64,000 nucleotides of DNA, from assembly GCA_003856375.1 (NCBI GenBank), contig CP034120.1, positions 3,088,501-3,152,500 on the forward strand, given 5' to 3'. A program made the position numbers and the translations under genes. The stretch comes from Glaciecola amylolytica (GTDB lineage: Bacteria; Bacteroidota; Bacteroidia; Flavobacteriales_D; Crocinitomicaceae). Under the pieces are notes generated by a model, which had not been told where the DNA came from, searched no databases, and saw only the letters and a program-made list of their open reading frames with translations. Positions 1-64,000 of the stretch are shown piece by piece. Every line of letters starts with the position of its first letter. Positions within the stretch are counted from its first letter, which is position 1.

Positions 1-789
1 ATTGTTCCCAACCCGAAAATCGGGAAGGAAAACCCAACCTGGTATTGGGGAATGGGACTAACGGCAGAAGCTGTTGCAACACAATTCAACGTGACTCGTG
101 AAGATCAGGATTTATTTGCGCTGCATTCCCATGAAAAAGCATTGAAGGCAATCGCTGAAGGAAGATTCAAAGAAGATATTGTTCCGATTGAAGTGGAAAA
201 CATCTTTTTGGATGAAAACGAAAAACGACAAGTGAAGAATTACATCGTCGATACGGATGAAGGTCCGCGTGCTTCCACCATTGAAGGTCTTGCACGATTG
301 AGACCTGTTTTCGACGCATTGGGAAGTGTGACTGCCGGAAACTCTTCTCAAACTTCAGACGGAGCCGCATTTGTGATGGTGATGTCGGAGAAAATGATCA
401 AAGAACTGAACATCGAACCGATTGCACGTCTGCACAGCTACGCGGTGGTTGGTGTGGAACCGAGAATCATGGGAATTGGTCCGGTTGAAGCTATTCCAAA
501 AGCGTTGAAACAAGCAGGATTGACTCTGAACGACATCAACTTATTTGAACTGAATGAGGCATTTGCGTCTCAATCTTTAGCCGTAATTCGTGAAGTTGGC
601 TTGAATCCTGACATTGTTAACGTAAACGGTGGAGCAATTGCTTTGGGTCATCCGCTTGGATGTACCGGAGCAAAACTGACAGTTCAGATGTTGAATGAAC
701 TTCGCAGAAGAAAGCAAAAGTACGGAGTTGTGACCATGTGTGTCGGAACCGGACAAGGTGCTGCCGGAGTCATTGAACTATTGAAATAA
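1..789 (+). CDS. Acetyl-CoA acyltransferase (thiolase), 5' end outside window
   Basis: Thiolase family enzyme that cleaves 3-ketoacyl-CoA with CoA in beta-oxidation, or condenses two acetyl-CoA. The reading frame is open from base 1, so the gene is cut by the window edge; 262 residues remain of the usual roughly 390, and the N-terminal nucleophilic cysteine region is missing. Visible family motifs are NEAFASQS, the glycine-rich catalytic-histidine motif GGAIALGHPLG, and the C-terminal CVGTGQGAAG motif with the second catalytic cysteine. The ATG at 52 is internal, because conserved thiolase sequence continues upstream of it. A strong hairpin terminator follows at 811. Whether it is FadA-like or an acetoacetyl-CoA thiolase cannot be decided from this part. 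Confidence 0.93.
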   Translation: MVPNPKIGKENPTWYWGMGLTAEAVATQFNVTREDQDLFALHSHEKALKAIAEGRFKEDIVPIEVENIFLDENEKRQVKNYIVDTDEGPRASTIEGLARLRPVFDALGSVTAGNSSQTSDGAAFVMVMSEKMIKELNIEPIARLHSYAVVGVEPRIMGIGPVEAIPKALKQAGLTLNDINLFELNEAFASQSLAVIREVGLNPDIVNVNGGAIALGHPLGCTGAKLTVQMLNELRRRKQKYGVVTMCVGTGQGAAGVIELLK

Positions 790-810
790 ATTATTTCTTC
801 AAACCTTTGA

Positions 811-843
811 AACGCCATTCGTCGACAGATGAGTGGCGTTTTT
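811..843 (+). terminator. Rho-independent terminator after thiolase
   Basis: A 13-bp stem (AACGCCATTCGTC with GATGAGTGGCGTT, two G-U pairs) closes a short loop and is followed directly by a T run. It lies 22 bases after the thiolase stop. Confidence 0.85.
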
Positions 844-903
844 CATGTTATAATTCTCTAAAAATAAAAACAAGACAAGCTTTTTCTTAATTTCGAAGGA
901 AAT

Positions 904-1962
904 ATGGAAAAAGTCCCTCAAAAAATTTCAAAAGTTCAAATGACAAGCCATGCTTTGATCATTTGTACAATTGTTGTAGTGACACTTTATTTGGGACAAA
1001 GCCTCATTATTCCACTCATTTTCGGAACAATTCTCTGGCTTTTAATGCGGAAAATCCGTTCCCTGTTTTATGTAATCGGACTCAAAGACCGCTTTTTCCC
1101 AAAATGGCTCAAAACACTTTTAAGTTCGGCTATTCTTTTCTCATCCGTTTGGGTCATCGGGCTCATTTTTGAGAGAAACATTCAGGAACTGATCAAGTAT
1201 TACGATGTTTACAATACCAATTTCGCTGCCATTCTGAAAGATTTTGATCATGTATCCAGCTATAAAATTGAGGATCTGACCAAAAGTTTCAATTCGAACG
1301 ACCTGATCAGCAAATACATTACTTCCGCAATCAGCTCACTGCAAACCATTATTTCGAATGTGATCATCGTGTTGATTTACATGCTTTTCATCATCATGGA
1401 AGAATCTTCCTTTAAGTTCAAGGTAAAAGCGATGTTTCCTGAGAAAAATGCTTATGATGAGCGCATCGAAGTGATTCGCCGGATCGAAAAAGCAGTCACA
1501 AATTATCTTGGAATCAAATCATTGATTGCTTTGGTTTCTTCGAGTATCGGTTATTTGATTTTTACGCTGATGGGGCTGCACGCTCCGTTCTTTTGGGCCT
1601 TATTGATCTTCATGTTCAGTTTCATTCCGTTCTTCGGCGTTTTGATCAGCTCATTTTTGCCTGCGCTTTTCTCCATCATTCAGTTTGGAACGTACAGCGA
1701 ATCGCTCATTATTCTTTTCAGCACCGGATCCATTCAGTTTCTTGCAGGAAATATTGTGGAACCGAGAATCATGGGAAACACCATGAACGTCAGCCCGATT
1801 GTCGTTATTTTATCACTTGGTTTCTGGGGTTTCATCTGGGGACTTCCGGGAATGTTCCTGAGTGTTCCGATTACGGTAATTATGGTGATCATCTTTTCCA
1901 AGTTTAAGTCTACCAGAGGAATTGCAATCTTACTTTCAGAGAAAGGAGAAATTGAACATTAA
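904..1962 (+). CDS. AI-2E family transporter (PerM/YdiK-like permease)
   Basis: Polytopic inner-membrane protein of 352 residues, the usual length for the AI-2E exporter/PerM family (PF01594). Hydrophobic segments lie near residues 15-35, 60-85, 145-170, 200-225, 230-260 and 270-335. The conserved region around residues 225-300, with PFFGVLIS and GNIVEPRIMG, is typical of the family. The transported substrate is not predictable from sequence; autoinducer-2 export is proven only for some members. A possible -7 box TAATTTCG lies at 888-895. The stop codon shares one base with the start of the next gene (TAATG), so the two are probably translationally coupled. Confidence 0.88.
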   Translation: MEKVPQKISKVQMTSHALIICTIVVVTLYLGQSLIIPLIFGTILWLLMRKIRSLFYVIGLKDRFFPKWLKTLLSSAILFSSVWVIGLIFERNIQELIKYYDVYNTNFAAILKDFDHVSSYKIEDLTKSFNSNDLISKYITSAISSLQTIISNVIIVLIYMLFIIMEESSFKFKVKAMFPEKNAYDERIEVIRRIEKAVTNYLGIKSLIALVSSSIGYLIFTLMGLHAPFFWALLIFMFSFIPFFGVLISSFLPALFSIIQFGTYSESLIILFSTGSIQFLAGNIVEPRIMGNTMNVSPIVVILSLGFWGFIWGLPGMFLSVPITVIMVIIFSKFKSTRGIAILLSEKGEIEH

Positions 1963-3158
1963 TGAAGGCTTTTTTAATTTGTTGTTTTCTGATCACATCT
2001 TTCGGCTCTTTCTCTCAATTTGAGGATGAGAGCGAAGACAAACCTGTTTTTGGCGGAACAAATGTCATTGCACAAAATGCAGCCGGACAAGTCGGAGTGA
2101 AATCCGCAGAAGGAAAGGAGATCATTCCTTTCGTCTATTCGAAAATCATAGAGAATCATTTGGGATTGTTTGTATTCAAAATCAATAAATCCAACGGATA
2201 CGAACGTTCCTATTCATTGGGGTATTACAACCGGCAATTCAAGCAGATTCTTCCCTGCCAATACAACAGCCTTCTGGCTTTGGACGAAGGATACATCATT
2301 GCATCCCAGAACAGCGACAAAAGATTCGGGTTGATCGACACCATCGGAAGAATTATCATTCCTTTTGAATATGAGGAAATGGCTGCTCCGAGTGAAGGAC
2401 TTTACCTGACGAAACTGAAAGGGAAATATGGCTTTATCAGCAAGAAAAACCACGTTGTGGTTGATCATGAATTCACTTATGCAAGTCCTTTTTCCGAAGG
2501 TTTGGCTGCAGCAAGTAAATCCGGTTTAATCGGCTACATCAATCGCAAAGGAGATTTTGAGATTAAGGAACAATTTACCTCAGCCGATGATTTTTCTTAC
2601 GGTTATGCGCAGGTTTTCTTTCACAATCAAACAAGCATCATTGATAAAAACGGCATCATCCTCTTTCCATTTATCTTCAAAAGCATTCATTCTGTCGGAA
2701 ACGGGCAGTTTGTTTTTGAAGCAGGTGAGAATTTGAGAAAAACGCTGGCTTCGACCCTTCCGAAACTTGGAATTGCTCAACGTCCGAATGAACTTTCTCA
2801 ATACGACTCATTGGTGTCAAGTATGGATTCGGAGATCGATTCTGAAACTCTGGAAGAGAAGTTTATGGGCATTCTGAATCTGAACAAACAAGTAATCGGC
2901 GGCAATGAATTTCAGCAAGTGATCCATTTGATCTCGGAAGAGCAAAACCAGTTGTATGCCGTTCAGAGAAAAGGCAACAGTGAGGAGAATTCCTCCAGTA
3001 TCTACAATTTTGCTCTTATGGATGGAAACGGAAAACTACTTACTGATTTTCGCTTTTTTGAGGTAAAACCGGAAGAAAAAATCGTTATCGAAGAGTTGAA
3101 TGATCAATTTGTCAACTATCGGGTAGATGCTTCCGGAAAGTTATCCAAACTGAATTAA
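1962..3158 (+). CDS. WG repeat-containing secreted protein
   Basis: 398-residue protein with an N-terminal signal peptide (residues 1-19, ending FGSFSQ). At least five WG/KWG-type repeats cover residues 40-240, recognisable from units such as FGLIDTIGRIIIPFEYEEM and YGFISKKNHVVV (a hydrophobic-Gly/Ile-Asp motif followed by an I-I-P-F/Y-Y-E tail). The C-terminal 150 residues have no motif I recognise. WG-repeat proteins are common in Bacteroidota and their molecular role is generally unknown. The start overlaps the stop of the upstream permease by one base, implying one transcript. It ends two bases from the convergent OstA-like gene with no room for a separate terminator. Confidence 0.8.
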   Translation: MKAFLICCFLITSFGSFSQFEDESEDKPVFGGTNVIAQNAAGQVGVKSAEGKEIIPFVYSKIIENHLGLFVFKINKSNGYERSYSLGYYNRQFKQILPCQYNSLLALDEGYIIASQNSDKRFGLIDTIGRIIIPFEYEEMAAPSEGLYLTKLKGKYGFISKKNHVVVDHEFTYASPFSEGLAAASKSGLIGYINRKGDFEIKEQFTSADDFSYGYAQVFFHNQTSIIDKNGIILFPFIFKSIHSVGNGQFVFEAGENLRKTLASTLPKLGIAQRPNELSQYDSLVSSMDSEIDSETLEEKFMGILNLNKQVIGGNEFQQVIHLISEEQNQLYAVQRKGNSEENSSSIYNFALMDGNGKLLTDFRFFEVKPEEKIVIEELNDQFVNYRVDASGKLSKLN

Positions 3159-3160
3159 GT

Positions 3161-4804
3161 TTATTTCTCTCGTTTATCCGGATCTTTCTTCACTTCTTCT
3201 TCCTTGATGATTTCCCGTGGCTTCAACAATTCCTGCCAGGTTTTAGGGCGAAGGAGCGGATTCCATTTAAATTCGGGTAAAAACTGTTCTTCAGGATCAA
3301 TTTGGTTGATCGGATAGAACTTCCCGTCCGGTTGATTTACATAGGTCACTCCGACCACTTCCCCGCTATCCAGATAAACTCTCAGATCCGACGAAAAGAT
3401 TCTGTTCAGGCCTTTTCGCTTGATGACAATCGCCGTATCCGTCTTCACTTCTTCTTCCGGATAAAAAATAGTTTTCGCCTGACCGATCACATCCGACCGC
3501 ATCAATTCATTATTCTTGAAATAAGACCAAATCTCTTTTCCTGAAAGTTGATTGTAGTATCTTCCGGAATCCAGTTCATTGGCGGCAAATGCTTTCGGAT
3601 AAAGATGCGCCTTTTCGATCAGCGTATCGTTTTTCAAAAATACACGGATCGTATCTCCGATCAATTCGGAATTGTAACTCCAGAAATGCGCATTCCCCCA
3701 CAAATCCATGATTCCTTCGGCTTTCTTGTAATCGAGTGAATCCGACACTCCCTGAATTTTATTCTGGAAAATGCGTACATCCCGACCTCCTCTGATCCGA
3801 AGTGTTTTTTCCAGCGTATCTCTTAAGTGGAACAAGGTATCCGCCCGAAGAAACAAGGTATCTTTTGATTTCATGATGCGAATCAGCGGAAAATCCGTCA
3901 GAACATCCATCAATGAATTACCGTCTGAAGTGAAATGCCCGGCGTTAAACTGTACTTTTTGAGCAGTATCGATCATCTGTACATTTCCTTTTCCGAGAGC
4001 ATATTTTCGTTTAGGTGCATAAAACAAACTATCTCCGGTAATTACGCGCGGTTCCTGCTCGATTTTTGCATTGTGCGTCAGCAAACCTTCTTCCGTTTGC
4101 ACATGATACCAGCCCCGGTCGCAATAAAACTTCGAGTCTTTGGTCGTCCCAACAGTTGGGCCGTAGAAAAACACTTTATGAACCAGGTAATTGTAATGAA
4201 GCGTATCGGTAGTCAGCTTCAGATCATCGCTTTTGTAAACGACATTTCCTTTAAAAAAGGCTTCTTCCGTATTCGGATAAAAATAACCGAAGGTACTGGT
4301 GAGCACTTCGTTTGTCGTAATATTCTCGATCCGGCCTTTGTTCCGGTAAATTGCTTTCGAACTTTTTGCATCGTAATCCAGTGAATCGCTCGTTACCTTG
4401 TATTCTCTGTCACGAATCCGCACGTGTCCCCACAGCTTTGCCAGTTTTGTTTTTCCGTTGTAATACAGGGAATCGCAAAACAAATTCAAGGTATCGGCTT
4501 TGTTGATCTGCACTTTTCCGTACGCCCAAACTTCACCTGTTTTCTCTTTGTAATGGGCAGAATCACAGAACATGACATTTCCCTGATACTTGAAATTCAG
4601 GAAACCTGTCAGGCGTTGTTTACCCGTTCGTTCGTCGTACGAAAGCTTTTTAGCCCCCGGAAGTAATTCCAGCCAGGAACCCTGAGCCATTGAAAACTGC
4701 GTGCACACAAAAATTGCGCTTAAAAAAAGCGCAATTCGATAAGTATATGTGTTGAATAACTTCAAATTATCTCGTTGCCAAGGTTTGTTTACGATCCGGA
4801 CCAA
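3161..4804 (-). CDS. OstA-like (LptA/OstA superfamily) periplasmic protein
   Basis: Large OstA-like protein (about 540 residues) with a signal peptide ending near CTQFSMAQ, followed by repeated short beta-strand units rich in D-T/S-L-x-Y and G-x-V (for example ADTLNLFCDSLYYNGKT and VTSDSLDYDAKS). This pattern is typical of the OstA/LptA/LptD-N beta-jellyroll fold (OstA_2 family of Bacteroidota). Known LptA/OstA proteins bridge lipopolysaccharide across the periplasm, so a role in LPS or outer-membrane transport is likely but inferred. The given ATG start overlaps purA by 38 bases. A TTG codon at 4765, just after the purA stop, would give a cleaner signal peptide and may be the true start. It is the last gene of the fur-like/STAS/purA operon. 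Confidence 0.8.
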   Translation of the reverse strand: MVRIVNKPWQRDNLKLFNTYTYRIALFLSAIFVCTQFSMAQGSWLELLPGAKKLSYDERTGKQRLTGFLNFKYQGNVMFCDSAHYKEKTGEVWAYGKVQINKADTLNLFCDSLYYNGKTKLAKLWGHVRIRDREYKVTSDSLDYDAKSSKAIYRNKGRIENITTNEVLTSTFGYFYPNTEEAFFKGNVVYKSDDLKLTTDTLHYNYLVHKVFFYGPTVGTTKDSKFYCDRGWYHVQTEEGLLTHNAKIEQEPRVITGDSLFYAPKRKYALGKGNVQMIDTAQKVQFNAGHFTSDGNSLMDVLTDFPLIRIMKSKDTLFLRADTLFHLRDTLEKTLRIRGGRDVRIFQNKIQGVSDSLDYKKAEGIMDLWGNAHFWSYNSELIGDTIRVFLKNDTLIEKAHLYPKAFAANELDSGRYYNQLSGKEIWSYFKNNELMRSDVIGQAKTIFYPEEEVKTDTAIVIKRKGLNRIFSSDLRVYLDSGEVVGVTYVNQPDGKFYPINQIDPEEQFLPEFKWNPLLRPKTWQELLKPREIIKEEEVKKDPDKREK

Positions 4805-6038
4805 CAGAAACTGTTGTTACCGGCACTTGCAAATGTTGTTCCAAATATTTCACATAGTCTTTCAACGCTTCAGGAGCTTCGGAATAAGAAGTCAAACCAG
4901 TCAAATCCTTGTTCCATCCCGGGATGTCTTCATAAACCGGCTCAATCGTTACTCCGTCGATATCGTAAGGCATATAATCCTGCTCTACTCCGTCTACGAT
5001 GTATTTCGTACATGCACGAATGGTTTCAAACGTATCTAATACGTCTGCTTTCATCATTGCCAACTCTGTTACTCCGTTGATCATGATTGCATATTTCATT
5101 GCAGGAAGGTCAATCCATCCGCAACGGCGAGGTCTTCCGGTTGTTGCACCGAATTCTCTACCTTCTTTACGGATTTTCTCACCGATTTCATTTTCCAGTT
5201 CTGTAGGGAATGGTCCAGAACCAACGCGCGTACAATATGCTTTGAAAATTCCGATTACGTCTCCGATTTTTGAAGGCGCAATTCCAAGACCCGTACAAGT
5301 TCCTGCAGTTACTGTATTGGATGATGTTACAAAAGGGTACGTTCCGAAATCAATATCCAGCATTGTTCCCTGAGCTCCTTCTGCCAATACTTTTTTCCCG
5401 GATTTCATGGCATCGTTCATGTATTGTTCGCTGTCAACTGCCGTCAAACCTCTCAATACTTCGATTCCTTCCATCCAAGGACCTTCCAATTCAGCCAGGT
5501 TGTATTCGAAACCTTCGTAATGTTTCAACATGTTCAAATGCTTCTCAACAAGTGTCTGGTATTTTTCTTTGAACGACGGCAGGAAAATATCTCCTACGCG
5601 TAATCCGTTACGGCCTGTTTTATCCATGTAAGTAGGACCGATTCCTTTCAAAGTACTTCCGATTTTGTCTTTCCCTTTGGAAGCCTCAGAAGCCGCATCC
5701 AACAATTTATGAGTTGGCAAGATCAAATGTGCTTTTCTGGAAACAATCAGACGTTCTTTTACATTGATATTGAACGGAACCAATTTTTCCAATTCTTTTT
5801 GAAAGACAACAGGATCGATTACGACACCGTTTCCGATCAAATTCACCACATTTCCATGAAAAATTCCTGAAGGAATTGTATGCAAAACGTGTTTCACTCC
5901 CTCAAACTCTAACGTGTGACCTGCATTTGGCCCACCTTGAAAACGAGCAATAATATCGTATTGCGGAGTAAGAACATCTACAATCTTTCCTTTCCCTTCA
6001 TCTCCCCATTGTAATCCTAAAAGAACATCTACTTTCAT
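4767..6038 (-). CDS. purA: Adenylosuccinate synthase
   Basis: Catalyses GTP-dependent conversion of IMP and aspartate to adenylosuccinate, the first committed step to AMP. The 423-residue length is normal. Diagnostic motifs are the N-terminal GLQWGDEGKGK phosphate loop, GPNAGHT, the IMP-binding STLKGIGPTYMDK region, AEGAQGTMLDIDFGTYPF, and TTGRPRRCGW. It starts four bases inside the STAS gene (ATGA-type overlap), so it is translated from the same message as the STAS and Fur-like genes. The companion purine gene purC lies 35 kb away at 41126. Confidence 0.98.
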   Translation of the reverse strand: MKVDVLLGLQWGDEGKGKIVDVLTPQYDIIARFQGGPNAGHTLEFEGVKHVLHTIPSGIFHGNVVNLIGNGVVIDPVVFQKELEKLVPFNINVKERLIVSRKAHLILPTHKLLDAASEASKGKDKIGSTLKGIGPTYMDKTGRNGLRVGDIFLPSFKEKYQTLVEKHLNMLKHYEGFEYNLAELEGPWMEGIEVLRGLTAVDSEQYMNDAMKSGKKVLAEGAQGTMLDIDFGTYPFVTSSNTVTAGTCTGLGIAPSKIGDVIGIFKAYCTRVGSGPFPTELENEIGEKIRKEGREFGATTGRPRRCGWIDLPAMKYAIMINGVTELAMMKADVLDTFETIRACTKYIVDGVEQDYMPYDIDGVTIEPVYEDIPGWNKDLTGLTSYSEAPEALKDYVKYLEQHLQVPVTTVSVGPDRKQTLATR

Positions 6039-6388
6039 GTGACTTTATTAAATTTCGCTTCAACTTCCTCTGTCGAATTGAAGCAGCTAAAAATTTCGTT
6101 TAATTTGGATATTTCGAATAGCTTTTTCACGGATGGCTGTAAGTTTACCAACACGCAATCCAAGCCTGTTTTTCGCGATCTTGTCAGGATTCTGATAAAG
6201 AAATTCAGACCGGTGCTGTTGCAATATTCCAAAGCGGAACAGTCGCACAACACGGCTTTCAATTCATTCGTCAATACCTGTTCTATTTGATTTAATGCTT
6301 CAGTTAGTCCTTCGTCGGAGATAATTCTCCCTGAAATTTTGACCAATACAAAATTCGATGACTTCGTTATGTCAAACTGAGCACTCAT
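6035..6388 (-). CDS. STAS domain protein (anti-sigma-factor-antagonist-like)
   Basis: Single-domain protein of 117 residues with the STAS fold pattern of SpoIIAA/anti-anti-sigma factors: an N-terminal strand with FVLVKISGRI, then the loop and helix CSALEYCNSTGLNFF. Ser58 in that loop sits where SpoIIAA-type proteins are phosphorylated by a partner kinase; equivalence is inferred from alignment by eye. No anti-sigma kinase gene is adjacent, so the partner is unknown. Its ATG overlaps the Fur-like gene's stop by one base and its end overlaps purA by four, so it is embedded in an operon with both. Confidence 0.82.
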   Translation of the reverse strand: MSAQFDITKSSNFVLVKISGRIISDEGLTEALNQIEQVLTNELKAVLCDCSALEYCNSTGLNFFIRILTRSRKTGLDCVLVNLQPSVKKLFEISKLNEIFSCFNSTEEVEAKFNKVT

Positions 6389-6843
6389 TACTGATCTTGT
6401 TCATTCTCTTCGTTTCTAACGCCGTAGAAATAAAGTGAATGATGTTGGATTTTAACTCCGAAGATTTCTTCGATAGTTGCTTTGATACTTTGAATTCTCG
6501 GGTCACAAAACTCAATCACTTCCCCGGTATCCGTAAGAATAACGTGGTCGTGCTGTTTCGATCCGTGAGATTTTTCAAACTGAGCCAGATTTTTACCGAA
6601 CTGATGTTTCCGAACTAAATTACAAGCCAGTAAAAGCTCAATAGTATTGTATAAAGTTGCTCTGGAAACCCGGTAATTTTGATTCTTCATTTTGATATAC
6701 AAGGATTCGATATCAAAATGACCTTTGTAGTTATAAATTTCCGACAAAATTGCAAAGCGTTCGGGGGTCTTTCGGTGCCCGTTTTGCTCCAAATATGCTG
6801 AAAAAATATTTCTGACTGTTAACTGCAGATCTTGTTGTTGCAT
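6388..6843 (-). CDS. Fur family transcriptional regulator lacking CxxC zinc motifs
   Basis: Ferric-uptake-regulator-type protein: an N-terminal winged helix ([16 protein letters not shown], then [15 protein letters not shown]) and a C-terminal metal/dimerisation region ([28 protein letters not shown]). The CxxC pairs that hold structural zinc in many Fur/Zur/PerR proteins are absent; the position reads LTDTGEV. The sensed metal is therefore unclear. I chose ATG 6843 (151 residues) over ATG 6864 because a -7-type box TACTTTTG on this strand occupies 6862-6869 and would overlap the upstream start. First gene of the regulator/STAS/purA/OstA-like operon, with one- and four-base overlaps downstream. 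Confidence 0.88.
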
Positions 6844-6861
6844 CTGACAATGTTGAAAGGG

Positions 6862-6869
6862 CAAAAGTA
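6862..6869 (-). promoter_or_regulatory. Candidate -7 box of the fur-like/STAS/purA operon
   Basis: TACTTTTG on the minus strand fits the Bacteroidota -7 consensus TAnnTTTG. It places the likely transcript start about 15 bases before the ATG at 6843. No clear -33 TTG at the usual spacing was seen. Confidence 0.45.
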
Positions 6870-7167
6870 GTTATTTTTTTCTTCTTTACCACCATGAACG
6901 ATTGCCTTAATGAGAAGTTTTCAACGAATCGTGTGCCTTTTGCACATATTTCGTTTGTAAATCGAGATGAAAGTCAATTTACGCTTGAAAATAAGAAGGA
7001 TTACCACTTCGCAACAGGATATTTCCGGATTCCGGATTACAAAACAGATTGATCTGCAATTTTTGCATTTTCCTGTTTCGTCAAATTGCCAAAATGCCAT
7101 CCCGATAGCTATCGGGACGCAATATTACGAATCGGTGCAAAAACAGCTGAATAAAACCCGTTTCGAA
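6870..7167. other. Intergenic region between relA/spoT and the fur-like operon
   Basis: About 300 bases without a convincing gene. A plus-strand open frame beginning at 6967 runs antisense into the relA/spoT gene, has no family resemblance and is treated as spurious. The only structured element is the palindrome at 7100-7117. Confidence 0.6.
7100..7117. repeat. 18-bp perfect palindrome TCCCGATAGCTATCGGGA
   Basis: A perfect 18-bp palindrome 50 bases beyond the end of the relA/spoT gene. The CCCGATAGCTATCGGG type occurs widely between genes of Bacteroidota (general knowledge); here it could form the stem of a transcript-end hairpin, although no T run follows. Confidence 0.75.
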
Positions 7168-9378
7168 CTAATCTTCTTTTGTATCGTAACGTTCCACGCG
7201 CTTCACTCCTTCCACCTGCTCAAACTTGCGCATCAAGGTATCCAGATGTTCCGTATCGTATACCAACACATGAATTCTTCCTTCAAACAAACCGTCATTG
7301 GCTTCAAAAGAAATGGATTTCATGTTTACGTTCAATTCATTCGAAATCACTTCGGTGATCTTATTCACGATTCCCACATCATCAATTCCGATCAATCGAA
7401 TAGCTGCCACGCGCGCCACCAGATCCTGACTTCTCCATCTTGCCTTAATGCAGCGATAAGCCATTTTCGATTGTAAGTGTTCTGCATTCGGACAGTTGAT
7501 GCGATGAATCTTAATTCCTTCAGAAATGGTAATGAACCCGAATACCGGGTCTCCCGGGATCGGATTACAGCAGCGGGCCATTTGGTATTGGATATTTTTG
7601 AAATCTTCTCCAATAATGATCGTGTCTTCTTTCTTATTGATTTTCGGATAGACATCCAACTCGTGTCTGTCTTTGTTTACTGCCGGTTTCTTCTCTAACT
7701 GAAGCAAGCCGTTCACATTATCCAATTCTCTCAGCTTCGAAAGATCCAATTTTCCTTTGGCAATCCGGATATACAAATCAGTAGCTGAAGAGAATCCATA
7801 AAAACGTTCTAAAACAGTGATATTTTCGGATTTGAACTGAATATGAAGTTGCTTGAATTTTCGCTCGAGAATTTCTCTTCCGTCGGCTGCAATTTCCTTT
7901 CGTTCTTCGTTCAGTGCCGATTTGATTTTCTGGCGCGCTCTTGCCGTACCGGCCAATCTCAACCAATCTTCTGTTGGTTTTTGCTTGGACGATGTAATGA
8001 TTTCCAGCTGATCTCCGTTTTGCAATTGATAGCTTAAGGGAACCAAGCGATTGTTCACTTTCGCCCCGATACACCTGTTTCCGATATCGCTGTGAATGTC
8101 GTATGCAAAATCCAGAATCGTTGATCCTACAGGCAGTACCCGCAAATCTCCTTTTGGAGTAAACACATAAATTTCATCATGGAACAGGTTCATTTTGAAT
8201 TCTTCCACAAAATCCATCGCATTCACATCCGGATTTTCCAATAAATCGCGAATTTCAGAGATCCAGCGATCGAATTTATTATCGTCTTTCTGATTTTCCT
8301 TGTACCGGTAATGCGCCGCCAAACCTTTCTCCGCAATTTCGTCCATTCTTTTGGTACGAATCTGCACTTCCACCCATTTTCCCTGGGGCGACATCACCGT
8401 TGTATGAAGAGATTCATACCCGTTTGCACGCGGCGTGGAAATCCAGTCTCTCAAACGATCCGGACTTGGCTGATAGAAATCCGTTACGATCGAATAGACT
8501 CTCCAGCAATCTGCCTTCTCCATTTCAATCGGAGTATCCAGAATAATGCGCACGGCGAACAAATCAAATACTTCTTCGAAAGGCAAGTCCTTGCTGTGCA
8601 TTTTTCTCCAGATCGAAGAAATGGATTTCGTGCGGGCTTTGATATCGAAATGATATCCTTCTTTGTTCAATGCTTCCCGGATCGGGTTTACAAAACGACG
8701 GATGAATCTGTTTCGGACATCTTCAGTCGATTTCAGTTTCAACTGAATATCGCGGTAGATCTCGGATTCGGTATATTTCATCGCCAGATCTTCCAATTCC
8801 GTTTTGATGGAATAAAGTCCTAATCGATGTGCTAATGGCGCATACAGAAATTTTGTTTCGGAGGCAATTTTAATCTGCTGTTCCGGGCTCATGCTTTCCA
8901 AAGTCCGCATATTGTGAAGCCGGTCAGCAAGCTTGATCAAAACCACTCGCAAATCATCCGAAATGGTCAGAATCATTTTACGGAAATTCTCAGCCTGAAC
9001 AGAAGTATTCTGATCGAAAACATCCGGAATTTTGGTTAATCCGTCAATAATTCTTCTGGCTTTTTCTCCGAAAAGATCTTCCACATCCTGAAGTGTGATG
9101 TGTGTATCTTCCACCGTGTCGTGCAATAAAGCACAAGCGATGGAAGTTGCTCCCAATCCCATTTCCTCGACGCAAATTCGCGCAACGGCAATCGGATGAT
9201 AGATATATGGTTCCCCGGATTTTCTGCGCATATCTTTATGCGCTTCCACTGCTACATCGAAAGCTTTGCGGATATAAGCAGTATCCTGACGGGTTCTATT
9301 TTTGGTTGCTCTTAAAAGGCCTTTAAAAGCATGTAAAATTTCCAATCGTTCTTTTTCTAAATCTATCTGAGCTTCCAT
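7168..9378 (-). CDS. Bifunctional (p)ppGpp synthetase/hydrolase (RelA/SpoT family)
   Basis: Makes and degrades the stringent-response alarmone (p)ppGpp. Domain order is complete: HD hydrolase (HPIAVA near residue 61, HDTVEDT near 86, LADRLHNMRTL), synthetase (RANGYESLHTTV and VEVQIRTKRMDEIAEKGLA), TGS (FTPKGDLRVLPVGSTILDFA), and a C-terminal ACT domain. Both HD and synthetase signature residues are intact, so the enzyme should be bifunctional, as expected for the main Rel protein of Bacteroidota. Two ATGs are possible, 9393 and 9378. A minus-strand -7 box (TATTTTTG, 9402-9409) would leave almost no leader before 9393, so I prefer 9378 (736 residues). Confidence 0.96.
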   Translation of the reverse strand: MEAQIDLEKERLEILHAFKGLLRATKNRTRQDTAYIRKAFDVAVEAHKDMRRKSGEPYIYHPIAVARICVEEMGLGATSIACALLHDTVEDTHITLQDVEDLFGEKARRIIDGLTKIPDVFDQNTSVQAENFRKMILTISDDLRVVLIKLADRLHNMRTLESMSPEQQIKIASETKFLYAPLAHRLGLYSIKTELEDLAMKYTESEIYRDIQLKLKSTEDVRNRFIRRFVNPIREALNKEGYHFDIKARTKSISSIWRKMHSKDLPFEEVFDLFAVRIILDTPIEMEKADCWRVYSIVTDFYQPSPDRLRDWISTPRANGYESLHTTVMSPQGKWVEVQIRTKRMDEIAEKGLAAHYRYKENQKDDNKFDRWISEIRDLLENPDVNAMDFVEEFKMNLFHDEIYVFTPKGDLRVLPVGSTILDFAYDIHSDIGNRCIGAKVNNRLVPLSYQLQNGDQLEIITSSKQKPTEDWLRLAGTARARQKIKSALNEERKEIAADGREILERKFKQLHIQFKSENITVLERFYGFSSATDLYIRIAKGKLDLSKLRELDNVNGLLQLEKKPAVNKDRHELDVYPKINKKEDTIIIGEDFKNIQYQMARCCNPIPGDPVFGFITISEGIKIHRINCPNAEHLQSKMAYRCIKARWRSQDLVARVAAIRLIGIDDVGIVNKITEVISNELNVNMKSISFEANDGLFEGRIHVLVYDTEHLDTLMRKFEQVEGVKRVERYDTKED

Positions 9379-9454
9379 AATTCCGGATTCCATTGAATTT
9401 ACAAAAATAATGGGAAAAACGGTGGATTACACATCAAATTTAGGAAGTGTTAAC

Positions 9455-9478
9455 AGCCCGTCGTTAATTCAACGGGCT
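9455..9478 (-). terminator. Stem-loop after SIMPL-domain gene
   Basis: AGCCCGT and ACGGGCT form a 7-bp stem 32 bases beyond the end of the SIMPL gene. No T run follows, so a terminator role is only possible. Confidence 0.4.
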
Positions 9479-9509
9479 TATGGAAAATTACGTTTCACGA
9501 AAGGTTCGT

Positions 9510-10241
9510 TTAGTTGATTTCGTACTTCAAACGAATGGTAATATTGGCTGTTTTCTTTTTAGAACTTGTATTGAAATTTCCACCCCAGGAAAATTGTTCG
9601 GATGAATTCTCACCTGTAATCTGAAACACTCCCATATCAGCAGTTTTCAAATGCCCCAGACTTCCTCCTGCATTCAATGCAATTTTCTCTGCGCGGTTTT
9701 TGGCATCTTTCGTAGCCGATTCGATCATTTTCACCTTCAACTGAGCCAATTTCGTGTAATAATACTCCGGTGGAAAGGAATTCAATTCCACTCCTGCATC
9801 GATCAATTCGGTAACTTCTCTTGAGATATTTTCTACTACATCCACATTTTTGGACTGAACTTTCAAATTCTGAGTCAGCTGATATCCGTTGAAAACCGTA
9901 TTGCGCAGCTGACCGTTTTGATCGTATTCATAAAAGAAATCTTTCTGAATATCTACTGCTTCGAAAATCAACTCATCAGACTTAATTCCTTTTGTCGATA
10001 AATACTTTCTGATTGCCTGCTGATCTTTATTCAATTCGCTGTATGCTGTTTTCAGGTCGTAGTTCTTTTTGGAAAAACTGGCTCTCCACACAATCAGATC
10101 ACTCGTAAAGTTTTCTTCTCCCGAACCGGTAACGCTTATTGCATCTACAGATTTCGCCCTGTTTTTATATCCGTTGGCCAACAAAAAGCCCGTAATAATA
10201 ACTGCTACAGCAATGATTATCGTATTTAAGTTCTGCTTCAT
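9510..10241 (-). CDS. SIMPL domain-containing protein
   Basis: 243-residue protein of the SIMPL (DUF541/oxidative-stress-defence) family. It begins with an uncleaved-looking membrane anchor (residues 7-24). The SIMPL body follows: a first strand with ISVTGSGEENFTSDLIVW, a central LTQNLKVQSKNVDVVENISREV region, and the helix AKNRAEKIALNAGGSLG that marks the family. The function is poorly known; members occur in periplasm or outer membrane. It stands alone, with terminator-like hairpins on both sides. Confidence 0.88.
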   Translation of the reverse strand: MKQNLNTIIIAVAVIITGFLLANGYKNRAKSVDAISVTGSGEENFTSDLIVWRASFSKKNYDLKTAYSELNKDQQAIRKYLSTKGIKSDELIFEAVDIQKDFFYEYDQNGQLRNTVFNGYQLTQNLKVQSKNVDVVENISREVTELIDAGVELNSFPPEYYYTKLAQLKVKMIESATKDAKNRAEKIALNAGGSLGHLKTADMGVFQITGENSSEQFSWGGNFNTSSKKKTANITIRLKYEIN

Positions 10242-10267
10242 CCTTCTTTTATTTGGTTCAGGCTAAT

Positions 10268-10297
10268 ATAAAAAAAGCCCACCAAAAGTGAGCCTTA
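10268..10297 (-). terminator. Terminator after first small lipoprotein gene
   Basis: On the minus strand an 8-bp stem (AGGCTCAC with GTGGGCTT, including G-U pairs) is followed by a run of seven T. It lies about 40 bases beyond the lipoprotein stop at 10336. Confidence 0.75.
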
Positions 10298-10335
10298 TTT
10301 ATTCAATTGAATCGATCTGTTTAAAAATAGCTATC

Positions 10336-10773
10336 CTAATCTGCCCGCTCCAGGTTATAAGTAAACGTTTCCTTTTCGTTGGATGCAGGATCTGCATATG
10401 TTTCTTCCAAAACCAATTTCCCCTTCTTCGGGCCACTAATAACCTTCAGAACACTCGCTTGTCCATCCGCAACTATAGTAATCTGGTCTTTCGTATTGGT
10501 CCATGTTCCTGAAGACGTTAAATAAGCGCCAGCTCCGAAAGAAATATTCAGAAAAAAAGATCCGCCCTTTTTAAATTCTATTGCTCCGGTAGCAGGATAA
10601 TTTCCAGCTTCTTCTACAGAAGAGCCAACATAATACTTATAATTCACCGATTTAGCGTTCCATTTACCATCTTTTCTAGTCAATTGTTGTTCCAGTTTCT
10701 TTTCTTTCGAACAAGAAGCCAGTACAAGAGATAAAACAGCAAAGAGGAATAGAAATTTGGTTACATTTTTCAT
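10336..10773 (-). CDS. Small lipoprotein, paralogue 1 of 3
   Basis: 145-residue predicted lipoprotein: a hydrophobic N-terminus then lipobox LASC at residues 17-20, followed by SKEKKLEQQLTRKDGKWNAKSVNYKYY. The mature part looks like a small beta-rich (lipocalin-like) domain with G-x-W and SGTWTNTKDQITIV motifs. It belongs to a tandem set of three paralogues sharing C-[ST]-KEK-x2-E and W-TN-x-D. No function is known to me. Terminators on either side suggest it is transcribed separately from the other two. Confidence 0.8.
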   Translation of the reverse strand: MKNVTKFLFLFAVLSLVLASCSKEKKLEQQLTRKDGKWNAKSVNYKYYVGSSVEEAGNYPATGAIEFKKGGSFFLNISFGAGAYLTSSGTWTNTKDQITIVADGQASVLKVISGPKKGKLVLEETYADPASNEKETFTYNLERAD

Positions 10774-10819
10774 TGAACAAGGATTATTAATTCAATACAA
10801 AATTACACCCTTCGGAAAA

Positions 10820-10845
10820 GAAAAAAATCCACCTTTCGGTGGATA
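10820..10845 (-). terminator. Terminator after second small lipoprotein gene
   Basis: On the minus strand, ATCCACC/GGTGGAT forms a 7-bp stem with a 4-base loop, followed by seven T. Confidence 0.85.
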
Positions 10846-10878
10846 GATTTTTCATATTTTTTTGACTAATAGAAACTA

Positions 10879-11319
10879 TCAATCTGTTTTTTCAAGGAAA
10901 AGTGTATTTATATATTTTTCAGCCTCAGAATACCCGGAATTGTATTCCAGTTTCATTTTATCTTTCTTCATCTCAAGAATCTTCATCTCCTCAACTCCAC
11001 CATCCTTATAGTTCAGATAGATAACATCTTTCGAATTGGTCCAGGAACCAGCAGCTTCATACCCGACATTTGTTTGAGCGCTATCGTTATAGCTAATCAT
11101 AAAAAAGGTGCCTTTCTCATCAAACACGTACTTACCGAAATATATAATTTCTCCATCAGATTGCAAGACGCCATTCTGATAATGCTTTGATTGAAAGGAG
11201 GTCACCTGCCATTCACCAACTCCCTTTTTCAACCATCTTTCAATCTTTTTCTCCTTAGTACAAGCTGCCAGTAAAGCAACAAGACTCATCAACAACAAAT
11301 ATTTTGATATTTTTTTCAT
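10879..11319 (-). CDS. Small lipoprotein, paralogue 2 of 3
   Basis: Predicted lipoprotein of 146 residues from the ATG at 11319, which gives a textbook signal (MKKISKYLLL, then lipobox LAAC with Cys21). An in-frame GTG at 11343 would add eight residues and touch the upstream stop, but spoils the signal peptide. After the lipid cysteine it reads TKEKKIERWLKKGVGEW, and further on AAGSWTNSKDVIYL, matching its two neighbours. Function unknown. It lies directly downstream of paralogue 3 and probably shares its transcript. Confidence 0.8.
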   Translation of the reverse strand: MKKISKYLLLMSLVALLAACTKEKKIERWLKKGVGEWQVTSFQSKHYQNGVLQSDGEIIYFGKYVFDEKGTFFMISYNDSAQTNVGYEAAGSWTNSKDVIYLNYKDGGVEEMKILEMKKDKMKLEYNSGYSEAEKYINTLFLEKTD

Positions 11320-11342
11320 ACTCTTTGAAAACTTATTTAACA

Positions 11343-11798
11343 CTAACTTCTTCGCTTCAACTGATACGTTACTTCGTCCTTATACGAAACAATATCCGGT
11401 TTTTTGGAAATCCGATGCAAGGTCATCTCGTTCTTTGACTGCTTTACGATTTCAAACACCCAAGCATCATTTCCTGGTATTAAAGATTTCGGACGCGTAA
11501 TCATCAGCTCATCATCTGTATTTACCCAAATCCCTTCGTGTACAAGTTCAGTCGATGAATTGAAAGTATACCACTCAAATTTTCCCTTTTTAAGAAAAAC
11601 GAATGTCGCATAGTTATCAGAAGTGCTCTCACTATACACAGAGCCGTCATTATTGTAAGACAAACGATGCACATTTACGACATCCCAAATGCCATCCTTT
11701 TTGATCAAAGAACGTTCAATTTCCTTTTCTTTACTGCAAGCGGAAAGTCCTAAAAAAACAATTGCAAGAAGCAATATGGATTTGATGGTTATTCTCAT
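11343..11798 (-). CDS. Small lipoprotein, paralogue 3 of 3
   Basis: Predicted lipoprotein of 151 residues from ATG 11798 (MRITIKSILLL, then lipobox LSAC). A longer reading starting at 11858 would lie inside the fumarylacetoacetase terminator hairpin and is rejected. The mature part starts SKEKEIERSLIKKDGIWDV and contains HEGIWVNTDDELMI, aligning with both neighbouring paralogues. Function unknown. First gene of the probable two-gene unit with paralogue 2. Confidence 0.78.
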   Translation of the reverse strand: MRITIKSILLLAIVFLGLSACSKEKEIERSLIKKDGIWDVVNVHRLSYNNDGSVYSESTSDNYATFVFLKKGKFEWYTFNSSTELVHEGIWVNTDDELMITRPKSLIPGNDAWVFEIVKQSKNEMTLHRISKKPDIVSYKDEVTYQLKRRS

Positions 11799-11845
11799 GG
11801 ATTTAGATTTTTGACGAAGATAGAATCTTCCCCCGTTAAATACAA

Positions 11846-11880
11846 ATAAAAAAGCCATTCGCAGAAGTACGAATGGCTTA
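11846..11880 (-). terminator. Terminator after fumarylacetoacetase
   Basis: A perfect 10-bp stem (AAGCCATTCG with CGAATGGCTT) around an 8-base loop is followed on the minus strand by a T run. It lies 20 bases beyond the fumarylacetoacetase stop. Confidence 0.9.
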
Positions 11881-11899
11881 CTTTAATAGTTGAATACAA

Positions 11900-13177
11900 T
11901 TATTTTGCAGGAAGTATTTTCCCGGAAACTTCTCCGAATCCGATCCGAACTCCATCCTGAGAAGAGAAACCACGCATGATGACCGTATCTCCATCCTGGA
12001 TGAATTTACGTTCTGTTCCGTCGTTCAATTTCAAAGGTTTCGTTCCTTTCCACGCCAATTCCAGCATAGAACCGTAAGAATCGGAAGTAGGCCCGGAAAT
12101 AGTTCCTGATCCCATCAAGTCTCCGCAACGAATATTACATCCGTTTACCGTATGATGCGCAAGTTGCTGCGCCATATTCCAGTACATGTACTTGAAGTTT
12201 GAGGTACAAATTTTTGTTTCTTCCCCGTTTTCAGGCTCAATGAATACTTCCAGTTGAATATCGTATGACAATTGTCCTTCGTATTTCAAATAAGACAATA
12301 CTTCCGGATCTTGTTCAGGTCCGTTTACTTTGAATGGCTGTAATGCATCCAGAGTTACGATCCACGGAGAAATAGACGACGCAAAGTTTTTTGCCAAAAA
12401 CGGCCCTAGCGGAACGTATTCCCATGTCTGAATATCTCGTGCCGACCAGTCGTTGAACAAAACCATTCCGAAAATATATTCTTCTGCTTCTGCCGTAGAA
12501 ATGGAATCTCCCAAAGGTTTTCCGTCAAAAGTGATGAATGCTGTTTCCAATTCGAAATCCAGGTTTCTGCAAGCTGCATAAATCGGCGGCTCTTCCGGAT
12601 TCGGTTTGATCTGACCTTTTGGTCTGTAAACGGGCTCTCCCGAAATGATTACCGAACTGGAACGTCCGTGGTATCCAACCGGAAGCCACAACCAGTTTGG
12701 AAGCAAGGCGTTTGCAGGATCACGAAACATAGTTCCTACGTTGGTAGCATGTTCTCTGCTCGAATAAAAATCTGTATAATCTCCGATTTGAACCGGCATG
12801 CACATCTGAACATTTTCAACAGGAATCAAAACCTGTGCAACATGCTGTTCGTTTTTCTGCAAATCTTCCTGGTTCACATCAAACAATTTCGATAAGCGGT
12901 TTCTCAGATCACGAACTGCCTTTTTTCCTTTTTTCATCATTGAATTCAATGAATCAGCATCGAAATCCGACAATTCGAAAGGTAAATTCTCCAAATAACC
13001 CAAAACGTGCAATGTCTTTAAATCAATCACTTTGTTTCCGATACGGGATGCAACATGCGGAGTAAGGTTTTCACTCTTTACAACTCCAAAAGGTAAATTT
13101 TGAATCGGGAAATCCGAATTTGAATCAACTTCAATCCATGATTTCAAAGCAGGGTTATTTGCGGAAATTTGTGACAT
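11900..13177 (-). CDS. fahA: Fumarylacetoacetase
   Basis: Hydrolyses fumarylacetoacetate to fumarate and acetoacetate, the last step of tyrosine/phenylalanine breakdown. The 425-residue length matches bacterial and animal enzymes. Visible motifs are DYTDFYSSREHATNVG (metal-binding Asp and catalytic His), LPVGYHGR, FELETAF, and FNDWSARDIQ. The N-terminal SH3-like part spans roughly residues 15-120. A minus-strand -7 box TATCTTTG lies at 13199-13206, 22 bases before the ATG. No other homogentisate-pathway gene is adjacent; the acetoacetate product could feed the thiolase at the window start, which is inference only. Confidence 0.96.
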   Translation of the reverse strand: MSQISANNPALKSWIEVDSNSDFPIQNLPFGVVKSENLTPHVASRIGNKVIDLKTLHVLGYLENLPFELSDFDADSLNSMMKKGKKAVRDLRNRLSKLFDVNQEDLQKNEQHVAQVLIPVENVQMCMPVQIGDYTDFYSSREHATNVGTMFRDPANALLPNWLWLPVGYHGRSSSVIISGEPVYRPKGQIKPNPEEPPIYAACRNLDFELETAFITFDGKPLGDSISTAEAEEYIFGMVLFNDWSARDIQTWEYVPLGPFLAKNFASSISPWIVTLDALQPFKVNGPEQDPEVLSYLKYEGQLSYDIQLEVFIEPENGEETKICTSNFKYMYWNMAQQLAHHTVNGCNIRCGDLMGSGTISGPTSDSYGSMLELAWKGTKPLKLNDGTERKFIQDGDTVIMRGFSSQDGVRIGFGEVSGKILPAK

Positions 13178-13198
13178 TCTTATTGTTTTTTATACTTA

Positions 13199-13206
13199 CA
13201 AAGATA
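13199..13206 (-). promoter_or_regulatory. Candidate -7 box of fumarylacetoacetase gene
   Basis: TATCTTTG on the minus strand is an exact TAnnTTTG match and would give a leader of about 18 bases. Confidence 0.5.
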
Positions 13207-13215
13207 CTTTAATTG

Positions 13216-13307
13216 AAAATGTAAAATTGAAAATTGAAAAAGTTAAAAGGATTCAATTATTAAATCGCTAAAAGCCAACAGGTTTTACCTTTTCACTTTT
13301 ACATTTT
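13216..13307. repeat. A/T-rich long inverted repeat between fahA and the hydrolase
   Basis: Arms at 13216-13233 and 13290-13307 match in 17 of 18 positions as inverted copies (AAAATGTAAAATTGAAAA type). It lies just beyond the dienelactone-hydrolase stop and could act as its transcript end. Such GAAAA/TGAAAA stretches recur near 35940 and 44110. Confidence 0.6.
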
Positions 13308-13312
13308 TACTT

Positions 13313-14089
13313 TCATTTGACTTTTGCCTGCATGAATTTATTGAAATCAATCCAACTTTGTTTGTCGGCTGCTGCATTATAGGAAATCGGCATGGAAAAT
13401 TTCTTCCCCGTTTCAGTAGCATTCGGATTGGTGAATGCATGTGTTGCATCGGGATAATTGATAAATGTCAGATCTGCATTTGCTTCCGACAGTTGTTTTT
13501 TGAACTCTGCGATTTCTGCTTCCGGAACAAACGAATCTGCCGCTCCGTTACAAACCAAAATGGCTGCTTTCAACTTGCTTTTATCCACCGGAATTCCCGC
13601 CAAGCCTCCGTGAAAGCTTACCACGGCATCCAAAGGAGCGCCCATTTTTGCGGCATTTAAAACAACAGAACCTCCGAAACAGTAGCCGATTGCGATCATT
13701 TTGGAAGAATCAACTCCGGAAATCGTCAGTGCCTGTTTGTATCCTGCCATGAAGCGTTCATAGGAAAATTCAGAATCTTTGTAAAACGGCATCGCAAAGG
13801 TCTGTGCATCTTTCGGATTGTTTGCCACATTGCCCGTTCCGTACATATCGATACAAAAAGCGATATTTCCTTCTTGTGCAATCTGCATCGCACGCGCTTT
13901 CACGTAGTCATTCAATCCCCACCATTCATGAACGATCAGGACTGTTTTGGTTTTCTTTGTCAGTTTCTCCGGCTTTGCATAGAAAGCAGTAAAATGTTGT
14001 CCGTTAATGGAATATTGCAGCGAATCCAGTTTTTGAGAAAATCCGCAGGTGGTGCTGAAAAGCAATGCTAAAAGAATGAGTTGTTTCAT
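13313..14089 (-). CDS. Secreted dienelactone hydrolase family protein
   Basis: 258-residue alpha/beta hydrolase with signal peptide (residues 1-18, ending TTCGFSQ). The dienelactone hydrolase triad is visible: the nucleophile motif GYCFGG with Cys, an Asp in GAADSFVP, and the His in DATHAFTN. HEWWGLNDYVKARA is the conserved oxyanion-side motif of the family. True dienelactone hydrolases act in chlorocatechol breakdown; the exported Bacteroidota members have unknown substrates. It stands alone between fumarylacetoacetase and the DUF4407 gene. Confidence 0.9.
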   Translation of the reverse strand: MKQLILLALLFSTTCGFSQKLDSLQYSINGQHFTAFYAKPEKLTKKTKTVLIVHEWWGLNDYVKARAMQIAQEGNIAFCIDMYGTGNVANNPKDAQTFAMPFYKDSEFSYERFMAGYKQALTISGVDSSKMIAIGYCFGGSVVLNAAKMGAPLDAVVSFHGGLAGIPVDKSKLKAAILVCNGAADSFVPEAEIAEFKKQLSEANADLTFINYPDATHAFTNPNATETGKKFSMPISYNAAADKQSWIDFNKFMQAKVK

Positions 14090-14265
14090 AATTCAAATTT
14101 GACGTTTGTATGGTATAAAGATACAATCGATTTGGAAAAATGAAACGTGGATTCATGAATGAAAAAAGTCCTTGAAAATCGGATATCTATATTCCTGGCA
14201 GCAGACCATTTTCAGATTGTAAAACAGAGCGCTGTTTACCAGAATCCTCGTATAAAACCAAGAAA

Positions 14266-14297
14266 CAAAAAACGCTCCGGAAGCATCCGGAGCGTTT
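14266..14297 (-). terminator. Terminator after DUF4407 gene
   Basis: A perfect 11-bp stem (AAACGCTCCGG with CCGGAGCGTTT) and 6-base loop, followed on the minus strand by six T. It lies 35 bases beyond the DUF4407 stop. Confidence 0.9.
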
Positions 14298-14331
14298 GAG
14301 TTTTAAAAGGTTGATGTTGGGATTCCCTACT

Positions 14332-15366
14332 TTATTTCAACTCCCTTTCTTTCGCTTCGAAATCTTTTGTGGCATTCAGTTCTGCGACTTTCATTTCAAA
14401 ATCTTCTCTCAGAGCCACTTTTGTATCGTAAGCACCGTAAGAAAGAAAGAGTTTACTGATAATCGGGATCAATTCAAACAACGTCAGAATGACCATCAAT
14501 AAGTAATATTGATTTTGTAAACCGTGCGTTTTATCTTTTTGAAACAGCGATTGAAGTGCTTCTTTTTTAATCAAAAAGCCTTTTCCATCCAGCGTTTTCT
14601 CAAAATCTGCCACACTTTTGGTCACTTTCAGGTTGATTTCATCCAATTCTTTGGTAATTTTTTCAAGTTCCGTATTGATTGTCTTACCTTGCTTTTCCAG
14701 ATCTTCTTTCACGGTCATATAGCCACTCTTCTTCGCTTCGGCAATTCCTCCGATCCCGTATTTTCCGGAACCGCCCGTTCCATCAATCTCTTTCAAATAA
14801 TCGTTTTGCTTTTCTATTGCCAGATCGGTTTTTTCCTTCAATTCCGTTTCCAGCTTCTTCTTGTTTGCCAGCAATTCGTCTTTTCTGGATTGATAAACCT
14901 GCTCTACTTCTATTTTCTTTTCTGCCAGTTTTTTATCCAGCAAAATCGGGATTTCGCGATCGATATCAGAACTAAAAATGAAGAGAATGATCGGTTGAGC
15001 CAGGAAAGCACCGATACACAAAGCCATCACAATCCGCAAAACGACTGCAACAATGTTGTTTTTCTTTTTGTTAATGGATGAAATCAATACGCGGTCGATC
15101 GACAGGACAAATCCTCCCATGAAAATTCCCAGAGACACGAATAAAAACGGCGAATCTGAATTGGTACTCCAAAAATATCCCCAGGCCAATGTGGCGTACA
15201 ACCAGGTAAAGAGCATTGCCGAACCTACAATTTTATATCTGTTTCGGTCAACGGTACAATCCTGAATCAGTTCTTTAATGGCAGTTGAAAACCACCACAA
15301 TATTTCTGTCATTTGATCTGATTCGGGTTCCTTCTTTTGATTGATCTGATTTGAACTTTCTGCCAT
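14332..15366 (-). CDS. DUF4407 coiled-coil membrane protein
   Basis: 344-residue membrane protein of the DUF4407 family. Hydrophobic segments lie near residues 48-66, 72-92, 105-130 and 275-300. Between the third and fourth is a roughly 140-residue highly charged coiled coil (residues 135-265, many E, K and Q with heptad hydrophobics) interrupted by a glycine-rich stretch GTGGSGKYGIGG. The N-terminal ILWWFSTAIKELIQDCTVDRNRY is the conserved family start. Function is unknown. It is monocistronic, with its own terminator. Confidence 0.85.
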   Translation of the reverse strand: MAESSNQINQKKEPESDQMTEILWWFSTAIKELIQDCTVDRNRYKIVGSAMLFTWLYATLAWGYFWSTNSDSPFLFVSLGIFMGGFVLSIDRVLISSINKKKNNIVAVVLRIVMALCIGAFLAQPIILFIFSSDIDREIPILLDKKLAEKKIEVEQVYQSRKDELLANKKKLETELKEKTDLAIEKQNDYLKEIDGTGGSGKYGIGGIAEAKKSGYMTVKEDLEKQGKTINTELEKITKELDEINLKVTKSVADFEKTLDGKGFLIKKEALQSLFQKDKTHGLQNQYYLLMVILTLFELIPIISKLFLSYGAYDTKVALREDFEMKVAELNATKDFEAKERELK

Positions 15367-15620
15367 AAAATCTGTTTAGCCCTATAAATGGATTTGAAGA
15401 ATTTAAGTTACAGCGAAATTCAAATACAGCGGGAAGAAATTCGGTGAATGGTTGTTAATAAAAACAAAAAAAGTGAAATCAGGTTTCCTGTGTTCATCAA
15501 AGGCCTCAAATCCATTGATCATTGATAACCAAATAAATACTAAAACGTTTCAGGTTTTGCAGAGGAACTACGGCTTCTTTCCGGTTCGTGCAGATTCCTG
15601 CCTCTTTTTTCGGCAAATCG

Positions 15621-16340
15621 TTACTGCAATTGTTTCAATTCCTCTTCCAAAACAGCAATTAAAGGATGAGCAGCTGTTTCTTTATTGGATTTCAATTCTT
15701 CTAAGGTCCGCTGAATCGTTTCCACCGAACGCACTTCTTTTTTATCTTTTTCAAAGCCTGACTCCGGAGCTTGTGCAAAGAACAATTTATCCGACCATTC
15801 GTTCCGGATCCCGTCAATTACTAAATGTACGCGATCCTGTGTTCCTCTGTTTGCAACGGAATGAGTGAAATTCACGTTTGCATACCAACATTCTCCCGGA
15901 AGCATTTTGAGCTGTTCTCCATCCAGAATGAATTCCACTCCCGGATTGGTGACGATGGGAATATGCAGGCGGAATTGATTGTCTTCATACCCGAGTTCAT
16001 GGTCGCGATGCGGTTTGATCTCCGCTCCTGCTTCCAGTTTCAGCAAACGAACCGAAAGAATGGGAAATTCGAACCACCGGATTACTTCTCTGAAATACAC
16101 GCATTCTTTCATCAAAGAAGTTTCGGCAATGGATTGATCGTCTTCCATCGGAACAAAGATGTTTTGGGCATCTCCGTTTTTTGCATACAGGGAAATGGCA
16201 TTCCAGTTTCCAACATAGCCACCGGTATTGAAATGCGGAATCCACTTGCTTTCCATCACTAAAGACAAATCATTAGCTAATTTCCGCTCATCAAAACGAA
16301 CCGGAAATTTAATGTGTCTGATAACTTTACTTTCGCTCAT
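15621..16340 (-). CDS. Aspartyl/asparaginyl beta-hydroxylase family dioxygenase
   Basis: Fe(II)/2-oxoglutarate-dependent oxygenase of the aspartyl/asparaginyl beta-hydroxylase family, 239 residues. Iron ligands are visible as HRD in AEIKPHRDHELGYEDN and a distal His in VNFTHSVANRG. The Arg of QDRVHLVID probably binds 2-oxoglutarate. The core is followed by a lysine/glutamate-rich C-terminal tail of about 55 residues. I placed the start at ATG 16340, which overlaps the upstream gene's TGA by four bases (ATGA). A longer frame from 16475 would overlap that gene by 139 bases. Substrate unknown; the coupled upstream protein is one candidate. Confidence 0.85.
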   Translation of the reverse strand: MSESKVIRHIKFPVRFDERKLANDLSLVMESKWIPHFNTGGYVGNWNAISLYAKNGDAQNIFVPMEDDQSIAETSLMKECVYFREVIRWFEFPILSVRLLKLEAGAEIKPHRDHELGYEDNQFRLHIPIVTNPGVEFILDGEQLKMLPGECWYANVNFTHSVANRGTQDRVHLVIDGIRNEWSDKLFFAQAPESGFEKDKKEVRSVETIQRTLEELKSNKETAAHPLIAVLEEELKQLQ

Positions 16341-16822
16341 CTCAACCATTTTATCATTTGCGGAAACGCTTCCGTTCCTTCTATTTTCGCTTTTTCGGTG
16401 CTGTTGCACAAGCCCATCCATTCCAATAACGGAAGTCCGATGTAATTTTCGGCGTTGAATGTCGTGATCAACCATTCTGATTGATTCTTGTATCCATTCG
16501 GATGAAACACAACTTCCGGTTCAATATTCAAGTGACGAAGAGCCGCATACGACCACAAAATAGCAGCAATCTCATCGCCTTCACTCGGCCAGCCCGGATC
16601 CATTTCACTTGTTCCGATTAAATTTCTCTGTTCCACTGAAGTTACAGCCAAATGTCCCGCTTCGTGAAGCAGATCTCCGGGAAATTTCAAGCGATTTAAA
16701 TCCATGAGAATGGTGCTTTTCTCCAAAGCGAGCCCCGGCAAAAAACAGTCATCCGATAATTCTGTTTCCACAACCGGAATTCCGATTTCTTCTAAAAAAT
16801 GTATGATTTTTTCGCGTTCCAT
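16337..16822 (-). CDS. HEAGH-motif protein (putative zinc metallopeptidase-like)
   Basis: 161-residue soluble protein I do not recognise as a named family. It has one HExxH-type motif (DLLHEAGHLAVTS, residues 51-63), the zinc-binding signature of many metallopeptidases. A further acidic motif, PSEGDEIAAILWSYAA (residues 79-94), could supply the third ligand; this is inference. There is no signal peptide, so it is cytoplasmic. It is translationally coupled to the beta-hydroxylase gene by a 4-base overlap, so the two proteins probably act in the same process. Confidence 0.65.
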   Translation of the reverse strand: MEREKIIHFLEEIGIPVVETELSDDCFLPGLALEKSTILMDLNRLKFPGDLLHEAGHLAVTSVEQRNLIGTSEMDPGWPSEGDEIAAILWSYAALRHLNIEPEVVFHPNGYKNQSEWLITTFNAENYIGLPLLEWMGLCNSTEKAKIEGTEAFPQMIKWLR

Positions 16823-16868
16823 GGAAGTGAATAGTATTTCAGCCTTTGAAAATAAGAAAATTCTATCA

Positions 16869-16892
16869 GTCGGGGCGAAAAATTATTCGCTC
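16869..16892. repeat. Decayed copy of the REP-like palindrome
   Basis: GTCGGGGCGAAAAATT followed by ATTCGCTC resembles the palindrome inside the RAYT gene at 27803. A 7-bp stem (GGGCGAA with TTCGCTC, one G-U pair) is still possible. It lies between the HEAGH gene and the first giant surface-protein gene. Confidence 0.6.
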
Positions 16893-16932
16893 AGATTGAT
16901 TTACTAAACATTACTCATTTTGTTTACTAAAA

Positions 16933-17027
16933 CGATTAAGTCATTGATTTTCAAATCCATTGAACAGGAATTTAATACTTAATTGACAGGAATTTAATCT
17001 CGGAGGAGCATTGTCACCCTACCTTTG
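16933..17027 (+). promoter_or_regulatory. Promoter region of first giant surface protein, shared pattern with 20315-20408
   Basis: TACCTTTG at 17020-17027 is a TAnnTTTG -7 box 25 bases before the ATG. Upstream, TTGACA at 16983 lies exactly 37 bases before the -7 box, as in the paralogue's promoter at 20364/20401. Between and around them, CGATTAA, ATTTAAT-CTTA and TTAATC recur in the same order. The spacing is longer than the usual -33/-7 distance, so these may be regulator sites rather than a -33 box. Confidence 0.5.
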
Positions 17028-17052
17028 CGCCAAACTAATTGAGATTCGCGTT

Positions 17053-20000
17053 ATGGACTCTGTTTACTCTTTTCTCAGCCTTTCATTCGGGCGGATTTCC
17101 CGAACATCAAAGCAACTACTGACACTTGTTTTCCTTGGTTCCTGTGGAATTCTTTCGGCTCAGGTTACAGTAGGTTTTCAAGGTGGTGAAGTTGGTGATC
17201 CCTGGGGATTTACTTCTACCGGAGCAAGTGCCTTATCAATTTCAGAAGCCACACAGACACCCAATAAAGTAACAGGAACAACTTCGCTGGTAGTGGGTGG
17301 AAACACCGCAGGAGGAAACTGTTTTGCCACCGGAAGCGGAAATGGTCCGGCAACTGCAAGAACATTTACCTTCAATTCCTTGGATATCACTTCGAGCAAT
17401 GCCTCGACAAGAACACTGACATTCAGCTGGGGAAATCGTTATCCTGCCTGCAGCGGAACCGGATGGGACAGTGGTGAAAATCTGACTTTCAGAGCATATC
17501 ACGATGGTGTTGCGCAAACTACCGTTACATTAGCTACCGGATCAAACAATGCTCAATTCAGCATTCTATCCAATAGCTATACCTGGTCTGTTCCTGCTTG
17601 TGTTTCGCAATTTCACTTTGTTGTGAGCATTACGACCAACCGGGCAGATGAATTGTTGTTTATTGACAACGTAAAAATGACCGCACCTCAGTTAAACGGT
17701 TCACTTGTGACCAGTCCGATTTCGGGAGACACTTCCGTTTGTATCGGAGCATCTGAAAATTACAGTGTCACACCGGAAGCAGGAATTTCCTATACCTGGA
17801 GCGGATTACCTACAGGAGCATCTTTTACAACAGGCAACGGTACACCGGCATCTTCCACCATGAATGTCAACTGGGGAACAACTCCTCCGGGAACCTATAC
17901 ATTGACTGTTACACCTTCAAATTCCTGCGGAGTAAGCGGTGCTCCTCAAACGATCTCAATCACGATTCTTCCGGCACCGGTTCCGGCTACTATTTCCGGC
18001 CCAACTTCTTTGTGCAACGGAGAAACCATTACATTAAACTCCAGTTATTCCACTGGAAATACCTGGTCGCCCAACGGAGAAACAACAGCTTCCATTCAAG
18101 TATCTGCTCCCGGAACTTACACCGTATCGGTAGCAACTCCATGTGGAATTATAACAGCATCACACACCGTAACACTTAATCCGGCTCCGAATATTCAGTC
18201 GGTAACTCCAACACCAATCAGTTGTTTCGGAGCCAATGACGGATCTGTAATCATTCTTTCATCTGACAGCAATATTGAATTTTCACTGGATGGAATTACC
18301 TGGCAATCCGGAAATACCTTCAGCAATCTTGCTCCCGGAATCTACACGCCTCAAGTTCGTTTTGTGAACGGTTGTTCGACCACACTTTCTCCGGTTACTT
18401 TTACAGATCCTGCTCAGATTACGGCCAGTGCTTCAAGTACCGGATCTTATTGCAACGGATCCTTGGTTTTCCTTCACGGAACAACTACTTCAGCCGGAAC
18501 TCCTTCTTTCAGCTGGACAGGCCCGAACGGGTTTACTTCCACAGCACAGGATCCGACAGATGTAGCACAAACCGGAACTCATACCTATCAATTGATTGTT
18601 TCCATTAACGGATGTCAAAGCGCACCGGTTTCAACAACTGTAACCATAAACGCCATTCCGGCAGCAATCGCATCCAATACAGGACCATATTGCGCAGGAT
18701 CTCCGATCGTTCTGAACAGTTCCACTACTTCAACAGGAACAGTGAGTTATTCATGGACCGGACCAAATGCCTACACCTCATCTTTGCAGAACCCCACAAA
18801 CGCAACAGCTGCCGGAACGTATACACTTTTAATTACTGAAAATGGCTGCCAAAGTACGCCTGTCAGTACGACGGTAGTAATCAATCCATTGCCATCAGCA
18901 CAAGCTTCTTACACAGCACCTTTCTGCCCGGGAACAACACTCCAGCTGAACGGATCGACCACTTCAACCGGAATCGTAACTTATTCCTGGACGGGGCCAA
19001 ACGGCTATACATCCACCCTTCAAAATCCGTCCAACGGGACAGAAGCAGGAACTTACACCTTGGTTGTTACGGAATCGGGATGTCCGAGCCCAGCTTCAAG
19101 TGTTATTGTTATTTCAGAAATACCCACATTGTCTGTTTCAAATACAGGACCTTATTGTGAAGGAAATCCGATTCAACTGAACGGTTCGACAACTTCCGCA
19201 GGAACCATTACTTATTTGTGGACCGGACCAAACGGTTATTCCTCACAACTTCCGAATCCTTCCGATGCAACCCTTGGAGGAATTTACACTTTAGTGATCG
19301 CAGCCGGTAATTGCACGAACATCGCTTCAACAGTCGTTACAGTCAAGGCGAATCCTACTGCCGGATTTTCCTCTTCCGCACCATGCATGAATGACAGTGT
19401 AGTCTTTTTATCTTTATGTTCGGCACCTTCTCCGGAAATCATCACGAACTGGCACTGGGATTTCAACGACGGATTTACTTCTTCAGAGCAAAATCCGAAG
19501 CATTTATTCGGAAGCACCGGAGTTCATTCCGTATTCTTAAAAGTGACGACAGCTTCAAATTGCATTGCAAGCATTACACAGGATATTGAAGTTAAAGCAG
19601 CAATCAGCGCTAACTTTCACTACTCTCCTTCTACCATTTCGACCTTGGATCCAACGGTTCATTTTGTGAATGCCAGTTCAAATGCCACATCATACCTTTG
19701 GGATTTTGGTTACGACAACGAACAATCAACGGAAACCTCTCCTGATTTTGTTTTTCCTGCTCAACCCGGTTCCTATTCTGTTAAGTTGATTGCTTACAAT
19801 GAAGAGGGATGTAAAGACAGCATCACAAAGATCATCTTCATAAAAGATGAAATGATCCGTTACATTCCAAATGCTTTCACTCCCGACGGAGATGAGTTTA
19901 ACCAAACTTTCAAACCGGTTTTCTCCAGTGGATTTGATCCTCAGAATTACACTTTACTGATCTACAATCGTTGGGGTGAAACCGTTTTCGAATCTCATGA

Positions 20001-20136
20001 CACCAATGTTGGATGGGATGGAAGTTACAGCGGTGAACTTGTTACCGAAGGAGCATATATCTGGAATATCACCGTGAAACAATTTCATAGTGATGCTTTC
20101 GAAACTTTTTCCGGTCACGTAACACTTATCAGATAA
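17053..20136 (+). CDS. Giant T9SS type B cell-surface protein (Ig-like/PKD repeats), paralogue A
   Basis: 1027-residue exported protein. The signal peptide ends near ILSAQ (residue 37). An N-terminal domain (residues 38-220) is nearly the same as in the next gene. Then follow Ig-like modules, an SprB-like unit (ISCFGANDGSV), four repeats of about 80 residues (459-769; YCAGSPIVLNSSTTS, YSWTGPN), PKD-like units (WHWDFNDGFTS), and a gliding-motility-associated type B sorting domain (IPNAFTPDGDEFN, YNRWGETVFES, GWDG, HVTLIR). Type B cargo passes through the type IX system and usually needs an SprF-like partner. ATG 17053 is preferred over an in-frame TTG at 17011, which lies upstream of the -7 box. 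Confidence 0.9.
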   Translation: MDSVYSFLSLSFGRISRTSKQLLTLVFLGSCGILSAQVTVGFQGGEVGDPWGFTSTGASALSISEATQTPNKVTGTTSLVVGGNTAGGNCFATGSGNGPATARTFTFNSLDITSSNASTRTLTFSWGNRYPACSGTGWDSGENLTFRAYHDGVAQTTVTLATGSNNAQFSILSNSYTWSVPACVSQFHFVVSITTNRADELLFIDNVKMTAPQLNGSLVTSPISGDTSVCIGASENYSVTPEAGISYTWSGLPTGASFTTGNGTPASSTMNVNWGTTPPGTYTLTVTPSNSCGVSGAPQTISITILPAPVPATISGPTSLCNGETITLNSSYSTGNTWSPNGETTASIQVSAPGTYTVSVATPCGIITASHTVTLNPAPNIQSVTPTPISCFGANDGSVIILSSDSNIEFSLDGITWQSGNTFSNLAPGIYTPQVRFVNGCSTTLSPVTFTDPAQITASASSTGSYCNGSLVFLHGTTTSAGTPSFSWTGPNGFTSTAQDPTDVAQTGTHTYQLIVSINGCQSAPVSTTVTINAIPAAIASNTGPYCAGSPIVLNSSTTSTGTVSYSWTGPNAYTSSLQNPTNATAAGTYTLLITENGCQSTPVSTTVVINPLPSAQASYTAPFCPGTTLQLNGSTTSTGIVTYSWTGPNGYTSTLQNPSNGTEAGTYTLVVTESGCPSPASSVIVISEIPTLSVSNTGPYCEGNPIQLNGSTTSAGTITYLWTGPNGYSSQLPNPSDATLGGIYTLVIAAGNCTNIASTVVTVKANPTAGFSSSAPCMNDSVVFLSLCSAPSPEIITNWHWDFNDGFTSSEQNPKHLFGSTGVHSVFLKVTTASNCIASITQDIEVKAAISANFHYSPSTISTLDPTVHFVNASSNATSYLWDFGYDNEQSTETSPDFVFPAQPGSYSVKLIAYNEEGCKDSITKIIFIKDEMIRYIPNAFTPDGDEFNQTFKPVFSSGFDPQNYTLLIYNRWGETVFESHDTNVGWDGSYSGELVTEGAYIWNITVKQFHSDAFETFSGHVTLIR

Positions 20137-20314
20137 GCGCGAATGATGAATATTGATTTTGCAGCAGGATGGCAAGTCAAATTTTGATACAATATCCATA
20201 CTTGATCCATGCTTTATCCAGCCTTATTTGACGTCCGGAAATAACGTTACGGGCAGCCTCTTAAAACTCATGTTTTTACATAGAAACAAAAAGTGCATTT
20301 TCTTAAAAGCTAAA
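20137..20314. other. Intergenic region after paralogue A
   Basis: Roughly 180 bases upstream of the conserved promoter block. No open frame with family resemblance and no strong hairpin was seen. Confidence 0.5.
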
Positions 20315-20408
20315 TCGATTAAATGTTTGATTACTAACATATTAAATGTGATTTAATGCTTATTTGACATGTGCTTAATCCACTTCGAAAATGACTGATC
20401 TAACTTTG
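20315..20408 (+). promoter_or_regulatory. Promoter region of second giant surface protein
   Basis: TAACTTTG at 20401-20408 is an exact TAnnTTTG -7 box 18 bases before the ATG. TTGACA at 20364 is 37 bases upstream of it, and CGATTAA at 20315, ATTTAAT-CTTA and TTAATC appear in the same order and near-identical spacing as at 16933-17027. Confidence 0.5.
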
Positions 20409-20426
20409 TACTAAACATTAGCAACC

Positions 20427-23111
20427 ATGAATACCATGACTTCAATTTCACCTTTTGGAAAGCGTTTATCAAGTCAGCTTAACTACCTTATTTTCTCTCT
20501 TTTTGTTCTCTTTTTCTCCGGAACTGTTTCGGCACAAATCACACTTGGTTTTCAGGGAGGTGAAGCCGGAGATACCTGGGCATTTACTTCTACCGGAGCA
20601 AGCGCATTATCTATCTCGGAAGCAACACAAACACCCAACAAAGTTACCGGAACGACCTCACTTGTTGTGGGCGGAAATACGGCAGGCGGAAATTGCTTTG
20701 CTACAGGATCCGGAAATGGTCCGGCTACCCCCAGAGCTTTCACTTTCAATCAATTAGACATTTCCACCAGTAATGCTTCTACGAGAACACTTACTTTCAA
20801 TTGGGGGAATCGTTTTCCTTCCTGCAACGGAACCGGATGGGACAGTGGTGAAAATCTGGTATTTACCGCTTATCACAACGGCATTGCGCAAACACCCGTG
20901 ACTTTAGCTGTCGGATCAAACAATGCTCAATTCAGTATTTTGTCGAATAGTTATACCTGGACAGTTCCACCGTGCGTTTCGCAATTTTATTTTGTGGTCA
21001 GTGTTACGACCAATCGCGCGGATGAGCTATTATTTATTGACAACGTAAGACTCACAACACCACAACTAAACGGTTCTTTAACAGTATCACCTATTTCCGG
21101 TAATGTTTCTGTTTGTTCGGGAACTTCCGAAAACTACAACGTTACTCCCGAAACCGGAATTTCCTATACCTGGAGCGGATTACCTGCCGGAGCTTCTTTC
21201 ACAACAACCAACGGCACAACGGCATCTTCCAACATGACGATCAACTGGGGAACAACAGCTCCCGGAACCTACACAATCACTGTTACGCCTTCCAACTCCT
21301 GTGGAAACCCGGGTACAGCTCAAACAATTTCCGTGACAGTTCTTCCTGCACCCACTCCGCTAACTATTTCCGGACCAACTTCCTTATGCATCGGAGATAC
21401 AATTATCTTGACTTCAAGCTATGCATCCGGAAATACCTGGTCGCCAAACGGAGAAACAAGTGTTTCAATTTCAGTTTCTTCTGCCGGAACTTACACCGTA
21501 TCAGCAGCAACTTCCTGCGGAACACTCAATGCATCACATATTGTAACTCTCAATACGCCACCGCCGGCAAGCATCACTCCCGACGGCCCGACCAGTTTCT
21601 GTCCCGGTGATTCGGTGACTTTAACATCCGGAAGTTCATCCGGAAACAGCTGGTCGACCGGAGCCACAACAACATCCATTACAGTTACAACAGCCGGAAC
21701 TTACGTTCTTACAGTTACGGACGTTTGCGGACCAAGCTCTGTTTCACAACAAGTTATCATTCTCCCGCTTCCGAATCCTCAGATTTCAGGCAACACTTCT
21801 TTCTGTGCCGGGCAGCAAACCACGCTTACTGCTTCCGGTGGCGATACGTATCTTTGGTCGAACGGGGAAACAACAACTGCTATCACTATCACAACACCCG
21901 GAAACTACACCGTTACTGCTTTCAATCCTTGCGGACAGGCCACTTCTACTGTTTTCACCGTTACCGAAAATCCCTTACCCAATCCTCAAATCTCCGGCAA
22001 CCTGTCTTTCTGTACCGGACAACAAACCACACTTACGGCTTCGGGTGGTGACACTTATCTTTGGTCGAACGGGGAAACAACAACTTCCATCACTATTTTC
22101 ACTCCCGGAACCTATTCCGTTACCGCATTTAACACTTGCGGGCAAGTCGTTTCCGCTCCCGTAACCATTACGGAAAATCCACTTCCAAATCCGCAGATAG
22201 CGGGTAACCATTCTTTCTGTGCCGGACAACAAACCACACTTACAGCTTCAGGTGGCTCAACTTATCTTTGGTCGACCGGAGAAACAACAACTACTATCAC
22301 TGTCACAACACCCGGAAATTACACTGTTGCTGCCTTTAACACTTGCGGACAAGTTGTTTCTGCTCCATTCTCTGTGACTGAAATGCCGCTTCCGGATGCT
22401 CAAATCTCGGGAGAAACTTCCTTTTGTGCCGGAGAACAAACGACTCTGGCTGCTTCAGGCGGGAACACTTATCTCTGGTCAACGGGACAAAGCGGAACGA
22501 ATATAACCGTAGCTGCTCCAGGAACCTATTCCGTTTCCGCAACAAATTCCTGCGGAACAACTACCGAATCCGTCACGGTCACTATCGCCGCTGTTTCAGC
22601 CTCATTCACTGCAAGCACCCTAACTGGCGCAGCTCCATTGCCTGTTGATTTCACCAATACAAGCGATCCGAATGCGGTTTCATTCAACTGGAATTTTGGC
22701 GACGGCTCTACCGAAACCTCTTTCTCCCCATCGCATCTTTTCACACAAAGCGGCCAATATACGGTTGAACTTACGGCTACTAATGCAATCGGGTGTTCCG
22801 ACAGCTATTCACTGATTATCGAAGTCCTTGATATTCCTTCATCACTGACCATTCCAAACATATTTACTCCAAACGGTGATCATCAGAACGATGAGTTTAT
22901 CATCGTTGCCGAACGCATTGAAAGCTATAATCTCCAAATTCTAAACAGATGGGGAAATGTCATTCTGACCATTCAAGATCCTGAAACCGGATGGGATGGT
23001 ACGATACAAGGAGATCAGGCTACCGAAGGAACTTATTTCTATCAGGTAACCGCTACAGGCATCGACAAAAAGAACTACAACGAAACCGGATTCTTTGAGC
23101 TTCAACGTTAA
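20427..23111 (+). CDS. Giant T9SS type B cell-surface protein, paralogue B
   Basis: 894-residue exported protein. The signal peptide ends near GTVSAQ. The N-terminal 180-residue domain closely matches paralogue A (both contain GNTAGGNCFATGSGNGPAT). Ig-like units follow, then tandem modules of about 72 residues with SFCAGQQTTLTASGG and YLWSNGETTT. Near residue 725 is a PKD domain (FNWNFGDGSTETSFSPSH), then a type B sorting domain (IPNIFTPNGDHQND, ILNRWGNVI, GWDGT). The terminal residues FFELQR differ from the common VTLIR ending. A and B probably arose by duplication of the N-terminal part and promoter, with independent repeat tracts. The ligand is unknown. Confidence 0.9.
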   Translation: MNTMTSISPFGKRLSSQLNYLIFSLFVLFFSGTVSAQITLGFQGGEAGDTWAFTSTGASALSISEATQTPNKVTGTTSLVVGGNTAGGNCFATGSGNGPATPRAFTFNQLDISTSNASTRTLTFNWGNRFPSCNGTGWDSGENLVFTAYHNGIAQTPVTLAVGSNNAQFSILSNSYTWTVPPCVSQFYFVVSVTTNRADELLFIDNVRLTTPQLNGSLTVSPISGNVSVCSGTSENYNVTPETGISYTWSGLPAGASFTTTNGTTASSNMTINWGTTAPGTYTITVTPSNSCGNPGTAQTISVTVLPAPTPLTISGPTSLCIGDTIILTSSYASGNTWSPNGETSVSISVSSAGTYTVSAATSCGTLNASHIVTLNTPPPASITPDGPTSFCPGDSVTLTSGSSSGNSWSTGATTTSITVTTAGTYVLTVTDVCGPSSVSQQVIILPLPNPQISGNTSFCAGQQTTLTASGGDTYLWSNGETTTAITITTPGNYTVTAFNPCGQATSTVFTVTENPLPNPQISGNLSFCTGQQTTLTASGGDTYLWSNGETTTSITIFTPGTYSVTAFNTCGQVVSAPVTITENPLPNPQIAGNHSFCAGQQTTLTASGGSTYLWSTGETTTTITVTTPGNYTVAAFNTCGQVVSAPFSVTEMPLPDAQISGETSFCAGEQTTLAASGGNTYLWSTGQSGTNITVAAPGTYSVSATNSCGTTTESVTVTIAAVSASFTASTLTGAAPLPVDFTNTSDPNAVSFNWNFGDGSTETSFSPSHLFTQSGQYTVELTATNAIGCSDSYSLIIEVLDIPSSLTIPNIFTPNGDHQNDEFIIVAERIESYNLQILNRWGNVILTIQDPETGWDGTIQGDQATEGTYFYQVTATGIDKKNYNETGFFELQR

Positions 23112-23139
23112 GAACCGGTGCTTTAATCTAAAATCAAAC

Positions 23140-26100
23140 ATGTTTATTATGAAAAAACAATTCTTTACACTTATTCAAACCTGTTTGCTCGTCCTTACAC
23201 TGGGATTCTGGCAAACAGAACTCTATGCACAAACACCTTTCACCATTACCTGGACAGGTTTAGGCGGAGCGGGTACTACCAATGCATCCGGTGTTCCTAC
23301 AGGTATCACAATCGTGCAACAATATAATGGTGTAACTGCTACTTGTGTCACTACTCCATCTAATGGAGCTACGACGAGCTACAATGCCGTAATCAAGGCT
23401 GCTACAGGTTACAATTTCACGATTACTTCTATTGGAGGATCGGCATATGGAAGTACCGCAGGATCAAAAAAATTTACTCTTCAGCTGACAAATGGTTCTG
23501 TTTATTTACAACCCAATTTTTCAACTGTAGGTTCAAGCGGCAGCTGTGGAAGCAGTACAACATTGAACGCGTTTGCAGTACCGGCAGCCGGACAAACAGT
23601 GACCTCAGGCAACCAGGCAACAGTTACTGTATTACGAGGAATAGCAGGATCTGAAAGCGGCGGTGGTTACAGCTACACACGTACACTTACCATAACAGGA
23701 GTTGTGACGCCTGTGTGTGACGCTCCAACAGGTTTATTAGCTTCAGCATTGACATCTTCATCTGCAGATTTAAGCTGGGGTGCAGTTTCAGGATCAGCAG
23801 GTTATCAGTATGTAGTTGATCAGACAGCAGCAAATCCGGCAGGTGCAGGAACAGCAACAAGCGGAACAACTTATAATGCAACTTTGTTAACTCCTTCAAC
23901 AACCTATTACCTTCACGTTCGTAACAGCTGCGGTGGAAGTAATTTCTCTTCATGGGCTACCATTCCATTCACAACAACTGCTGCTGCTGTTTGTTCAACC
24001 CCTACAAACCTTGCAGAAAACAATGTAATGGCAACAAGTTCTGATTTCAACTGGGATGCTGCCGGATCGAATGATTTTGAATATGTCCTTGATCAGAATG
24101 CAGGAAATCCCGCAGGAGCAGGAACTTCTATTAATGGCATTTCCTACAGTACTTCAACACTAGCACCTTCCACAACTTACTATTTCCACCTTCGACAAAA
24201 TTGCGGTGGTAGTTTCTCCAATTGGGTAATGGTTAACTTTACCACACCGGCGGCACCTTGTGTTGCTCCAACAGGATTGAACGCTTCAAATACAACTCAC
24301 AACTCTTCAGATCTTTCGTGGAACGCTCAAGGGAGCAACGGTTTTGAGTACGTAGTAGATCAAACTTCAACGGCTCCTTCTATTGCAGGGGCTTCAACAA
24401 CTGATACCACTTACGACGCAACTGGATTGACTTCTTCAACAACTTATTACCTACACGTACGTACAGATTGCGGCAGCGGAAATTTATCTCCATGGACAAC
24501 CATTTCTTTCACCACATTGGTGACACCATGCATCGCTCCAACAGGATTGAACGCTGCAAATACCTCTCACAACTCTTCAGATCTTTCGTGGAATACACAA
24601 GGAAGTAACGGTTTTGAATACGTAGTAGATCAAACTTCAACGGCTCCTGTTGTTGCAGGAACTTCAACAACTGACACCACTTACGACGCAACAGGATTGG
24701 CTTCTTCAACAACTTATTACCTACACGTTCGTACAGATTGCGGAGCTGGGAATTTCTCTCCATGGACAACCATTTCTTTCACCACATCGGTGACACCATG
24801 CATCGCTCCAACAGGATTGAACGCTGCAAACACCACTCACAACTCTTCTGATCTTTCGTGGAATGCACAAGGAAGCAACGGTTTTGAATACGTAGTAGAT
24901 CAAACGGCAACAGCTCCTTCTGTTGCAGGAACTTCAACAACTGATACTACTTACGATGCAACAGGATTGGCTTCTTCAACAACTTATTACCTACACGTTC
25001 GTACAGATTGCGGAGCTGGGAATTTATCTCCATGGACAACGATTTCTTTCACCACATCGGTGACACCATGCATCGCTCCAACAGGATTGAACGCTGCAAA
25101 CACCACTCACAACTCTTCTGATCTTTCGTGGAATGCACAAGGAAGTAACGGTTTTGAATACGTAGTAGATCAAACGGCAACAGCTCCTGTTATTGCAGGA
25201 ACTTCCACAACTGATACTACTTACGATGCAACAGGATTGGCTTCTTCAACCGTTTATTACCTACACGTCCGTACAGATTGTGGTGCAGGGAATTTATCTC
25301 CATGGACAACCATTTCTTTCACCACATTGGTGACACCATGTATCGCAACAACCGGATTAACAACAACGAATACCACTCATAATTCTTCGAATTTATCCTG
25401 GGATACGCAAGGAAGCAATGGTTTTGAATACGTAGTAGATCAAACTTCAGCAGCTCCTATTACAGCAGGAACTTCAACTACGGGAACGACTTACAATCCA
25501 ACGAACTTAACTCCATTAACAACCTATTATTTACACGTTCGTACAGATTGCGGAAACGGAAATTTCTCTCCATGGTCAACCATTTCTTTCACCACGTTGA
25601 TTACACCATGTATTGCTCCAACAGGATTGAATGCCGCAAATACAACACACAACTCTTCAGATCTTTCCTGGAACGCACAAGGAAGCAACGATTTCGAATA
25701 TGTGGTCAATCAAACGCTTGCTGCTCCTGCCACTGCTGGAACTTCGACGACTGATACCACTTACGATGCAACAGGATTGATTTCTTCAACTGTTTATTAC
25801 CTACACGTTCGTACGGATTGCGGAAATGGAAACTTCTCTCCATGGTCAACCATTTCTTTCACCACATTGGTGACACCATGTATCGCTCCAACAGGATTGA
25901 ACGCTGCAAACACCACTCACAACTCTTCTGATCTTTCCTGGAATGCGCAAGGAAGCAACGATTTCGAATACGTAGTAGACCAAACGGCAACTGCTCCTGT
26001 TGTTACGGGAACTTCGACGACTGATACTACTTACGATGCAACAGGATTGACTGCCTCAACTGTTTATTACTTACACGTTCGTACGGATTGCGGAAACGGA

Positions 26101-26931
26101 AACTTCTCTCCGTGGACAACCATCTCTTTCACCACATTGGTGACACCATGTGCCGCTCCAACTGGATTGAATGCTGCAAACACTACTCATAATTCTTCAA
26201 ATCTTTCCTGGAATGCACAAGGAGGAAACGATTTCGAATACGTAGTAAACCAAACGTCAACTGCTCCTGTTACTTCAGGAACTTCGACTACAGGAACAAC
26301 TTACAATCCGACAGCATTGGCTGCTGCAACGGTTTATTACTTGCATGTTCGCACAGATTGCGGAAACGGAAATTTCTCTCCGTGGACAACGATCTCATTC
26401 ACAACTTTAGCTGCTCCATGTGCTGCTCCAACGGGATTAAACGCTTCGAATATTACAGGTCATGCTGCAGATCTTAGCTGGAACACACAAACAGGAAGTA
26501 CCTTTGAGTACGTGATTAACCAAACGTCTGCCAGCCCGACAAGCAGCGGAACTCCAACGCCGAACAATGCGTATGCAGCATCTACTTTGACCAGTTTAAC
26601 TACTTATTATTTACACGTTCGCACGAACTGCGGAAACGGAAACTTCTCCGCATGGACAACTATTCCTTTCACAACCCTTTCGACTGTCGGGCTTGAGGAA
26701 CAGGAAGTCATTGACTTAAGTGTTTATCCGAATCCGGCAAGTGATTTAGTAACTATTTCAGGTCAAACGCAGGGAACGGTTACACTGGTGAATCTAAAAG
26801 GACAAAGATTGATTACTATCGATTTGAAACAAATAAATCAATTGGATCTATCCGCTTTTGAAAGTGGAATCTATTTTATCAACTACGCATCCGAAAATAA
26901 AACAGCAACTATCAAATTGGTCAAACAATAA
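23140..26931 (+). CDS. FN3-repeat T9SS type A surface protein
   Basis: 1263-residue exported protein. The start is ATG 23140 or the in-frame ATG 23149 (MKKQFFTLIQ); the signal peptide ends at ELYAQ. After a unique domain (residues 35-190) come eleven fibronectin type III modules of 90 residues, recognisable by APTGLNA, SSDLSW, FEYVVDQT, TYYLHVRTDCG and WTTISFTT. The C-terminus (SVYPNPASDLVTISG, GIYFINYASENKTATIKLVKQ split around residue 1190-1263) is a type A sorting domain, unlike the two preceding type B genes. Only 28 bases separate it from paralogue B, so it could be cotranscribed. A terminator follows at 26951. Confidence 0.92.
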   Translation: MFIMKKQFFTLIQTCLLVLTLGFWQTELYAQTPFTITWTGLGGAGTTNASGVPTGITIVQQYNGVTATCVTTPSNGATTSYNAVIKAATGYNFTITSIGGSAYGSTAGSKKFTLQLTNGSVYLQPNFSTVGSSGSCGSSTTLNAFAVPAAGQTVTSGNQATVTVLRGIAGSESGGGYSYTRTLTITGVVTPVCDAPTGLLASALTSSSADLSWGAVSGSAGYQYVVDQTAANPAGAGTATSGTTYNATLLTPSTTYYLHVRNSCGGSNFSSWATIPFTTTAAAVCSTPTNLAENNVMATSSDFNWDAAGSNDFEYVLDQNAGNPAGAGTSINGISYSTSTLAPSTTYYFHLRQNCGGSFSNWVMVNFTTPAAPCVAPTGLNASNTTHNSSDLSWNAQGSNGFEYVVDQTSTAPSIAGASTTDTTYDATGLTSSTTYYLHVRTDCGSGNLSPWTTISFTTLVTPCIAPTGLNAANTSHNSSDLSWNTQGSNGFEYVVDQTSTAPVVAGTSTTDTTYDATGLASSTTYYLHVRTDCGAGNFSPWTTISFTTSVTPCIAPTGLNAANTTHNSSDLSWNAQGSNGFEYVVDQTATAPSVAGTSTTDTTYDATGLASSTTYYLHVRTDCGAGNLSPWTTISFTTSVTPCIAPTGLNAANTTHNSSDLSWNAQGSNGFEYVVDQTATAPVIAGTSTTDTTYDATGLASSTVYYLHVRTDCGAGNLSPWTTISFTTLVTPCIATTGLTTTNTTHNSSNLSWDTQGSNGFEYVVDQTSAAPITAGTSTTGTTYNPTNLTPLTTYYLHVRTDCGNGNFSPWSTISFTTLITPCIAPTGLNAANTTHNSSDLSWNAQGSNDFEYVVNQTLAAPATAGTSTTDTTYDATGLISSTVYYLHVRTDCGNGNFSPWSTISFTTLVTPCIAPTGLNAANTTHNSSDLSWNAQGSNDFEYVVDQTATAPVVTGTSTTDTTYDATGLTASTVYYLHVRTDCGNGNFSPWTTISFTTLVTPCAAPTGLNAANTTHNSSNLSWNAQGGNDFEYVVNQTSTAPVTSGTSTTGTTYNPTALAAATVYYLHVRTDCGNGNFSPWTTISFTTLAAPCAAPTGLNASNITGHAADLSWNTQTGSTFEYVINQTSASPTSSGTPTPNNAYAASTLTSLTTYYLHVRTNCGNGNFSAWTTIPFTTLSTVGLEEQEVIDLSVYPNPASDLVTISGQTQGTVTLVNLKGQRLITIDLKQINQLDLSAFESGIYFINYASENKTATIKLVKQ
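23716..26688 (+). repeat. Tandem 270-bp FN3-encoding repeats
   Basis: Unit starts fall at about 23716, 23992, 24259, 24529, 24799, 25069, 25339, 25609, 25879, 26149 and 26419; from 24259 onward the spacing is exactly 270 bp. Units starting at 24529, 24799 and 25069 are nearly identical at DNA level; the first, second and last are more diverged. Confidence 0.9.
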
Positions 26932-26950
26932 GAAATCGGATAATTAACGG

Positions 26951-26982
26951 AAAGGGACGGGTTAAACTTCGTCCCTTTTTTA
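26951..26982 (+). terminator. Terminator after FN3 protein
   Basis: AAAGGGACG and CGTCCCTTT form a 9-bp stem with a 10-base loop, followed by a T run, 20 bases after the stop. Confidence 0.9.
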
Positions 26983-27085
26983 ATTTTACTCACCCTTTTT
27001 CACGTAAAAATGATCAGAGAATGAAAATCCAATAATCGATAGAGCTTAATTCTACGTACCTTAGCGAAAAATTTTTACACGCATT

Positions 27086-27412
27086 ATGGAGCAGGCTGAA
27101 TTCTTAGAACAAAAAGTATTTATTGATTTGAAAAACATGAATGACGGGTTCGACAAAGTAAGCAACCTTCATTTCAATGAATGGGATTTCGCAATCGTAC
27201 TTCAACGCGCAGAATATTTTGGTATCGGAATCTATGAAATCCAGGCATGGCTCGATGGCGTTTTATTCGAAGTTGCAGTACACGAGAGTTTCAACAAGAA
27301 AGCTACAGATCCAACGTGGTATAAAAAAGCGCTATTGACTTTTTCAAAACGACAAACCGGGCTTACGTTTACAGCATCTTATAAAGTTTCTGCAAAGCTT
27401 TTGGCAAGGTAG
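27086..27412 (+). CDS. Hypothetical protein, 108 residues
   Basis: I do not recognise this protein. It is soluble, with no signal peptide or membrane segment, and has an acidic first half and a lysine-rich end. Aromatic-rich motifs FNEWDFAIVLQRAEYFGIGIY and AWLDGVLFEVAVHES suggest a compact alpha/beta fold. A weak -7-like TACCTTAG sits at 27057-27064, 21 bases before the ATG. A perfect 40-bp palindrome begins 25 bases after its stop and may end the transcript. No sign of linkage to the RAYT gene other than position. Confidence 0.6.
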   Translation: MEQAEFLEQKVFIDLKNMNDGFDKVSNLHFNEWDFAIVLQRAEYFGIGIYEIQAWLDGVLFEVAVHESFNKKATDPTWYKKALLTFSKRQTGLTFTASYKVSAKLLAR

Positions 27413-27437
27413 ATTGATGTTTAATTGATATTCAAAT

Positions 27438-27477
27438 AACCAAAACGGGGCGGAAAATTTTCCGCCCCGTTTTGGTT
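27438..27477. repeat. 40-bp perfect palindrome (REP-like), upstream of RAYT
   Basis: Half-site AACCAAAACGGGGCGGAAAA is followed directly by its exact reverse complement. The inner half-site GGGGCGGAAAA is shared with the copy at 49501. Confidence 0.95.
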
Positions 27478-27526
27478 TACGAAAAGATCTTTTTAATTAA
27501 CTTATATAAGAGATCTTAAAAAGAAC

Positions 27527-28051
27527 ATGTACAATTCACTTATTCACAAGAGACAGAGCAACAGATTAAACGGTTACGATTATGCCAATGCTGGTCTCTA
27601 TTTCATCACATTAAATACTGAAAATCGAAAAAGGTTATTTGGAGAAATAAAGAATGGGATCATGCAATTGAATGAAGCGGGATTGATCGCTCAAAAATGC
27701 TGGTTAGAAATCCCGGAACACTTTCCGCATACTGCATTGCATGATTTCGTTATCATGCCGGATCATATTCATGGAATCATTGAGATTATTTACAATCCTG
27801 TCGGGGCGAAAAATTTTTCGCCCTTATTGAATCATAAGTCTGAATTTACGTCTCCGACAAAAACAATCGGATCAATTATCCGTGGATTTAAGATCGGAGT
27901 TACGAAATGGATCAGGCAACACACCACTATTTATGAAGTTTGGCAAAGAGATTATTACGATCATATCATTCATGATACGGATTCATTTGAACGCATTTGC
28001 CAATACATCCGGGATAATCCAAAGAATTGGAGAGAAAACGAATCGTTATAA
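27527..28051 (+). CDS. REP-associated tyrosine transposase (RAYT, Y1 family)
   Basis: 174-residue HUH-type nuclease of the Y1_Tnp superfamily. Visible are the N-terminal strand YDYANAGLYFITLNTENR, the HUH metal-binding motif in VIMPDHIHGIIEI (residues about 75-87), and the C-terminal catalytic tyrosine region, ERICQYIRDNPKNW. Single-domain proteins of this size carrying these motifs next to palindromes are RAYTs, related to IS200/IS605 transposases; they nick single-stranded REP hairpins in studied cases. Residues 92-100 (VGAKNFSPL) are encoded by a 20-bp palindrome of the same family as the flanking repeats. All expected motifs are present, so the enzyme may be active. Confidence 0.85.
   Translation: MYNSLIHKRQSNRLNGYDYANAGLYFITLNTENRKRLFGEIKNGIMQLNEAGLIAQKCWLEIPEHFPHTALHDFVIMPDHIHGIIEIIYNPVGAKNFSPLLNHKSEFTSPTKTIGSIIRGFKIGVTKWIRQHTTIYEVWQRDYYDHIIHDTDSFERICQYIRDNPKNWRENESL
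27803..27823. repeat. REP-like palindrome embedded in frame in the RAYT gene
   Basis: GGGCGAAAAATTTTTCGCCC (27804-27823) is a perfect 20-bp palindrome and is read in frame within the transposase. It differs from the flanking copies by A for G next to the central A/T tract. Confidence 0.9.
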
Positions 28052-28088
28052 ACCAAGTCGGGGCGGAATTTTCCGCCCCGTTTTGGTT
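28051..28088. repeat. 38-bp near-perfect palindrome (REP-like), downstream of RAYT
   Basis: Arms AACCAAGTCGGGGCGGAA and TTCCGCCCCGTTTTGGTT pair except for two positions. It starts at the last base of the RAYT stop codon and ends 14 bases from the convergent glyA stop, so it may also serve as the end of both transcripts. Confidence 0.92.
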
Positions 28089-28102
28089 TCAATATTATTC
28101 TT

Positions 28103-29377
28103 TTACCACTGAAACAACGGTCTCTCGCTCATCAAAGCATTCACTTCGGAACGAACCAGATTAATTGTTTCTTCGTCGCCGATGTTCATCAAAACGCGGT
28201 CGATCAATTTCACGATCGCCGGGATTTCTGCTTCCGTAATTCCTCTGGATGTAATTGCAGATGTTCCTACACGAATTCCGGATGTTATAAACGGAGATTC
28301 GGTATCAAAAGGAACCATGTTTTTATTTACGGTGATATCCGCCAAAACCAGGTTGTTTTCTGCGTCTTTTCCGGTTACTCCTTTTGAACGCAAATCGATC
28401 AGCATGCTGTGATTATCTGTTCCTCCGGAAATGATTTTATATCCTAGCTTCGTGAATTCGTCTGCCATCAAAGCAGCATTTTTCTTCACCTGCAACATGT
28501 AAGATTTGTAGTTATCCGTCAAAGCTTCTCCGAATGCTACCGCTTTAGCAGCGATTACATGCTCCAAAGGTCCACCTTGAATTCCAGGGAAAACAGCTGC
28601 ATCCAACAAAGCTCCCATTGATTTCAGGTTTCCGTTATTCCATTTCAAACCAAACGGATTTTCGAAATTATGACGCATCATGATGACACCACCACGAGGT
28701 CCGCGCAATGTTTTATGCGTTGTTGTTGTCACGATATGACAATGCTCCAACGGATCAGCAAGCAATCCTGCAGCAATTAATCCTGCCGGATGAGAAATAT
28801 CTGCCAAAATGATTGCTCCTACTTCGTCTGCAATTTTGCGGATGCGTGCATAATCCCAATCTCTGGAATATGCCGATGCACCACAAATAATCATTTTTGG
28901 GTTCTCGCGCTTCGCAACTTCTTCCATCATGTCGTAATCGACTTTTCCGGTTTGCTCGTTCACACCGTAGAAAAACGGTTTGTACAATTTCCCTGAAAAG
29001 TTTACGGAAGATCCGTGTGTTAAATGTCCACCGTGGCTCAAGTCAAAACCCAAGATTTTATCTCCCGGCTGCAAACAAGCTAAAAACACGGCTGCATTTG
29101 CCTGTGCTCCTGAATGCGGCTGTACATTTGCCCAAGTTGCACCAAATAATTTACATAAACGATCAATTGCCAATTGCTCTACTTTGTCAACTACTTCACA
29201 ACCTCCGTAGTAACGTTTTCCCGGAAGTCCTTCAGCATATTTATTGGTCAAAACAGAACCCATTGCTTCCATCACCTCATCAGAGACAAAATTTTCAGAT
29301 GCAATAAGTTCGATTCCGTGTTCCTGACGCTGTCTTTCTGCAGCAATTAAGTCAAATACTTCTTGATCGCGTTTCAT
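28103..29377 (-). CDS. glyA: Serine hydroxymethyltransferase
   Basis: PLP enzyme that interconverts serine and glycine and supplies methylene-tetrahydrofolate for purine and thymidylate synthesis. The 424-residue length is normal. Motifs: [13 protein letters not shown] near the N-terminus, [10 protein letters not shown], the PLP-lysine motif [23 protein letters not shown], and the C-terminal [14 protein letters not shown] minus-strand -7 box TATATTTG at 29428-29435 lies 51 bases before the start. The gene converges on the RAYT unit. Confidence 0.98.
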
Positions 29378-29427
29378 GCTTTTTTGATTTATCTATATTT
29401 AATTATTCTCGCTAAAATTATTGGGAA

Positions 29428-29435
29428 CAAATATA
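29428..29435 (-). promoter_or_regulatory. Candidate -7 box of glyA
   Basis: TATATTTG on the minus strand is an exact TAnnTTTG match, 51 bases upstream of the ATG; no clear -33 element. Confidence 0.4.
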
Positions 29436-29483
29436 AGCCGATTTCATTCAGAAGCCTTTAATTTTCTGAAAATTATCGTGAAA

Positions 29484-30242
29484 TCACAGTCTTTTTACGG
29501 AATGTAATTGGTGCGAATGAACTCCGTCTATTTTCCGGGTAATTCCCTGTTGATTGAAATCGTCAATACGCACATAACCGTGGGCATGAATAATTTCGTC
29601 TTTGTTGATCAGCAGTCCGACATGATGAATATTTCCCGATTCGGAAATGAAAAATGCCAGATCTCCTGCTTCGCGGTCTTCAAATTCGACCAACTGCCCC
29701 AATTCTGCCTGCTGAGAAGCATCGCGCGGTAATTGATACGCAAAAACCCGGTGAATCTGCTGCATGAATCCCGAACAATCGATTCCAAACATGGTTTTTC
29801 CTCCCCACAAATATGGAGCATTCAGATACGTAAGGGCAAAATCAATCAATGAATCCGGATCAGCGTCTCCTTCTCCATCCAAAAAGCGATACGTTGATTT
29901 CCCGATCTGGAATGTTTCTTCCCCGTCTCCGGGACGAAAAATGCCCTTCGGCAAAGTTTGTCTTCCTTCCGGTCCTTCAACAATCCGGAATTCCGAGTGC
30001 TCGACAACCAAACCATCCAACCAGCGGGAAAATTCCTTCTCTCTCAAGTCCTGAATTTGTTTGGGATCAATCCAACCTTCATATCCATCCATAAACGAAC
30101 GGATCTTTAACCAATTATCCGATATTTCAGTAATTTCTACCAATTCACCAAATAACAGCTGCGTCACCAATTCAGAACGGTCACTTGCTTCGGCACGAAC
30201 CGGAGCAATGCTTGCTTTACAAAACGCGTGTATTCTGCTCAC
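29484..30242 (-). CDS. C40 family (NlpC/P60) peptidase with SH3-like domain
   Basis: 252-residue cell-wall hydrolase-type protein. Residues 8-70 form a bacterial SH3-like domain (APVRAEASDRSELVTQLLFGE). Residues 130-250 form the NlpC/P60 catalytic domain with nucleophile Cys in FGIDCSGFMQ, the His in HHVGLLI, and a third polar residue in IIHAHGYVRI. Family members cut peptide stems of peptidoglycan, usually D-Glu to diamino acid bonds. No signal peptide is evident, which suggests a cytoplasmic role such as recycling, as for other signal-less C40 proteins; this is inference. Its start overlaps the DinB-like gene by four bases. Confidence 0.88.
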   Translation of the reverse strand: MSRIHAFCKASIAPVRAEASDRSELVTQLLFGELVEITEISDNWLKIRSFMDGYEGWIDPKQIQDLREKEFSRWLDGLVVEHSEFRIVEGPEGRQTLPKGIFRPGDGEETFQIGKSTYRFLDGEGDADPDSLIDFALTYLNAPYLWGGKTMFGIDCSGFMQQIHRVFAYQLPRDASQQAELGQLVEFEDREAGDLAFFISESGNIHHVGLLINKDEIIHAHGYVRIDDFNQQGITRKIDGVHSHQLHSVKRL

Positions 30243-30823
30243 TTTTTAGGAAATTGAGGATGTTTAGCCAATTTTAGCGCCTGTTCCATGTGCCGGTCGT
30301 TGTGATAAGCCACAAACAACAAAGCGTCTCCCAATCTCAAACGAACCAATTTGGAAATCGAGATCGGAACTTTTACTTTTCTGAGGTTCACAGCAACGGA
30401 TTTTTCAATTATTCCTAAAAACTCGTGCTGTCCTTCCAGTAAAACCGTTATTTCGTTTCCTGTAACCAGTGCAGGATTCACTGTCGGGTTGTAATCTTTG
30501 GGAGCATTGAACTTTCGTTTCACATTTCGGGCATTTCCCAGTTTCATCGATGCCCATGCAGATTTCCCCAAAGGAGAAGATGAATAACTGATTCTTGGAG
30601 TCCGAAAACGTGTCCGGTCGATCCGATCATTCAATGCATGATGATAAAACTTTGCGTAGGCATTCAAATGTGCAAAAATCTCCGCCAAACTCCAGGTAGA
30701 AGTGTTGGGTTTCCAATTCAACTGATCGTCCGAATAGCTTGAAAATTTTGATTTTAACTGTTGGATATTTTTCTCTGTGATTGTAGCTACTTCGTTGAAG
30801 ACCCATTGAGTTGTCATATGCAT
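30239..30823 (-). CDS. DinB superfamily protein
   Basis: 194-residue protein with the DinB/YfiT four-helix-bundle pattern. The N-terminal helix contains WSLAEIFAHLNAYAKFYHHAL with the first metal-type His, and the C-terminal region FVAYHNDRHMEQALKLAKH carries two more His in the family's H-x3-H arrangement. DinB-like enzymes often use thiol cofactors such as bacillithiol; the substrate here is unknown. ATG 30817 is an alternative start two codons downstream. Its stop overlaps the NlpC/P60 gene by four bases. Confidence 0.82.
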   Translation of the reverse strand: MHMTTQWVFNEVATITEKNIQQLKSKFSSYSDDQLNWKPNTSTWSLAEIFAHLNAYAKFYHHALNDRIDRTRFRTPRISYSSSPLGKSAWASMKLGNARNVKRKFNAPKDYNPTVNPALVTGNEITVLLEGQHEFLGIIEKSVAVNLRKVKVPISISKLVRLRLGDALLFVAYHNDRHMEQALKLAKHPQFPKK

Positions 30824-30915
30824 CGAATTTATATCAAATATAACCAGAGCAATTTGAATAGCAAAAGTTATGTTCTAAAATGCAACCTTTTTGAACATTT
30901 TCATATCTTTCAATT

Positions 30916-33900
30916 ATGAAACAAATATTACTATTCTTTTGTATCAGTGTTTTTTACGGTCAACTGTCCGCTCAGGAGATCGCACATGAGCATTCTACTC
31001 ATTTTGCATTGGTTGAAAACAAAGGGCAATGGGCAAAACAGGTATTGTTTCAATCCAAGTCGCAAGGCAACAATATTTGGGTTCAGCAACATGGTTTTAT
31101 CTATGACATCCGCGATTACTCTGCTTTAAAAAAGGCGCATTCGGAGCGAATCATTGATGAAAACAGCGATAAATTCAGAGGAACCTTAGTCGGCGTCGAA
31201 TTTTTGAATTCGAATGAGGTCAGCGAATTGAAAAAGGAAAAACCATTATCCTACTATTACAATTACTTCATCGGAAACGACAGTTCCAAATGGGCAAGCG
31301 AAGTACAAAGTTTTCAGGAAGCTACTTTGATGGATTTCTATCCCAATATCGATCTGAAAATAATCGACACCAAATCGGAATTCAAGTATGAATTGTGGTG
31401 TGCTCCCGGAACGGATTACAAACAAATCCAATTGAAAATGAAAGGATTTTCGGACATTGTTTTAGACAAAGCCGGAAACCTCATTCTATCTACCGCTTTA
31501 GGAAAAATCACCGAGAAAAAACCGATTGCATATCAATTGCTGAACGGTAAGCTGACTTCCGTTCCCTGTAAGTTCATTCTCAACAGAGATGTCGTTTCAT
31601 TTGAAGTTGGGAAAGTGGATAAAAACGCTACTTTGATCATCGATCCGATTTTAGTATTTGCAACCTATTCCGGTTCTCCTACAGACAATTTCGGGATGAC
31701 GGCTACTTATGGCTACGACGGATCGGTTTATTCCGGAGGAACCATCTTCGGGAATGCTTATCCCACTCCCGATCCTTTGGCTTTCGATGTAACGTCTAAT
31801 TTCACAGCAATCTACAATGGTTTAAACACAACTGATGTGTTTATTTCGAAATATTCTCCTGATGGAACGACCATGCTTTGGACCGCTTTTCTAGGTGGAG
31901 GAAACACCACCCAGGGAACAGAAACGGTTCACAGTTTGATTTGTGACAAACTCAATAATCTCTATGTTTTCGGAATTACTGCTTCAACGGATTTTCCACT
32001 GCAGAATCCCTTTCAAAGCACACATGGCGGAGGTTCACTGATCAATATACAATCTAACGGAGCTTATTTCGGAAGTCAGGGAACAGATATTTTTGTTTCA
32101 AAAATAAGCGCGAACGGACACAATTTGTTGGCTTCCACCTATGTTGGCGGCTCTCAGAATGACGGAATTAATTACAAGTTAAGCTCCGGAAACTATGCTT
32201 CAGCGCTCGCATACGACTCGTTATCGACCAATTACGGAGATCAATTCCGGGGAGAAATCATGATCGATTCTGTTGGCAATTGTTTGATTGCATCCTGTAC
32301 CAGATCTACCAATTTCCCTACTCTCAATCCATTTCAAGCTTCACTGGCAGGACAGCAGGACGGAGTTGTTTTCAAATTATCTTCCAATCTGAGCACCATG
32401 CTTTGGGGAAGTTATTTCGGGGGAAGTAATAATGACGCTTGTTACTCTGTAAAAATTGATTCCAGTTATAACGTGGTCTTTGCAGGTGGAACATCCAGTA
32501 CCAATCTTCCCGGAACAAGCGGTGGATTAAATCCGAATTATCTGGGAGGAAAAGCAGATGGTTTTGTAGGTAAACTCACTCCGAACGGTCAAACATTGAT
32601 GCAAAGTACTTATCTCGGTGCAAGCTTGTATGATCAGGCATTTTTTGTGGAGATCAACCGCAACGATGAGGTATTTGTTTTAGGGCAATCCATTGGCGGT
32701 AATTTCCCGGTTGTGAATTCTATGAGTTATCCCAACAGCAGTCAGTTTATCGCAAAATTAAATCCAACGCTTACATCCATTGTAAACTCGACAGTTTTCG
32801 GGAATGGCAGTCCGAATATCAATATATCACCTTCCGCATTTTTAGTTGATATTTGCGGAAATATGTATGTCTCCGGATGGGGAGCGAATATTTTACAAGG
32901 AGCTCCTTTGAATGGAATGCCGGTCAGTGCAGACGCTTTTCAAAGTACGTCTCCAAATGGTTTTGACTTCTATTTGTTTGTTTTCAAGCGTGATTTTTCC
33001 GGTTTACTTTACGGAAGTTACATCGGAGGAAATCAGGCCCAGGAACACGTAGACGGCGGAACATCGCGTTTCGATAAAAACGGAGTTGTTTACCAATCGG
33101 TGTGTGGCGGCTGTAACGGACACAGTGATTTCCCTACCAGCCCGGGAGCGTGGTCTAACCTCAATTTAAATACCGGCCCCGGAACAAACAACAACTGTAA
33201 CAACCTGGTATTTAAATTTGATTTCCAGCTCTTGCCACAAGCAGAATTTACTACCAATGATTTGCTCGGTTGTGAAGATTTCACCGTTACATTCACCAAT
33301 ACCAGTCCGCCATCCGACAGTTATGAATGGGATTTCGGGAACGGACAGGGAACTTCAACGGAATACTCACCAACAGTTACCTTTACCAATCCGGGAACTT
33401 ATCTGGTTACATTGACCGTAACTGATTCCATTTGTTTGCTTACCGACACGGCGCAGATTCAGATTACTGTTCTTCCGGAAATACAATTATCGGTTTCGAA
33501 TGATACGATTCTGTGTTCTCCGCTTCCGCTTAGCTTCACAGCAAACTCAAACGGTTCTGCCGATTATTTTATCTGGTCATCAACTAATCAGTTTTCAGAC
33601 ACGCTGAATCCGAATGTGGCTGATTCTGTGATCCACGTTACTCCGGGAAGCACGACCACTTATTATGTAAAAGCAGGAAATTCTGCCTGTTCTTCCATCG
33701 ACAGTGTCACTGTCTACTTCGTTTCCGGAAGTTTAGTCATTTCGGGCAACGATTCAATCTGTTTGAATGATCCGACTACGCTGACGGCCATGATTCAGGT
33801 TCCGAATGTTTCTTTTAGCTATGTCTGGAGCCCGATGTCTGTTTTAACAGCAACACCGCAGGCAAATGTCGTTATTGCTAATCCTCCCGTGAGTCAATGG

Positions 33901-34491
33901 ATTTATGTGGATGCAAACGGTTCGAACGGCTGTTTTGACCGGGATTCGGTTTATGTCATGGTAGGAAATATCTCCGGAACAATCAGCGCGACAGCAAATC
34001 CGCAGTATGTTGTTCCCGGAAATTCTTCAACGCTCACAGCATCTCCGGGCGGTTATTCCTATTCGTGGATTCCTCAAACCGGTTTATCGAATCCTCACGG
34101 TCAGGTTACTCAGGCTACGCCAACGGAAACAACCGATTACACGGTTTATATCACTGACGGAATCTGTGTGAAATCTGCAGCAGTGAAAGTCAACGTATTG
34201 GAAGTTGTCTGCGACCGGACGTATGTTTATGTTCCGAATGCATTTTCTCCGAACGGAGATCTGGAAAATGACGTATTATATGTCAGAAGCGCCATTGCTA
34301 CTGAAATTCTGTTCCGCATTTTTGACCGCTGGGGTGAAATGGTCTTCGAAAGCAAAGATCAGAACATTGGCTGGGACGGTACATTCAGAGGTAAACTTCT
34401 GAAACCGGATACGTATGATTATTATCTGGAAGCAACGTGTGTTCAGGGAGAACAAAAGATCATCAAAGGAAATGTGACGCTGATCCGTTAA
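30916..34491 (+). CDS. T9SS type B protein with SBBP beta-propeller repeats and PKD domain
   Basis: 1191-residue exported protein with signal peptide (ending GQLSAQ). Residues 25-240 match the DUF7948-type N-terminal domain (ALVENKGQWAKQVLFQSKS). Residues about 245-770 hold beta-propeller (SBBP) units recognisable by G-x-D-x-F-V-x-K-x-S/T (TDVFISKYSPDGTTMLW, TDIFVSKISANGHNLL, YVGGSQNDG). A PKD domain follows (YEWDFGNGQGTSTEYSPT, near residue 805), then Ig-like units and a type B sorting domain (YVPNAFSPNGDLENDVL, IFDRWGEMVFES, GWDGTFRGKLL, NVTLIR). Function unknown; a surface or adhesion role is inferred. Confidence 0.92.
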   Translation: MKQILLFFCISVFYGQLSAQEIAHEHSTHFALVENKGQWAKQVLFQSKSQGNNIWVQQHGFIYDIRDYSALKKAHSERIIDENSDKFRGTLVGVEFLNSNEVSELKKEKPLSYYYNYFIGNDSSKWASEVQSFQEATLMDFYPNIDLKIIDTKSEFKYELWCAPGTDYKQIQLKMKGFSDIVLDKAGNLILSTALGKITEKKPIAYQLLNGKLTSVPCKFILNRDVVSFEVGKVDKNATLIIDPILVFATYSGSPTDNFGMTATYGYDGSVYSGGTIFGNAYPTPDPLAFDVTSNFTAIYNGLNTTDVFISKYSPDGTTMLWTAFLGGGNTTQGTETVHSLICDKLNNLYVFGITASTDFPLQNPFQSTHGGGSLINIQSNGAYFGSQGTDIFVSKISANGHNLLASTYVGGSQNDGINYKLSSGNYASALAYDSLSTNYGDQFRGEIMIDSVGNCLIASCTRSTNFPTLNPFQASLAGQQDGVVFKLSSNLSTMLWGSYFGGSNNDACYSVKIDSSYNVVFAGGTSSTNLPGTSGGLNPNYLGGKADGFVGKLTPNGQTLMQSTYLGASLYDQAFFVEINRNDEVFVLGQSIGGNFPVVNSMSYPNSSQFIAKLNPTLTSIVNSTVFGNGSPNINISPSAFLVDICGNMYVSGWGANILQGAPLNGMPVSADAFQSTSPNGFDFYLFVFKRDFSGLLYGSYIGGNQAQEHVDGGTSRFDKNGVVYQSVCGGCNGHSDFPTSPGAWSNLNLNTGPGTNNNCNNLVFKFDFQLLPQAEFTTNDLLGCEDFTVTFTNTSPPSDSYEWDFGNGQGTSTEYSPTVTFTNPGTYLVTLTVTDSICLLTDTAQIQITVLPEIQLSVSNDTILCSPLPLSFTANSNGSADYFIWSSTNQFSDTLNPNVADSVIHVTPGSTTTYYVKAGNSACSSIDSVTVYFVSGSLVISGNDSICLNDPTTLTAMIQVPNVSFSYVWSPMSVLTATPQANVVIANPPVSQWIYVDANGSNGCFDRDSVYVMVGNISGTISATANPQYVVPGNSSTLTASPGGYSYSWIPQTGLSNPHGQVTQATPTETTDYTVYITDGICVKSAAVKVNVLEVVCDRTYVYVPNAFSPNGDLENDVLYVRSAIATEILFRIFDRWGEMVFESKDQNIGWDGTFRGKLLKPDTYDYYLEATCVQGEQKIIKGNVTLIR

Positions 34492-34520
34492 AACAAAAAC
34501 CAGGTGTTTCATCATTTAAT

Positions 34521-34550
34521 TGCCTGCTAACAGGCACCCTTTATTTTTTT
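34521..34550 (+). terminator. Probable terminator after SBBP-repeat protein
   Basis: TGCCTG/CAGGCA forms a 6-bp stem with a 4-base loop, followed by a T-rich tract, 30 bases after the stop. Confidence 0.6.
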
Positions 34551-34859
34551 CCACAGATGCGCAAATTATCACCGAAATTCTCGGACAAGACTTTTTTTAT
34601 TCAAACTACCCACAAAGAATCAAATCTATTCTTTTAAGCCATGTACGAGAAATAAAATTGTATAAGGCTTTGTGTACTTCGCCTCCCGGCAACTATCAGG
34701 ATTGCGTTTAACTATGAGATTGATAGTAATAAACGTAAAGGTGCAAAGGACGCAAAGGATTTTAAAACCATCTTATAATACCATTCGAACAAAGTCATTT
34801 TTTCAGATTCCTTTTTTCCTGTCCAATCGGTAAGCCGATAAAAGCATTATTTTTGCTTT
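34551..34859. other. Intergenic region with dispersed repeat fragments
   Basis: About 300 bases without a convincing gene. It contains CCACAGATGCGCA (34551-34563), also present at 50511, and a GCAAAGGACGCAAAGG stretch near 34743 similar to one near 56075. The direct 5' flank of the next gene carries a TATTTTTG box at 34848-34855. Confidence 0.5.
34848..34855 (+). promoter_or_regulatory. -7 box immediately before ATG (leaderless transcript candidate)
   Basis: TATTTTTG fits TAnnTTTG and ends only four bases before the ATG at 34860, so the mRNA would start at or next to the start codon. Confidence 0.45.
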
Positions 34860-35423
34860 ATGAAATGGATTGGAAATAGAATCAGTTATCTCGATGAGCA
34901 AGGTAAAACGACATTCATCATCACTCCCGAGCAAGTTGGCGTGATCAAAGCATTGATGGGAGCCTGGTTTTTTATGTGGTTCGCTATCGGAGTAACGATT
35001 TCCTGGTCTTATTTTACATTCACTTTTTCGCAGCAGGAAAAAATCATCCTTGCAATCTTCATGGTTTTCTGGTTGTATTATTTCATCCGCGTGGGAAGAA
35101 CTTTTCTCTGGATACTCTACGGCCGCGAATATATCAAGGTCGATAAGATTTCTCTGACACTCAAAACAAGTATCCGTACTTACGGAAAAGCGAAAGAATA
35201 CTATTTGGAAAACATTAAAAAAGTACGTGTTTCTGTTCCGAAAGAAAAGTCCTTTCAGGCTGCATGGGAAAATTCCCCGTGGATTCGCGGTGGAGAACGG
35301 ATCGAGTTTGATTATTTGGGAAAAACAATCCGTTTCGGACGAAAACTCAATCAACAAGACTCCAAATTGCTTTTCCAGGTTCTGACCAAACGCATCGAGG
35401 ATCAGCTGAAGAAGAAAAACTGA
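34860..35423 (+). CDS. Small two-TM membrane protein of unknown function
   Basis: 187-residue protein with two hydrophobic segments (about residues 30-52 and 61-82) joined by a short loop. A basic C-terminal cytoplasmic domain of about 100 residues follows (IKVDKISLTLKTSIRTYGK, FDYLGKTIRFGRKL). The C-terminal part looks like a PH-like strand-rich domain, which is a guess. The plus-strand frame is preferred over a long antisense frame because it gives a coherent membrane topology, a -7 box, and a clean end three bases before the convergent TerB-like gene. Function unknown. Confidence 0.65.
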   Translation: MKWIGNRISYLDEQGKTTFIITPEQVGVIKALMGAWFFMWFAIGVTISWSYFTFTFSQQEKIILAIFMVFWLYYFIRVGRTFLWILYGREYIKVDKISLTLKTSIRTYGKAKEYYLENIKKVRVSVPKEKSFQAAWENSPWIRGGERIEFDYLGKTIRFGRKLNQQDSKLLFQVLTKRIEDQLKKKN

Positions 35424-35426
35424 TTT

Positions 35427-35849
35427 TTAAATCACAATTCTCAACACTTCCTCGCGGTTCATTCCCTTACGCAGATGTTCCAGAATAATCGGGAATTTTT
35501 CGTCTATTCTTTCCGGGGTGAATCCCAATTCAACTCCCAAACGTCTGACTAATCTGGTTTCGTTTGCATCCATGTTTCCGTCTGCTCCCAAAATCTGAAT
35601 TAACTGGATAAAACGCTCATAGCGCTCTTCTCTGGTAACGGGAGGAATAAAAGGATAATCTTCCGGATTCTCACAAATCTCATCAACCTGTTCTTCTGTC
35701 AGGGAAAGTTTGGTTGCAATTTTTTTCAGTAAATGATTTTCCGCAGAACTGATGTTTCCGTCAACTCTTGCAAGCATCACTAAATTTCTGAAATGTCCTT
35801 TTTGGCGGGCCTGTTCTCCGGAATCGAAAAAGTGTGAAAATGAACTCAT
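35427..35849 (-). CDS. TerB-like tellurite-resistance/DUF533-type protein
   Basis: 140-residue all-helical protein with two TerB-type acidic loops: MLARVDGNISSAENHLLKKI (residues 26-45) and ILGADGNMDANETRLVRRLG (residues 86-105). Each has the D-G-x-I/M-x-x-x-E pattern that can bind metal. TerB domains occur in tellurite-resistance operons but also as stand-alone proteins of unknown role; no other ter gene is nearby, so tellurite resistance should not be inferred. It converges with the small membrane protein, leaving three bases between stops. Confidence 0.82.
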   Translation of the reverse strand: MSSFSHFFDSGEQARQKGHFRNLVMLARVDGNISSAENHLLKKIATKLSLTEEQVDEICENPEDYPFIPPVTREERYERFIQLIQILGADGNMDANETRLVRRLGVELGFTPERIDEKFPIILEHLRKGMNREEVLRIVI

Positions 35850-35980
35850 AACGCTGGTTTGTTTTTACTAATCTAAAAGATAATTTGTTTTATGCTTCGG
35901 TAAGTCTAAAAAATCGTTCAAAAAGTTCAATAGTTCGAGTTTTTCACTTTATCTAAACTTTTTCAACTGCTTGTATCTTT
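35850..35980. other. Intergenic A/T-rich inverted repeat
   Basis: Contains AAAAAGTTCAA and an inverted partner CTTTTTCAAC within about 50 bases; no gene seen. Confidence 0.35.
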
Positions 35981-37759
35981 TCACTTTCTAATCAAACTTA
36001 GTGCCTTTATTTTGAAAGACCGGATAAGAATCTCCTGATCGCCCGGATTGACAACATACACTTGAATCTGATCACCTTTGTGATTGATGATCGGAAGATT
36101 AAACTGAAAGTTCAACGTATCGATACTTCCGGCCTTCTTTTGCGAGCTCAGCAAGCGATTCTGCCAATTGTACACACCGTATTCACTGAAGGTTTCGAAA
36201 TAAATTGTTCCGGGATTCAAACTGTCGTTGTTTTGATAAACGATCTGAATGTCAAACAAGGTTTCATCTGTTTTCAATGCAGGGAAAAATGCTCTTTTAT
36301 CAAGAAACACACTCTTTTTTGCAGGCACTTTCTTCGAAGAAACATCCGAGAAAGAGCTTTCTTCGATTCGTGCAAAATCAAGTCCGGAATTCCGGATTTC
36401 ATCAGGCCAGTTCAAATTCGAGCGATCTATTTCGAGACGATCCATTTTGTAGTCGGGAATAGTTAATTTCCCGAAAATGTACCAGTAGTGTTCTTTGGTC
36501 ATACGATCCGTATGCAGATATCCCTGAGAAAATTGCTCGGATTGCAAAACGGAAAAGCCCATTGTCAGCACCAGAAATACCATCATGATTATGGCTGTGA
36601 TCTTCTTTCGCCCTAAATAAACCAATGCAAACCCCAGTGGAATTGCCAATAAAGGATACAAATCGACCATGGCTCTTGACCCGAAAGATGCGGCGTACCA
36701 CCAACATTCCCAGGAAGCAAAAATCCAGATGCACATAATCAATGAAGCGAAAACTCCCCAAAAGACATCTTTTTGTTTTCGGTAGAGTTGGATGAATCCG
36801 GGAATCAGAAGCAGGAAAACCGGAGTATACAACAGCCAGCCTTTTTTGTAACTGAATAAGAAATCAACAATATGCGGATCTGATATTACTACATTTTCCA
36901 CGTGCATGTTCAGAATGAACCAGCTTCCTCCCAGAACTTTCCAATAGATCATCTGGGGCAGATTGAACAGCAATCCGGCAAGGGGAAACAGTAAAATCGA
37001 TTTCCAGTATGCCGCTTTCGTCGGGTAGACGTTTTTCAGCATGAATAAAGGAAGGAAACCTAACAAAACATGTGTCGGGCGAATAGAAGAAATCAATCCC
37101 AGCGTTAAAGCGGCAAGGATCAGGTATTTTCGTTTGGAAGGAAGTTCCCGCAACTTCAGCAAAGAATAAAAGAGCATCCCGATCAACGCAAACAAATAGA
37201 TGTGCTGCAATTGGTAGGAATGAATGGCTGTTGTCCAAAAATTGGTTCCGAAATAAATAATCAAAAGAAGCAATGCACTGATCTGATCCGAAAAGAACAG
37301 ACGCAGAATTTTATTCAGGAAAAAGATTCCCAACAGAATAAAAAACAAGGCATTCAACAAATAAGTAATGTGATAAGGTTTACTGAAACCGTCTTTGGGA
37401 TAACCGAGTGTTTTTGCAAAAACGTGTCCGACCGTGTATGCGGGCAATTCCAGATAGGCCTGCCCCATGTGATAAATATTCAGGCTGTTTCCGTTGTCCA
37501 GTTTTTTTAATTGATAAACGTAAATTCCATTACAGTATTTATCCTGAACCTTTTGCAATTCATCCTGCTGAAAAACCAGGCTTCGATACTGAAACATCTG
37601 GGTCAGATACATGTAATAGCCATAGCCGTCGTAAGAGCACACACAGGTTGATTCTCCCTGAGCGACATCCTGAATTTTTCCTGAAAATTTAAGCGTGAAA
37701 ACACTTACGATTAACAGAATAGTGATTTTTCGAATATTTGATTTCAGGAATTTAAGCAT
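35981..37759 (-). CDS. Polytopic membrane protein, possible GT-C-type glycosyltransferase
   Basis: 592-residue protein with an N-terminal anchor (residues 10-24) and roughly ten further hydrophobic segments between residues 130 and 410. After these is a periplasmic C-terminal domain of about 180 residues. The first extracytoplasmic loop contains [13 protein letters not shown], an early acidic residue in the place where GT-C enzymes carry catalytic Asp/Glu. The architecture resembles the ArnT/PMT group, but sequence similarity is not strong enough to name it. Its first 8 bases overlap the gmhA stop, so it is cotranscribed with gmhA, which fits a role in surface-sugar biosynthesis (inference). 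Confidence 0.6.
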
Positions 37760-38321
37760 TCAAATGACGTTCAATAAAATCAATGAAGGTATGAATTACT
37801 TTGATATGAATTTCCTGAGCTCTGTCTGCATAATCAGAATATGGAGCACGAATTTCGACATCACAGAGGCCGGCCATTTTTCCGCCGTCTTTTCCTGTCA
37901 GGCCAACAACCAGCATTCCTTTAGATTTTGCAGTTTCAATTGCCCGAAGTACATTTTTTGAATTTCCGGATGTCGAAATGGCTAATAATACATCGCCCTT
38001 GTTCCCTAAAGCTTCCAGATAACGTGAAAAGATGAATTCGTATCCGTAATCATTTCCAACGCAGCTGATATGTGACGGATCTGAGATACTCAAAGCCGGA
38101 ATTGCCTTGCGGTCGTCGCGGTATCTTCCGGTCAGTTCTTCAGCAAAATGCATGGCATCACACATCGATCCGCCGTTTCCGCAGGAGATAATCTTTCCTC
38201 CGTTTTGAATAGCCGAAACCATCAAATTACCTGCACTCTGAATCAGTTGATGATTCGTTTCGCTGTTAAATTTTTGCAAAATTTCCAATGCTTCGTTAAA
38301 ATGGTCTGCTATTTGTTTCAT
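37752..38321 (-). CDS. gmhA: SIS-domain sugar-phosphate isomerase (GmhA-type)
   Basis: 189-residue SIS-domain protein resembling D-sedoheptulose-7-phosphate isomerase, the first step of ADP-heptose synthesis for LPS core. Motifs: [20 protein letters not shown], a catalytic-region [17 protein letters not shown], and [19 protein letters not shown] 38321 gives the usual family length; a longer frame to 38459 crosses the divergent promoter region. No hldE-type gene is in the window, so the pathway would be completed elsewhere. It is followed by the overlapping polytopic membrane protein. Confidence 0.9.
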
Positions 38322-38393
38322 GCCTTCACAAATGGGATTTATTGTCAAAAATAAATAATTATTGAGTGCAGTTACCATTTTAGATAAACTTGT

Positions 38394-38401
38394 TATATTT
38401 G
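38394..38401 (+). promoter_or_regulatory. Candidate -7 box of small secreted protein
   Basis: TATATTTG, an exact TAnnTTTG match, 35 bases before the ATG at 38437, in the divergent region with gmhA. Confidence 0.45.
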
Positions 38402-38436
38402 AAAATCGGAGTTGGCTCCATAACACAAAAACAACT

Positions 38437-38859
38437 ATGAAAAATATTCTACTTGCCATTCTAGCCTTAAGTTTCGGATACAGTGCATCAGCTCAGGATG
38501 ATTGTTTTAAGAAATTGGAAGATGCGTTTGCAAAAAGAGGTTCTTACACTGTTGCTGATGACATGCATAGAAATGTGATAGTGAGCTTTTTCACTCCTGA
38601 TGGTACGGAATGTCTGACAGGAAAGGCACGCGTGGAAAACGGCAGCGTGGTTTCCGTTTTTCTTCAATATGACGACGGAACTTATTACCTGCTTGAGAAG
38701 AAATTTTACAACTCAAAAAAGACAAGTCCTGTAGTTACCAACGGAATTTCTGAAATGATTTTTACTGTAGACGGCGAGAAATTTCGTGTAGTCTTCATTG
38801 ATAAATTAAAACCAAAGGCAAAATCTTACAAGCAGGCAAATCTACCTGATGATTTGTAA
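38437..38859 (+). CDS. Small secreted protein of unknown function
   Basis: 140 residues with a clear signal peptide ([20 protein letters not shown], cleaved after residue 20). The mature protein has two cysteines (DDCFKK and TECLTGK) that could form a disulfide, and alternating strands such as [18 protein letters not shown] and [15 protein letters not shown], suggesting a small beta-rich periplasmic or exported domain. No family recognised. The start is ATG 38437; upstream in-frame codons lie before the -7 box. It is followed by a strong bidirectional terminator. Confidence 0.75.
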
Positions 38860-38872
38860 AAAACAACTAAAT

Positions 38873-38917
38873 AAAAAGAAGAAGGGACGCGATACATCAC
38901 GTCCCTTCTTCTTTTTT
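38873..38917. terminator. Bidirectional terminator between secreted protein and histidine kinase
   Basis: A 17-bp stem (AAAAAGAAGAAGGGACG with its inverted copy) and 10-base loop, flanked by A and T runs on both sides, serves the convergent genes ending at 38859 and 38929. Confidence 0.95.
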
Positions 38918-38928
38918 ATAACCAATAC

Positions 38929-40224
38929 TTATCTTTCTTCCAGGTTCTGAACCACGATGATGTATGTGGTTCCCTTCGTTTCCTTCAGAACTTCTTTAGT
39001 ACCTTCCAATTGCTCAATCAAAGTATCAATCAATACCAATCCAAAGGAAGAGTTTCCAACATGGGGTTTCCAAACTCCGTTATCGAAATAGGTAATTCGC
39101 AAATGGTTTTCGCCTTCCCGTTGAATTTCAATCTGGATCTCAGCATCCGGCGTATCATTGAAAGCATGTTTCAGCGAATTCGAAACCAGCTCGTTTACCA
39201 AAAGTCCGACCGGAATCAATGTTTTTAAACCAATTTTCCCAACCTCTGTTTTGATCTCATATTCTACCGCTTTCTCCCTGAAACTAAGGTTCATAATCTC
39301 ATGAATCAATTCATCCAAATAATCCCCAATCCGAATCTGGGATAAGTTGTCGTTTTGATAGAGTTTTTGATGGATCAATGACATTGCCATAATGCGATTG
39401 ATAGATTCCTGAAACAAAGTGCGGAATTCCGGGTTGTCGACTTCCTGACTCTGCATTCGCAGCAAACTGACCACAATCTGCAGGTTATTCTTTACCCGGT
39501 GATGAACTTCGCGAACCAGCATGGTCTTTTCCTCATTCTGTAACAGGATTTGTGTATTCTGTTCCTTTACCTGATCATAAGATTCCAGAAGTTTCTTCTC
39601 TGAATAACGGTTCAGCTCCAAAAACAAATAAAACAAGTAAAAGTCTAACGAAAATGTCGCTATGACCTCTACTATCATAGATATTTTTTGATAGATTGTA
39701 AGCTCTTTCTGGATCAGAATCTGGTTATTCAGGTGCAAAAAGATAAAGACCCCGATTATGACAATCGACAACAACAATAAGACATACCCAAATCTGCGGC
39801 CCAGTGTGAAAAATGCTACAAATACAACAGTCAGCAGCCACAACACATCTACCAAATGAAGCCTCGAATGATAAAACATCAAAGCAAAAGCGACAATTGT
39901 GTAACCGCCGATCGTATACATGTAAAAGACCAATAAGTAGTTCTTGTGATTCAATTTCATCAGAATCAAACAAGCAATACTTATGCCCAGTGCTACAGCC
40001 ATCATGCTAAAGCTTTCGACGGATTCAAAATAATACGTATAGGAAAGAATTCCAAAAACGCATAGGCACATAAGAGACATGCGAAAAGCGAGTTTTACCC
40101 GCAATTCTTCAAAGTACATAATGACTTCGCCTGGAATAGAGTCAGATTCTAAATTTCTCAATTGATAGCAGTGTTGATCGAATATACTAAGTTTTTCTAA
40201 TTTATCAAGAAAATTGTAACTCAA
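38929..40224 (-). CDS. Membrane sensor histidine kinase (HisKA_2 type)
   Basis: 431-residue kinase. The N-terminal half has about six hydrophobic segments (residues 50-205) forming a membrane sensor without a large periplasmic loop. A short coiled linker (residues 205-230) precedes the HisKA_2 phosphoacceptor motif [21 protein letters not shown], with the phosphorylated His near residue 242. The ATPase domain follows ([41 protein letters not shown]). HisKA_2 kinases often signal through stand-alone regulators; no response regulator gene is adjacent, so it is an orphan here. Confidence 0.9.
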
Positions 40225-40250
40225 ATGTAAATATGTATTTTCGTGCTACG

Positions 40251-41033
40251 ATGAAACAGGTAGCTTGGATTACAGGTGCTTCTTCAGGAATCGGAGAAGA
40301 AATTTGCAAACAATTGGCGCAAAAAGGGCTGCGTCTGATCTTGTCAAGCAGAAGTGAAGAAAAACTTCTTGCCTTGAAAAAAGAACTTCCGAACCCGGAA
40401 GAACACCTGATCGTTCCTCTGGATTTAGAGCATTCCGAAAATTTTACAGAGTTGGTTAAACAGGCTTTGGAACAAACCAAACGTATCGATTATTTGTACA
40501 ATTGCGGAGGTTTGAGCCAGCGGGCTGAAGCCAGTGAAACTTCGATCGAAGTGGACCGCAAAATTATGGAGATCAATTATTTCGGAACTGTTGCATTGAC
40601 AAAAGCTGTTTTGCCTTACATGCAAGCCCAGAAATCCGGGCACATTATTGCCATTTCAAGCATCGCCGGAAAATTCGGATTCTACCTTCGCTCAGCTTAC
40701 AGTGCGAGCAAACATGCTATTCAAGGATTTTTCGAGAGCCTGCTTCTGGAAGAGGCAAAAAATAATATTTCGGTAACCATTGCTTGTCCGGGGAAAATCA
40801 ACACTCCGATTTCTTTGAGTGCTTTGGGGAAAGACGGAAAAGCTCACGGAGAAATGGACCACAATCAGGAAACCGGAATGCCGGTGGAACAATGCGTTTC
40901 AATCCTGTTGAAAGCGGTCGATAAAAAGAAGAAAGAAATTCTGATTGGAAACAAGGAAATCAAAGCTGTCACCCTAAAACGTTTCTTCCCGGGATTATTC
41001 TGGAAGATTATTGCGAAGCAAAGCGCTACTTAA
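40251..41033 (+). CDS. SDR family oxidoreductase
   Basis: 260-residue short-chain dehydrogenase/reductase. The N-terminal cofactor motif is ITGASSGIGEEI, followed by a NNAG-equivalent YNCGGLSQR. The catalytic region has Ser in IAISSIAGKFG and Tyr-Lys in AYSASKHAIQGFFE. C-terminal CPGKINTPIS is the usual post-catalytic loop. Substrate unknown. ATG 40251 is chosen because a TATTTTCG -7-like box covers 40236-40243; an upstream ATG at 40233 would overlap it. Confidence 0.9.
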   Translation: MKQVAWITGASSGIGEEICKQLAQKGLRLILSSRSEEKLLALKKELPNPEEHLIVPLDLEHSENFTELVKQALEQTKRIDYLYNCGGLSQRAEASETSIEVDRKIMEINYFGTVALTKAVLPYMQAQKSGHIIAISSIAGKFGFYLRSAYSASKHAIQGFFESLLLEEAKNNISVTIACPGKINTPISLSALGKDGKAHGEMDHNQETGMPVEQCVSILLKAVDKKKKEILIGNKEIKAVTLKRFFPGLFWKIIAKQSAT

Positions 41034-41037
41034 TGGA

Positions 41038-41125
41038 TTTTAAGACGTCAGAACTTTAGGACATCAAGACTTTATATTCAAAAGTCTTAAAGTCCTAAAA
41101 TCTTAATATCCTGAAGTCTTAAAGT
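41038..41125. repeat. Short-period inverted/direct repeat between SDR gene and purC
   Basis: The stretch is built of AAGTCTT/AAGTCCT-type units. GGACATCAAGACTTT (41059-41073) pairs with AAAGTCTTAAAGTCC (41081-41095) in 12 of 15 positions. It fills the gap between two convergent genes and may form the end of both transcripts. Similar periodic stretches are common between Bacteroidota genes (general knowledge). Confidence 0.7.
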
Positions 41126-42088
41126 CTAAATAATCCCCTTCTCCATCAAAAACACAGCTACATTTGCTTCAATGCGCTTGTTGATATTGGAAGTATCGCT
41201 TTTTACAAAGGAATTCCCAGTGATTTTCTCGTACAATTCGATATAACGTTCCGTGATTGTCTCAACAAATGAATCCGGAAGATCCGGCATGATCTGTCCT
41301 TCCAAACCTTGAAAACCATTTTCGATCAACCACTGACGAACGAACTCTTTGGAAAGCTGGCGTTGATTTTCTCCTTTCGCCTGACGCTCTTCATAACCAT
41401 CAGCATAAAAATAGCGCGACGAATCCGGTGTGTGAATTTCATCAATCAAAATCACTTCTCCGTTTCTGATTCCGAATTCGTATTTCGTATCTACCAGAAT
41501 CAATCCTCTTTCGGCAGCCATTTCCGTACCACGTTGAAATAAAGCGCGTGTATACTCTTCCATTTTTTCGTAGATCTCCTGTGGAACAATTCCTTTTTTC
41601 AGAATATCTTCCCGCGAAATATCTTCGTCATGACCTTCGTCTGCTTTGGTAGCCGGAGTAATGATTGGTTCCGGAAAACGATCATTTTCGATCATTCCTT
41701 CCGGCAAAGTAACCCCGCAAAGGATTCTTTTCCCCAAAGCATATTCTCTTGCCGCATGGCCAGCCAGATATCCTCTGATCACCATTTCAACACGAACAGG
41801 CTCACAAGCATATCCAACCGCAACAGAAGGGTCCGGAGCGCCGATCAGCCAATTTGGAACGATATCGCGAGTTGCCTCAAGGAACATCGTTGCAACCTGG
41901 TTCAAAACCTGACCTTTGAATGGAATTCCTTTTGGAAGAATATGATCAAAAGCTGAGATCCGATCCGTTGCCACCATCACCATAATATCATTATCGATGG
42001 TATACACTTCACGTACTTTTCCTCTGTAAACATTCGTTTGCTTCGGGAATTTGAAATTGGTACTTGTTATTGTTTCGTTCAACATCAT
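41126..42088 (-). CDS. purC: Phosphoribosylaminoimidazole-succinocarboxamide synthase
   Basis: SAICAR synthase of purine biosynthesis, 320 residues (the longer form). Motifs: [14 protein letters not shown] near the N-terminus, the ATP-binding region, [37 protein letters not shown], and the C-terminal [28 protein letters not shown] split region that binds substrate. Two adjacent ATGs (42088, 42085) are possible. It lies 19 bases downstream of phoH on the same strand and is probably cotranscribed with it. Confidence 0.97.
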
Positions 42089-42107
42089 CTAAAATTTGAA
42101 TCGTATA

Positions 42108-43130
42108 TTACTTTCTTTTTGATCTCGGTTTAGGCTCTTCTTCGTGGTTCTTACCGGCATTTTCCCGCTCAAACTTCTGCGCTTTTTCAATGGCTTCTGC
42201 TTTATCGAAAGCATCGATAATACGCTTCACCAAAGAGTGGCGAATGACATCACTCTGAGTCAGGCGGATGATTTCAAGTCCTTCCACATCTCCCAGAATA
42301 TCCAATGCATAGGAAAGTCCGGATCTTTGGCGATGCGGTAAATCAACCTGCGACATATCTCCGGTAATCACAAACTGAGCTGTCTGCCCCATACGCGTCA
42401 GGAACATTTTCATCTGCATCACCGTTGCATTCTGAGCTTCATCCAGAATCACAAAAGCCTTGTCGAGCGTTCTACCGCGCATAAATGCCAAAGGCGCAAT
42501 TTCAATGATTCCGAATTCGATCATATCCGCCAGTTTTTCCGGTGGAATCATATCTCTCAGAGCATCGTACAGAGGCATCAGGTACGGATCGAGTTTTTCC
42601 TTCAGATCTCCCGGAAGAAATCCGAGGTTCTCCCCCGCTTCAACTGCCGGACGTGTCAGGATGATTCGCTTCACCTCTTTCGCTTTTAAAGCTCTGACCG
42701 CCAATGCTACCGCAGTATATGTTTTTCCTGTTCCCGCCGGACCAACGGCAAAAACCATATCGCTTTTGTTCACCGCCTGAACCAATTTTCGCTGATTGAG
42801 GGTTTTCGCTTTGATCTTCACTCCGCCGTTTCCGTGAACAAGTGTTTCCGTTCCGTCGGAAGAAAGCATCGCCGAACCATCGTCCAACATCAGGTTGTCG
42901 ATATTATTCTCAGTTAAAATATTGTATTGGTGATAATGCGCTAAAATCAATTCGAACTTGCGTTCAAACTCCTCCATTACCTCAGGATCACCAAGAACTG
43001 TCAACTCATTTCCGCGTGAGTTGATCTTCAATTTTGGAAAAAAAGACCGGATATGCTTCAAATTCGAATTGTTTACTCCAAACAATTCTACCACATTCAC
43101 CCCTTTTATTTCGATTTTCTTCTCTGTCAA
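42108..43130 (-). CDS. PhoH family P-loop protein
   Basis: 340-residue PhoH-like ATPase. An N-terminal KH-like RNA-binding segment (residues 10-90) precedes the PhoH core with Walker A GPAGTGKT (near residue 134), Walker B AFVILDEAQNAT, and VITGDMSQVDLP. The basic C-terminal tail ends EEEPKPRSKRK. PhoH proteins are linked to RNA metabolism and phosphate starvation in some bacteria; the biochemical role here is not established. It is upstream of purC and divergent from the SAM hydroxide adenosyltransferase-family gene. Confidence 0.94.
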   Translation of the reverse strand: MTEKKIEIKGVNVVELFGVNNSNLKHIRSFFPKLKINSRGNELTVLGDPEVMEEFERKFELILAHYHQYNILTENNIDNLMLDDGSAMLSSDGTETLVHGNGGVKIKAKTLNQRKLVQAVNKSDMVFAVGPAGTGKTYTAVALAVRALKAKEVKRIILTRPAVEAGENLGFLPGDLKEKLDPYLMPLYDALRDMIPPEKLADMIEFGIIEIAPLAFMRGRTLDKAFVILDEAQNATVMQMKMFLTRMGQTAQFVITGDMSQVDLPHRQRSGLSYALDILGDVEGLEIIRLTQSDVIRHSLVKRIIDAFDKAEAIEKAQKFERENAGKNHEEEPKPRSKRK

Positions 43131-43232
43131 TGTGAATAAATCTTTCGTTTCTAAGTTTCGGTTGTATTATTAACCCGTATTTTTGAAACAAATTTAATTA
43201 ATTTTTCAACGGATACGGACAGTCTTCATCAA

Positions 43233-44081
43233 ATGGGAATTATCACTTTGACTACAGATATGGGATTGACCGACTACTATGTAGCGGTTTTAAAGGGAAA
43301 TTTATTCAAATTGGCTCCCGGAGCATCTGTGGTAGATATTACGCATCAGGTAAGACCTTTTGATATTGCAGATGCCAGTTATTACATCCAGGCGGCTTTT
43401 CAGGAATTTCCGGAAGGAACCGTTCACATCATCGGGGTGGACAGTGAACCCATTATCAATTCCAGCAATGGTGCTTATCCAAGTATTCTCTTGTTTAAAG
43501 GCCATTATTTCATTTCAAACGACAACGGTATTTTTGCTTTGATTCTGAAAGGCGAAAAACCGGAAGGTTTCTGGAGAATCGACAACGTACTTTCCAATCC
43601 GAAAGGGTTGCGTTTTCCGGTGAAGAACATTTTTGTTCCTACGGCTGCACGAATTCTTGCCGGAGAAGCTTTAAATGAAATCGGATCTGAAGAAACTTCC
43701 TGGCGTGTTGCGCACACCGTGAATGCCGTGATCGAAGAAAACCTCATCAAGGGTTCGATTGTTCATATTGACCATTACGGAAACGCCATTACGAACATTA
43801 CCAAAGAAATTTTCGGGCGTTTCGAGGATGCTCCGTTTACGATTCTGTTCCGCAAACGCGAATATTACATCGACGAGATTTCCAGCACGTATAACGATGT
43901 TGCACCGGGAGAACGTTTAGCATTCTTCAACGACAACAACTTACTTGAAATTGCCATTAACAAAGGTGCAACCGGAAATGGCGGTGGTGCAGATTCCTTA
44001 TTCGGGCTTCGGATTCATGACCTGGTTCGTATTGAATTTACACCGCGCGGGTCTGCAAAAACACTCGACTCATTATTTTGA
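43233..44081 (+). CDS. SAM hydroxide adenosyltransferase family protein (DUF62)
   Basis: 282-residue protein of the DUF62 family, in which studied members hydrolyse S-adenosylmethionine to adenosine and methionine and related enzymes act as fluorinases or chlorinases. Motifs: ITLTTDMGLTDYYVAVLKG at the N-terminus, VVDITHQVRPFD, GVDSEP, FISNDNGIFAL, and IVHIDHYGNAITNI. Halogenase-specific insertions were not noticed, so the SAM hydrolase role is the default, as inference. It diverges from phoH and precedes the gliding genes. Confidence 0.93.
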   Translation: MGIITLTTDMGLTDYYVAVLKGNLFKLAPGASVVDITHQVRPFDIADASYYIQAAFQEFPEGTVHIIGVDSEPIINSSNGAYPSILLFKGHYFISNDNGIFALILKGEKPEGFWRIDNVLSNPKGLRFPVKNIFVPTAARILAGEALNEIGSEETSWRVAHTVNAVIEENLIKGSIVHIDHYGNAITNITKEIFGRFEDAPFTILFRKREYYIDEISSTYNDVAPGERLAFFNDNNLLEIAINKGATGNGGGADSLFGLRIHDLVRIEFTPRGSAKTLDSLF

Positions 44082-44254
44082 GATTGAAAACGTTCAAAGG
44101 GTTTAGAGCAATTGAAAATGGAGAATGTAAAAGTGAGAAGTTGTTTAATTAAATCAATTTGAGCTTTTGAACAAAAATATCCTGAGCCAGTGGAAAAATG
44201 AACATTTGAACCAAGGAATTAAAACTTCAAAAACATCATACAAATTATCACCAT

Positions 44255-44578
44255 ATGCTGACGCGAATTGTTAAACTGACATTTCAGGAAGAGAAAACTG
44301 CTGACTTTCTCGCTTATTTTGACACCATCAACACACGTGTGAGTACGTTCGAAAATTGCTACGGTATGCGTCTGATGCAAGACATTCATCATCCCAATAT
44401 TGTATTCACCTACAGTAACTGGAAGGACGAAAATGCGTTAAATGCTTACCGGGATTCGGAATTGTTTGGTGGAGTGTGGTCTACCATTAAACCGTGGTTT
44501 GGTGGAAAGCCGGAAGCCTGGAGTGTTGAAACGTATTTTGAAGATGGTACATTTTCACCCAACCATCCTACGAATTAA
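44255..44578 (+). CDS. Antibiotic biosynthesis monooxygenase (ABM)-like domain protein
   Basis: 107-residue single-domain protein that looks like an ABM/quinol-monooxygenase ferredoxin-like fold. It begins MLTRIVKLTFQEEKTADFLA, contains FENCYGMRLMQDIHHPNIVFTYSNWKDENAL, and ends with PWFGGKPEAWSVETYF. The YSNWKDENAL-YRDSELF stretch is characteristic of the family's second helix. Enzymatic activity is not assured; many Bacteroidota members are uncharacterised. Confidence 0.75.
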   Translation: MLTRIVKLTFQEEKTADFLAYFDTINTRVSTFENCYGMRLMQDIHHPNIVFTYSNWKDENALNAYRDSELFGGVWSTIKPWFGGKPEAWSVETYFEDGTFSPNHPTN

Positions 44579-44625
44579 ACGTTTATAGCTACTCGAACAA
44601 ATAGCTAAATTCTCAATATTGTTCT

Positions 44626-44633
44626 TATTTTTG
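44626..44633 (+). promoter_or_regulatory. Candidate -7 box of gldF
   Basis: TATTTTTG, a TAnnTTTG match, 16 bases before the gldF ATG; no clear -33 element. Confidence 0.45.
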
Positions 44634-44649
44634 CCGAACTTAAATAGAT

Positions 44650-45405
44650 ATGAAAGCACTTTACTGGAAAGAGATCAGGAGTTTTTTAGGCTCGATAATC
44701 GGGTATATTTTCATTGTCATCTTCCTGATTACTTCAGGGATTTTTCACTGGGTTGTATCTGAAGACACGAACCTGTTGAATGGTGAAGAGGTGGATTTGA
44801 TTCCCTTTTTCAACCTGTCTCCCGTGATTTTTTTGATCCTTATTCCTGCCATTACGATGCGGATGATTGCAGAAGAACGCAAAACAGGAACCATTGAATT
44901 GCTTTTCACACGGCCCATTACCGACTTGCAGATCATCATGGCGAAATACCTGGCCGGAGTTACTTTATTGATCATTTCATTGCTCCCAACCCTGATTTAT
45001 TATTACAGCATGGTGCATTTGGGCGCAGATGCGTTTGACGAAAACGGAGTGGCCAAATCAGTAATTGACGAAGGTGCTACCTTCACTTCCTACCTCGGAT
45101 TGATTTTATTGGGTGCAACCTTCATTGCTATCGGGATTTTTTCTTCAGCAGTTACCAGCAATCAGATTGTTGCCTTTATCGTAGCCATGTTCCTTTGCTG
45201 GTTATTTTACGACGGATTCGAATTGCTGGGTTCGTTTAACCTGATGGGCGATTTTGATATCGTGTTCCAATACATCGGATTGACTTCTCACTACAAAAGC
45301 ATTATGAAAGGTGTAATTGATACTGGTGATCTCATTTACTTTTTAGGGATGATTGCAATCTTTTTAGCTGCAACGCTCACTGTTGTTAAATCTTTGAAAC
45401 GTTAA
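44650..45405 (+). CDS. gldF: Gliding-motility ABC transporter permease GldF
   Basis: 251-residue permease with six membrane segments and the ABC2-type N-terminus (MKALYWKEIRSFLGSIIGYIF). The EERKTGTIELLFTRPITDLQI loop is the conserved coupling region of this permease class. GldF, GldG and the ATPase GldA form an ABC transporter needed for gliding in Flavobacterium johnsoniae; gldA is not in this window, as is common since it lies elsewhere. Four bases separate it from gldG. Presence of gldFG does not by itself prove the organism glides. Confidence 0.94.
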   Translation: MKALYWKEIRSFLGSIIGYIFIVIFLITSGIFHWVVSEDTNLLNGEEVDLIPFFNLSPVIFLILIPAITMRMIAEERKTGTIELLFTRPITDLQIIMAKYLAGVTLLIISLLPTLIYYYSMVHLGADAFDENGVAKSVIDEGATFTSYLGLILLGATFIAIGIFSSAVTSNQIVAFIVAMFLCWLFYDGFELLGSFNLMGDFDIVFQYIGLTSHYKSIMKGVIDTGDLIYFLGMIAIFLAATLTVVKSLKR

Positions 45406-45409
45406 TCCG

Positions 45410-47224
45410 ATGGCTGAAAATACTGGAAAAATTAAAAAACTTTACAACTGGATTCTTCTTGGAATCATTGTGGGAATCGTGGTGTTTCTGAATATCATCG
45501 GAACATTCCTTTACTCCAGAATTGATATGACCGAGGATGAGCGTTATTCACTTTCCGGAGGTTCTATTGAATTTTTAGAGAAAATGAATACCAATATTTC
45601 TTCTAAAACAAAGAAGAAAGGAAACCGCCTGTTCCTGAAAATTTATCTGGAAGGGAAACTTCCTGCCGAGGTCAAACGATTCAGAAATGCAGTTGAAGAT
45701 AAACTGGAAGAATTCAAGGAAATTGCCGGAGACCGCATTGAATACCAATTTATTGATCCTTTGGAAGGAACGGAAGCTGAAAAGGATGCGCTTTTTCAAA
45801 TTCTTTACAACAAAGGAAAAGGAATCATTCCGCTGGAAATCGTTTATCAGAAAGACGGTTCTCAATCTCAAATGATTCTTTGGCCGGGAGCTGAAATAGA
45901 ATACGACGGTTTCACCAAAAATTACATTCAATTGCTTCCGGGTTCTCCTCAGGGACAGCCGGTACAATTATCCAAAGAGTTTTCCGAAACAACCATTCAG
46001 AATTCCATCAACAATCTGGAATACATGCTTATTTCGGCATTGAGACGAACGATTCAGAAACAAAAACCGCGCATTGCTTTTCTTGGCGGACACGGAGAAC
46101 TTGGTTTTCCTGAAACACAGCGTGTCAGAACCTTACTTGAACCGTATTATTCTATCGAAGATCTGAAATTAAACGACTCTTTGAAAGCATTGGACGGATT
46201 TACGGGAGTAATCATTGCAAGACCGCGAACAGCATATTCAGACAAGGATTTGTACATTATCGATCAGTTCGTGATGCGTGGTGGAAGATTGATGTGCTTC
46301 TTCGACAAACTGACTTTCCCGCAGGATTCATTGAACAAAACCGGGATGACAAGCACCGTCAGAACAAATCTGGGACTGGATAAATTGTTGTTTGACTACG
46401 GAATCAAAACAAACGACAATTACGTCATGGACGTTCGCTGTGCGCCGATCCAGACTCCTTTTGCCAAACAAAGTCTTCTTCCGTGGTTCTTTTATGTAGC
46501 AGCAACTCCGACCAAACATCCGATTGCCCGCAACATTGAACCGGTAATGCTTCGTTATGTCTCCCAAATTCAACTGATTCCGGGAGATAAGCGCCTGGTG
46601 TCGCCAGTTTTAACGAGTTCTACCAATTCACGGGTTTCCGTTATGGCACCGATGATCAGTCTGGCAATGCCGATGAATTATGGAAAAGTTCCCGTTTTGG
46701 CTGACAATCCGACTTCCGAAGCAAACAAAGTATGTGTTGCCGGAATGTCTGAAGGGCGTTTTGATTCTCATTTCAAGAACCGTCTGATCGATGAGTTCGG
46801 TAAAAATCCGGAATCGGGTTTCATTACTTCCAGCAAGGAAGAAGGAAAAGTTCTGGTTGTAACAAACGGCTCGTTCATTGCAAACTATTACGATTCTATG
46901 CCGAGTAAAACCGGACAAATGCTGTATCGTCCGATTTCATTCAACAACCTGAGATACGACGAAGTAATGGCACAAATGCGTATGCAGCCTTTGATTTACG
47001 GAAATCAGGAATTTTTCCAGAATATCGTCGATTACATGATGGGAGACAATTCTGTTTTGGATATCCGAAGCAAACAAATTGACATTCACCCGATTGATAA
47101 AGAAAAAGTAAAAGACCAACGGGTAAAATACATTCTGATCAACGTTGCCCTGCCTTCACTTTTAATTATTTTACTGGCAATTTTATTATTCTACTTACGT
47201 AGACGCCGTTACGCACGTTCTTAG
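45410..47224 (+). CDS. gldG: Gliding-motility ABC transporter component GldG
   Basis: 604-residue protein with one N-terminal membrane helix (residues 17-35) and one C-terminal helix (residues 575-596) around a large periplasmic domain of the ABC-type uncharacterised transport family (LYSRIDMTEDERYSLSGGSI; IAFLGGHGELGFPE). It ends RRRRYARS. It acts with GldF; the exported substrate is unknown even in studied species. It begins four bases after gldF and ends four bases before the DUF4340 gene. Confidence 0.93.
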   Translation: MAENTGKIKKLYNWILLGIIVGIVVFLNIIGTFLYSRIDMTEDERYSLSGGSIEFLEKMNTNISSKTKKKGNRLFLKIYLEGKLPAEVKRFRNAVEDKLEEFKEIAGDRIEYQFIDPLEGTEAEKDALFQILYNKGKGIIPLEIVYQKDGSQSQMILWPGAEIEYDGFTKNYIQLLPGSPQGQPVQLSKEFSETTIQNSINNLEYMLISALRRTIQKQKPRIAFLGGHGELGFPETQRVRTLLEPYYSIEDLKLNDSLKALDGFTGVIIARPRTAYSDKDLYIIDQFVMRGGRLMCFFDKLTFPQDSLNKTGMTSTVRTNLGLDKLLFDYGIKTNDNYVMDVRCAPIQTPFAKQSLLPWFFYVAATPTKHPIARNIEPVMLRYVSQIQLIPGDKRLVSPVLTSSTNSRVSVMAPMISLAMPMNYGKVPVLADNPTSEANKVCVAGMSEGRFDSHFKNRLIDEFGKNPESGFITSSKEEGKVLVVTNGSFIANYYDSMPSKTGQMLYRPISFNNLRYDEVMAQMRMQPLIYGNQEFFQNIVDYMMGDNSVLDIRSKQIDIHPIDKEKVKDQRVKYILINVALPSLLIILLAILLFYLRRRRYARS

Positions 47225-47228
47225 TCAT

Positions 47229-48266
47229 ATGAAAAGAATTATTATCATCGTTTTAGGAATCGCACTATTGGTGGGATTGGGAATTTTTACTACTCGCCTG
47301 ATGAGTAAAAAAGGGAAGTCGGATGAAAATCTTGCAGCATTCAACTTTGACATTAAGGATACCGCTTCCGTGGATAAAATCATTATTACGGAGCCAAACG
47401 GAATGGAAATGACTTTGGTCAGATCCGGGAATTCATGGGCTGACGATAAAGGACAATGTGTTCAACCGGTATTGGTTTCCAATATCCTGGATGCGCTTTT
47501 CAATGTCCGTTTCAAAGGATATGTCCCTGAGAATTCCGTAAAAACGGTTATTAACCGGATGTCGACCATCGGGATAAAAGTTCAGTACTTCCAGGACGGA
47601 GACTGGAGTAAAACCTGGTACATCGGAGGATCAACATCTGATCATCACGGAACCTATATGTTGGTAGAATCAGCTGAAGCAGGAAAGAGTGATCTTCCCG
47701 TTATTGCAGAGATCAAAGGCTTAAAAGGAATCATTGAACCGCGTTTCTTTGCAGATCCGAGAAAATGGCAGTGTTCCGGTATTTTTGCCTACCAAATGGA
47801 AGATATCGCGGAAGTGAATGTGAAATTCACCGAAAGACCTGACAGAAGCTTCGAAGTACGTAAAATCAAGCAGGATTATCTGGTAAAATACGGAGGTAAA
47901 TATCTGACAACTTTGGATACAAACATGGTATACCGTTACTTGCTGAACTTTAAACGCGTTAATTTCGAAAACCCGAATTACGAACTGAGCGACAAGCAAT
48001 TGGACAGCTTAACAAGTTCTAAGCCGTTCTGTATCATGAACGTTCGAACCACGAAGGGTGAAAAGACCAAGTTGAAGATGTTCCGAAGAAAATCAGAAAA
48101 TGGTCCGGAGGTTGATGACTTTGGCGACAGCTCTCCGTACGATATTAACAGATTCTGGTGTGAACTTCCAAGCGGACAGGTAGTTAAATGTCAATATTTC
48201 ACATTTAACCCAATCATCATGGGACATATCTATTTTAACCCGAACAGATACAAAACCACTCAGTAA
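47229..48266 (+). CDS. DUF4340-type membrane-anchored protein
   Basis: 345-residue protein with an N-terminal membrane helix (residues 2-22) and an extracytoplasmic DUF4340-like body (DTASVDKIIITEPNGMEMTLVRSGNSW). In other bacteria DUF4340 proteins often lie beside GldG-like ABC components, as here, four bases after gldG, suggesting a shared complex (inference). It has no cysteine lipobox. Its transcript may end at the hairpin 48302-48329. Confidence 0.8.
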   Translation: MKRIIIIVLGIALLVGLGIFTTRLMSKKGKSDENLAAFNFDIKDTASVDKIIITEPNGMEMTLVRSGNSWADDKGQCVQPVLVSNILDALFNVRFKGYVPENSVKTVINRMSTIGIKVQYFQDGDWSKTWYIGGSTSDHHGTYMLVESAEAGKSDLPVIAEIKGLKGIIEPRFFADPRKWQCSGIFAYQMEDIAEVNVKFTERPDRSFEVRKIKQDYLVKYGGKYLTTLDTNMVYRYLLNFKRVNFENPNYELSDKQLDSLTSSKPFCIMNVRTTKGEKTKLKMFRRKSENGPEVDDFGDSSPYDINRFWCELPSGQVVKCQYFTFNPIIMGHIYFNPNRYKTTQ

Positions 48267-48301
48267 GGTTAATATCTCGTTGAAAACTGTCTCTAAAAGA
48301 G

Positions 48302-48329
48302 TTACCCTGTGACGAATTCCACGGGGTAA
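48302..48329 (+). terminator. Possible terminator after the gldFG unit
   Basis: TTACCCTGTG and CACGGGGTAA form a 10-bp stem (one G-U pair) with an 8-base loop, but the following sequence is only weakly T-rich. Confidence 0.5.
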
Positions 48330-48335
48330 AATTGA

Positions 48336-48343
48336 TATATTTG
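48336..48343 (+). promoter_or_regulatory. Candidate -7 box of dnaN
   Basis: TATATTTG, an exact TAnnTTTG match, 21 bases before the ATG of dnaN. Confidence 0.5.
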
Positions 48344-48364
48344 CTATCGTAAATAAACAATTGT

Positions 48365-49483
48365 ATGAATTTTATCGTATCCAGTACGAATTTGCTCCGT
48401 CATCTTCAAAGTATCAGTGGTGTTTTAAGCACTAGTAATACTTTACCAATCCTTGACAACTTTTTGTTTAACATCTCGGATAGTCAGCTAATTATCTCTG
48501 CTTCTGATTTGGAAACAACCATGCAAACAACTATGGAAGTTGAGGCAACGGAATCCGGCAAGGTGGCAATTCCGGCAAAAATGCTGTTGGATGTACTTAA
48601 GAATCTTCCGGACCAGCCTTGTACTTTCAAGATCGATCCGGCTTCATTCGGAGTAGAGATCGTTTACGATAACGGTAAATCAAAGATGGTCGGATTCAAC
48701 GGAGAGGAATTTCCTAAAACTCCGGGAATCGAGAACAGTACCAGTATCCGCATTTCAGGTGAAATCATTTCCAGCGCAATCAACAAAACGCTTTTTGCAG
48801 CAGGAAACGACGATTTGCGTCCGGTAATGAGCGGTATGTACTGCCAGTTCAGTCCTTCCGATATTACATTTGTTGCAACCGACGCACATAAATTGGTTCG
48901 ATACAGAAGAACAGACGGACAAGCAACCGGAGGTTCTGCTTTCATTCTTCCGAAGAAGCCTTTGAATTTGTTGAAATCAAATTTGAGAGGTGACGAAGAG
49001 GTTCAGGTTGAATACACTGATTCAAATGCTATTTTCACATTCAACGACATCGTTTTGATGTGTCGTTTGATCGACGGAAAATACCCGAACTACGAAGCGG
49101 TTATCCCGAAAGAAAACCCGAATATTTTAATCGTAGACCGTTTGCAGTTCCTGGGAGCAATCAAACGTGTTTCCATCTTCGCAAATAAAACAACGCATCA
49201 GGTAAAACTGAAAATTGCAGGCAGCGAATTGAACATTTCTGCGGAAGATCTGGACTTTTCAAACGAAGCAAACGAACGTCTGACTTGTAACTACGATGGA
49301 ACGGATATCGAAATTGCATTCAACAGCCGTTTCCTGATGGAAATGTTGAACAATATCGATGCTTCTGAAGTTAAAATCGCGATGAGTGAACCAAGCAGAG
49401 CAGGATTGTTAATGCCGAATACAACCGTTAACGAGCACGAAGACATTCTAATGCTGGTTATGCCGGTTATGATAAACAGATAA
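48365..49483 (+). CDS. dnaN: DNA polymerase III beta clamp
   Basis: Sliding clamp that holds the replicative polymerase on DNA. The 372-residue length is normal for the three-domain beta clamp. Visible family features are the N-terminal MNFIVSSTNLLRHLQSISGVLSTSNTLPIL, the SASDLETTMQTTM strand, FVATDAHKLVRYRR, and the C-terminal VMPVMINR. It lies downstream of gldFG rather than next to dnaA, an arrangement also known in Flavobacterium (recalled, not checked). A REP-like palindrome follows the stop. Confidence 0.97.
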   Translation: MNFIVSSTNLLRHLQSISGVLSTSNTLPILDNFLFNISDSQLIISASDLETTMQTTMEVEATESGKVAIPAKMLLDVLKNLPDQPCTFKIDPASFGVEIVYDNGKSKMVGFNGEEFPKTPGIENSTSIRISGEIISSAINKTLFAAGNDDLRPVMSGMYCQFSPSDITFVATDAHKLVRYRRTDGQATGGSAFILPKKPLNLLKSNLRGDEEVQVEYTDSNAIFTFNDIVLMCRLIDGKYPNYEAVIPKENPNILIVDRLQFLGAIKRVSIFANKTTHQVKLKIAGSELNISAEDLDFSNEANERLTCNYDGTDIEIAFNSRFLMEMLNNIDASEVKIAMSEPSRAGLLMPNTTVNEHEDILMLVMPVMINR

Positions 49484-49500
49484 GAAAATCAACACATTAT

Positions 49501-49536
49501 AAACACAGGGGCGGAAAATTTTCCGCCCCTGTGTTT
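49501..49536 (+). repeat. 36-bp perfect palindrome of REP family, probable dnaN terminator
   Basis: Half-site AAACACAGGGGCGGAAAA is followed by its exact reverse complement, then three more T. It starts 18 bases after the dnaN stop. The inner half-site GGGGCGGAAAA is identical to that at 27438. Confidence 0.92.
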
Positions 49537-49580
49537 TTTGGCACGAATTTTATTGTACTCCTTTTATAAAATTCAAAGTC

Positions 49581-50321
49581 ATGAAAAACTTATACTTCAC
49601 ATTCGCACTAGTACTGATCGGTAGTACACTCGCACATGGTTCTGAATTAATCTTGCGGGTAAAAAGAAATGGACAGCACATTGTGAGCGCTTCTAACCAA
49701 ACGCAAACAAACAATTACAACACATACCAGTTTTACAATCTGCTTGGCGGAAACACACAGGTAAAAGTGGTTGATAAATACAACGGACAGGTTATTTTCA
49801 AAAACAACCTGCTTATTCCGGACGGATATCAGATTACAGCAGAATTAGATGCTTTCGGAAACATGACTATTGTCGGAAACACCCCAATTGTGAGCACAAA
49901 TGGCGGCTGGACCGGAAACGTTGGTACAATTGACTATGGAAACACAGGAAACGGTAACTACGGAGGCCACGGACACCATGGAAATCATTGCGGAACTTAT
50001 CCGAACGGAGGAAACGGAGGGTACAATCCCGGACAAAATACAAACGCGGTTTATTTCAGCCAGTTTGTGAGTAGTCTGAAAGCAGAAAGCTTCGACAGCA
50101 GCCGTTTGCAAAACGCAAAAGTATATGCTTCTAAAGTGAATTTATCTGCAAGTCAGATTAAAGAGATCGCAGCAACTTTCACCTTTGATACGAATCGTCT
50201 GGATTGGGCGAAAGCAGCTTACGGTGCTTGCTACGACAAAGGAAATTACTTCCTGTTGAGAGATACATTTACCTTCTCTTCAAACTACAGTGAACTACAA
50301 GATTATATCAGTATTCAATAA
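49581..50321 (+). CDS. DUF4476 domain-containing secreted protein
   Basis: 246-residue exported protein: signal peptide (residues 1-19, MKNLYFTFALVLIGSTLAHG), an N-terminal strand-rich region (residues 20-110), and a Gly/Asn/His-rich linker (GNTGNGNYGGHGHHGNH, about residues 115-155). The C-terminal DUF4476 domain (FVSSLKAESFDSSRLQNAK, NLSASQIKEIAATFTFD) is all-helical. Function unknown; DUF4476 proteins are frequent in Bacteroidota. The histidine-rich linker could bind metal, which is speculative. Monocistronic with its own terminator. Confidence 0.88.
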   Translation: MKNLYFTFALVLIGSTLAHGSELILRVKRNGQHIVSASNQTQTNNYNTYQFYNLLGGNTQVKVVDKYNGQVIFKNNLLIPDGYQITAELDAFGNMTIVGNTPIVSTNGGWTGNVGTIDYGNTGNGNYGGHGHHGNHCGTYPNGGNGGYNPGQNTNAVYFSQFVSSLKAESFDSSRLQNAKVYASKVNLSASQIKEIAATFTFDTNRLDWAKAAYGACYDKGNYFLLRDTFTFSSNYSELQDYISIQ

Positions 50322-50369
50322 CAACCCCATTTTGATTATGTAATCAAAATATATCCAATAACAACCCTC

Positions 50370-50406
50370 GGAATGTCGAATCTTACAGGTTCGACATTCC
50401 TTTTTT
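50370..50406 (+). terminator. Terminator after DUF4476 gene
   Basis: A perfect 11-bp stem (GGAATGTCGAA with TTCGACATTCC), 9-base loop and six T. Confidence 0.95.
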
Positions 50407-50747
50407 ATACACGTACCTTGTCCAAGAATTCAGGTAATGTATCCTAACAAAAAAGTCTTTTAATTCTGCAAAGAAAACCTTGATGCAATACGAAAACAAC
50501 TATTAGAATCCCACAGATGCGCAGATAAATGCTCGCCTACCGAACTCACTGATGGAACCGCGGCGACTGATAAGAGCCACCAATATCTGTGCATCTGTGG
50601 AAAAAGATAATCAGAATTTTGATACGATACCTTTACAAAACATTCCAGAAATAAGTCCTACAATAAACGCTGCTTATCCAATGTGTTATTTGTGGTTTAT
50701 GGTTCGTGACTTACCACATTCAACTAGTACATTATCAACAGTTTATT
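50407..50747. other. Intergenic region before the giant adhesin operon
   Basis: About 340 bases without a convincing gene. The main structure is the 17-bp inverted repeat at 50511-50600; the rest shows no clear signal. Confidence 0.5.
50511..50600. repeat. 17-bp inverted repeat (CAGATGCGCAGAT family)
   Basis: CCACAGATGCGCAGATA (50511-50527) and TATCTGTGCATCTGTGG (50584-50600) are inverted copies with one mismatch, 56 bases apart. The same motif recurs at 34551 and, in variant form, near 55984 and 56835. Confidence 0.8.
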
Positions 50748-50800
50748 TTCATAAATGTGTACCTTTGCGCCGATTAATTGATCGGCTACACATTTATGAA
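50748..50800 (+). promoter_or_regulatory. Promoter inside a 14-bp inverted repeat
   Basis: TTCATAAATGTGTA (50748-50761) and its exact reverse complement (50787-50800) enclose an inner 6-bp inverted repeat (GCCGAT/ATCGGC, 50769-50786). The -7 box TACCTTTG occupies 50760-50767, at the end of the left arm; the right arm contains the start codon of the upstream ORF (50796). Confidence 0.7.
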
Positions 50801-50936
50801 GACGAATCTTACCAATTTGCAAGTTATTGATTTACTGCCTTGTGTATTGCCACAAGAGGTGAAAACAGGTGCAAATAACCCGTCAGATTTTCTCTTTTTC
50901 ACACACGGTTTTGAACTTAATTTTTTCATCTCATGA
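50796..50936 (+). CDS. 46-residue upstream ORF overlapping the adhesin start
   Basis: A short reading frame from ATG 50796, the first ATG after the promoter, encodes 46 residues beginning MKTNLTNLQVIDLLPCVLPQ. Its TGA (50934-50936) overlaps the adhesin ATG (50933) in an ATGA junction. It has no signal peptide and no family I recognise, and the C-terminal half is hydrophobic and aromatic (FLFFTHGFELNFFIS). It could be a leader peptide that couples or limits adhesin translation. It could also be a chance frame, as no homologue check was possible. Confidence 0.45.
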   Translation: MKTNLTNLQVIDLLPCVLPQEVKTGANNPSDFLFFTHGFELNFFIS

Positions 50937-53900
50937 TCAGATTAGGCTTGACTTTGTTGATTTTTTATTCGTGTTTGAATCAATTTTCTTTCAGCCAGAC
51001 ACCAACCTCTCCTCCTCCGGGAACCACGATCACCAGCAGCCCTGCAACACCTTTTGCATACGCTTTAAGCGGCGGACAAACCTATACTCATACCAATGCT
51101 GCCTGGCCTGCATTTAATACCAATTGCTACGCTTTTACAGTGAACGATACCTTGTTCGGTGCCATCAACGGATTCAACCCGACACCATCCGGAGGAGCCT
51201 GTACTGGAATGACGAATCTGGTTTACAATGCCGGAAGTTCAAATCTTGCTGCCGGAATCATCGTTTATACCGGAACAACTTCTTACCGTTATCAAAATAT
51301 TTCAAGCACCTACGTCGTAAACAACACGATTCCTGTTCGTGCAACCATTACTTTTTCGGCTCCGCTTACTTACTATCCGAACAACACATTTGTAGTGCCT
51401 GTTACGGGAAATTTCAGTTATCACGTATTGTACGAAAGCTTTTCTCCAACCGGAGCGCAGTATACAAGCGGATCTCCGGGCACTTGGACTCCTTCAAAGA
51501 CTTTGTTCAACAACCTGCTCACCGATCCGAACAATTCGATCTGTGTGAACTTCACTCCCGGATCTTATACCTTGAATACCGTTACGGCCAGCACCGCCCC
51601 CGCCGGAATTATCTGTCAGGGTGGCAACATTCAATTAACCGGAGGCGGAACAGGAAACAACCTGACTTTCAACTGGACAGGACCGAACAGCTTTTCAAGC
51701 AGTAATCCGAATGTATCAATCAACAATGCAAGTGCAAGCAATTCGGGAACTTATTCCTTGACAGTAACGGATGACATCGGGTGTTCGAATACTGCTCAAT
51801 CTGCTATCACCGTGCAGCAAGCCCCACTCGCAAACGCAGGCGGAACTTCCGTCATTTGTGTCAATAGTTCTGCAACTGTCAGTGGTGCATCTTCCGCAAA
51901 CGGAACCATTTCATGGACACATAACGGAAGCGGAACTCTTGCAAACGGAACGACTTTAACTCCAACATATACTCCGTCTTCATTCGATGCCGGAAACACC
52001 GTGGTTTTAACACTCACCACTACCAGCAATAATTCCTGTGCTCCTGCTACGGCACAAGCCAGCTATTTTGTGATCGTTGAAGGAAATCCGATCGCACAGG
52101 ACGGAGCTATCAATTCCATCTGCTCCACTTCCGGTTTTACGGTCACAAGTGCCAATGCTCAATTCGGCAGTATTCTCTGGACTCATAACGGAAGCGGAAC
52201 ATTGACCAACGCAAACACGGAATCACCGACTTACACTCCAAGTCCTTCGGATAACGGAAATACCATTGTTTTGACGCTCACCGTGACAAGTAACAATGCT
52301 TGTGCACCGGGAATCGCTCAATCTTTTCACCTCTTACATATCGTTCCCCTTCCGGAAGCAATTTCCGGAGGAACAGCAACCGTTTGTCAAAACAGTTCGA
52401 TTACAGTTTCAGGAGCTACTGCAAATTACGGAACCATCATCTGGAGTCATAACGGTACAGGAATTCTCACAAATCCTTCAGCCATCAATCCGACCTATCA
52501 GCCAACAGTCGGAGATTTGGGAAATATCGTCACGCTGACTATGACAGTGACGAGCAATAATGCCTGTGCCCCGGCAACTGCGAGCGCAGATTTTTCAATT
52601 ACCGTTCAGGGATTACCGACAGCAACTGTTTCAAACTCTTCAACCATTTGTTCCAATTCAACAGCAACTGTTTCGGGTGTCAGCGCCTCTAACGGAACCT
52701 ATCTGTGGACACATAACGGAAACGGAAGTTTAAACAATGCCGCCAGTTTAGCACCTACTTACACTCCGACTACGCTGGACGCAGGAAATACTGTTATTCT
52801 TACTTTAACTGTTTCAAGTAATAATGCCTGTGCACCTTCTTCCGTAACAGCATCTTACACTGTAAACGTTCATCATTTACCCACAGCTGCAGTACCGGGA
52901 AGCGCAACGATTTGTCAGACAACTCCTTTTCAGGTAAGCGGGGCTTCGTTCAATTACGGAACAGCAAACTGGACTCATAACGGCGCCGGAACTCTTACAA
53001 ACGGAACAACTAATTCCCCGACTTATACTCCAAATGTGCTTGATGCGGGAAATTCAGTAACACTTATATTGAATGTGACGAGTAACAATGCCTGTGCTCC
53101 AAACGTAGCAAGCAATCAATTCAGTTTGAATGTTCAACACGCACCTGTTGCATTAGCAGGAGGAAGTACAACTGTTTGTGTTACGGAACAAGCACCTGTT
53201 ACAGGAGCTACAGCTACTTATGGAACGATCAGCTGGACTCATAACGGAGGTGGAACTCTTGGAAATCCAACAACACTTGGTCCAGTTTATTATCCGGTTG
53301 CATCCGATGTCGGAAACCCGGTAACCATTACATTGACCGTTACAAGTAACAACAGCTGTGCTCCGCAAACAGCATCTTCCGGTTATACCGTCCATATCGA
53401 TCCGCTTCCCACTTCAAGCGCCGGGGGAACTGCAACGATCTGTTCCAATGGAAATGGAATTGTTTCCGGAGCAAGTGCAAGCAACGGAACGATTAACTGG
53501 ACAGGAAACGGTTTGGGAGTTATTTCCAACCCAACTACCACCACTCCGACCTATTTTCCTTCTGCAGTTGAGGCAGGTCATATCGTGACACTTACCATGA
53601 ATGTGGTGAGCAACAATGCCTGTATTCCCGAAAGCAGCTCAGCAACTTTTACCTTTATCATTGATGGGCCTCCGTCCATTCAAATCAGCGATTATGACGA
53701 TACACTTTGTCCGGGAGCGACAAAAATCATTCAGGGAGTAACGACTCAAAACGGAACACCTTTCTGGACACACAACGGAACAGGAACGATCTCAAACGGA
53801 AACACCAATTCCCCGAGTTATACTGCCGGACCCGGAGATCTGGGAAATACCGTTACGCTGACATTAACTCTTACCAGTAACAATGGTTGTGCTCCGCAAA

Positions 53901-54925
53901 CGGCAACTTCGACCATTGAAATTTACGTAGAGGCAAGCGCTGATGTTCCCAATATCGATGTGCTTGAATTGCAACATGTGCTTTGTTTCGGAGATCAGAC
54001 CGGAGCTATTCTGCTCCAGATTAGCGGAGGCACAGCTCCCTACTCTTTCAATTGGAATTCCGGAACTTCGACCAGTCAAAACTTAACGAACATTCCGCAA
54101 GGAATCTACTACATCGATGTCACTGACGATCACGGATGTTTCGCTTCGGATACTTTTACCATCACTCAGCCAAACGAACTGATTTACTCTTCGACCATTG
54201 TTCCGATAGATTGTTCTGAAATTTCCGACGGAAGAATCAGCGTGAATGCGTCGGGAGGAGTTGGTCCGTACAAGTATTCCTGGCCGGATCTGGACAGTAC
54301 TTCCAATACTATTTCAGGAATTCCTTCGGGAGATTATGTACTGAACATTCTGGATGCAAACGGCTGTTTACTGAGTGACACCTTGACTCTCGGAACTTCC
54401 GGAAGCCTGACTGTGGAAGCAACTCCGAACTCCATGAGTGTAAATATCGGTACTGTGATTCCGTTCAACGTAAACGGTGCAGCCTCTTACGAATGGACTC
54501 CCGAACAGTTTTTATCCTGCACAAACTGTGATGCTCCTGTTTGCACACCAGCATCTTCACAAACTTATATCGTAACCGGTTCCAATCCGAACGGCTGTAT
54601 TGGTATAGACACTGTTGTGATTGAGGTTTACGTCGATTGCGACAATCTGACTCTTCCGAATGTTTTTTCGCCCAATAATAGTGGCCCGGAAGCGAATAAC
54701 ACCTTTGGCTTGCTCGGAACATTGCCTTGTATTGAAACCTATCAGCTTTTGATCTTCAATCGTTGGGGAGAACAGGTATTTGAAGCTCAATCAACGGAAT
54801 TATCCTGGGATGGAACTTTTAAAGGAAAAGCTCAGAATGCAGGAGTTTATTTCTATCGTTTGGATATGAAATTGGTGAATGGCACGGATGTCAAAAAATC
54901 CGGAAACGTAACTTTAATCCGATAG
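50933..54925 (+). CDS. Giant T9SS type B adhesin with Ig-like and SprB repeats
   Basis: 1330-residue exported protein with signal peptide (residues 1-20, ending NQFSFSQ). A unique N-terminal domain (to about 220) and an Ig-like unit are followed by eight tandem modules of roughly 88 residues (296-1000; SWTHNGSGTL, PTYTPS, TSNNACAP). Two SprB-type repeats follow (1005-1165; CFGDQTGAILLQISGGTAPYS, CSEISDGRISVNASGGVGPY). A type B sorting domain ends the protein (LPNVFSPNNSGPEANN, IFNRWGEQVFEA, NVTLIR). SprB of Flavobacterium johnsoniae is a gliding adhesin with such repeats, so an adhesin role is likely. It is translationally linked to the upstream ORF, and the PorP/SprF gene begins one base after its stop. 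Confidence 0.92.
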   Translation: MIRLGLTLLIFYSCLNQFSFSQTPTSPPPGTTITSSPATPFAYALSGGQTYTHTNAAWPAFNTNCYAFTVNDTLFGAINGFNPTPSGGACTGMTNLVYNAGSSNLAAGIIVYTGTTSYRYQNISSTYVVNNTIPVRATITFSAPLTYYPNNTFVVPVTGNFSYHVLYESFSPTGAQYTSGSPGTWTPSKTLFNNLLTDPNNSICVNFTPGSYTLNTVTASTAPAGIICQGGNIQLTGGGTGNNLTFNWTGPNSFSSSNPNVSINNASASNSGTYSLTVTDDIGCSNTAQSAITVQQAPLANAGGTSVICVNSSATVSGASSANGTISWTHNGSGTLANGTTLTPTYTPSSFDAGNTVVLTLTTTSNNSCAPATAQASYFVIVEGNPIAQDGAINSICSTSGFTVTSANAQFGSILWTHNGSGTLTNANTESPTYTPSPSDNGNTIVLTLTVTSNNACAPGIAQSFHLLHIVPLPEAISGGTATVCQNSSITVSGATANYGTIIWSHNGTGILTNPSAINPTYQPTVGDLGNIVTLTMTVTSNNACAPATASADFSITVQGLPTATVSNSSTICSNSTATVSGVSASNGTYLWTHNGNGSLNNAASLAPTYTPTTLDAGNTVILTLTVSSNNACAPSSVTASYTVNVHHLPTAAVPGSATICQTTPFQVSGASFNYGTANWTHNGAGTLTNGTTNSPTYTPNVLDAGNSVTLILNVTSNNACAPNVASNQFSLNVQHAPVALAGGSTTVCVTEQAPVTGATATYGTISWTHNGGGTLGNPTTLGPVYYPVASDVGNPVTITLTVTSNNSCAPQTASSGYTVHIDPLPTSSAGGTATICSNGNGIVSGASASNGTINWTGNGLGVISNPTTTTPTYFPSAVEAGHIVTLTMNVVSNNACIPESSSATFTFIIDGPPSIQISDYDDTLCPGATKIIQGVTTQNGTPFWTHNGTGTISNGNTNSPSYTAGPGDLGNTVTLTLTLTSNNGCAPQTATSTIEIYVEASADVPNIDVLELQHVLCFGDQTGAILLQISGGTAPYSFNWNSGTSTSQNLTNIPQGIYYIDVTDDHGCFASDTFTITQPNELIYSSTIVPIDCSEISDGRISVNASGGVGPYKYSWPDLDSTSNTISGIPSGDYVLNILDANGCLLSDTLTLGTSGSLTVEATPNSMSVNIGTVIPFNVNGAASYEWTPEQFLSCTNCDAPVCTPASSQTYIVTGSNPNGCIGIDTVVIEVYVDCDNLTLPNVFSPNNSGPEANNTFGLLGTLPCIETYQLLIFNRWGEQVFEAQSTELSWDGTFKGKAQNAGVYFYRLDMKLVNGTDVKKSGNVTLIR
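51820..53935 (+). repeat. Tandem Ig-like module repeats in adhesin gene
   Basis: Eight consecutive modules of about 250-270 bp, each with a WTHNGxG core and a TSNN-x-CxP end. They are diverged from each other at DNA level, unlike the FN3 repeats at 24259. Confidence 0.8.
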
Positions 54926-54926
54926 C

Positions 54927-55961
54927 ATGAGAAGATTGGCATATTACCTATTGATCTTGTTAAGCTTCTCCACAAAAAACGGATTTGCTCAGGACACTCA
55001 TTTTGCCCAGAGCGAATACGCACCGATGCTTTTGAATCCTGCTTTGGCCGGAGCGTTTTCCCAGATGCAGATTATTGCCAATTACCGCAATCAGTGGAAC
55101 AGTATTGCTTCGCCTTATCAAACAATTGCTGCTTCTTTTGATATCCGTTTGCAACGACGTGATTCGGATAAAAACAGCTTTCTGGCTTTGGGCTTAAATT
55201 TCTTCAATGATGTTGCCGGAGATTTAAAAGTAACGACCAATCAGTTTAATCTCGATTTGGCTTACCACCTCAAAATGGGAAGATACAGCGTTTTCAGAAT
55301 TGGAATTTACGGCGGAATGAATCAACGGATGCTGGATCCGAACAGGGGAAACTGGGCCAGTCAGTTTGATGGAAACGGAATTAATTCAGGTGTTGCAAGC
55401 GGTGAAAATTTCGGTTCGTACAATCATACGTTTATGGATGCAGGAGCAGGATTGGTTTACACTTACCGGAAAATGCGCTATTCCGTCAGTCACAATGCAA
55501 ACAATCACATCAACGTCGGATTAGCGGCTTATCATGCCAATCAGCCTTCTTCTTCGTTCGTTCATCTTCCGGACGATAAACTCAGCATGCGGATTTCTGC
55601 ATTTATCAACAGTTCTTTTACACTTCCAAATACGCAATTAGCCGTTCAGCCGGCTGTTTATGTGCAGTCGCAATCCAAATACTCTGAAATCATGTTCGGA
55701 ACTTATTTGAGATACAATATCCGGGAGGCTTCTCACATGACCGGTTCGATTAAACCTGTAGCGCTGGCGCTGGGACTTTTCAGCCGTTACAAAGATGCTT
55801 TCATTGCGAAAGGTTATTTCCAGTATCATCAATTTACGCTGGGAATGGCCTATGATTTCAACCTGTCTCGACTCACACCTGTTTCTAAATCCCGCGGTGG
55901 ATTTGAAGTGTTTCTTCGTTTCAATCTGGATGATCGCCTGAACAACCCTTCTCTTTGGTAG
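54927..55961 (+). CDS. PorP/SprF family type IX secretion membrane protein
   Basis: 344-residue outer-membrane protein of the PorP/SprF family. The signal peptide ends at GFAQ (residue 22), followed by the family start DTHFAQSEYAPMLLNPALAGAF. Alternating amphipathic strands make up the barrel, and the C-terminus (GFEVFLRFNLDDRLNNPSLW) is typical. SprF is needed for secretion of SprB; here the gene starts one base after the stop of a type B, SprB-repeat adhesin, so this protein is probably its dedicated partner. It could also serve the other type B clients in the window. Confidence 0.92.
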   Translation: MRRLAYYLLILLSFSTKNGFAQDTHFAQSEYAPMLLNPALAGAFSQMQIIANYRNQWNSIASPYQTIAASFDIRLQRRDSDKNSFLALGLNFFNDVAGDLKVTTNQFNLDLAYHLKMGRYSVFRIGIYGGMNQRMLDPNRGNWASQFDGNGINSGVASGENFGSYNHTFMDAGAGLVYTYRKMRYSVSHNANNHINVGLAAYHANQPSSSFVHLPDDKLSMRISAFINSSFTLPNTQLAVQPAVYVQSQSKYSEIMFGTYLRYNIREASHMTGSIKPVALALGLFSRYKDAFIAKGYFQYHQFTLGMAYDFNLSRLTPVSKSRGGFEVFLRFNLDDRLNNPSLW

Positions 55962-56096
55962 ACAAAATTATTTTCCCATGGATTTCGCAGATCAGTGCAG
56001 ATTCTGATTATTTGAAGAATTCCTTGTGTCTTAGCATATTAAACATAAACATTCCCTATTTTAAACGCAAAACGGTAAAGGGCGCAAAGCTTTATA
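55962..56096. other. Intergenic repeat fragments
   Basis: Contains GGATTTCGCAGATCAGTGCA near 55981 and GGTAAAGGGCGCAAAG near 56069, variants of the dispersed repeats near 34551 and 34743. Confidence 0.5.
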
Positions 56097-56774
56097 TCAT
56101 CTGATTCGTTCGTCCAATAAGTCATCACTTGAAAAGCCTTTGCTCAAAAACTTGTTGTGTTTTGTAGTTCCGACAGCGTATTTGATATTCGTGATCAGGA
56201 AATAAAGGATTACCAGACGAACAACAAAGGCCATGACAAAAAGGAAATTGACAGATAAAACCGTTAAGAGTCCGGCCAAAGTCCAGAAGCTGAATACTGA
56301 AAAGCCCAGATAAAATGCCCACGGTTTGGATTTGTTGGTATAAATAGCCGCAACAAAGTATGCAGCTACCGTCAGAATATTGATCACAGAAACAATCAAA
56401 TTCAAAGAAAGGATATGACGCAGCTGCCAACCTTCCAATACACTTGAAACAACAGCAAATACTGCGATCATCCAGAAGAAGTTACTTGCACCTTTCAATT
56501 GTTTCGCCGGATGAGAAAAATTGTTGACACAGTGATAACCGTCTATAATGATATCCAGTGTAATCGGCTTAATGGATAAGGATAATTTCAATTCGATCAC
56601 GCCTAATTCGGTAGTGGTATATTTGACTCCTTTTTTTAATGCCCCTGCTCCGTCATGTGAACAGATCAGTTTATCGTGATAATACAATTCAATATTTTTA
56701 TATCCTCGGGTCCACATTGCTTTCAGAGTTTCTCCTGGCAATTGTGTTATTTGATATTTCTTTTCGAAATCCAT
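56097..56774 (-). CDS. Four-TM membrane protein of unknown function
   Basis: 225-residue protein. The N-terminal 90 residues are soluble and strand-rich (IELYYHDKLICSHDGAGALKK), followed by four hydrophobic segments (about residues 98-118, 125-147, 153-177, 180-205) and a short charged tail. No family recognised. There is no signal peptide, so the N-terminal domain is probably cytoplasmic. It is flanked by repeat-rich intergenic DNA on both sides and appears monocistronic. Confidence 0.65.
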   Translation of the reverse strand: MDFEKKYQITQLPGETLKAMWTRGYKNIELYYHDKLICSHDGAGALKKGVKYTTTELGVIELKLSLSIKPITLDIIIDGYHCVNNFSHPAKQLKGASNFFWMIAVFAVVSSVLEGWQLRHILSLNLIVSVINILTVAAYFVAAIYTNKSKPWAFYLGFSVFSFWTLAGLLTVLSVNFLFVMAFVVRLVILYFLITNIKYAVGTTKHNKFLSKGFSSDDLLDERIR

Positions 56775-56834
56775 AATTCAGGTGATTTAATAAAATATTC
56801 TGTCCGTAAAATTTAAGTTGACACATTGATTTTT

Positions 56835-56917
56835 CCCGCAGACTGCGCGGATCACGCAGATATTAAATAAGTTCATAATCTGCGACTCACCTTTGGAGAG
56901 TCTGCGTTATCAGCGGG
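56835..56917. repeat. Inverted repeat of CGCAGAT type
   Basis: CCCGCAGACTGCGCGGATCA at the left and an inverted GAGAGTCTGCG...GCGGG at the right enclose further GCAGAT/ATCTGC copies. It lies between the membrane-protein and pruA genes and belongs to the same loose family as 50511. Confidence 0.6.
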
Positions 56918-56954
56918 CTAAAAAAACACCTGTATTTTCGGACACAATCTAAAC

Positions 56955-56985
56955 AAAAAGGGTGTCCATATAAAAACAGACACCC
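56955..56985 (-). terminator. Terminator after pruA
   Basis: On the minus strand GGGTGTC and GACACCC form a 7-bp stem with a 12-base loop, followed by a T run. Confidence 0.8.
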
Positions 56986-57005
56986 CTAAAATAATACAAT
57001 ATATC

Positions 57006-58634
57006 TTATCCTAAGAACGGATATTTATAATCTGTCGGCGGAACGAATGTTTCTTTGATTGTTCTTGCAGAAACCCAACGCAACAAGTTCATCGAAGCAC
57101 CTGCTTTGTCGTTTGTTCCGGAACCTCTTGCTCCTCCGAAAGGTTGTTGTCCTACAACTGCTCCTGTCGGTTTATCATTGATATAGAAGTTTCCTGCTGC
57201 GTTTTCCAATGCTTTTGTAGCTGTTTGGATTGCGTAGCGGTCATTCGACATGATTGATCCGGTCAACGCGTACTCGGAAGTTCCATCTACCAATTTCAAT
57301 GTTGCTTCAAATTCATTTTCAGGGTAAACGTAGATCGTTAATACCGGTCCGAAAATTTCTTCAACGATAGTTTTGAATTGTGGATTGCTTGTTACGATTA
57401 CAGTCGGGTTGATGAAATATCCTTTTGATTTGTCGTAAGAACCTCCAACAACGATTTCAGCATCAGACTGACCTTTTGCATAATCAATGTATTCAGCGAT
57501 TTTATCAAATGCTTTTTCATCGATCACGGCATTGATGAAGTTTGAAGAATCTTCGGGAGATCCGATTTTGAACGAATTCACCTGATTCACCAAAATTTCC
57601 TTTACATCATTCCACAAGTTGGAAGGAATATAAGCACGGGAAGCAGCAGAACATTTTTGTCCCTGGAATTCGAATGCTCCACGAGATAAAGCTGTAGCAA
57701 CTTCAGCTGCATTTGCAGACTTATGAACCATTACAAAGTCTTTTCCTCCTGTTTCACCTACGATACGCGGGTATGTTCTGAAATTCTCGATATTGTTTGC
57801 GATGTCTTTCCACAACTGACGGAATACTCCCGTTGATCCTGTGAAATGCAATCCTGCAAAATGCTTGCTTTTAAAGATCACTTCACCTGCAGCCTGACCG
57901 CTTACAGAAACCATATTGATTACTCCGTCCGGAACTCCTGCCGCTCTGAACACTTCCATGATCACCTGAGCAGAATACATTTGAGTTGCAGCCGGTTTCC
58001 ACACTACCACATTCCCCATCATTGCCGGTGCAGCACAAAGGTTTGCAGCAATCGATGTAAAATTAAACGGAGTCAACGCGAATACAAATCCTTCCAGCGG
58101 ACGGTATTCCAAACGGTTCCACATTCCCGGTAACGATTCCGGTTGATCCTTATAAATCTGAGTCAGGTACTGAACGTTGAAACGGAAAAAGTCGATCAAT
58201 TCACATGCCGCATCAATCTCAGCCTGCATCACATTTTTTGACTGCCCCAACATGGTTGCAGCATTCATTCTGTTTCTGAAAGGTCCAGCCAATAAATCAG
58301 CCGCTTTCAGGAAAATTGCAGCACGCTCTTCCCATGGCAGGTTTGCCCATTTTTCACGTGCTCCCATTGCCGCATCGATTGCCTGAGCAACATGAGATGC
58401 ATCACCTTGATTATAGTGTCCAAGTATCCGCTGATGATCGTGAGGAGGAGACAATGGTTTCTTATTATTTGTACGAACCAACTCCGAACCGATATACATC
58501 GGAATCTCAATCGGATCCTGATTCAACATTTTTTTATATTCGGAAATCAATGCTGTATGTTCAGCACTTCCGGGAACATAAGCTTTTACCGGTTCATTAA
58601 TTGCTTTGGGGACCGTAAATAACGCGTTTGCCAT
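57006..58634 (-). CDS. pruA: L-glutamate gamma-semialdehyde dehydrogenase
   Basis: Oxidises glutamate-gamma-semialdehyde to glutamate in proline catabolism (1-pyrroline-5-carboxylate dehydrogenase). 542 residues from ATG 58634, the usual length for the stand-alone enzyme. Motifs: FALTPFNFTSIAAN, VVWKPAATQMYSA, GLHFTGSTGVFRQLW, the catalytic Cys in FQGQKCSAASRAY, EEIFGPVLTIYVY, and GQQPFGGARGSGTNDK. An exact -7 box TACATTTG on this strand (58654-58661) sits 20 bases upstream and confirms the start; a longer frame to 58757 would run through it. No proline dehydrogenase gene is adjacent. Confidence 0.96.
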   Translation of the reverse strand: MANALFTVPKAINEPVKAYVPGSAEHTALISEYKKMLNQDPIEIPMYIGSELVRTNNKKPLSPPHDHQRILGHYNQGDASHVAQAIDAAMGAREKWANLPWEERAAIFLKAADLLAGPFRNRMNAATMLGQSKNVMQAEIDAACELIDFFRFNVQYLTQIYKDQPESLPGMWNRLEYRPLEGFVFALTPFNFTSIAANLCAAPAMMGNVVVWKPAATQMYSAQVIMEVFRAAGVPDGVINMVSVSGQAAGEVIFKSKHFAGLHFTGSTGVFRQLWKDIANNIENFRTYPRIVGETGGKDFVMVHKSANAAEVATALSRGAFEFQGQKCSAASRAYIPSNLWNDVKEILVNQVNSFKIGSPEDSSNFINAVIDEKAFDKIAEYIDYAKGQSDAEIVVGGSYDKSKGYFINPTVIVTSNPQFKTIVEEIFGPVLTIYVYPENEFEATLKLVDGTSEYALTGSIMSNDRYAIQTATKALENAAGNFYINDKPTGAVVGQQPFGGARGSGTNDKAGASMNLLRWVSARTIKETFVPPTDYKYPFLG

Positions 58635-58653
58635 AATATACTTTTTTGCAACA

Positions 58654-58661
58654 CAAATGTA
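58654..58661 (-). promoter_or_regulatory. Candidate -7 box of pruA
   Basis: TACATTTG on the minus strand, an exact TAnnTTTG match, giving a leader of about 16 bases. Confidence 0.5.
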
Positions 58662-58703
58662 CACATAATGCTTCGAGTTGACATACAAGAATCGAAGCTT
58701 ATC

Positions 58704-58734
58704 TTGGACTTTCATGATATTGTTCTTAAGTTTG
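58704..58734 (+). promoter_or_regulatory. Promoter of TPR protein gene (-33 and -7)
   Basis: TTG at 58704-58706 and TAAGTTTG at 58727-58734 are separated by 20 bases, close to the expected Bacteroidota -33/-7 spacing, and lie 26 bases before the ATG. It is divergent from pruA. Confidence 0.55.
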
Positions 58735-58759
58735 AGAAAACCATTATTCAGATACACTT

Positions 58760-60034
58760 ATGAAGTCCATTATTCCTGCTATTATTTTGTTATTTCTTTT
58801 TGGTTTTCACTCCATTGCTCAGTCTGCGGATCTGAATACCGGTGAAAAATGGAAACTGCTTTCCTCCGGAAATGAAGTTGAGCGAATTGAGGCTGCCAAA
58901 GAACTGAGTTTGTATTATCAATCCGAATCAATCGATTCGCTCCGCATGGTGGGTGAAATCCTATTCTTCTACGGAATCGACAATCATTATCAGCCGGCCA
59001 TTGAATTCGGGAAAATCACGCTCGCTGAGTTTTATGTTATGACCGGAAGAGTCAACGACGGGATTGTGATGGCAAAATCAACGCTGCAACCACTTCAGGA
59101 ACGCGGAGATCTGGAATTACTCAGCAACGTGTGCCGGATTATTGCTTCGGGATACCGAAAACTTGAAGACGGAAATTCATCCATTCTTTGGGCAAAAAAG
59201 GCGATTACTTATACGGAACACGATTCAGAGGCAAAGGATCCGACAACGGGAATGATTTCGTTGGCTGACGCATATTTGTTAAAGCACCAGGAATCCGATG
59301 CCATTGCCACTTACAAGAATTATATATCAAAAGCGACCACATTAAAGAATTACCGCGGTTTAAGCAGTGCTTACTCCAAACTGGGCGACGTTTACCGGAT
59401 TTCAAAGAAATTAGATCTCGCAGAAAAATTTTTCAAGTTATCCCTTCAGGCTGCTCAGAAAACCAATTTAAAATCTCCCAAAGCACATGCCTTAAACAAT
59501 CTGGCGATCGTGTATTTTGAAAAAGGAGATACTGTAAAAGCACGAAATCACTTTCTCGACGCACTGGCAATTCGTGAAAGTGTGAATGATGTAAAGGCCA
59601 TTTCAGAAAGCTATTACAACCTTGGAGACTATCATTTTTACACTAATCAATACCATCAGGCGCTTTCGTGGTATGAAAAAACGGCTCAATTTGCCCAAAG
59701 ACATCAATTGCTAAAGGAGCAAAAAGACGGATTGCTTGCTATGGCAAGAGTCCACAAAGTGAATCAATCGTTTGATGAAGCTACGGTTTGTCTTGAAAAA
59801 GCAATTCTGATTCTGTCGGATCTGAAATTGAAACAACATTCCGACGATGCAGAATTAACGAATCTTCAGCATGAAATCTGGAAAACCGATTTTGAACAAA
59901 TCCGAACCAAAGAAATGAATGAAAGGTCGTCTTTCCGCTTTTATCTTTTATTGCTGATTTCAGGCGGATTGCTCGTTACGGTGATTCTGCTGGCAGCAAA
60001 ATTAAACCAGGTAAAAAAGAAGGGAATTAATTGA
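58760..60034 (+). CDS. Tetratricopeptide repeat protein with C-terminal membrane anchor
   Basis: 424 residues: signal peptide (ending FHSIAQ, residue 20), a helical TPR array from about residue 30 to 360 (for example YSKLGDVYRISKKLDLAEKFFKLSLQAAQK and NNLAIVYFEKGDTVKARNHFLDALAIRE), and a C-terminal membrane helix (residues 392-415) with a short basic tail. The layout resembles the sensor half of Bacteroidota TPR-histidine kinases or LytTR regulators, but the protein ends without an output domain. It probably mediates protein contacts in the periplasm. It ends 8 bases inside the convergent apaG gene. Confidence 0.82.
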   Translation: MKSIIPAIILLFLFGFHSIAQSADLNTGEKWKLLSSGNEVERIEAAKELSLYYQSESIDSLRMVGEILFFYGIDNHYQPAIEFGKITLAEFYVMTGRVNDGIVMAKSTLQPLQERGDLELLSNVCRIIASGYRKLEDGNSSILWAKKAITYTEHDSEAKDPTTGMISLADAYLLKHQESDAIATYKNYISKATTLKNYRGLSSAYSKLGDVYRISKKLDLAEKFFKLSLQAAQKTNLKSPKAHALNNLAIVYFEKGDTVKARNHFLDALAIRESVNDVKAISESYYNLGDYHFYTNQYHQALSWYEKTAQFAQRHQLLKEQKDGLLAMARVHKVNQSFDEATVCLEKAILILSDLKLKQHSDDAELTNLQHEIWKTDFEQIRTKEMNERSSFRFYLLLLISGGLLVTVILLAAKLNQVKKKGIN

Positions 60035-60419
60035 GTTTTCCGGGAAAATTCAATTGAAAAACAGGAATATCAACCTTAAACAGTTGTCCTGTTTCCATAT
60101 TTTTGAACGTGTAGAATCCGTGCATTGAACCTATTTCAGATTTCAATTCACAACCACTCGTATACTGATACAATTCTCCTGCTTCCAGAATCGGCTGCTG
60201 CCCCACAACTCCCTCTCCGCTCACATGCATGGTCGGATTCAGGGAATCAAAAATAAACCAGTCGCGATGCAGTAATTGCACCGTAAATTGATTTTGATTT
60301 TCGATATCAATCCGATAGCTAAAAAAGTAACTGGACTCGGTTGTTTGAGAAACATCTGCACGAAACTGAGTAGAAACCCGAATCAAAACTCCTTCCGTAA
60401 GCGCTGTTATCTGTGTCAT
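60027..60419 (-). CDS. apaG: ApaG family protein
   Basis: 130-residue ApaG/DUF525 protein with the usual fibronectin-like fold motifs: SYFFSYRIDIENQNQFTVQLL, RDWFIFDSLN, GEGVVGQQPILEAGELYQYTSGC, and GSMHGFYTF. ApaG is linked genetically to cobalt/magnesium efflux and diadenosine tetraphosphate in enterics, but its biochemical role is unclear. It overlaps the end of the convergent TPR gene by eight bases. Confidence 0.95.
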   Translation of the reverse strand: MTQITALTEGVLIRVSTQFRADVSQTTESSYFFSYRIDIENQNQFTVQLLHRDWFIFDSLNPTMHVSGEGVVGQQPILEAGELYQYTSGCELKSEIGSMHGFYTFKNMETGQLFKVDIPVFQLNFPGKLN

Positions 60420-60601
60420 ATTTTTTGACTTGCGACGAAAGAAAGTTAGTAACTTAAATCAAGGTAGGCAAATTTTTCACATTTTTTATTGAACTTAAAG
60501 TTCAAATATTTGGTAGTCAGTTCGATTAAAAAACGGGATAATTATCATTCGAAATGACTAAACTAGCTTGAAATAAGTGCCGATAAAGCCGAATTATATT
60601 C

Positions 60602-60609
60602 TATTTTTG
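60602..60609 (+). promoter_or_regulatory. Candidate -7 box of ferredoxin-reductase operon
   Basis: TATTTTTG, a TAnnTTTG match, 15 bases before the ATG at 60625. Confidence 0.45.
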
Positions 60610-60624
60610 TAGACAAAAACAGAA

Positions 60625-61695
60625 ATGACTCCGAAATTTCATCTTTTGGTTGTTCAGGATGTTCGAAAGGAAACAAGTGATACCGTTTCGATAGCATTTG
60701 AAATTCCTTCTGAACTCAAAGCCGACTATCAATTTATTTCCGGTCAGTACATTACTATTAAAAAGGTAATTGGCGGGGAAGAATTGCGACGCTCGTATTC
60801 TATTTGCACGACTCCTTCTGATGGTGAATTGCGTGTTGCCGTGAAACGGGTGGATGACGGATTGTTTTCTTCCTGGGCAACTACTGAGCTGAAAGCCGGT
60901 GACGTTTTGGAAGTAATGACTCCGACGGGTCATTTTCAGGCAATCCCTGAAGTTTCAACTGCTAAAAATTATGCGCTTTTTGCGGCCGGCAGCGGAATTA
61001 CTCCGATCATTTCTATTGCAAAAACAATTTTAGCGAACGAACCGATGAGCACCGTGACTTTGGTTTACGGAAACAAAGGATTCGCAAGCATCATTTTCAG
61101 AGAAGAACTGGGTGGATTGAAAAACAGGTATATCGACCGTTTTCAATTGATTCATGTGCTCAGCAGAGAAAGTCTGGGAAATCCTTTGCAAAAAGGCCGG
61201 ATTAATCAGGAGAAAGTGGAGTTGATCGTAAAATCACTGCTTCGCGGTGAAAGGATCGACGCCGTTTACACTTGTGGTCCGGAAGAAATGATTCATGCGG
61301 TGAAAAATGCCATGATGAATTCCGGAGTTGCGGAGAATCAGATTCATTTCGAATTGTTCGGAACGAAAACAGCCGGTTCCAAGGCTAAAACAATCATTCC
61401 ACAAGAACAAAACGTTCATGCAAAAGTCACCATTATTATGGATGGAGACCGGATTGAAGTAGATCTGAACACGGCAGGAACGTCCATCCTGGAAGCAGGT
61501 TATCAGGCCGGAGCAGATTTGCCTTTCGCTTGTAAAGGCGGAGTTTGCTGTACTTGTAAGGCTAAAATCCTGGAAGGAACCGCCGTTATGGAAGTCAATT
61601 ATTCACTTGAAAAAGAAGAAATTGACGCCGGATATATTCTAACTTGTCAGGCACACCCTACCTCTGAAAAATTAACAGTATCATTTGACGATTAA
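60625..61695 (+). CDS. Ferredoxin-NADP reductase/2Fe-2S protein (PaaE-like), paralogue 1
   Basis: 356-residue electron-transfer reductase with three domains in order. The FAD-binding domain (residues 1-105) has RRSYSICTTP; the NAD(P)-binding domain (110-240) has FAAGSGITPI and YTCGPEEMI; the C-terminal plant-type 2Fe-2S ferredoxin has CKGGVCCTCKAK and the fourth Cys in LTCQAHP. The architecture matches PaaE, the reductase of the phenylacetyl-CoA epoxygenase, but no other paa gene is in the window, so the electron acceptor is unknown. Two bases separate it from a close paralogue. Confidence 0.92.
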   Translation: MTPKFHLLVVQDVRKETSDTVSIAFEIPSELKADYQFISGQYITIKKVIGGEELRRSYSICTTPSDGELRVAVKRVDDGLFSSWATTELKAGDVLEVMTPTGHFQAIPEVSTAKNYALFAAGSGITPIISIAKTILANEPMSTVTLVYGNKGFASIIFREELGGLKNRYIDRFQLIHVLSRESLGNPLQKGRINQEKVELIVKSLLRGERIDAVYTCGPEEMIHAVKNAMMNSGVAENQIHFELFGTKTAGSKAKTIIPQEQNVHAKVTIIMDGDRIEVDLNTAGTSILEAGYQAGADLPFACKGGVCCTCKAKILEGTAVMEVNYSLEKEEIDAGYILTCQAHPTSEKLTVSFDD

Positions 61696-61697
61696 TT

Positions 61698-62777
61698 ATG
61701 GGTTTATTTTCCAAATTCAAAAAAGATTCCAATTCAAGCGACGCAAAAAAAGCGCGTTCCGGAGTTGTTACAGTTGCCAATAACGAGCGAATCACTTCCG
61801 TTGGAAGCCGGATTCACTTTGACATACCTCAGGATTTAAAAAATCAGTTTGTTCATGAGCCTGGACAATATGTCAATGTTCATGCAACGATCAACGGTTC
61901 GAAATATTCCCGTTCCTACTCTATTTGCAGTGGTCCGGATGAAAAGCTGGCGATTGCCGTGAAAGCGATCGATAAAGGACTTGTTTCAAATTACCTGGTA
62001 AATGAATTGAAAGCCGGAGATCAGATCGAGTTGGATTTTCCTTTAGGAAACTTCAAGTTGGACAGCAAAGCTCCAAATATTGTGTGTTTTGCGGCAGGAA
62101 GTGGTATTACGCCATTTATGTCTTTTGCAAAATCGCTTGGTTCGAATCAAAAAATGCGCTTGTTCTACGGAAATTCGAAAATGGAAACTGCTTTCTTCTT
62201 TGAAGAGATCAAAAACTTTTCGAATGTATCTTCTACCTTTTATTTCAGTCAGGAAAAAAATGAAGGGCATTCCGAAGGACGTTTGGATAAATTACACGTG
62301 AGTGAATTGATCAAGGCAGAATTAACTCTTCTGAGAGCAGATGGTTTCTACATCTGTGGTCCGGAAGAAATGATCATGGGAATTCAGGAAGTATTGAGTG
62401 TTTTCGGAATTGCCAAAGAGAAAATTCACTTCGAATTGTTTACGACTCCTGTTTTGATGAAGCAGGAAGAAACTACCGTTGTGGGGACTTTTAAAGGCGT
62501 TTCTCAGGTAAGTGCTATTCTTGACGGTGAAGTGCAGCGCATTGAACTGGACACAAACGGAAAAAGCATTCTGGATGCTTTGGATCAATCCGGAATGGAT
62601 GTTCCTTATTCATGCAGAGGCGGTGTATGCTGTACTTGTAAGGCGAAGATTATTGAAGGAAGTGCTCAGATGACAATCAACTACGCACTGACGGATGAAG
62701 AAGTAAAAGAAGGATATATTTTAACTTGCCAAGCACATCCTACAAGTGAAGTTTTAAAATTGGATTTTGATGTCTAA
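61698..62777 (+). CDS. Ferredoxin-NADP reductase/2Fe-2S protein, paralogue 2
   Basis: 359-residue paralogue of the preceding reductase with the same three domains: FAD (YSRSYSICSGP), NAD(P) (FAAGSGITPFMSF, YICGPEEMIMG), and C-terminal 2Fe-2S (CRGGVCCTCKAK, LTCQAHP). It differs by a lysine/serine-rich N-terminal extension (GLFSKFKKDSNSSDAKKARS). All cluster cysteines are present. It lies in one operon with paralogue 1 and the downstream SDR gene, which it overlaps by eight bases. Confidence 0.92.
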   Translation: MGLFSKFKKDSNSSDAKKARSGVVTVANNERITSVGSRIHFDIPQDLKNQFVHEPGQYVNVHATINGSKYSRSYSICSGPDEKLAIAVKAIDKGLVSNYLVNELKAGDQIELDFPLGNFKLDSKAPNIVCFAAGSGITPFMSFAKSLGSNQKMRLFYGNSKMETAFFFEEIKNFSNVSSTFYFSQEKNEGHSEGRLDKLHVSELIKAELTLLRADGFYICGPEEMIMGIQEVLSVFGIAKEKIHFELFTTPVLMKQEETTVVGTFKGVSQVSAILDGEVQRIELDTNGKSILDALDQSGMDVPYSCRGGVCCTCKAKIIEGSAQMTINYALTDEEVKEGYILTCQAHPTSEVLKLDFDV

Positions 62778-63441
62778 GAATGTTTTGGTTATAGGAGCCA
62801 GCAGAGGAATCGGTAAAGAACTGGTTCATCAATTTGCCGGACTTGGTTTGGAAACTTATGGTTTTGCGAGAAGTCTTTCGAACGGTTCTGAAAACAAGAT
62901 TCATTACATACAGTTGGATTTATTAAGTCCAACGATCAAAGCAGATTTTGAGCAGGCAATTTCCGGAATAGATCAAATCGATTACCTGATTCACAATGCC
63001 GGTTTTATTGCTGTGAAACCTTTTTTAGAGCTGACCCGCGAAGACATTCATAATTGTTATCAGGTCAATGTACTTTCCGTGATGGAAATCACGCAGGTTT
63101 GTATTCCTAAAATGAGACCCGGCGGACATATCGTTATGATCTCATCTATCGGAGGATTTCAGGGAAGTTCTAAATTTCCGGGGCTTACAGCATATTCCAC
63201 TTCGAAAGCAGCTCTTGTTTCATTGACGGAGCTTCTTGCTGAAGAATTCAAACAATCCGGAATTGCGATCAATTGCCTGTGTTTGGGCGCAGTTCAGACA
63301 GAAATGATGGAAGAAGCCTTTCCGGGTTATAAAGCTCCTCACCAACCTGCTGAAATCGCAGAATTTATTGTTGATTTTACTTTAAACAATGGAAAATACT
63401 TTCACGGGAAAATTATTCCTGTGAGTGTTTCAAATCCTTAG
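62770..63441 (+). CDS. SDR family oxidoreductase
   Basis: 223-residue short-chain dehydrogenase/reductase from ATG 62770; an in-frame TTG just before it is less likely. Cofactor motif VLVIGASRGIGKEL, the NNAG-equivalent LIHNAGFIAVK, catalytic Ser in VMISSIGGFQG, and Tyr-Lys in AYSTSKAALVSLTE. The protein is shorter than classical members but core residues are intact. Its start overlaps the reductase gene by eight bases, and the Dus gene begins six bases after its stop. Confidence 0.9.
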   Translation: MSKNVLVIGASRGIGKELVHQFAGLGLETYGFARSLSNGSENKIHYIQLDLLSPTIKADFEQAISGIDQIDYLIHNAGFIAVKPFLELTREDIHNCYQVNVLSVMEITQVCIPKMRPGGHIVMISSIGGFQGSSKFPGLTAYSTSKAALVSLTELLAEEFKQSGIAINCLCLGAVQTEMMEEAFPGYKAPHQPAEIAEFIVDFTLNNGKYFHGKIIPVSVSNP

Positions 63442-63447
63442 AATCGC

Positions 63448-64000
63448 ATGCAATTAGCCTTAGCGCCTTTGCAAACATATACCGATTATCATTTTCGAAA
63501 TGCACACATAGCCGTTTTTGGAGGAGTGGATAAATTTTACGCTCCTTACCTGAAAATGAATAATGACGGAACGATTAAAAGTGCTCCCAAAATTGATATT
63601 CTTCCAAAGAATAATCCGAAGATTCCCGTTATTCCTCAATTGATGGCCTGCAGTACAGAAGAATTCTTCGTCATGGCAGATTACATTGAATCTTTGGGGT
63701 ATGACGAAGTCAACTGGAATATGGGTTGTCCGTATCCGATGGTAACGAACAGGAACCTTGGTGCGGGAATCTTAAATAAACCTTCTGAAATTTTCCAGAT
63801 GCTGGATCACATCGTTCCCAGATCTAAGTTACGGCTTGGAATCAAAATGAGAATGGGTCTTGAAAGCACGGAAGAAATCCTCGAAATCTTACCCAAATTA
63901 AACGATTATCCTCTCACCGAAATCATCATTCACGCACGTTATGCAAAGCAATTGTATAACGGTGTTTGCGATCATGAACGCTTTTCGGAATGTATTTCCT
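63448..64000 (+). CDS. tRNA-dihydrouridine synthase, 3' end outside window
   Basis: First 184 codons of a Dus family enzyme that reduces uridines in tRNA D-loops using FMN. It begins MQLALAPLQTYTDYHFRNAH (FMN-binding barrel start) and contains the catalytic-cysteine motif NMGCPYPMVTNRNLGAG and KMRMGLESTEEIL. The frame is open to the end of the window. The subfamily (DusA, B or C) cannot be assigned from this part. It follows the SDR gene by six bases and is probably the last visible gene of the reductase operon. Confidence 0.92.
   Translation, partial: MQLALAPLQTYTDYHFRNAHIAVFGGVDKFYAPYLKMNNDGTIKSAPKIDILPKNNPKIPVIPQLMACSTEEFFVMADYIESLGYDEVNWNMGCPYPMVTNRNLGAGILNKPSEIFQMLDHIVPRSKLRLGIKMRMGLESTEEILEILPKLNDYPLTEIIIHARYAKQLYNGVCDHERFSECIS

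Follow-up and report, generated by a model that had tools for sequence, protein, structure and literature searches.

According to the passages of Quentin et al. (2018; PMC6006769) that deal with them, the RAYT group 4 sequences are assigned to TnpAREP subclass 2.4, whose members have long double-foot REPs beside the gene together with in-frame REPs between the HuH and Y motifs. The foot of this subclass is given there as GT[AG]G, which was also the string of their REP search, so that a GTCG foot falls outside it. The relevant part of PMC8266576 reports one REPtron in which a change of the foot from GTAG to GTGG shifted cleavage to CC; in the E. coli REPtron no change of GTAG is tolerated, and efforts to retarget it and the S. 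maltophilia REPtron failed, so guide retargeting is not general.

The locus described here lies in the window (the whole 64-kb stretch of DNA analysed) and very probably represents a REPtron of the subclass 2.4/RAYT group 4 kind, that is, a domesticated single-domain HUH (Y1) transposase with about 50 double-foot REPs across the genome, one of which is in frame within the gene. Judged against the account of subclass 2.4 in the cited passages of PMC6006769, it shares the HuH-W-Q-Y layout, the absence of a long C-terminal extension, an occurrence in Bacteroidetes (among other groups), long double-foot REPs by the gene and an in-frame REP between HuH and Y. It differs in a foot that is mostly GTCG rather than GT[AG]G, in having DHIH for NH[IFV]H and YIRDNP for YIxNNP, and in outer arms that are site-specific yet complementary, a feature not met in those passages. 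Since subclass 2.4 was defined through protein clustering, the GTCG foot marks a variant. With E. coli TnpAREP (subclass 2.2; PDB 4er8) the locus has in common the predicted fold, the HUH and Y residues and flanking REPs that are also dispersed, whereas the E. coli REPs, as treated in the part of PMC8266576 cited, form imperfect palindromes in which a bulge is required and GTAG is strict, and the stem found here is perfect.

A first, sequence-only reading of this DNA had taken the long symmetrical palindromes to be unusual for a RAYT pair. This does not hold, since long double-foot REPs and in-gene REPs are already in print for subclass 2.4 (PMC6006769, passages cited), and the long symmetrical form is therefore not new. 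The RAYT-REP pair is of a kind already described, and what is added to it is the GTCG foot and the paired changes of foot and arms.

The transposase gene and its protein

Table 1. The RAYT gene and the REP copies of the window (positions counted from its first base)
Feature	Position	Strand	Remarks
TnpAREP/RAYT gene	27527..28051	+	174 aa; H80/H82, W139, Y160, N164
Upstream REP	27438..27477	.	Perfect 40-bp palindrome, foot AACG; 49 bases before ATG
In-frame in-gene REP (GTCGGGGCGAAAAATTTTTCGCCC)	27800..27823	+	Left foot GTCG, right foot lost; disordered HuH-Y loop
Downstream REP	28050..28089	.	Left foot GTCG with a differing right side; overlaps stop codon
Dispersed REP, intact	49501..49536	.	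Foot ACAG; orthologous REPs in G001 and G007 with different paired arms
Degraded REP	16865..16900	.	Left foot GTCG

The open reading frame is intact, from an ATG at 27527 to a TAA at 28049-28051, and its product contains the HUH/Y1 transposase motifs DHIH (H80, H82), WQ (139-140) and YIRDNP (Y160, N164). The orthologue in the related genome G012 has NHIH, and the motifs printed for group 4 are NH[IFV]H, WQ and YIxNNP. H80, H82, W139, Y160 and N164 are unchanged across 15 of 15 aligned sequences; the HUH pair, the catalytic Tyr and a third ligand some four residues downstream, by which TnpAREP/RAYT proteins are recognized, were all found in this alignment (n = 15).

An AlphaFold2 model of the 174-aa protein (mean pLDDT 78.7) was compared by Foldseek with a PDB library, and the best match was 4er8, the E. 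coli TnpAREP with a REP hairpin (E 3.8e-7), followed by the TnpA proteins of IS608 and ISDra2. Inside the model, pLDDT falls below 50 only at residues 91-110, part of which is encoded by the in-gene REP. With the protein sequence, a PDB search gave just a weak match to 4er8 (E 0.35), the NCBIfam family REP_Tyr_transpos (NF047646) matched with E 4.7e-16 and 59 bits, below its cut-off of 80, and the Pfam profile score was 20.5, below a cut-off of 23. Matches to NF047646 above cut-off occur in 3 of 14 genus genomes and none lies within the RAYT clade of this protein, so the NCBIfam cut-off is not diagnostic for this branch. The RAYT label appears sound despite both sub-cut-off profiles, given that the predicted fold is closest in the PDB to a TnpAREP bound to its REP hairpin.

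As a query, the protein finds its own gene as the sole match at E <= 0.01 in the 4,606,342-base single-contig genome (G000). A second, divergent RAYT-family gene was observed in the same genome (C1:3182891-3183244; locus L263), and a CAAGGGGATTAATCCCCTTG palindrome occurs within its match region as well as at 5 of 6 similar loci of relatives that were examined. In G004 (contig C63, locus L262) there is another RAYT with GTGGGGACGCGATGCATCGCGTCCCCAC palindromes on either side, and a RAYT homologue of G010 (L062:1027-1764) has its HuH-to-Y loop enlarged by a NASNASNAN-type repeat.

The residue equivalent to R104 of E. coli TnpAREP, putatively placed by its spacing from W139, was considered for a link with the foot shift and then dropped. 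This protein has His149 there, G007 and G012 likewise have His, and both G004 and the second G012 gene have Arg. This distribution does not sort with GTCG and GTAG, and hence no claim is made that links the residue to the foot shift.

REP palindromes in the window and the genome

The sequence-only reading had placed an intact Y1/HUH gene between a perfect palindrome upstream and a near-perfect one over the stop, the two sharing a half-site; the positions and the common half-site (CGGGGCGGAA) were confirmed. The downstream palindrome consists of two 19-nt arms that are 89% complementary around a 2-nt centre. The in-gene, the intact dispersed and the degraded copies in Table 1 had been missed by that reading, and the in-gene copy corresponds to the commonest core in the genome. 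Within the window, GGGGCGRAAAWTT is matched 10 times at no more than one mismatch; shuffled sequence gives 0.89 matches on average.

In the 4.6-Mb genome, exact matches to GGGGCGRAAAWTT number 33 + 35 = 68, with 0 for the reversed control, and GGGGCGN{4,14}CGCCCC occurs at 38 places against 0 in the control, two of the 38 having unrelated cores. The RAYT gene is flanked by REP copies that also occur dispersed elsewhere, as is characteristic of TnpAREP/RAYT genes. The proposal of a RAYT accompanied by a REP family of its own, in a genome that appears to be of Bacteroidota, is borne out by the 4er8 fold match and by these half-sites.

The feet are double and mostly GTCG, and do not follow the GT[AG]G of subclass 2.4. 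Among the 98 arms examined, GTCG was found on 37, GTAG on 6 and GTAG with an extra G on another 6; at the 42 sites with equal feet the corresponding counts are 16, 3 and 3, with GTGG at 2. The REP directly upstream of the gene has AACG instead, which counts against the reading. PMC2817692, the paper searched for the string GTCG, has 0 occurrences of it.

A preference of REPs for the 3' ends of genes has been noted in the part of PMC3733652 cited here. By a simple ORF caller, 30 of 50 sites were placed between convergent genes, 17 between tandem genes, 1 between divergent genes and 2 inside ORFs, these 50 including L014, which lacks a palindrome, and L036, an in-ORF site with an unrelated core. 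In the 64-kb window, convergent gaps total 283 bp, tandem gaps 4068 bp and divergent gaps 944 bp. REP sites lean strongly to convergent gene ends, on a baseline that is small (the 283 bp of convergent gap).

Two other observations were made in the window. Positions 16908-27445, a segment of about 10.5 kb bounded by two REPs, contain three large ORFs of 1041, 894 and 1278 aa. G004 has just one REP at this place, which lies upstream of its RAYT and aligns with both bounding REPs, and the flanking genes are found on the two sides of that RAYT; in G012 a RAYT gene stands at either end of some 8 kb of DNA, most of it unmatched. The stretch is a REPtron-bounded variable region. At 38873-38916, 12 bp off an ORF edge, there is a hairpin of a second REP-like type (GGGACGCGAT..).

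Distribution of the clade, the core and the foot within the genus

The RAYT clade of this protein (at least 65% identity) is found in G000, G004, G007 and G012 among the 14 genus genomes, with identities to the G000 protein of 87% for the G012 homologue and 65% for that of G004. The 13 relatives were searched for the exact 22-nt core. Among those bearing the clade it occurs 25 times in G007, 8 times in G012 and 0 times in G004; among those lacking the clade the counts are 13 each in G006 and G008, 5 in G001, 3 in G002 and 1 each in G005 and G013. Besides G004, the core is absent from G003, G009, G010 and G011.

The sequence-only reading held that the pairing would be coincidental if the palindromes were not over-represented, or if they were equally frequent in genomes without the transposase. 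The outcome is mixed: over-representation is strong (68 against 0 and 38 against 0), but the core is present in the clade-less G006, G008, G001 and G002 and absent in G004. Core presence or absence was consequently dropped as proof of pairing, since G006 and G008 (core without clade) and G004 (clade without core) break the rule, and the presence of the core in G006 and G008 counts against the RAYT-REP pairing. The two RAYT-family matches in G008 have no flanking GGGGCG palindromes.

The presence of the clade is matched more closely by the GTCG foot than by the core. Double-foot GTCG sites number 14 in G000, 7 in G004 and 6 in G007, while the ten clade-less genomes have 0-1 apiece; the exception is G012, which has the 87% homologue and 0 such sites. 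Double-foot GTAG sites are numerous in G006 (32), G007 (31), G008 (31), G012 (14), G002 (13) and G001 (5) and rare in G000 and G009 (2 each) and G011 and G013 (1 each), with 0 in the remaining genomes. Counted per arm, GTAG is found on 26/26 arms in both G006 and G008, 40/50 in G007, 20/30 in G012 and 4/10 in G001. The GTAG set may be an older population that remained after its transposase was lost or changed.

In-gene palindromes were observed in both G012 genes and in the G007 gene, where they are perfect and lie at loop positions near but not identical to that in G000. An in-frame REP between HuH and Y also occurs in G022 (L070); none was found in the 65% homologue of G004.

Paired change of the arms

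At the 49 sites of G000, outer positions 1-7 are 86-92% paired, compared with 34-65% in shuffled arms, and several pair types are involved. Positions 8-9 are mostly A-T with pairing equal to that of the shuffles, and from position 10 onward pairing is at background. In five relatives (71 sites) the foot hardly varies, and the next three pairs are variable but 90-99% paired against 40-48% when shuffled, these figures being a first count in which a few 21-nt cores are out of register. The relatives' sites were found with patterns containing GGGGCG, so conservation of GGGGCG in them is due to the selection of sites; pair changes were counted only outside GGGGCG.

At orthologous sites the foot and outer arms alter on both sides together. 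In 22 comparisons, which draw on 16 G000 sites and are not independent since they share G000 sequences, 94 of 154 pair positions are unchanged, 52 show paired double changes, 2 unpaired double changes and 6 single changes; the shuffled means for the three classes of change are 8.2, 14.9 and 67.8. With one comparison per G000 site the counts are 43, 2 and 6. The count omits L009/L186, whose flanks put the two REPs at different spots, and leaves unscored L015/L085 and L104/L189 (another palindrome or place), L043/L058 (no REP in the relative), the weaker blastn matches and the matches of the RAYT locus.

The candidates for this symmetrical change are template switching and a constraint on the single-stranded hairpin. 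Template switching within hairpins during replication, independent of the transposase, may be responsible, although we lean slightly against it. It fits the excess of paired double over single changes (52 to 6) and the arms that remain paired in G006 and G008 without the clade, and the making and maintaining of RNA hairpins by this process is described in the part of PMC8794818 cited. Compensatory selection on the hairpin would be expected to leave the same pattern, however, and template switching accounts for the arms while leaving the repeat family and the preferred foot unexplained.

Hairpins at gene ends

The palindromes might instead be host bidirectional terminators under selection, with the adjoining transposase incidental or merely their ancient source. 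Convergent gene ends are indeed strongly favoured, 23 of 49 sites have a T-rich tail on one strand or both compared with about 4% of random window positions, and the palindromes persist in G006 and G008 without the clade. The downstream REP also occupies the position of the glyA terminator hairpin of relatives: among 14 genus members a hairpin was scored at the glyA 3' end in 8 and a weaker one was seen by eye in 5, with none seen in G005. Against this, the conserved 22-nt core and the foot exceed what a terminator needs, 26 of the 49 sites have no T-rich tail, and G-T pairs are not in excess over A-C among mismatched arm pairs. Copies with symmetrical arms also sit within RAYT reading frames (in G012, G007 and G022; the in-gene copy of G000 has lost its right foot), so terminator selection alone is insufficient to account for the arms. 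On balance, the terminator explanation is improbable.

One convergent site (L111) carries different hairpins in different genomes. In G000 it is of the GGGGCG/AAAAATTTTT type; in G006, G002, G013 and G012 there is another REP type with a CGATTAATCG core or a variant of it; in G001, G005, G007 and G008 no REP was seen and the intergenic stretch is changed. Together with the glyA 3' end, this suggests that gene-end hairpins have been repeatedly invaded or replaced. A clean pair of empty and filled sites was sought, and none was found. The CGATTAATCG-type family recurs across the genus, with stems that differ yet are symmetrical; its centres include asymmetric ones, which weakened central symmetry as a sign of action at the DNA level.

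The Y1 HUH fold shared with the IS608/ISDra2 TnpA and the palindrome at each gene end might suggest that the locus is an active insertion sequence of the IS200/IS605 type, its palindromes being subterminal. This is rejected as most improbable, given a single full gene copy in the genome with tens of dispersed solo palindromes lacking IS structure, no tnpB-like ORF directly adjoining the gene, and a closest fold and family match of the REP-associated type.

Proposed mechanism and implications

The gene, its motifs and predicted fold, the repeat family, the foot shift and the paired changes are established here, and on them the REPtron reading is preferred; cleavage and mobility of the REPs and a terminator function would be expected by analogy. 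As in characterised TnpAREP proteins, a REP on single-stranded DNA would fold into a hairpin, and the hairpin and foot would be bound by TnpAREP. Y160 would cut at a dinucleotide picked by complementarity to the foot, and the REP unit would spread by strand transfer, mainly to gene ends, where copies could persist and may serve as terminators. The foot of this clade has shifted from GTAG to mostly GTCG. The double foot would hold both the guide (..CG) and the matching cleavage dinucleotide, which is CG in CGAC and, for GTAG, CT in CTAC. By the guide rule in the cited part of PMC8266576, GTCG should direct cleavage to CG, which a GTCG double foot contains in its 3' half. A two-sided change of the foot would keep guide and target matched, and so the foot could drift.

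A bolder extension, which we think rather unlikely, is that the double foot forms a self-consistent guide/target pair, the 3' foot and the 5' guide being reverse complements, so that any two-sided change would retarget cleavage with guide and target still matched, and specificity would drift freely from GTAG to GTCG and further. The paired change would be made in one step by arm-to-arm copying during hairpin processing or replication, and REPs may invade or replace the tips of terminator hairpins. If true, tip invasion would explain both the site-specific complementary arms and the different REP types at one intergenic site in sister species.

The questions addressed are the co-evolution of a REP tag with its transposase and the upkeep of perfect palindromes. 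Within the genus there are related RAYTs whose feet are GTAG or GTCG, genes with and without an in-gene REP, and 16 REP sites of G000 that have orthologous REPs in relatives, which makes guide retargeting and hairpin maintenance directly testable.
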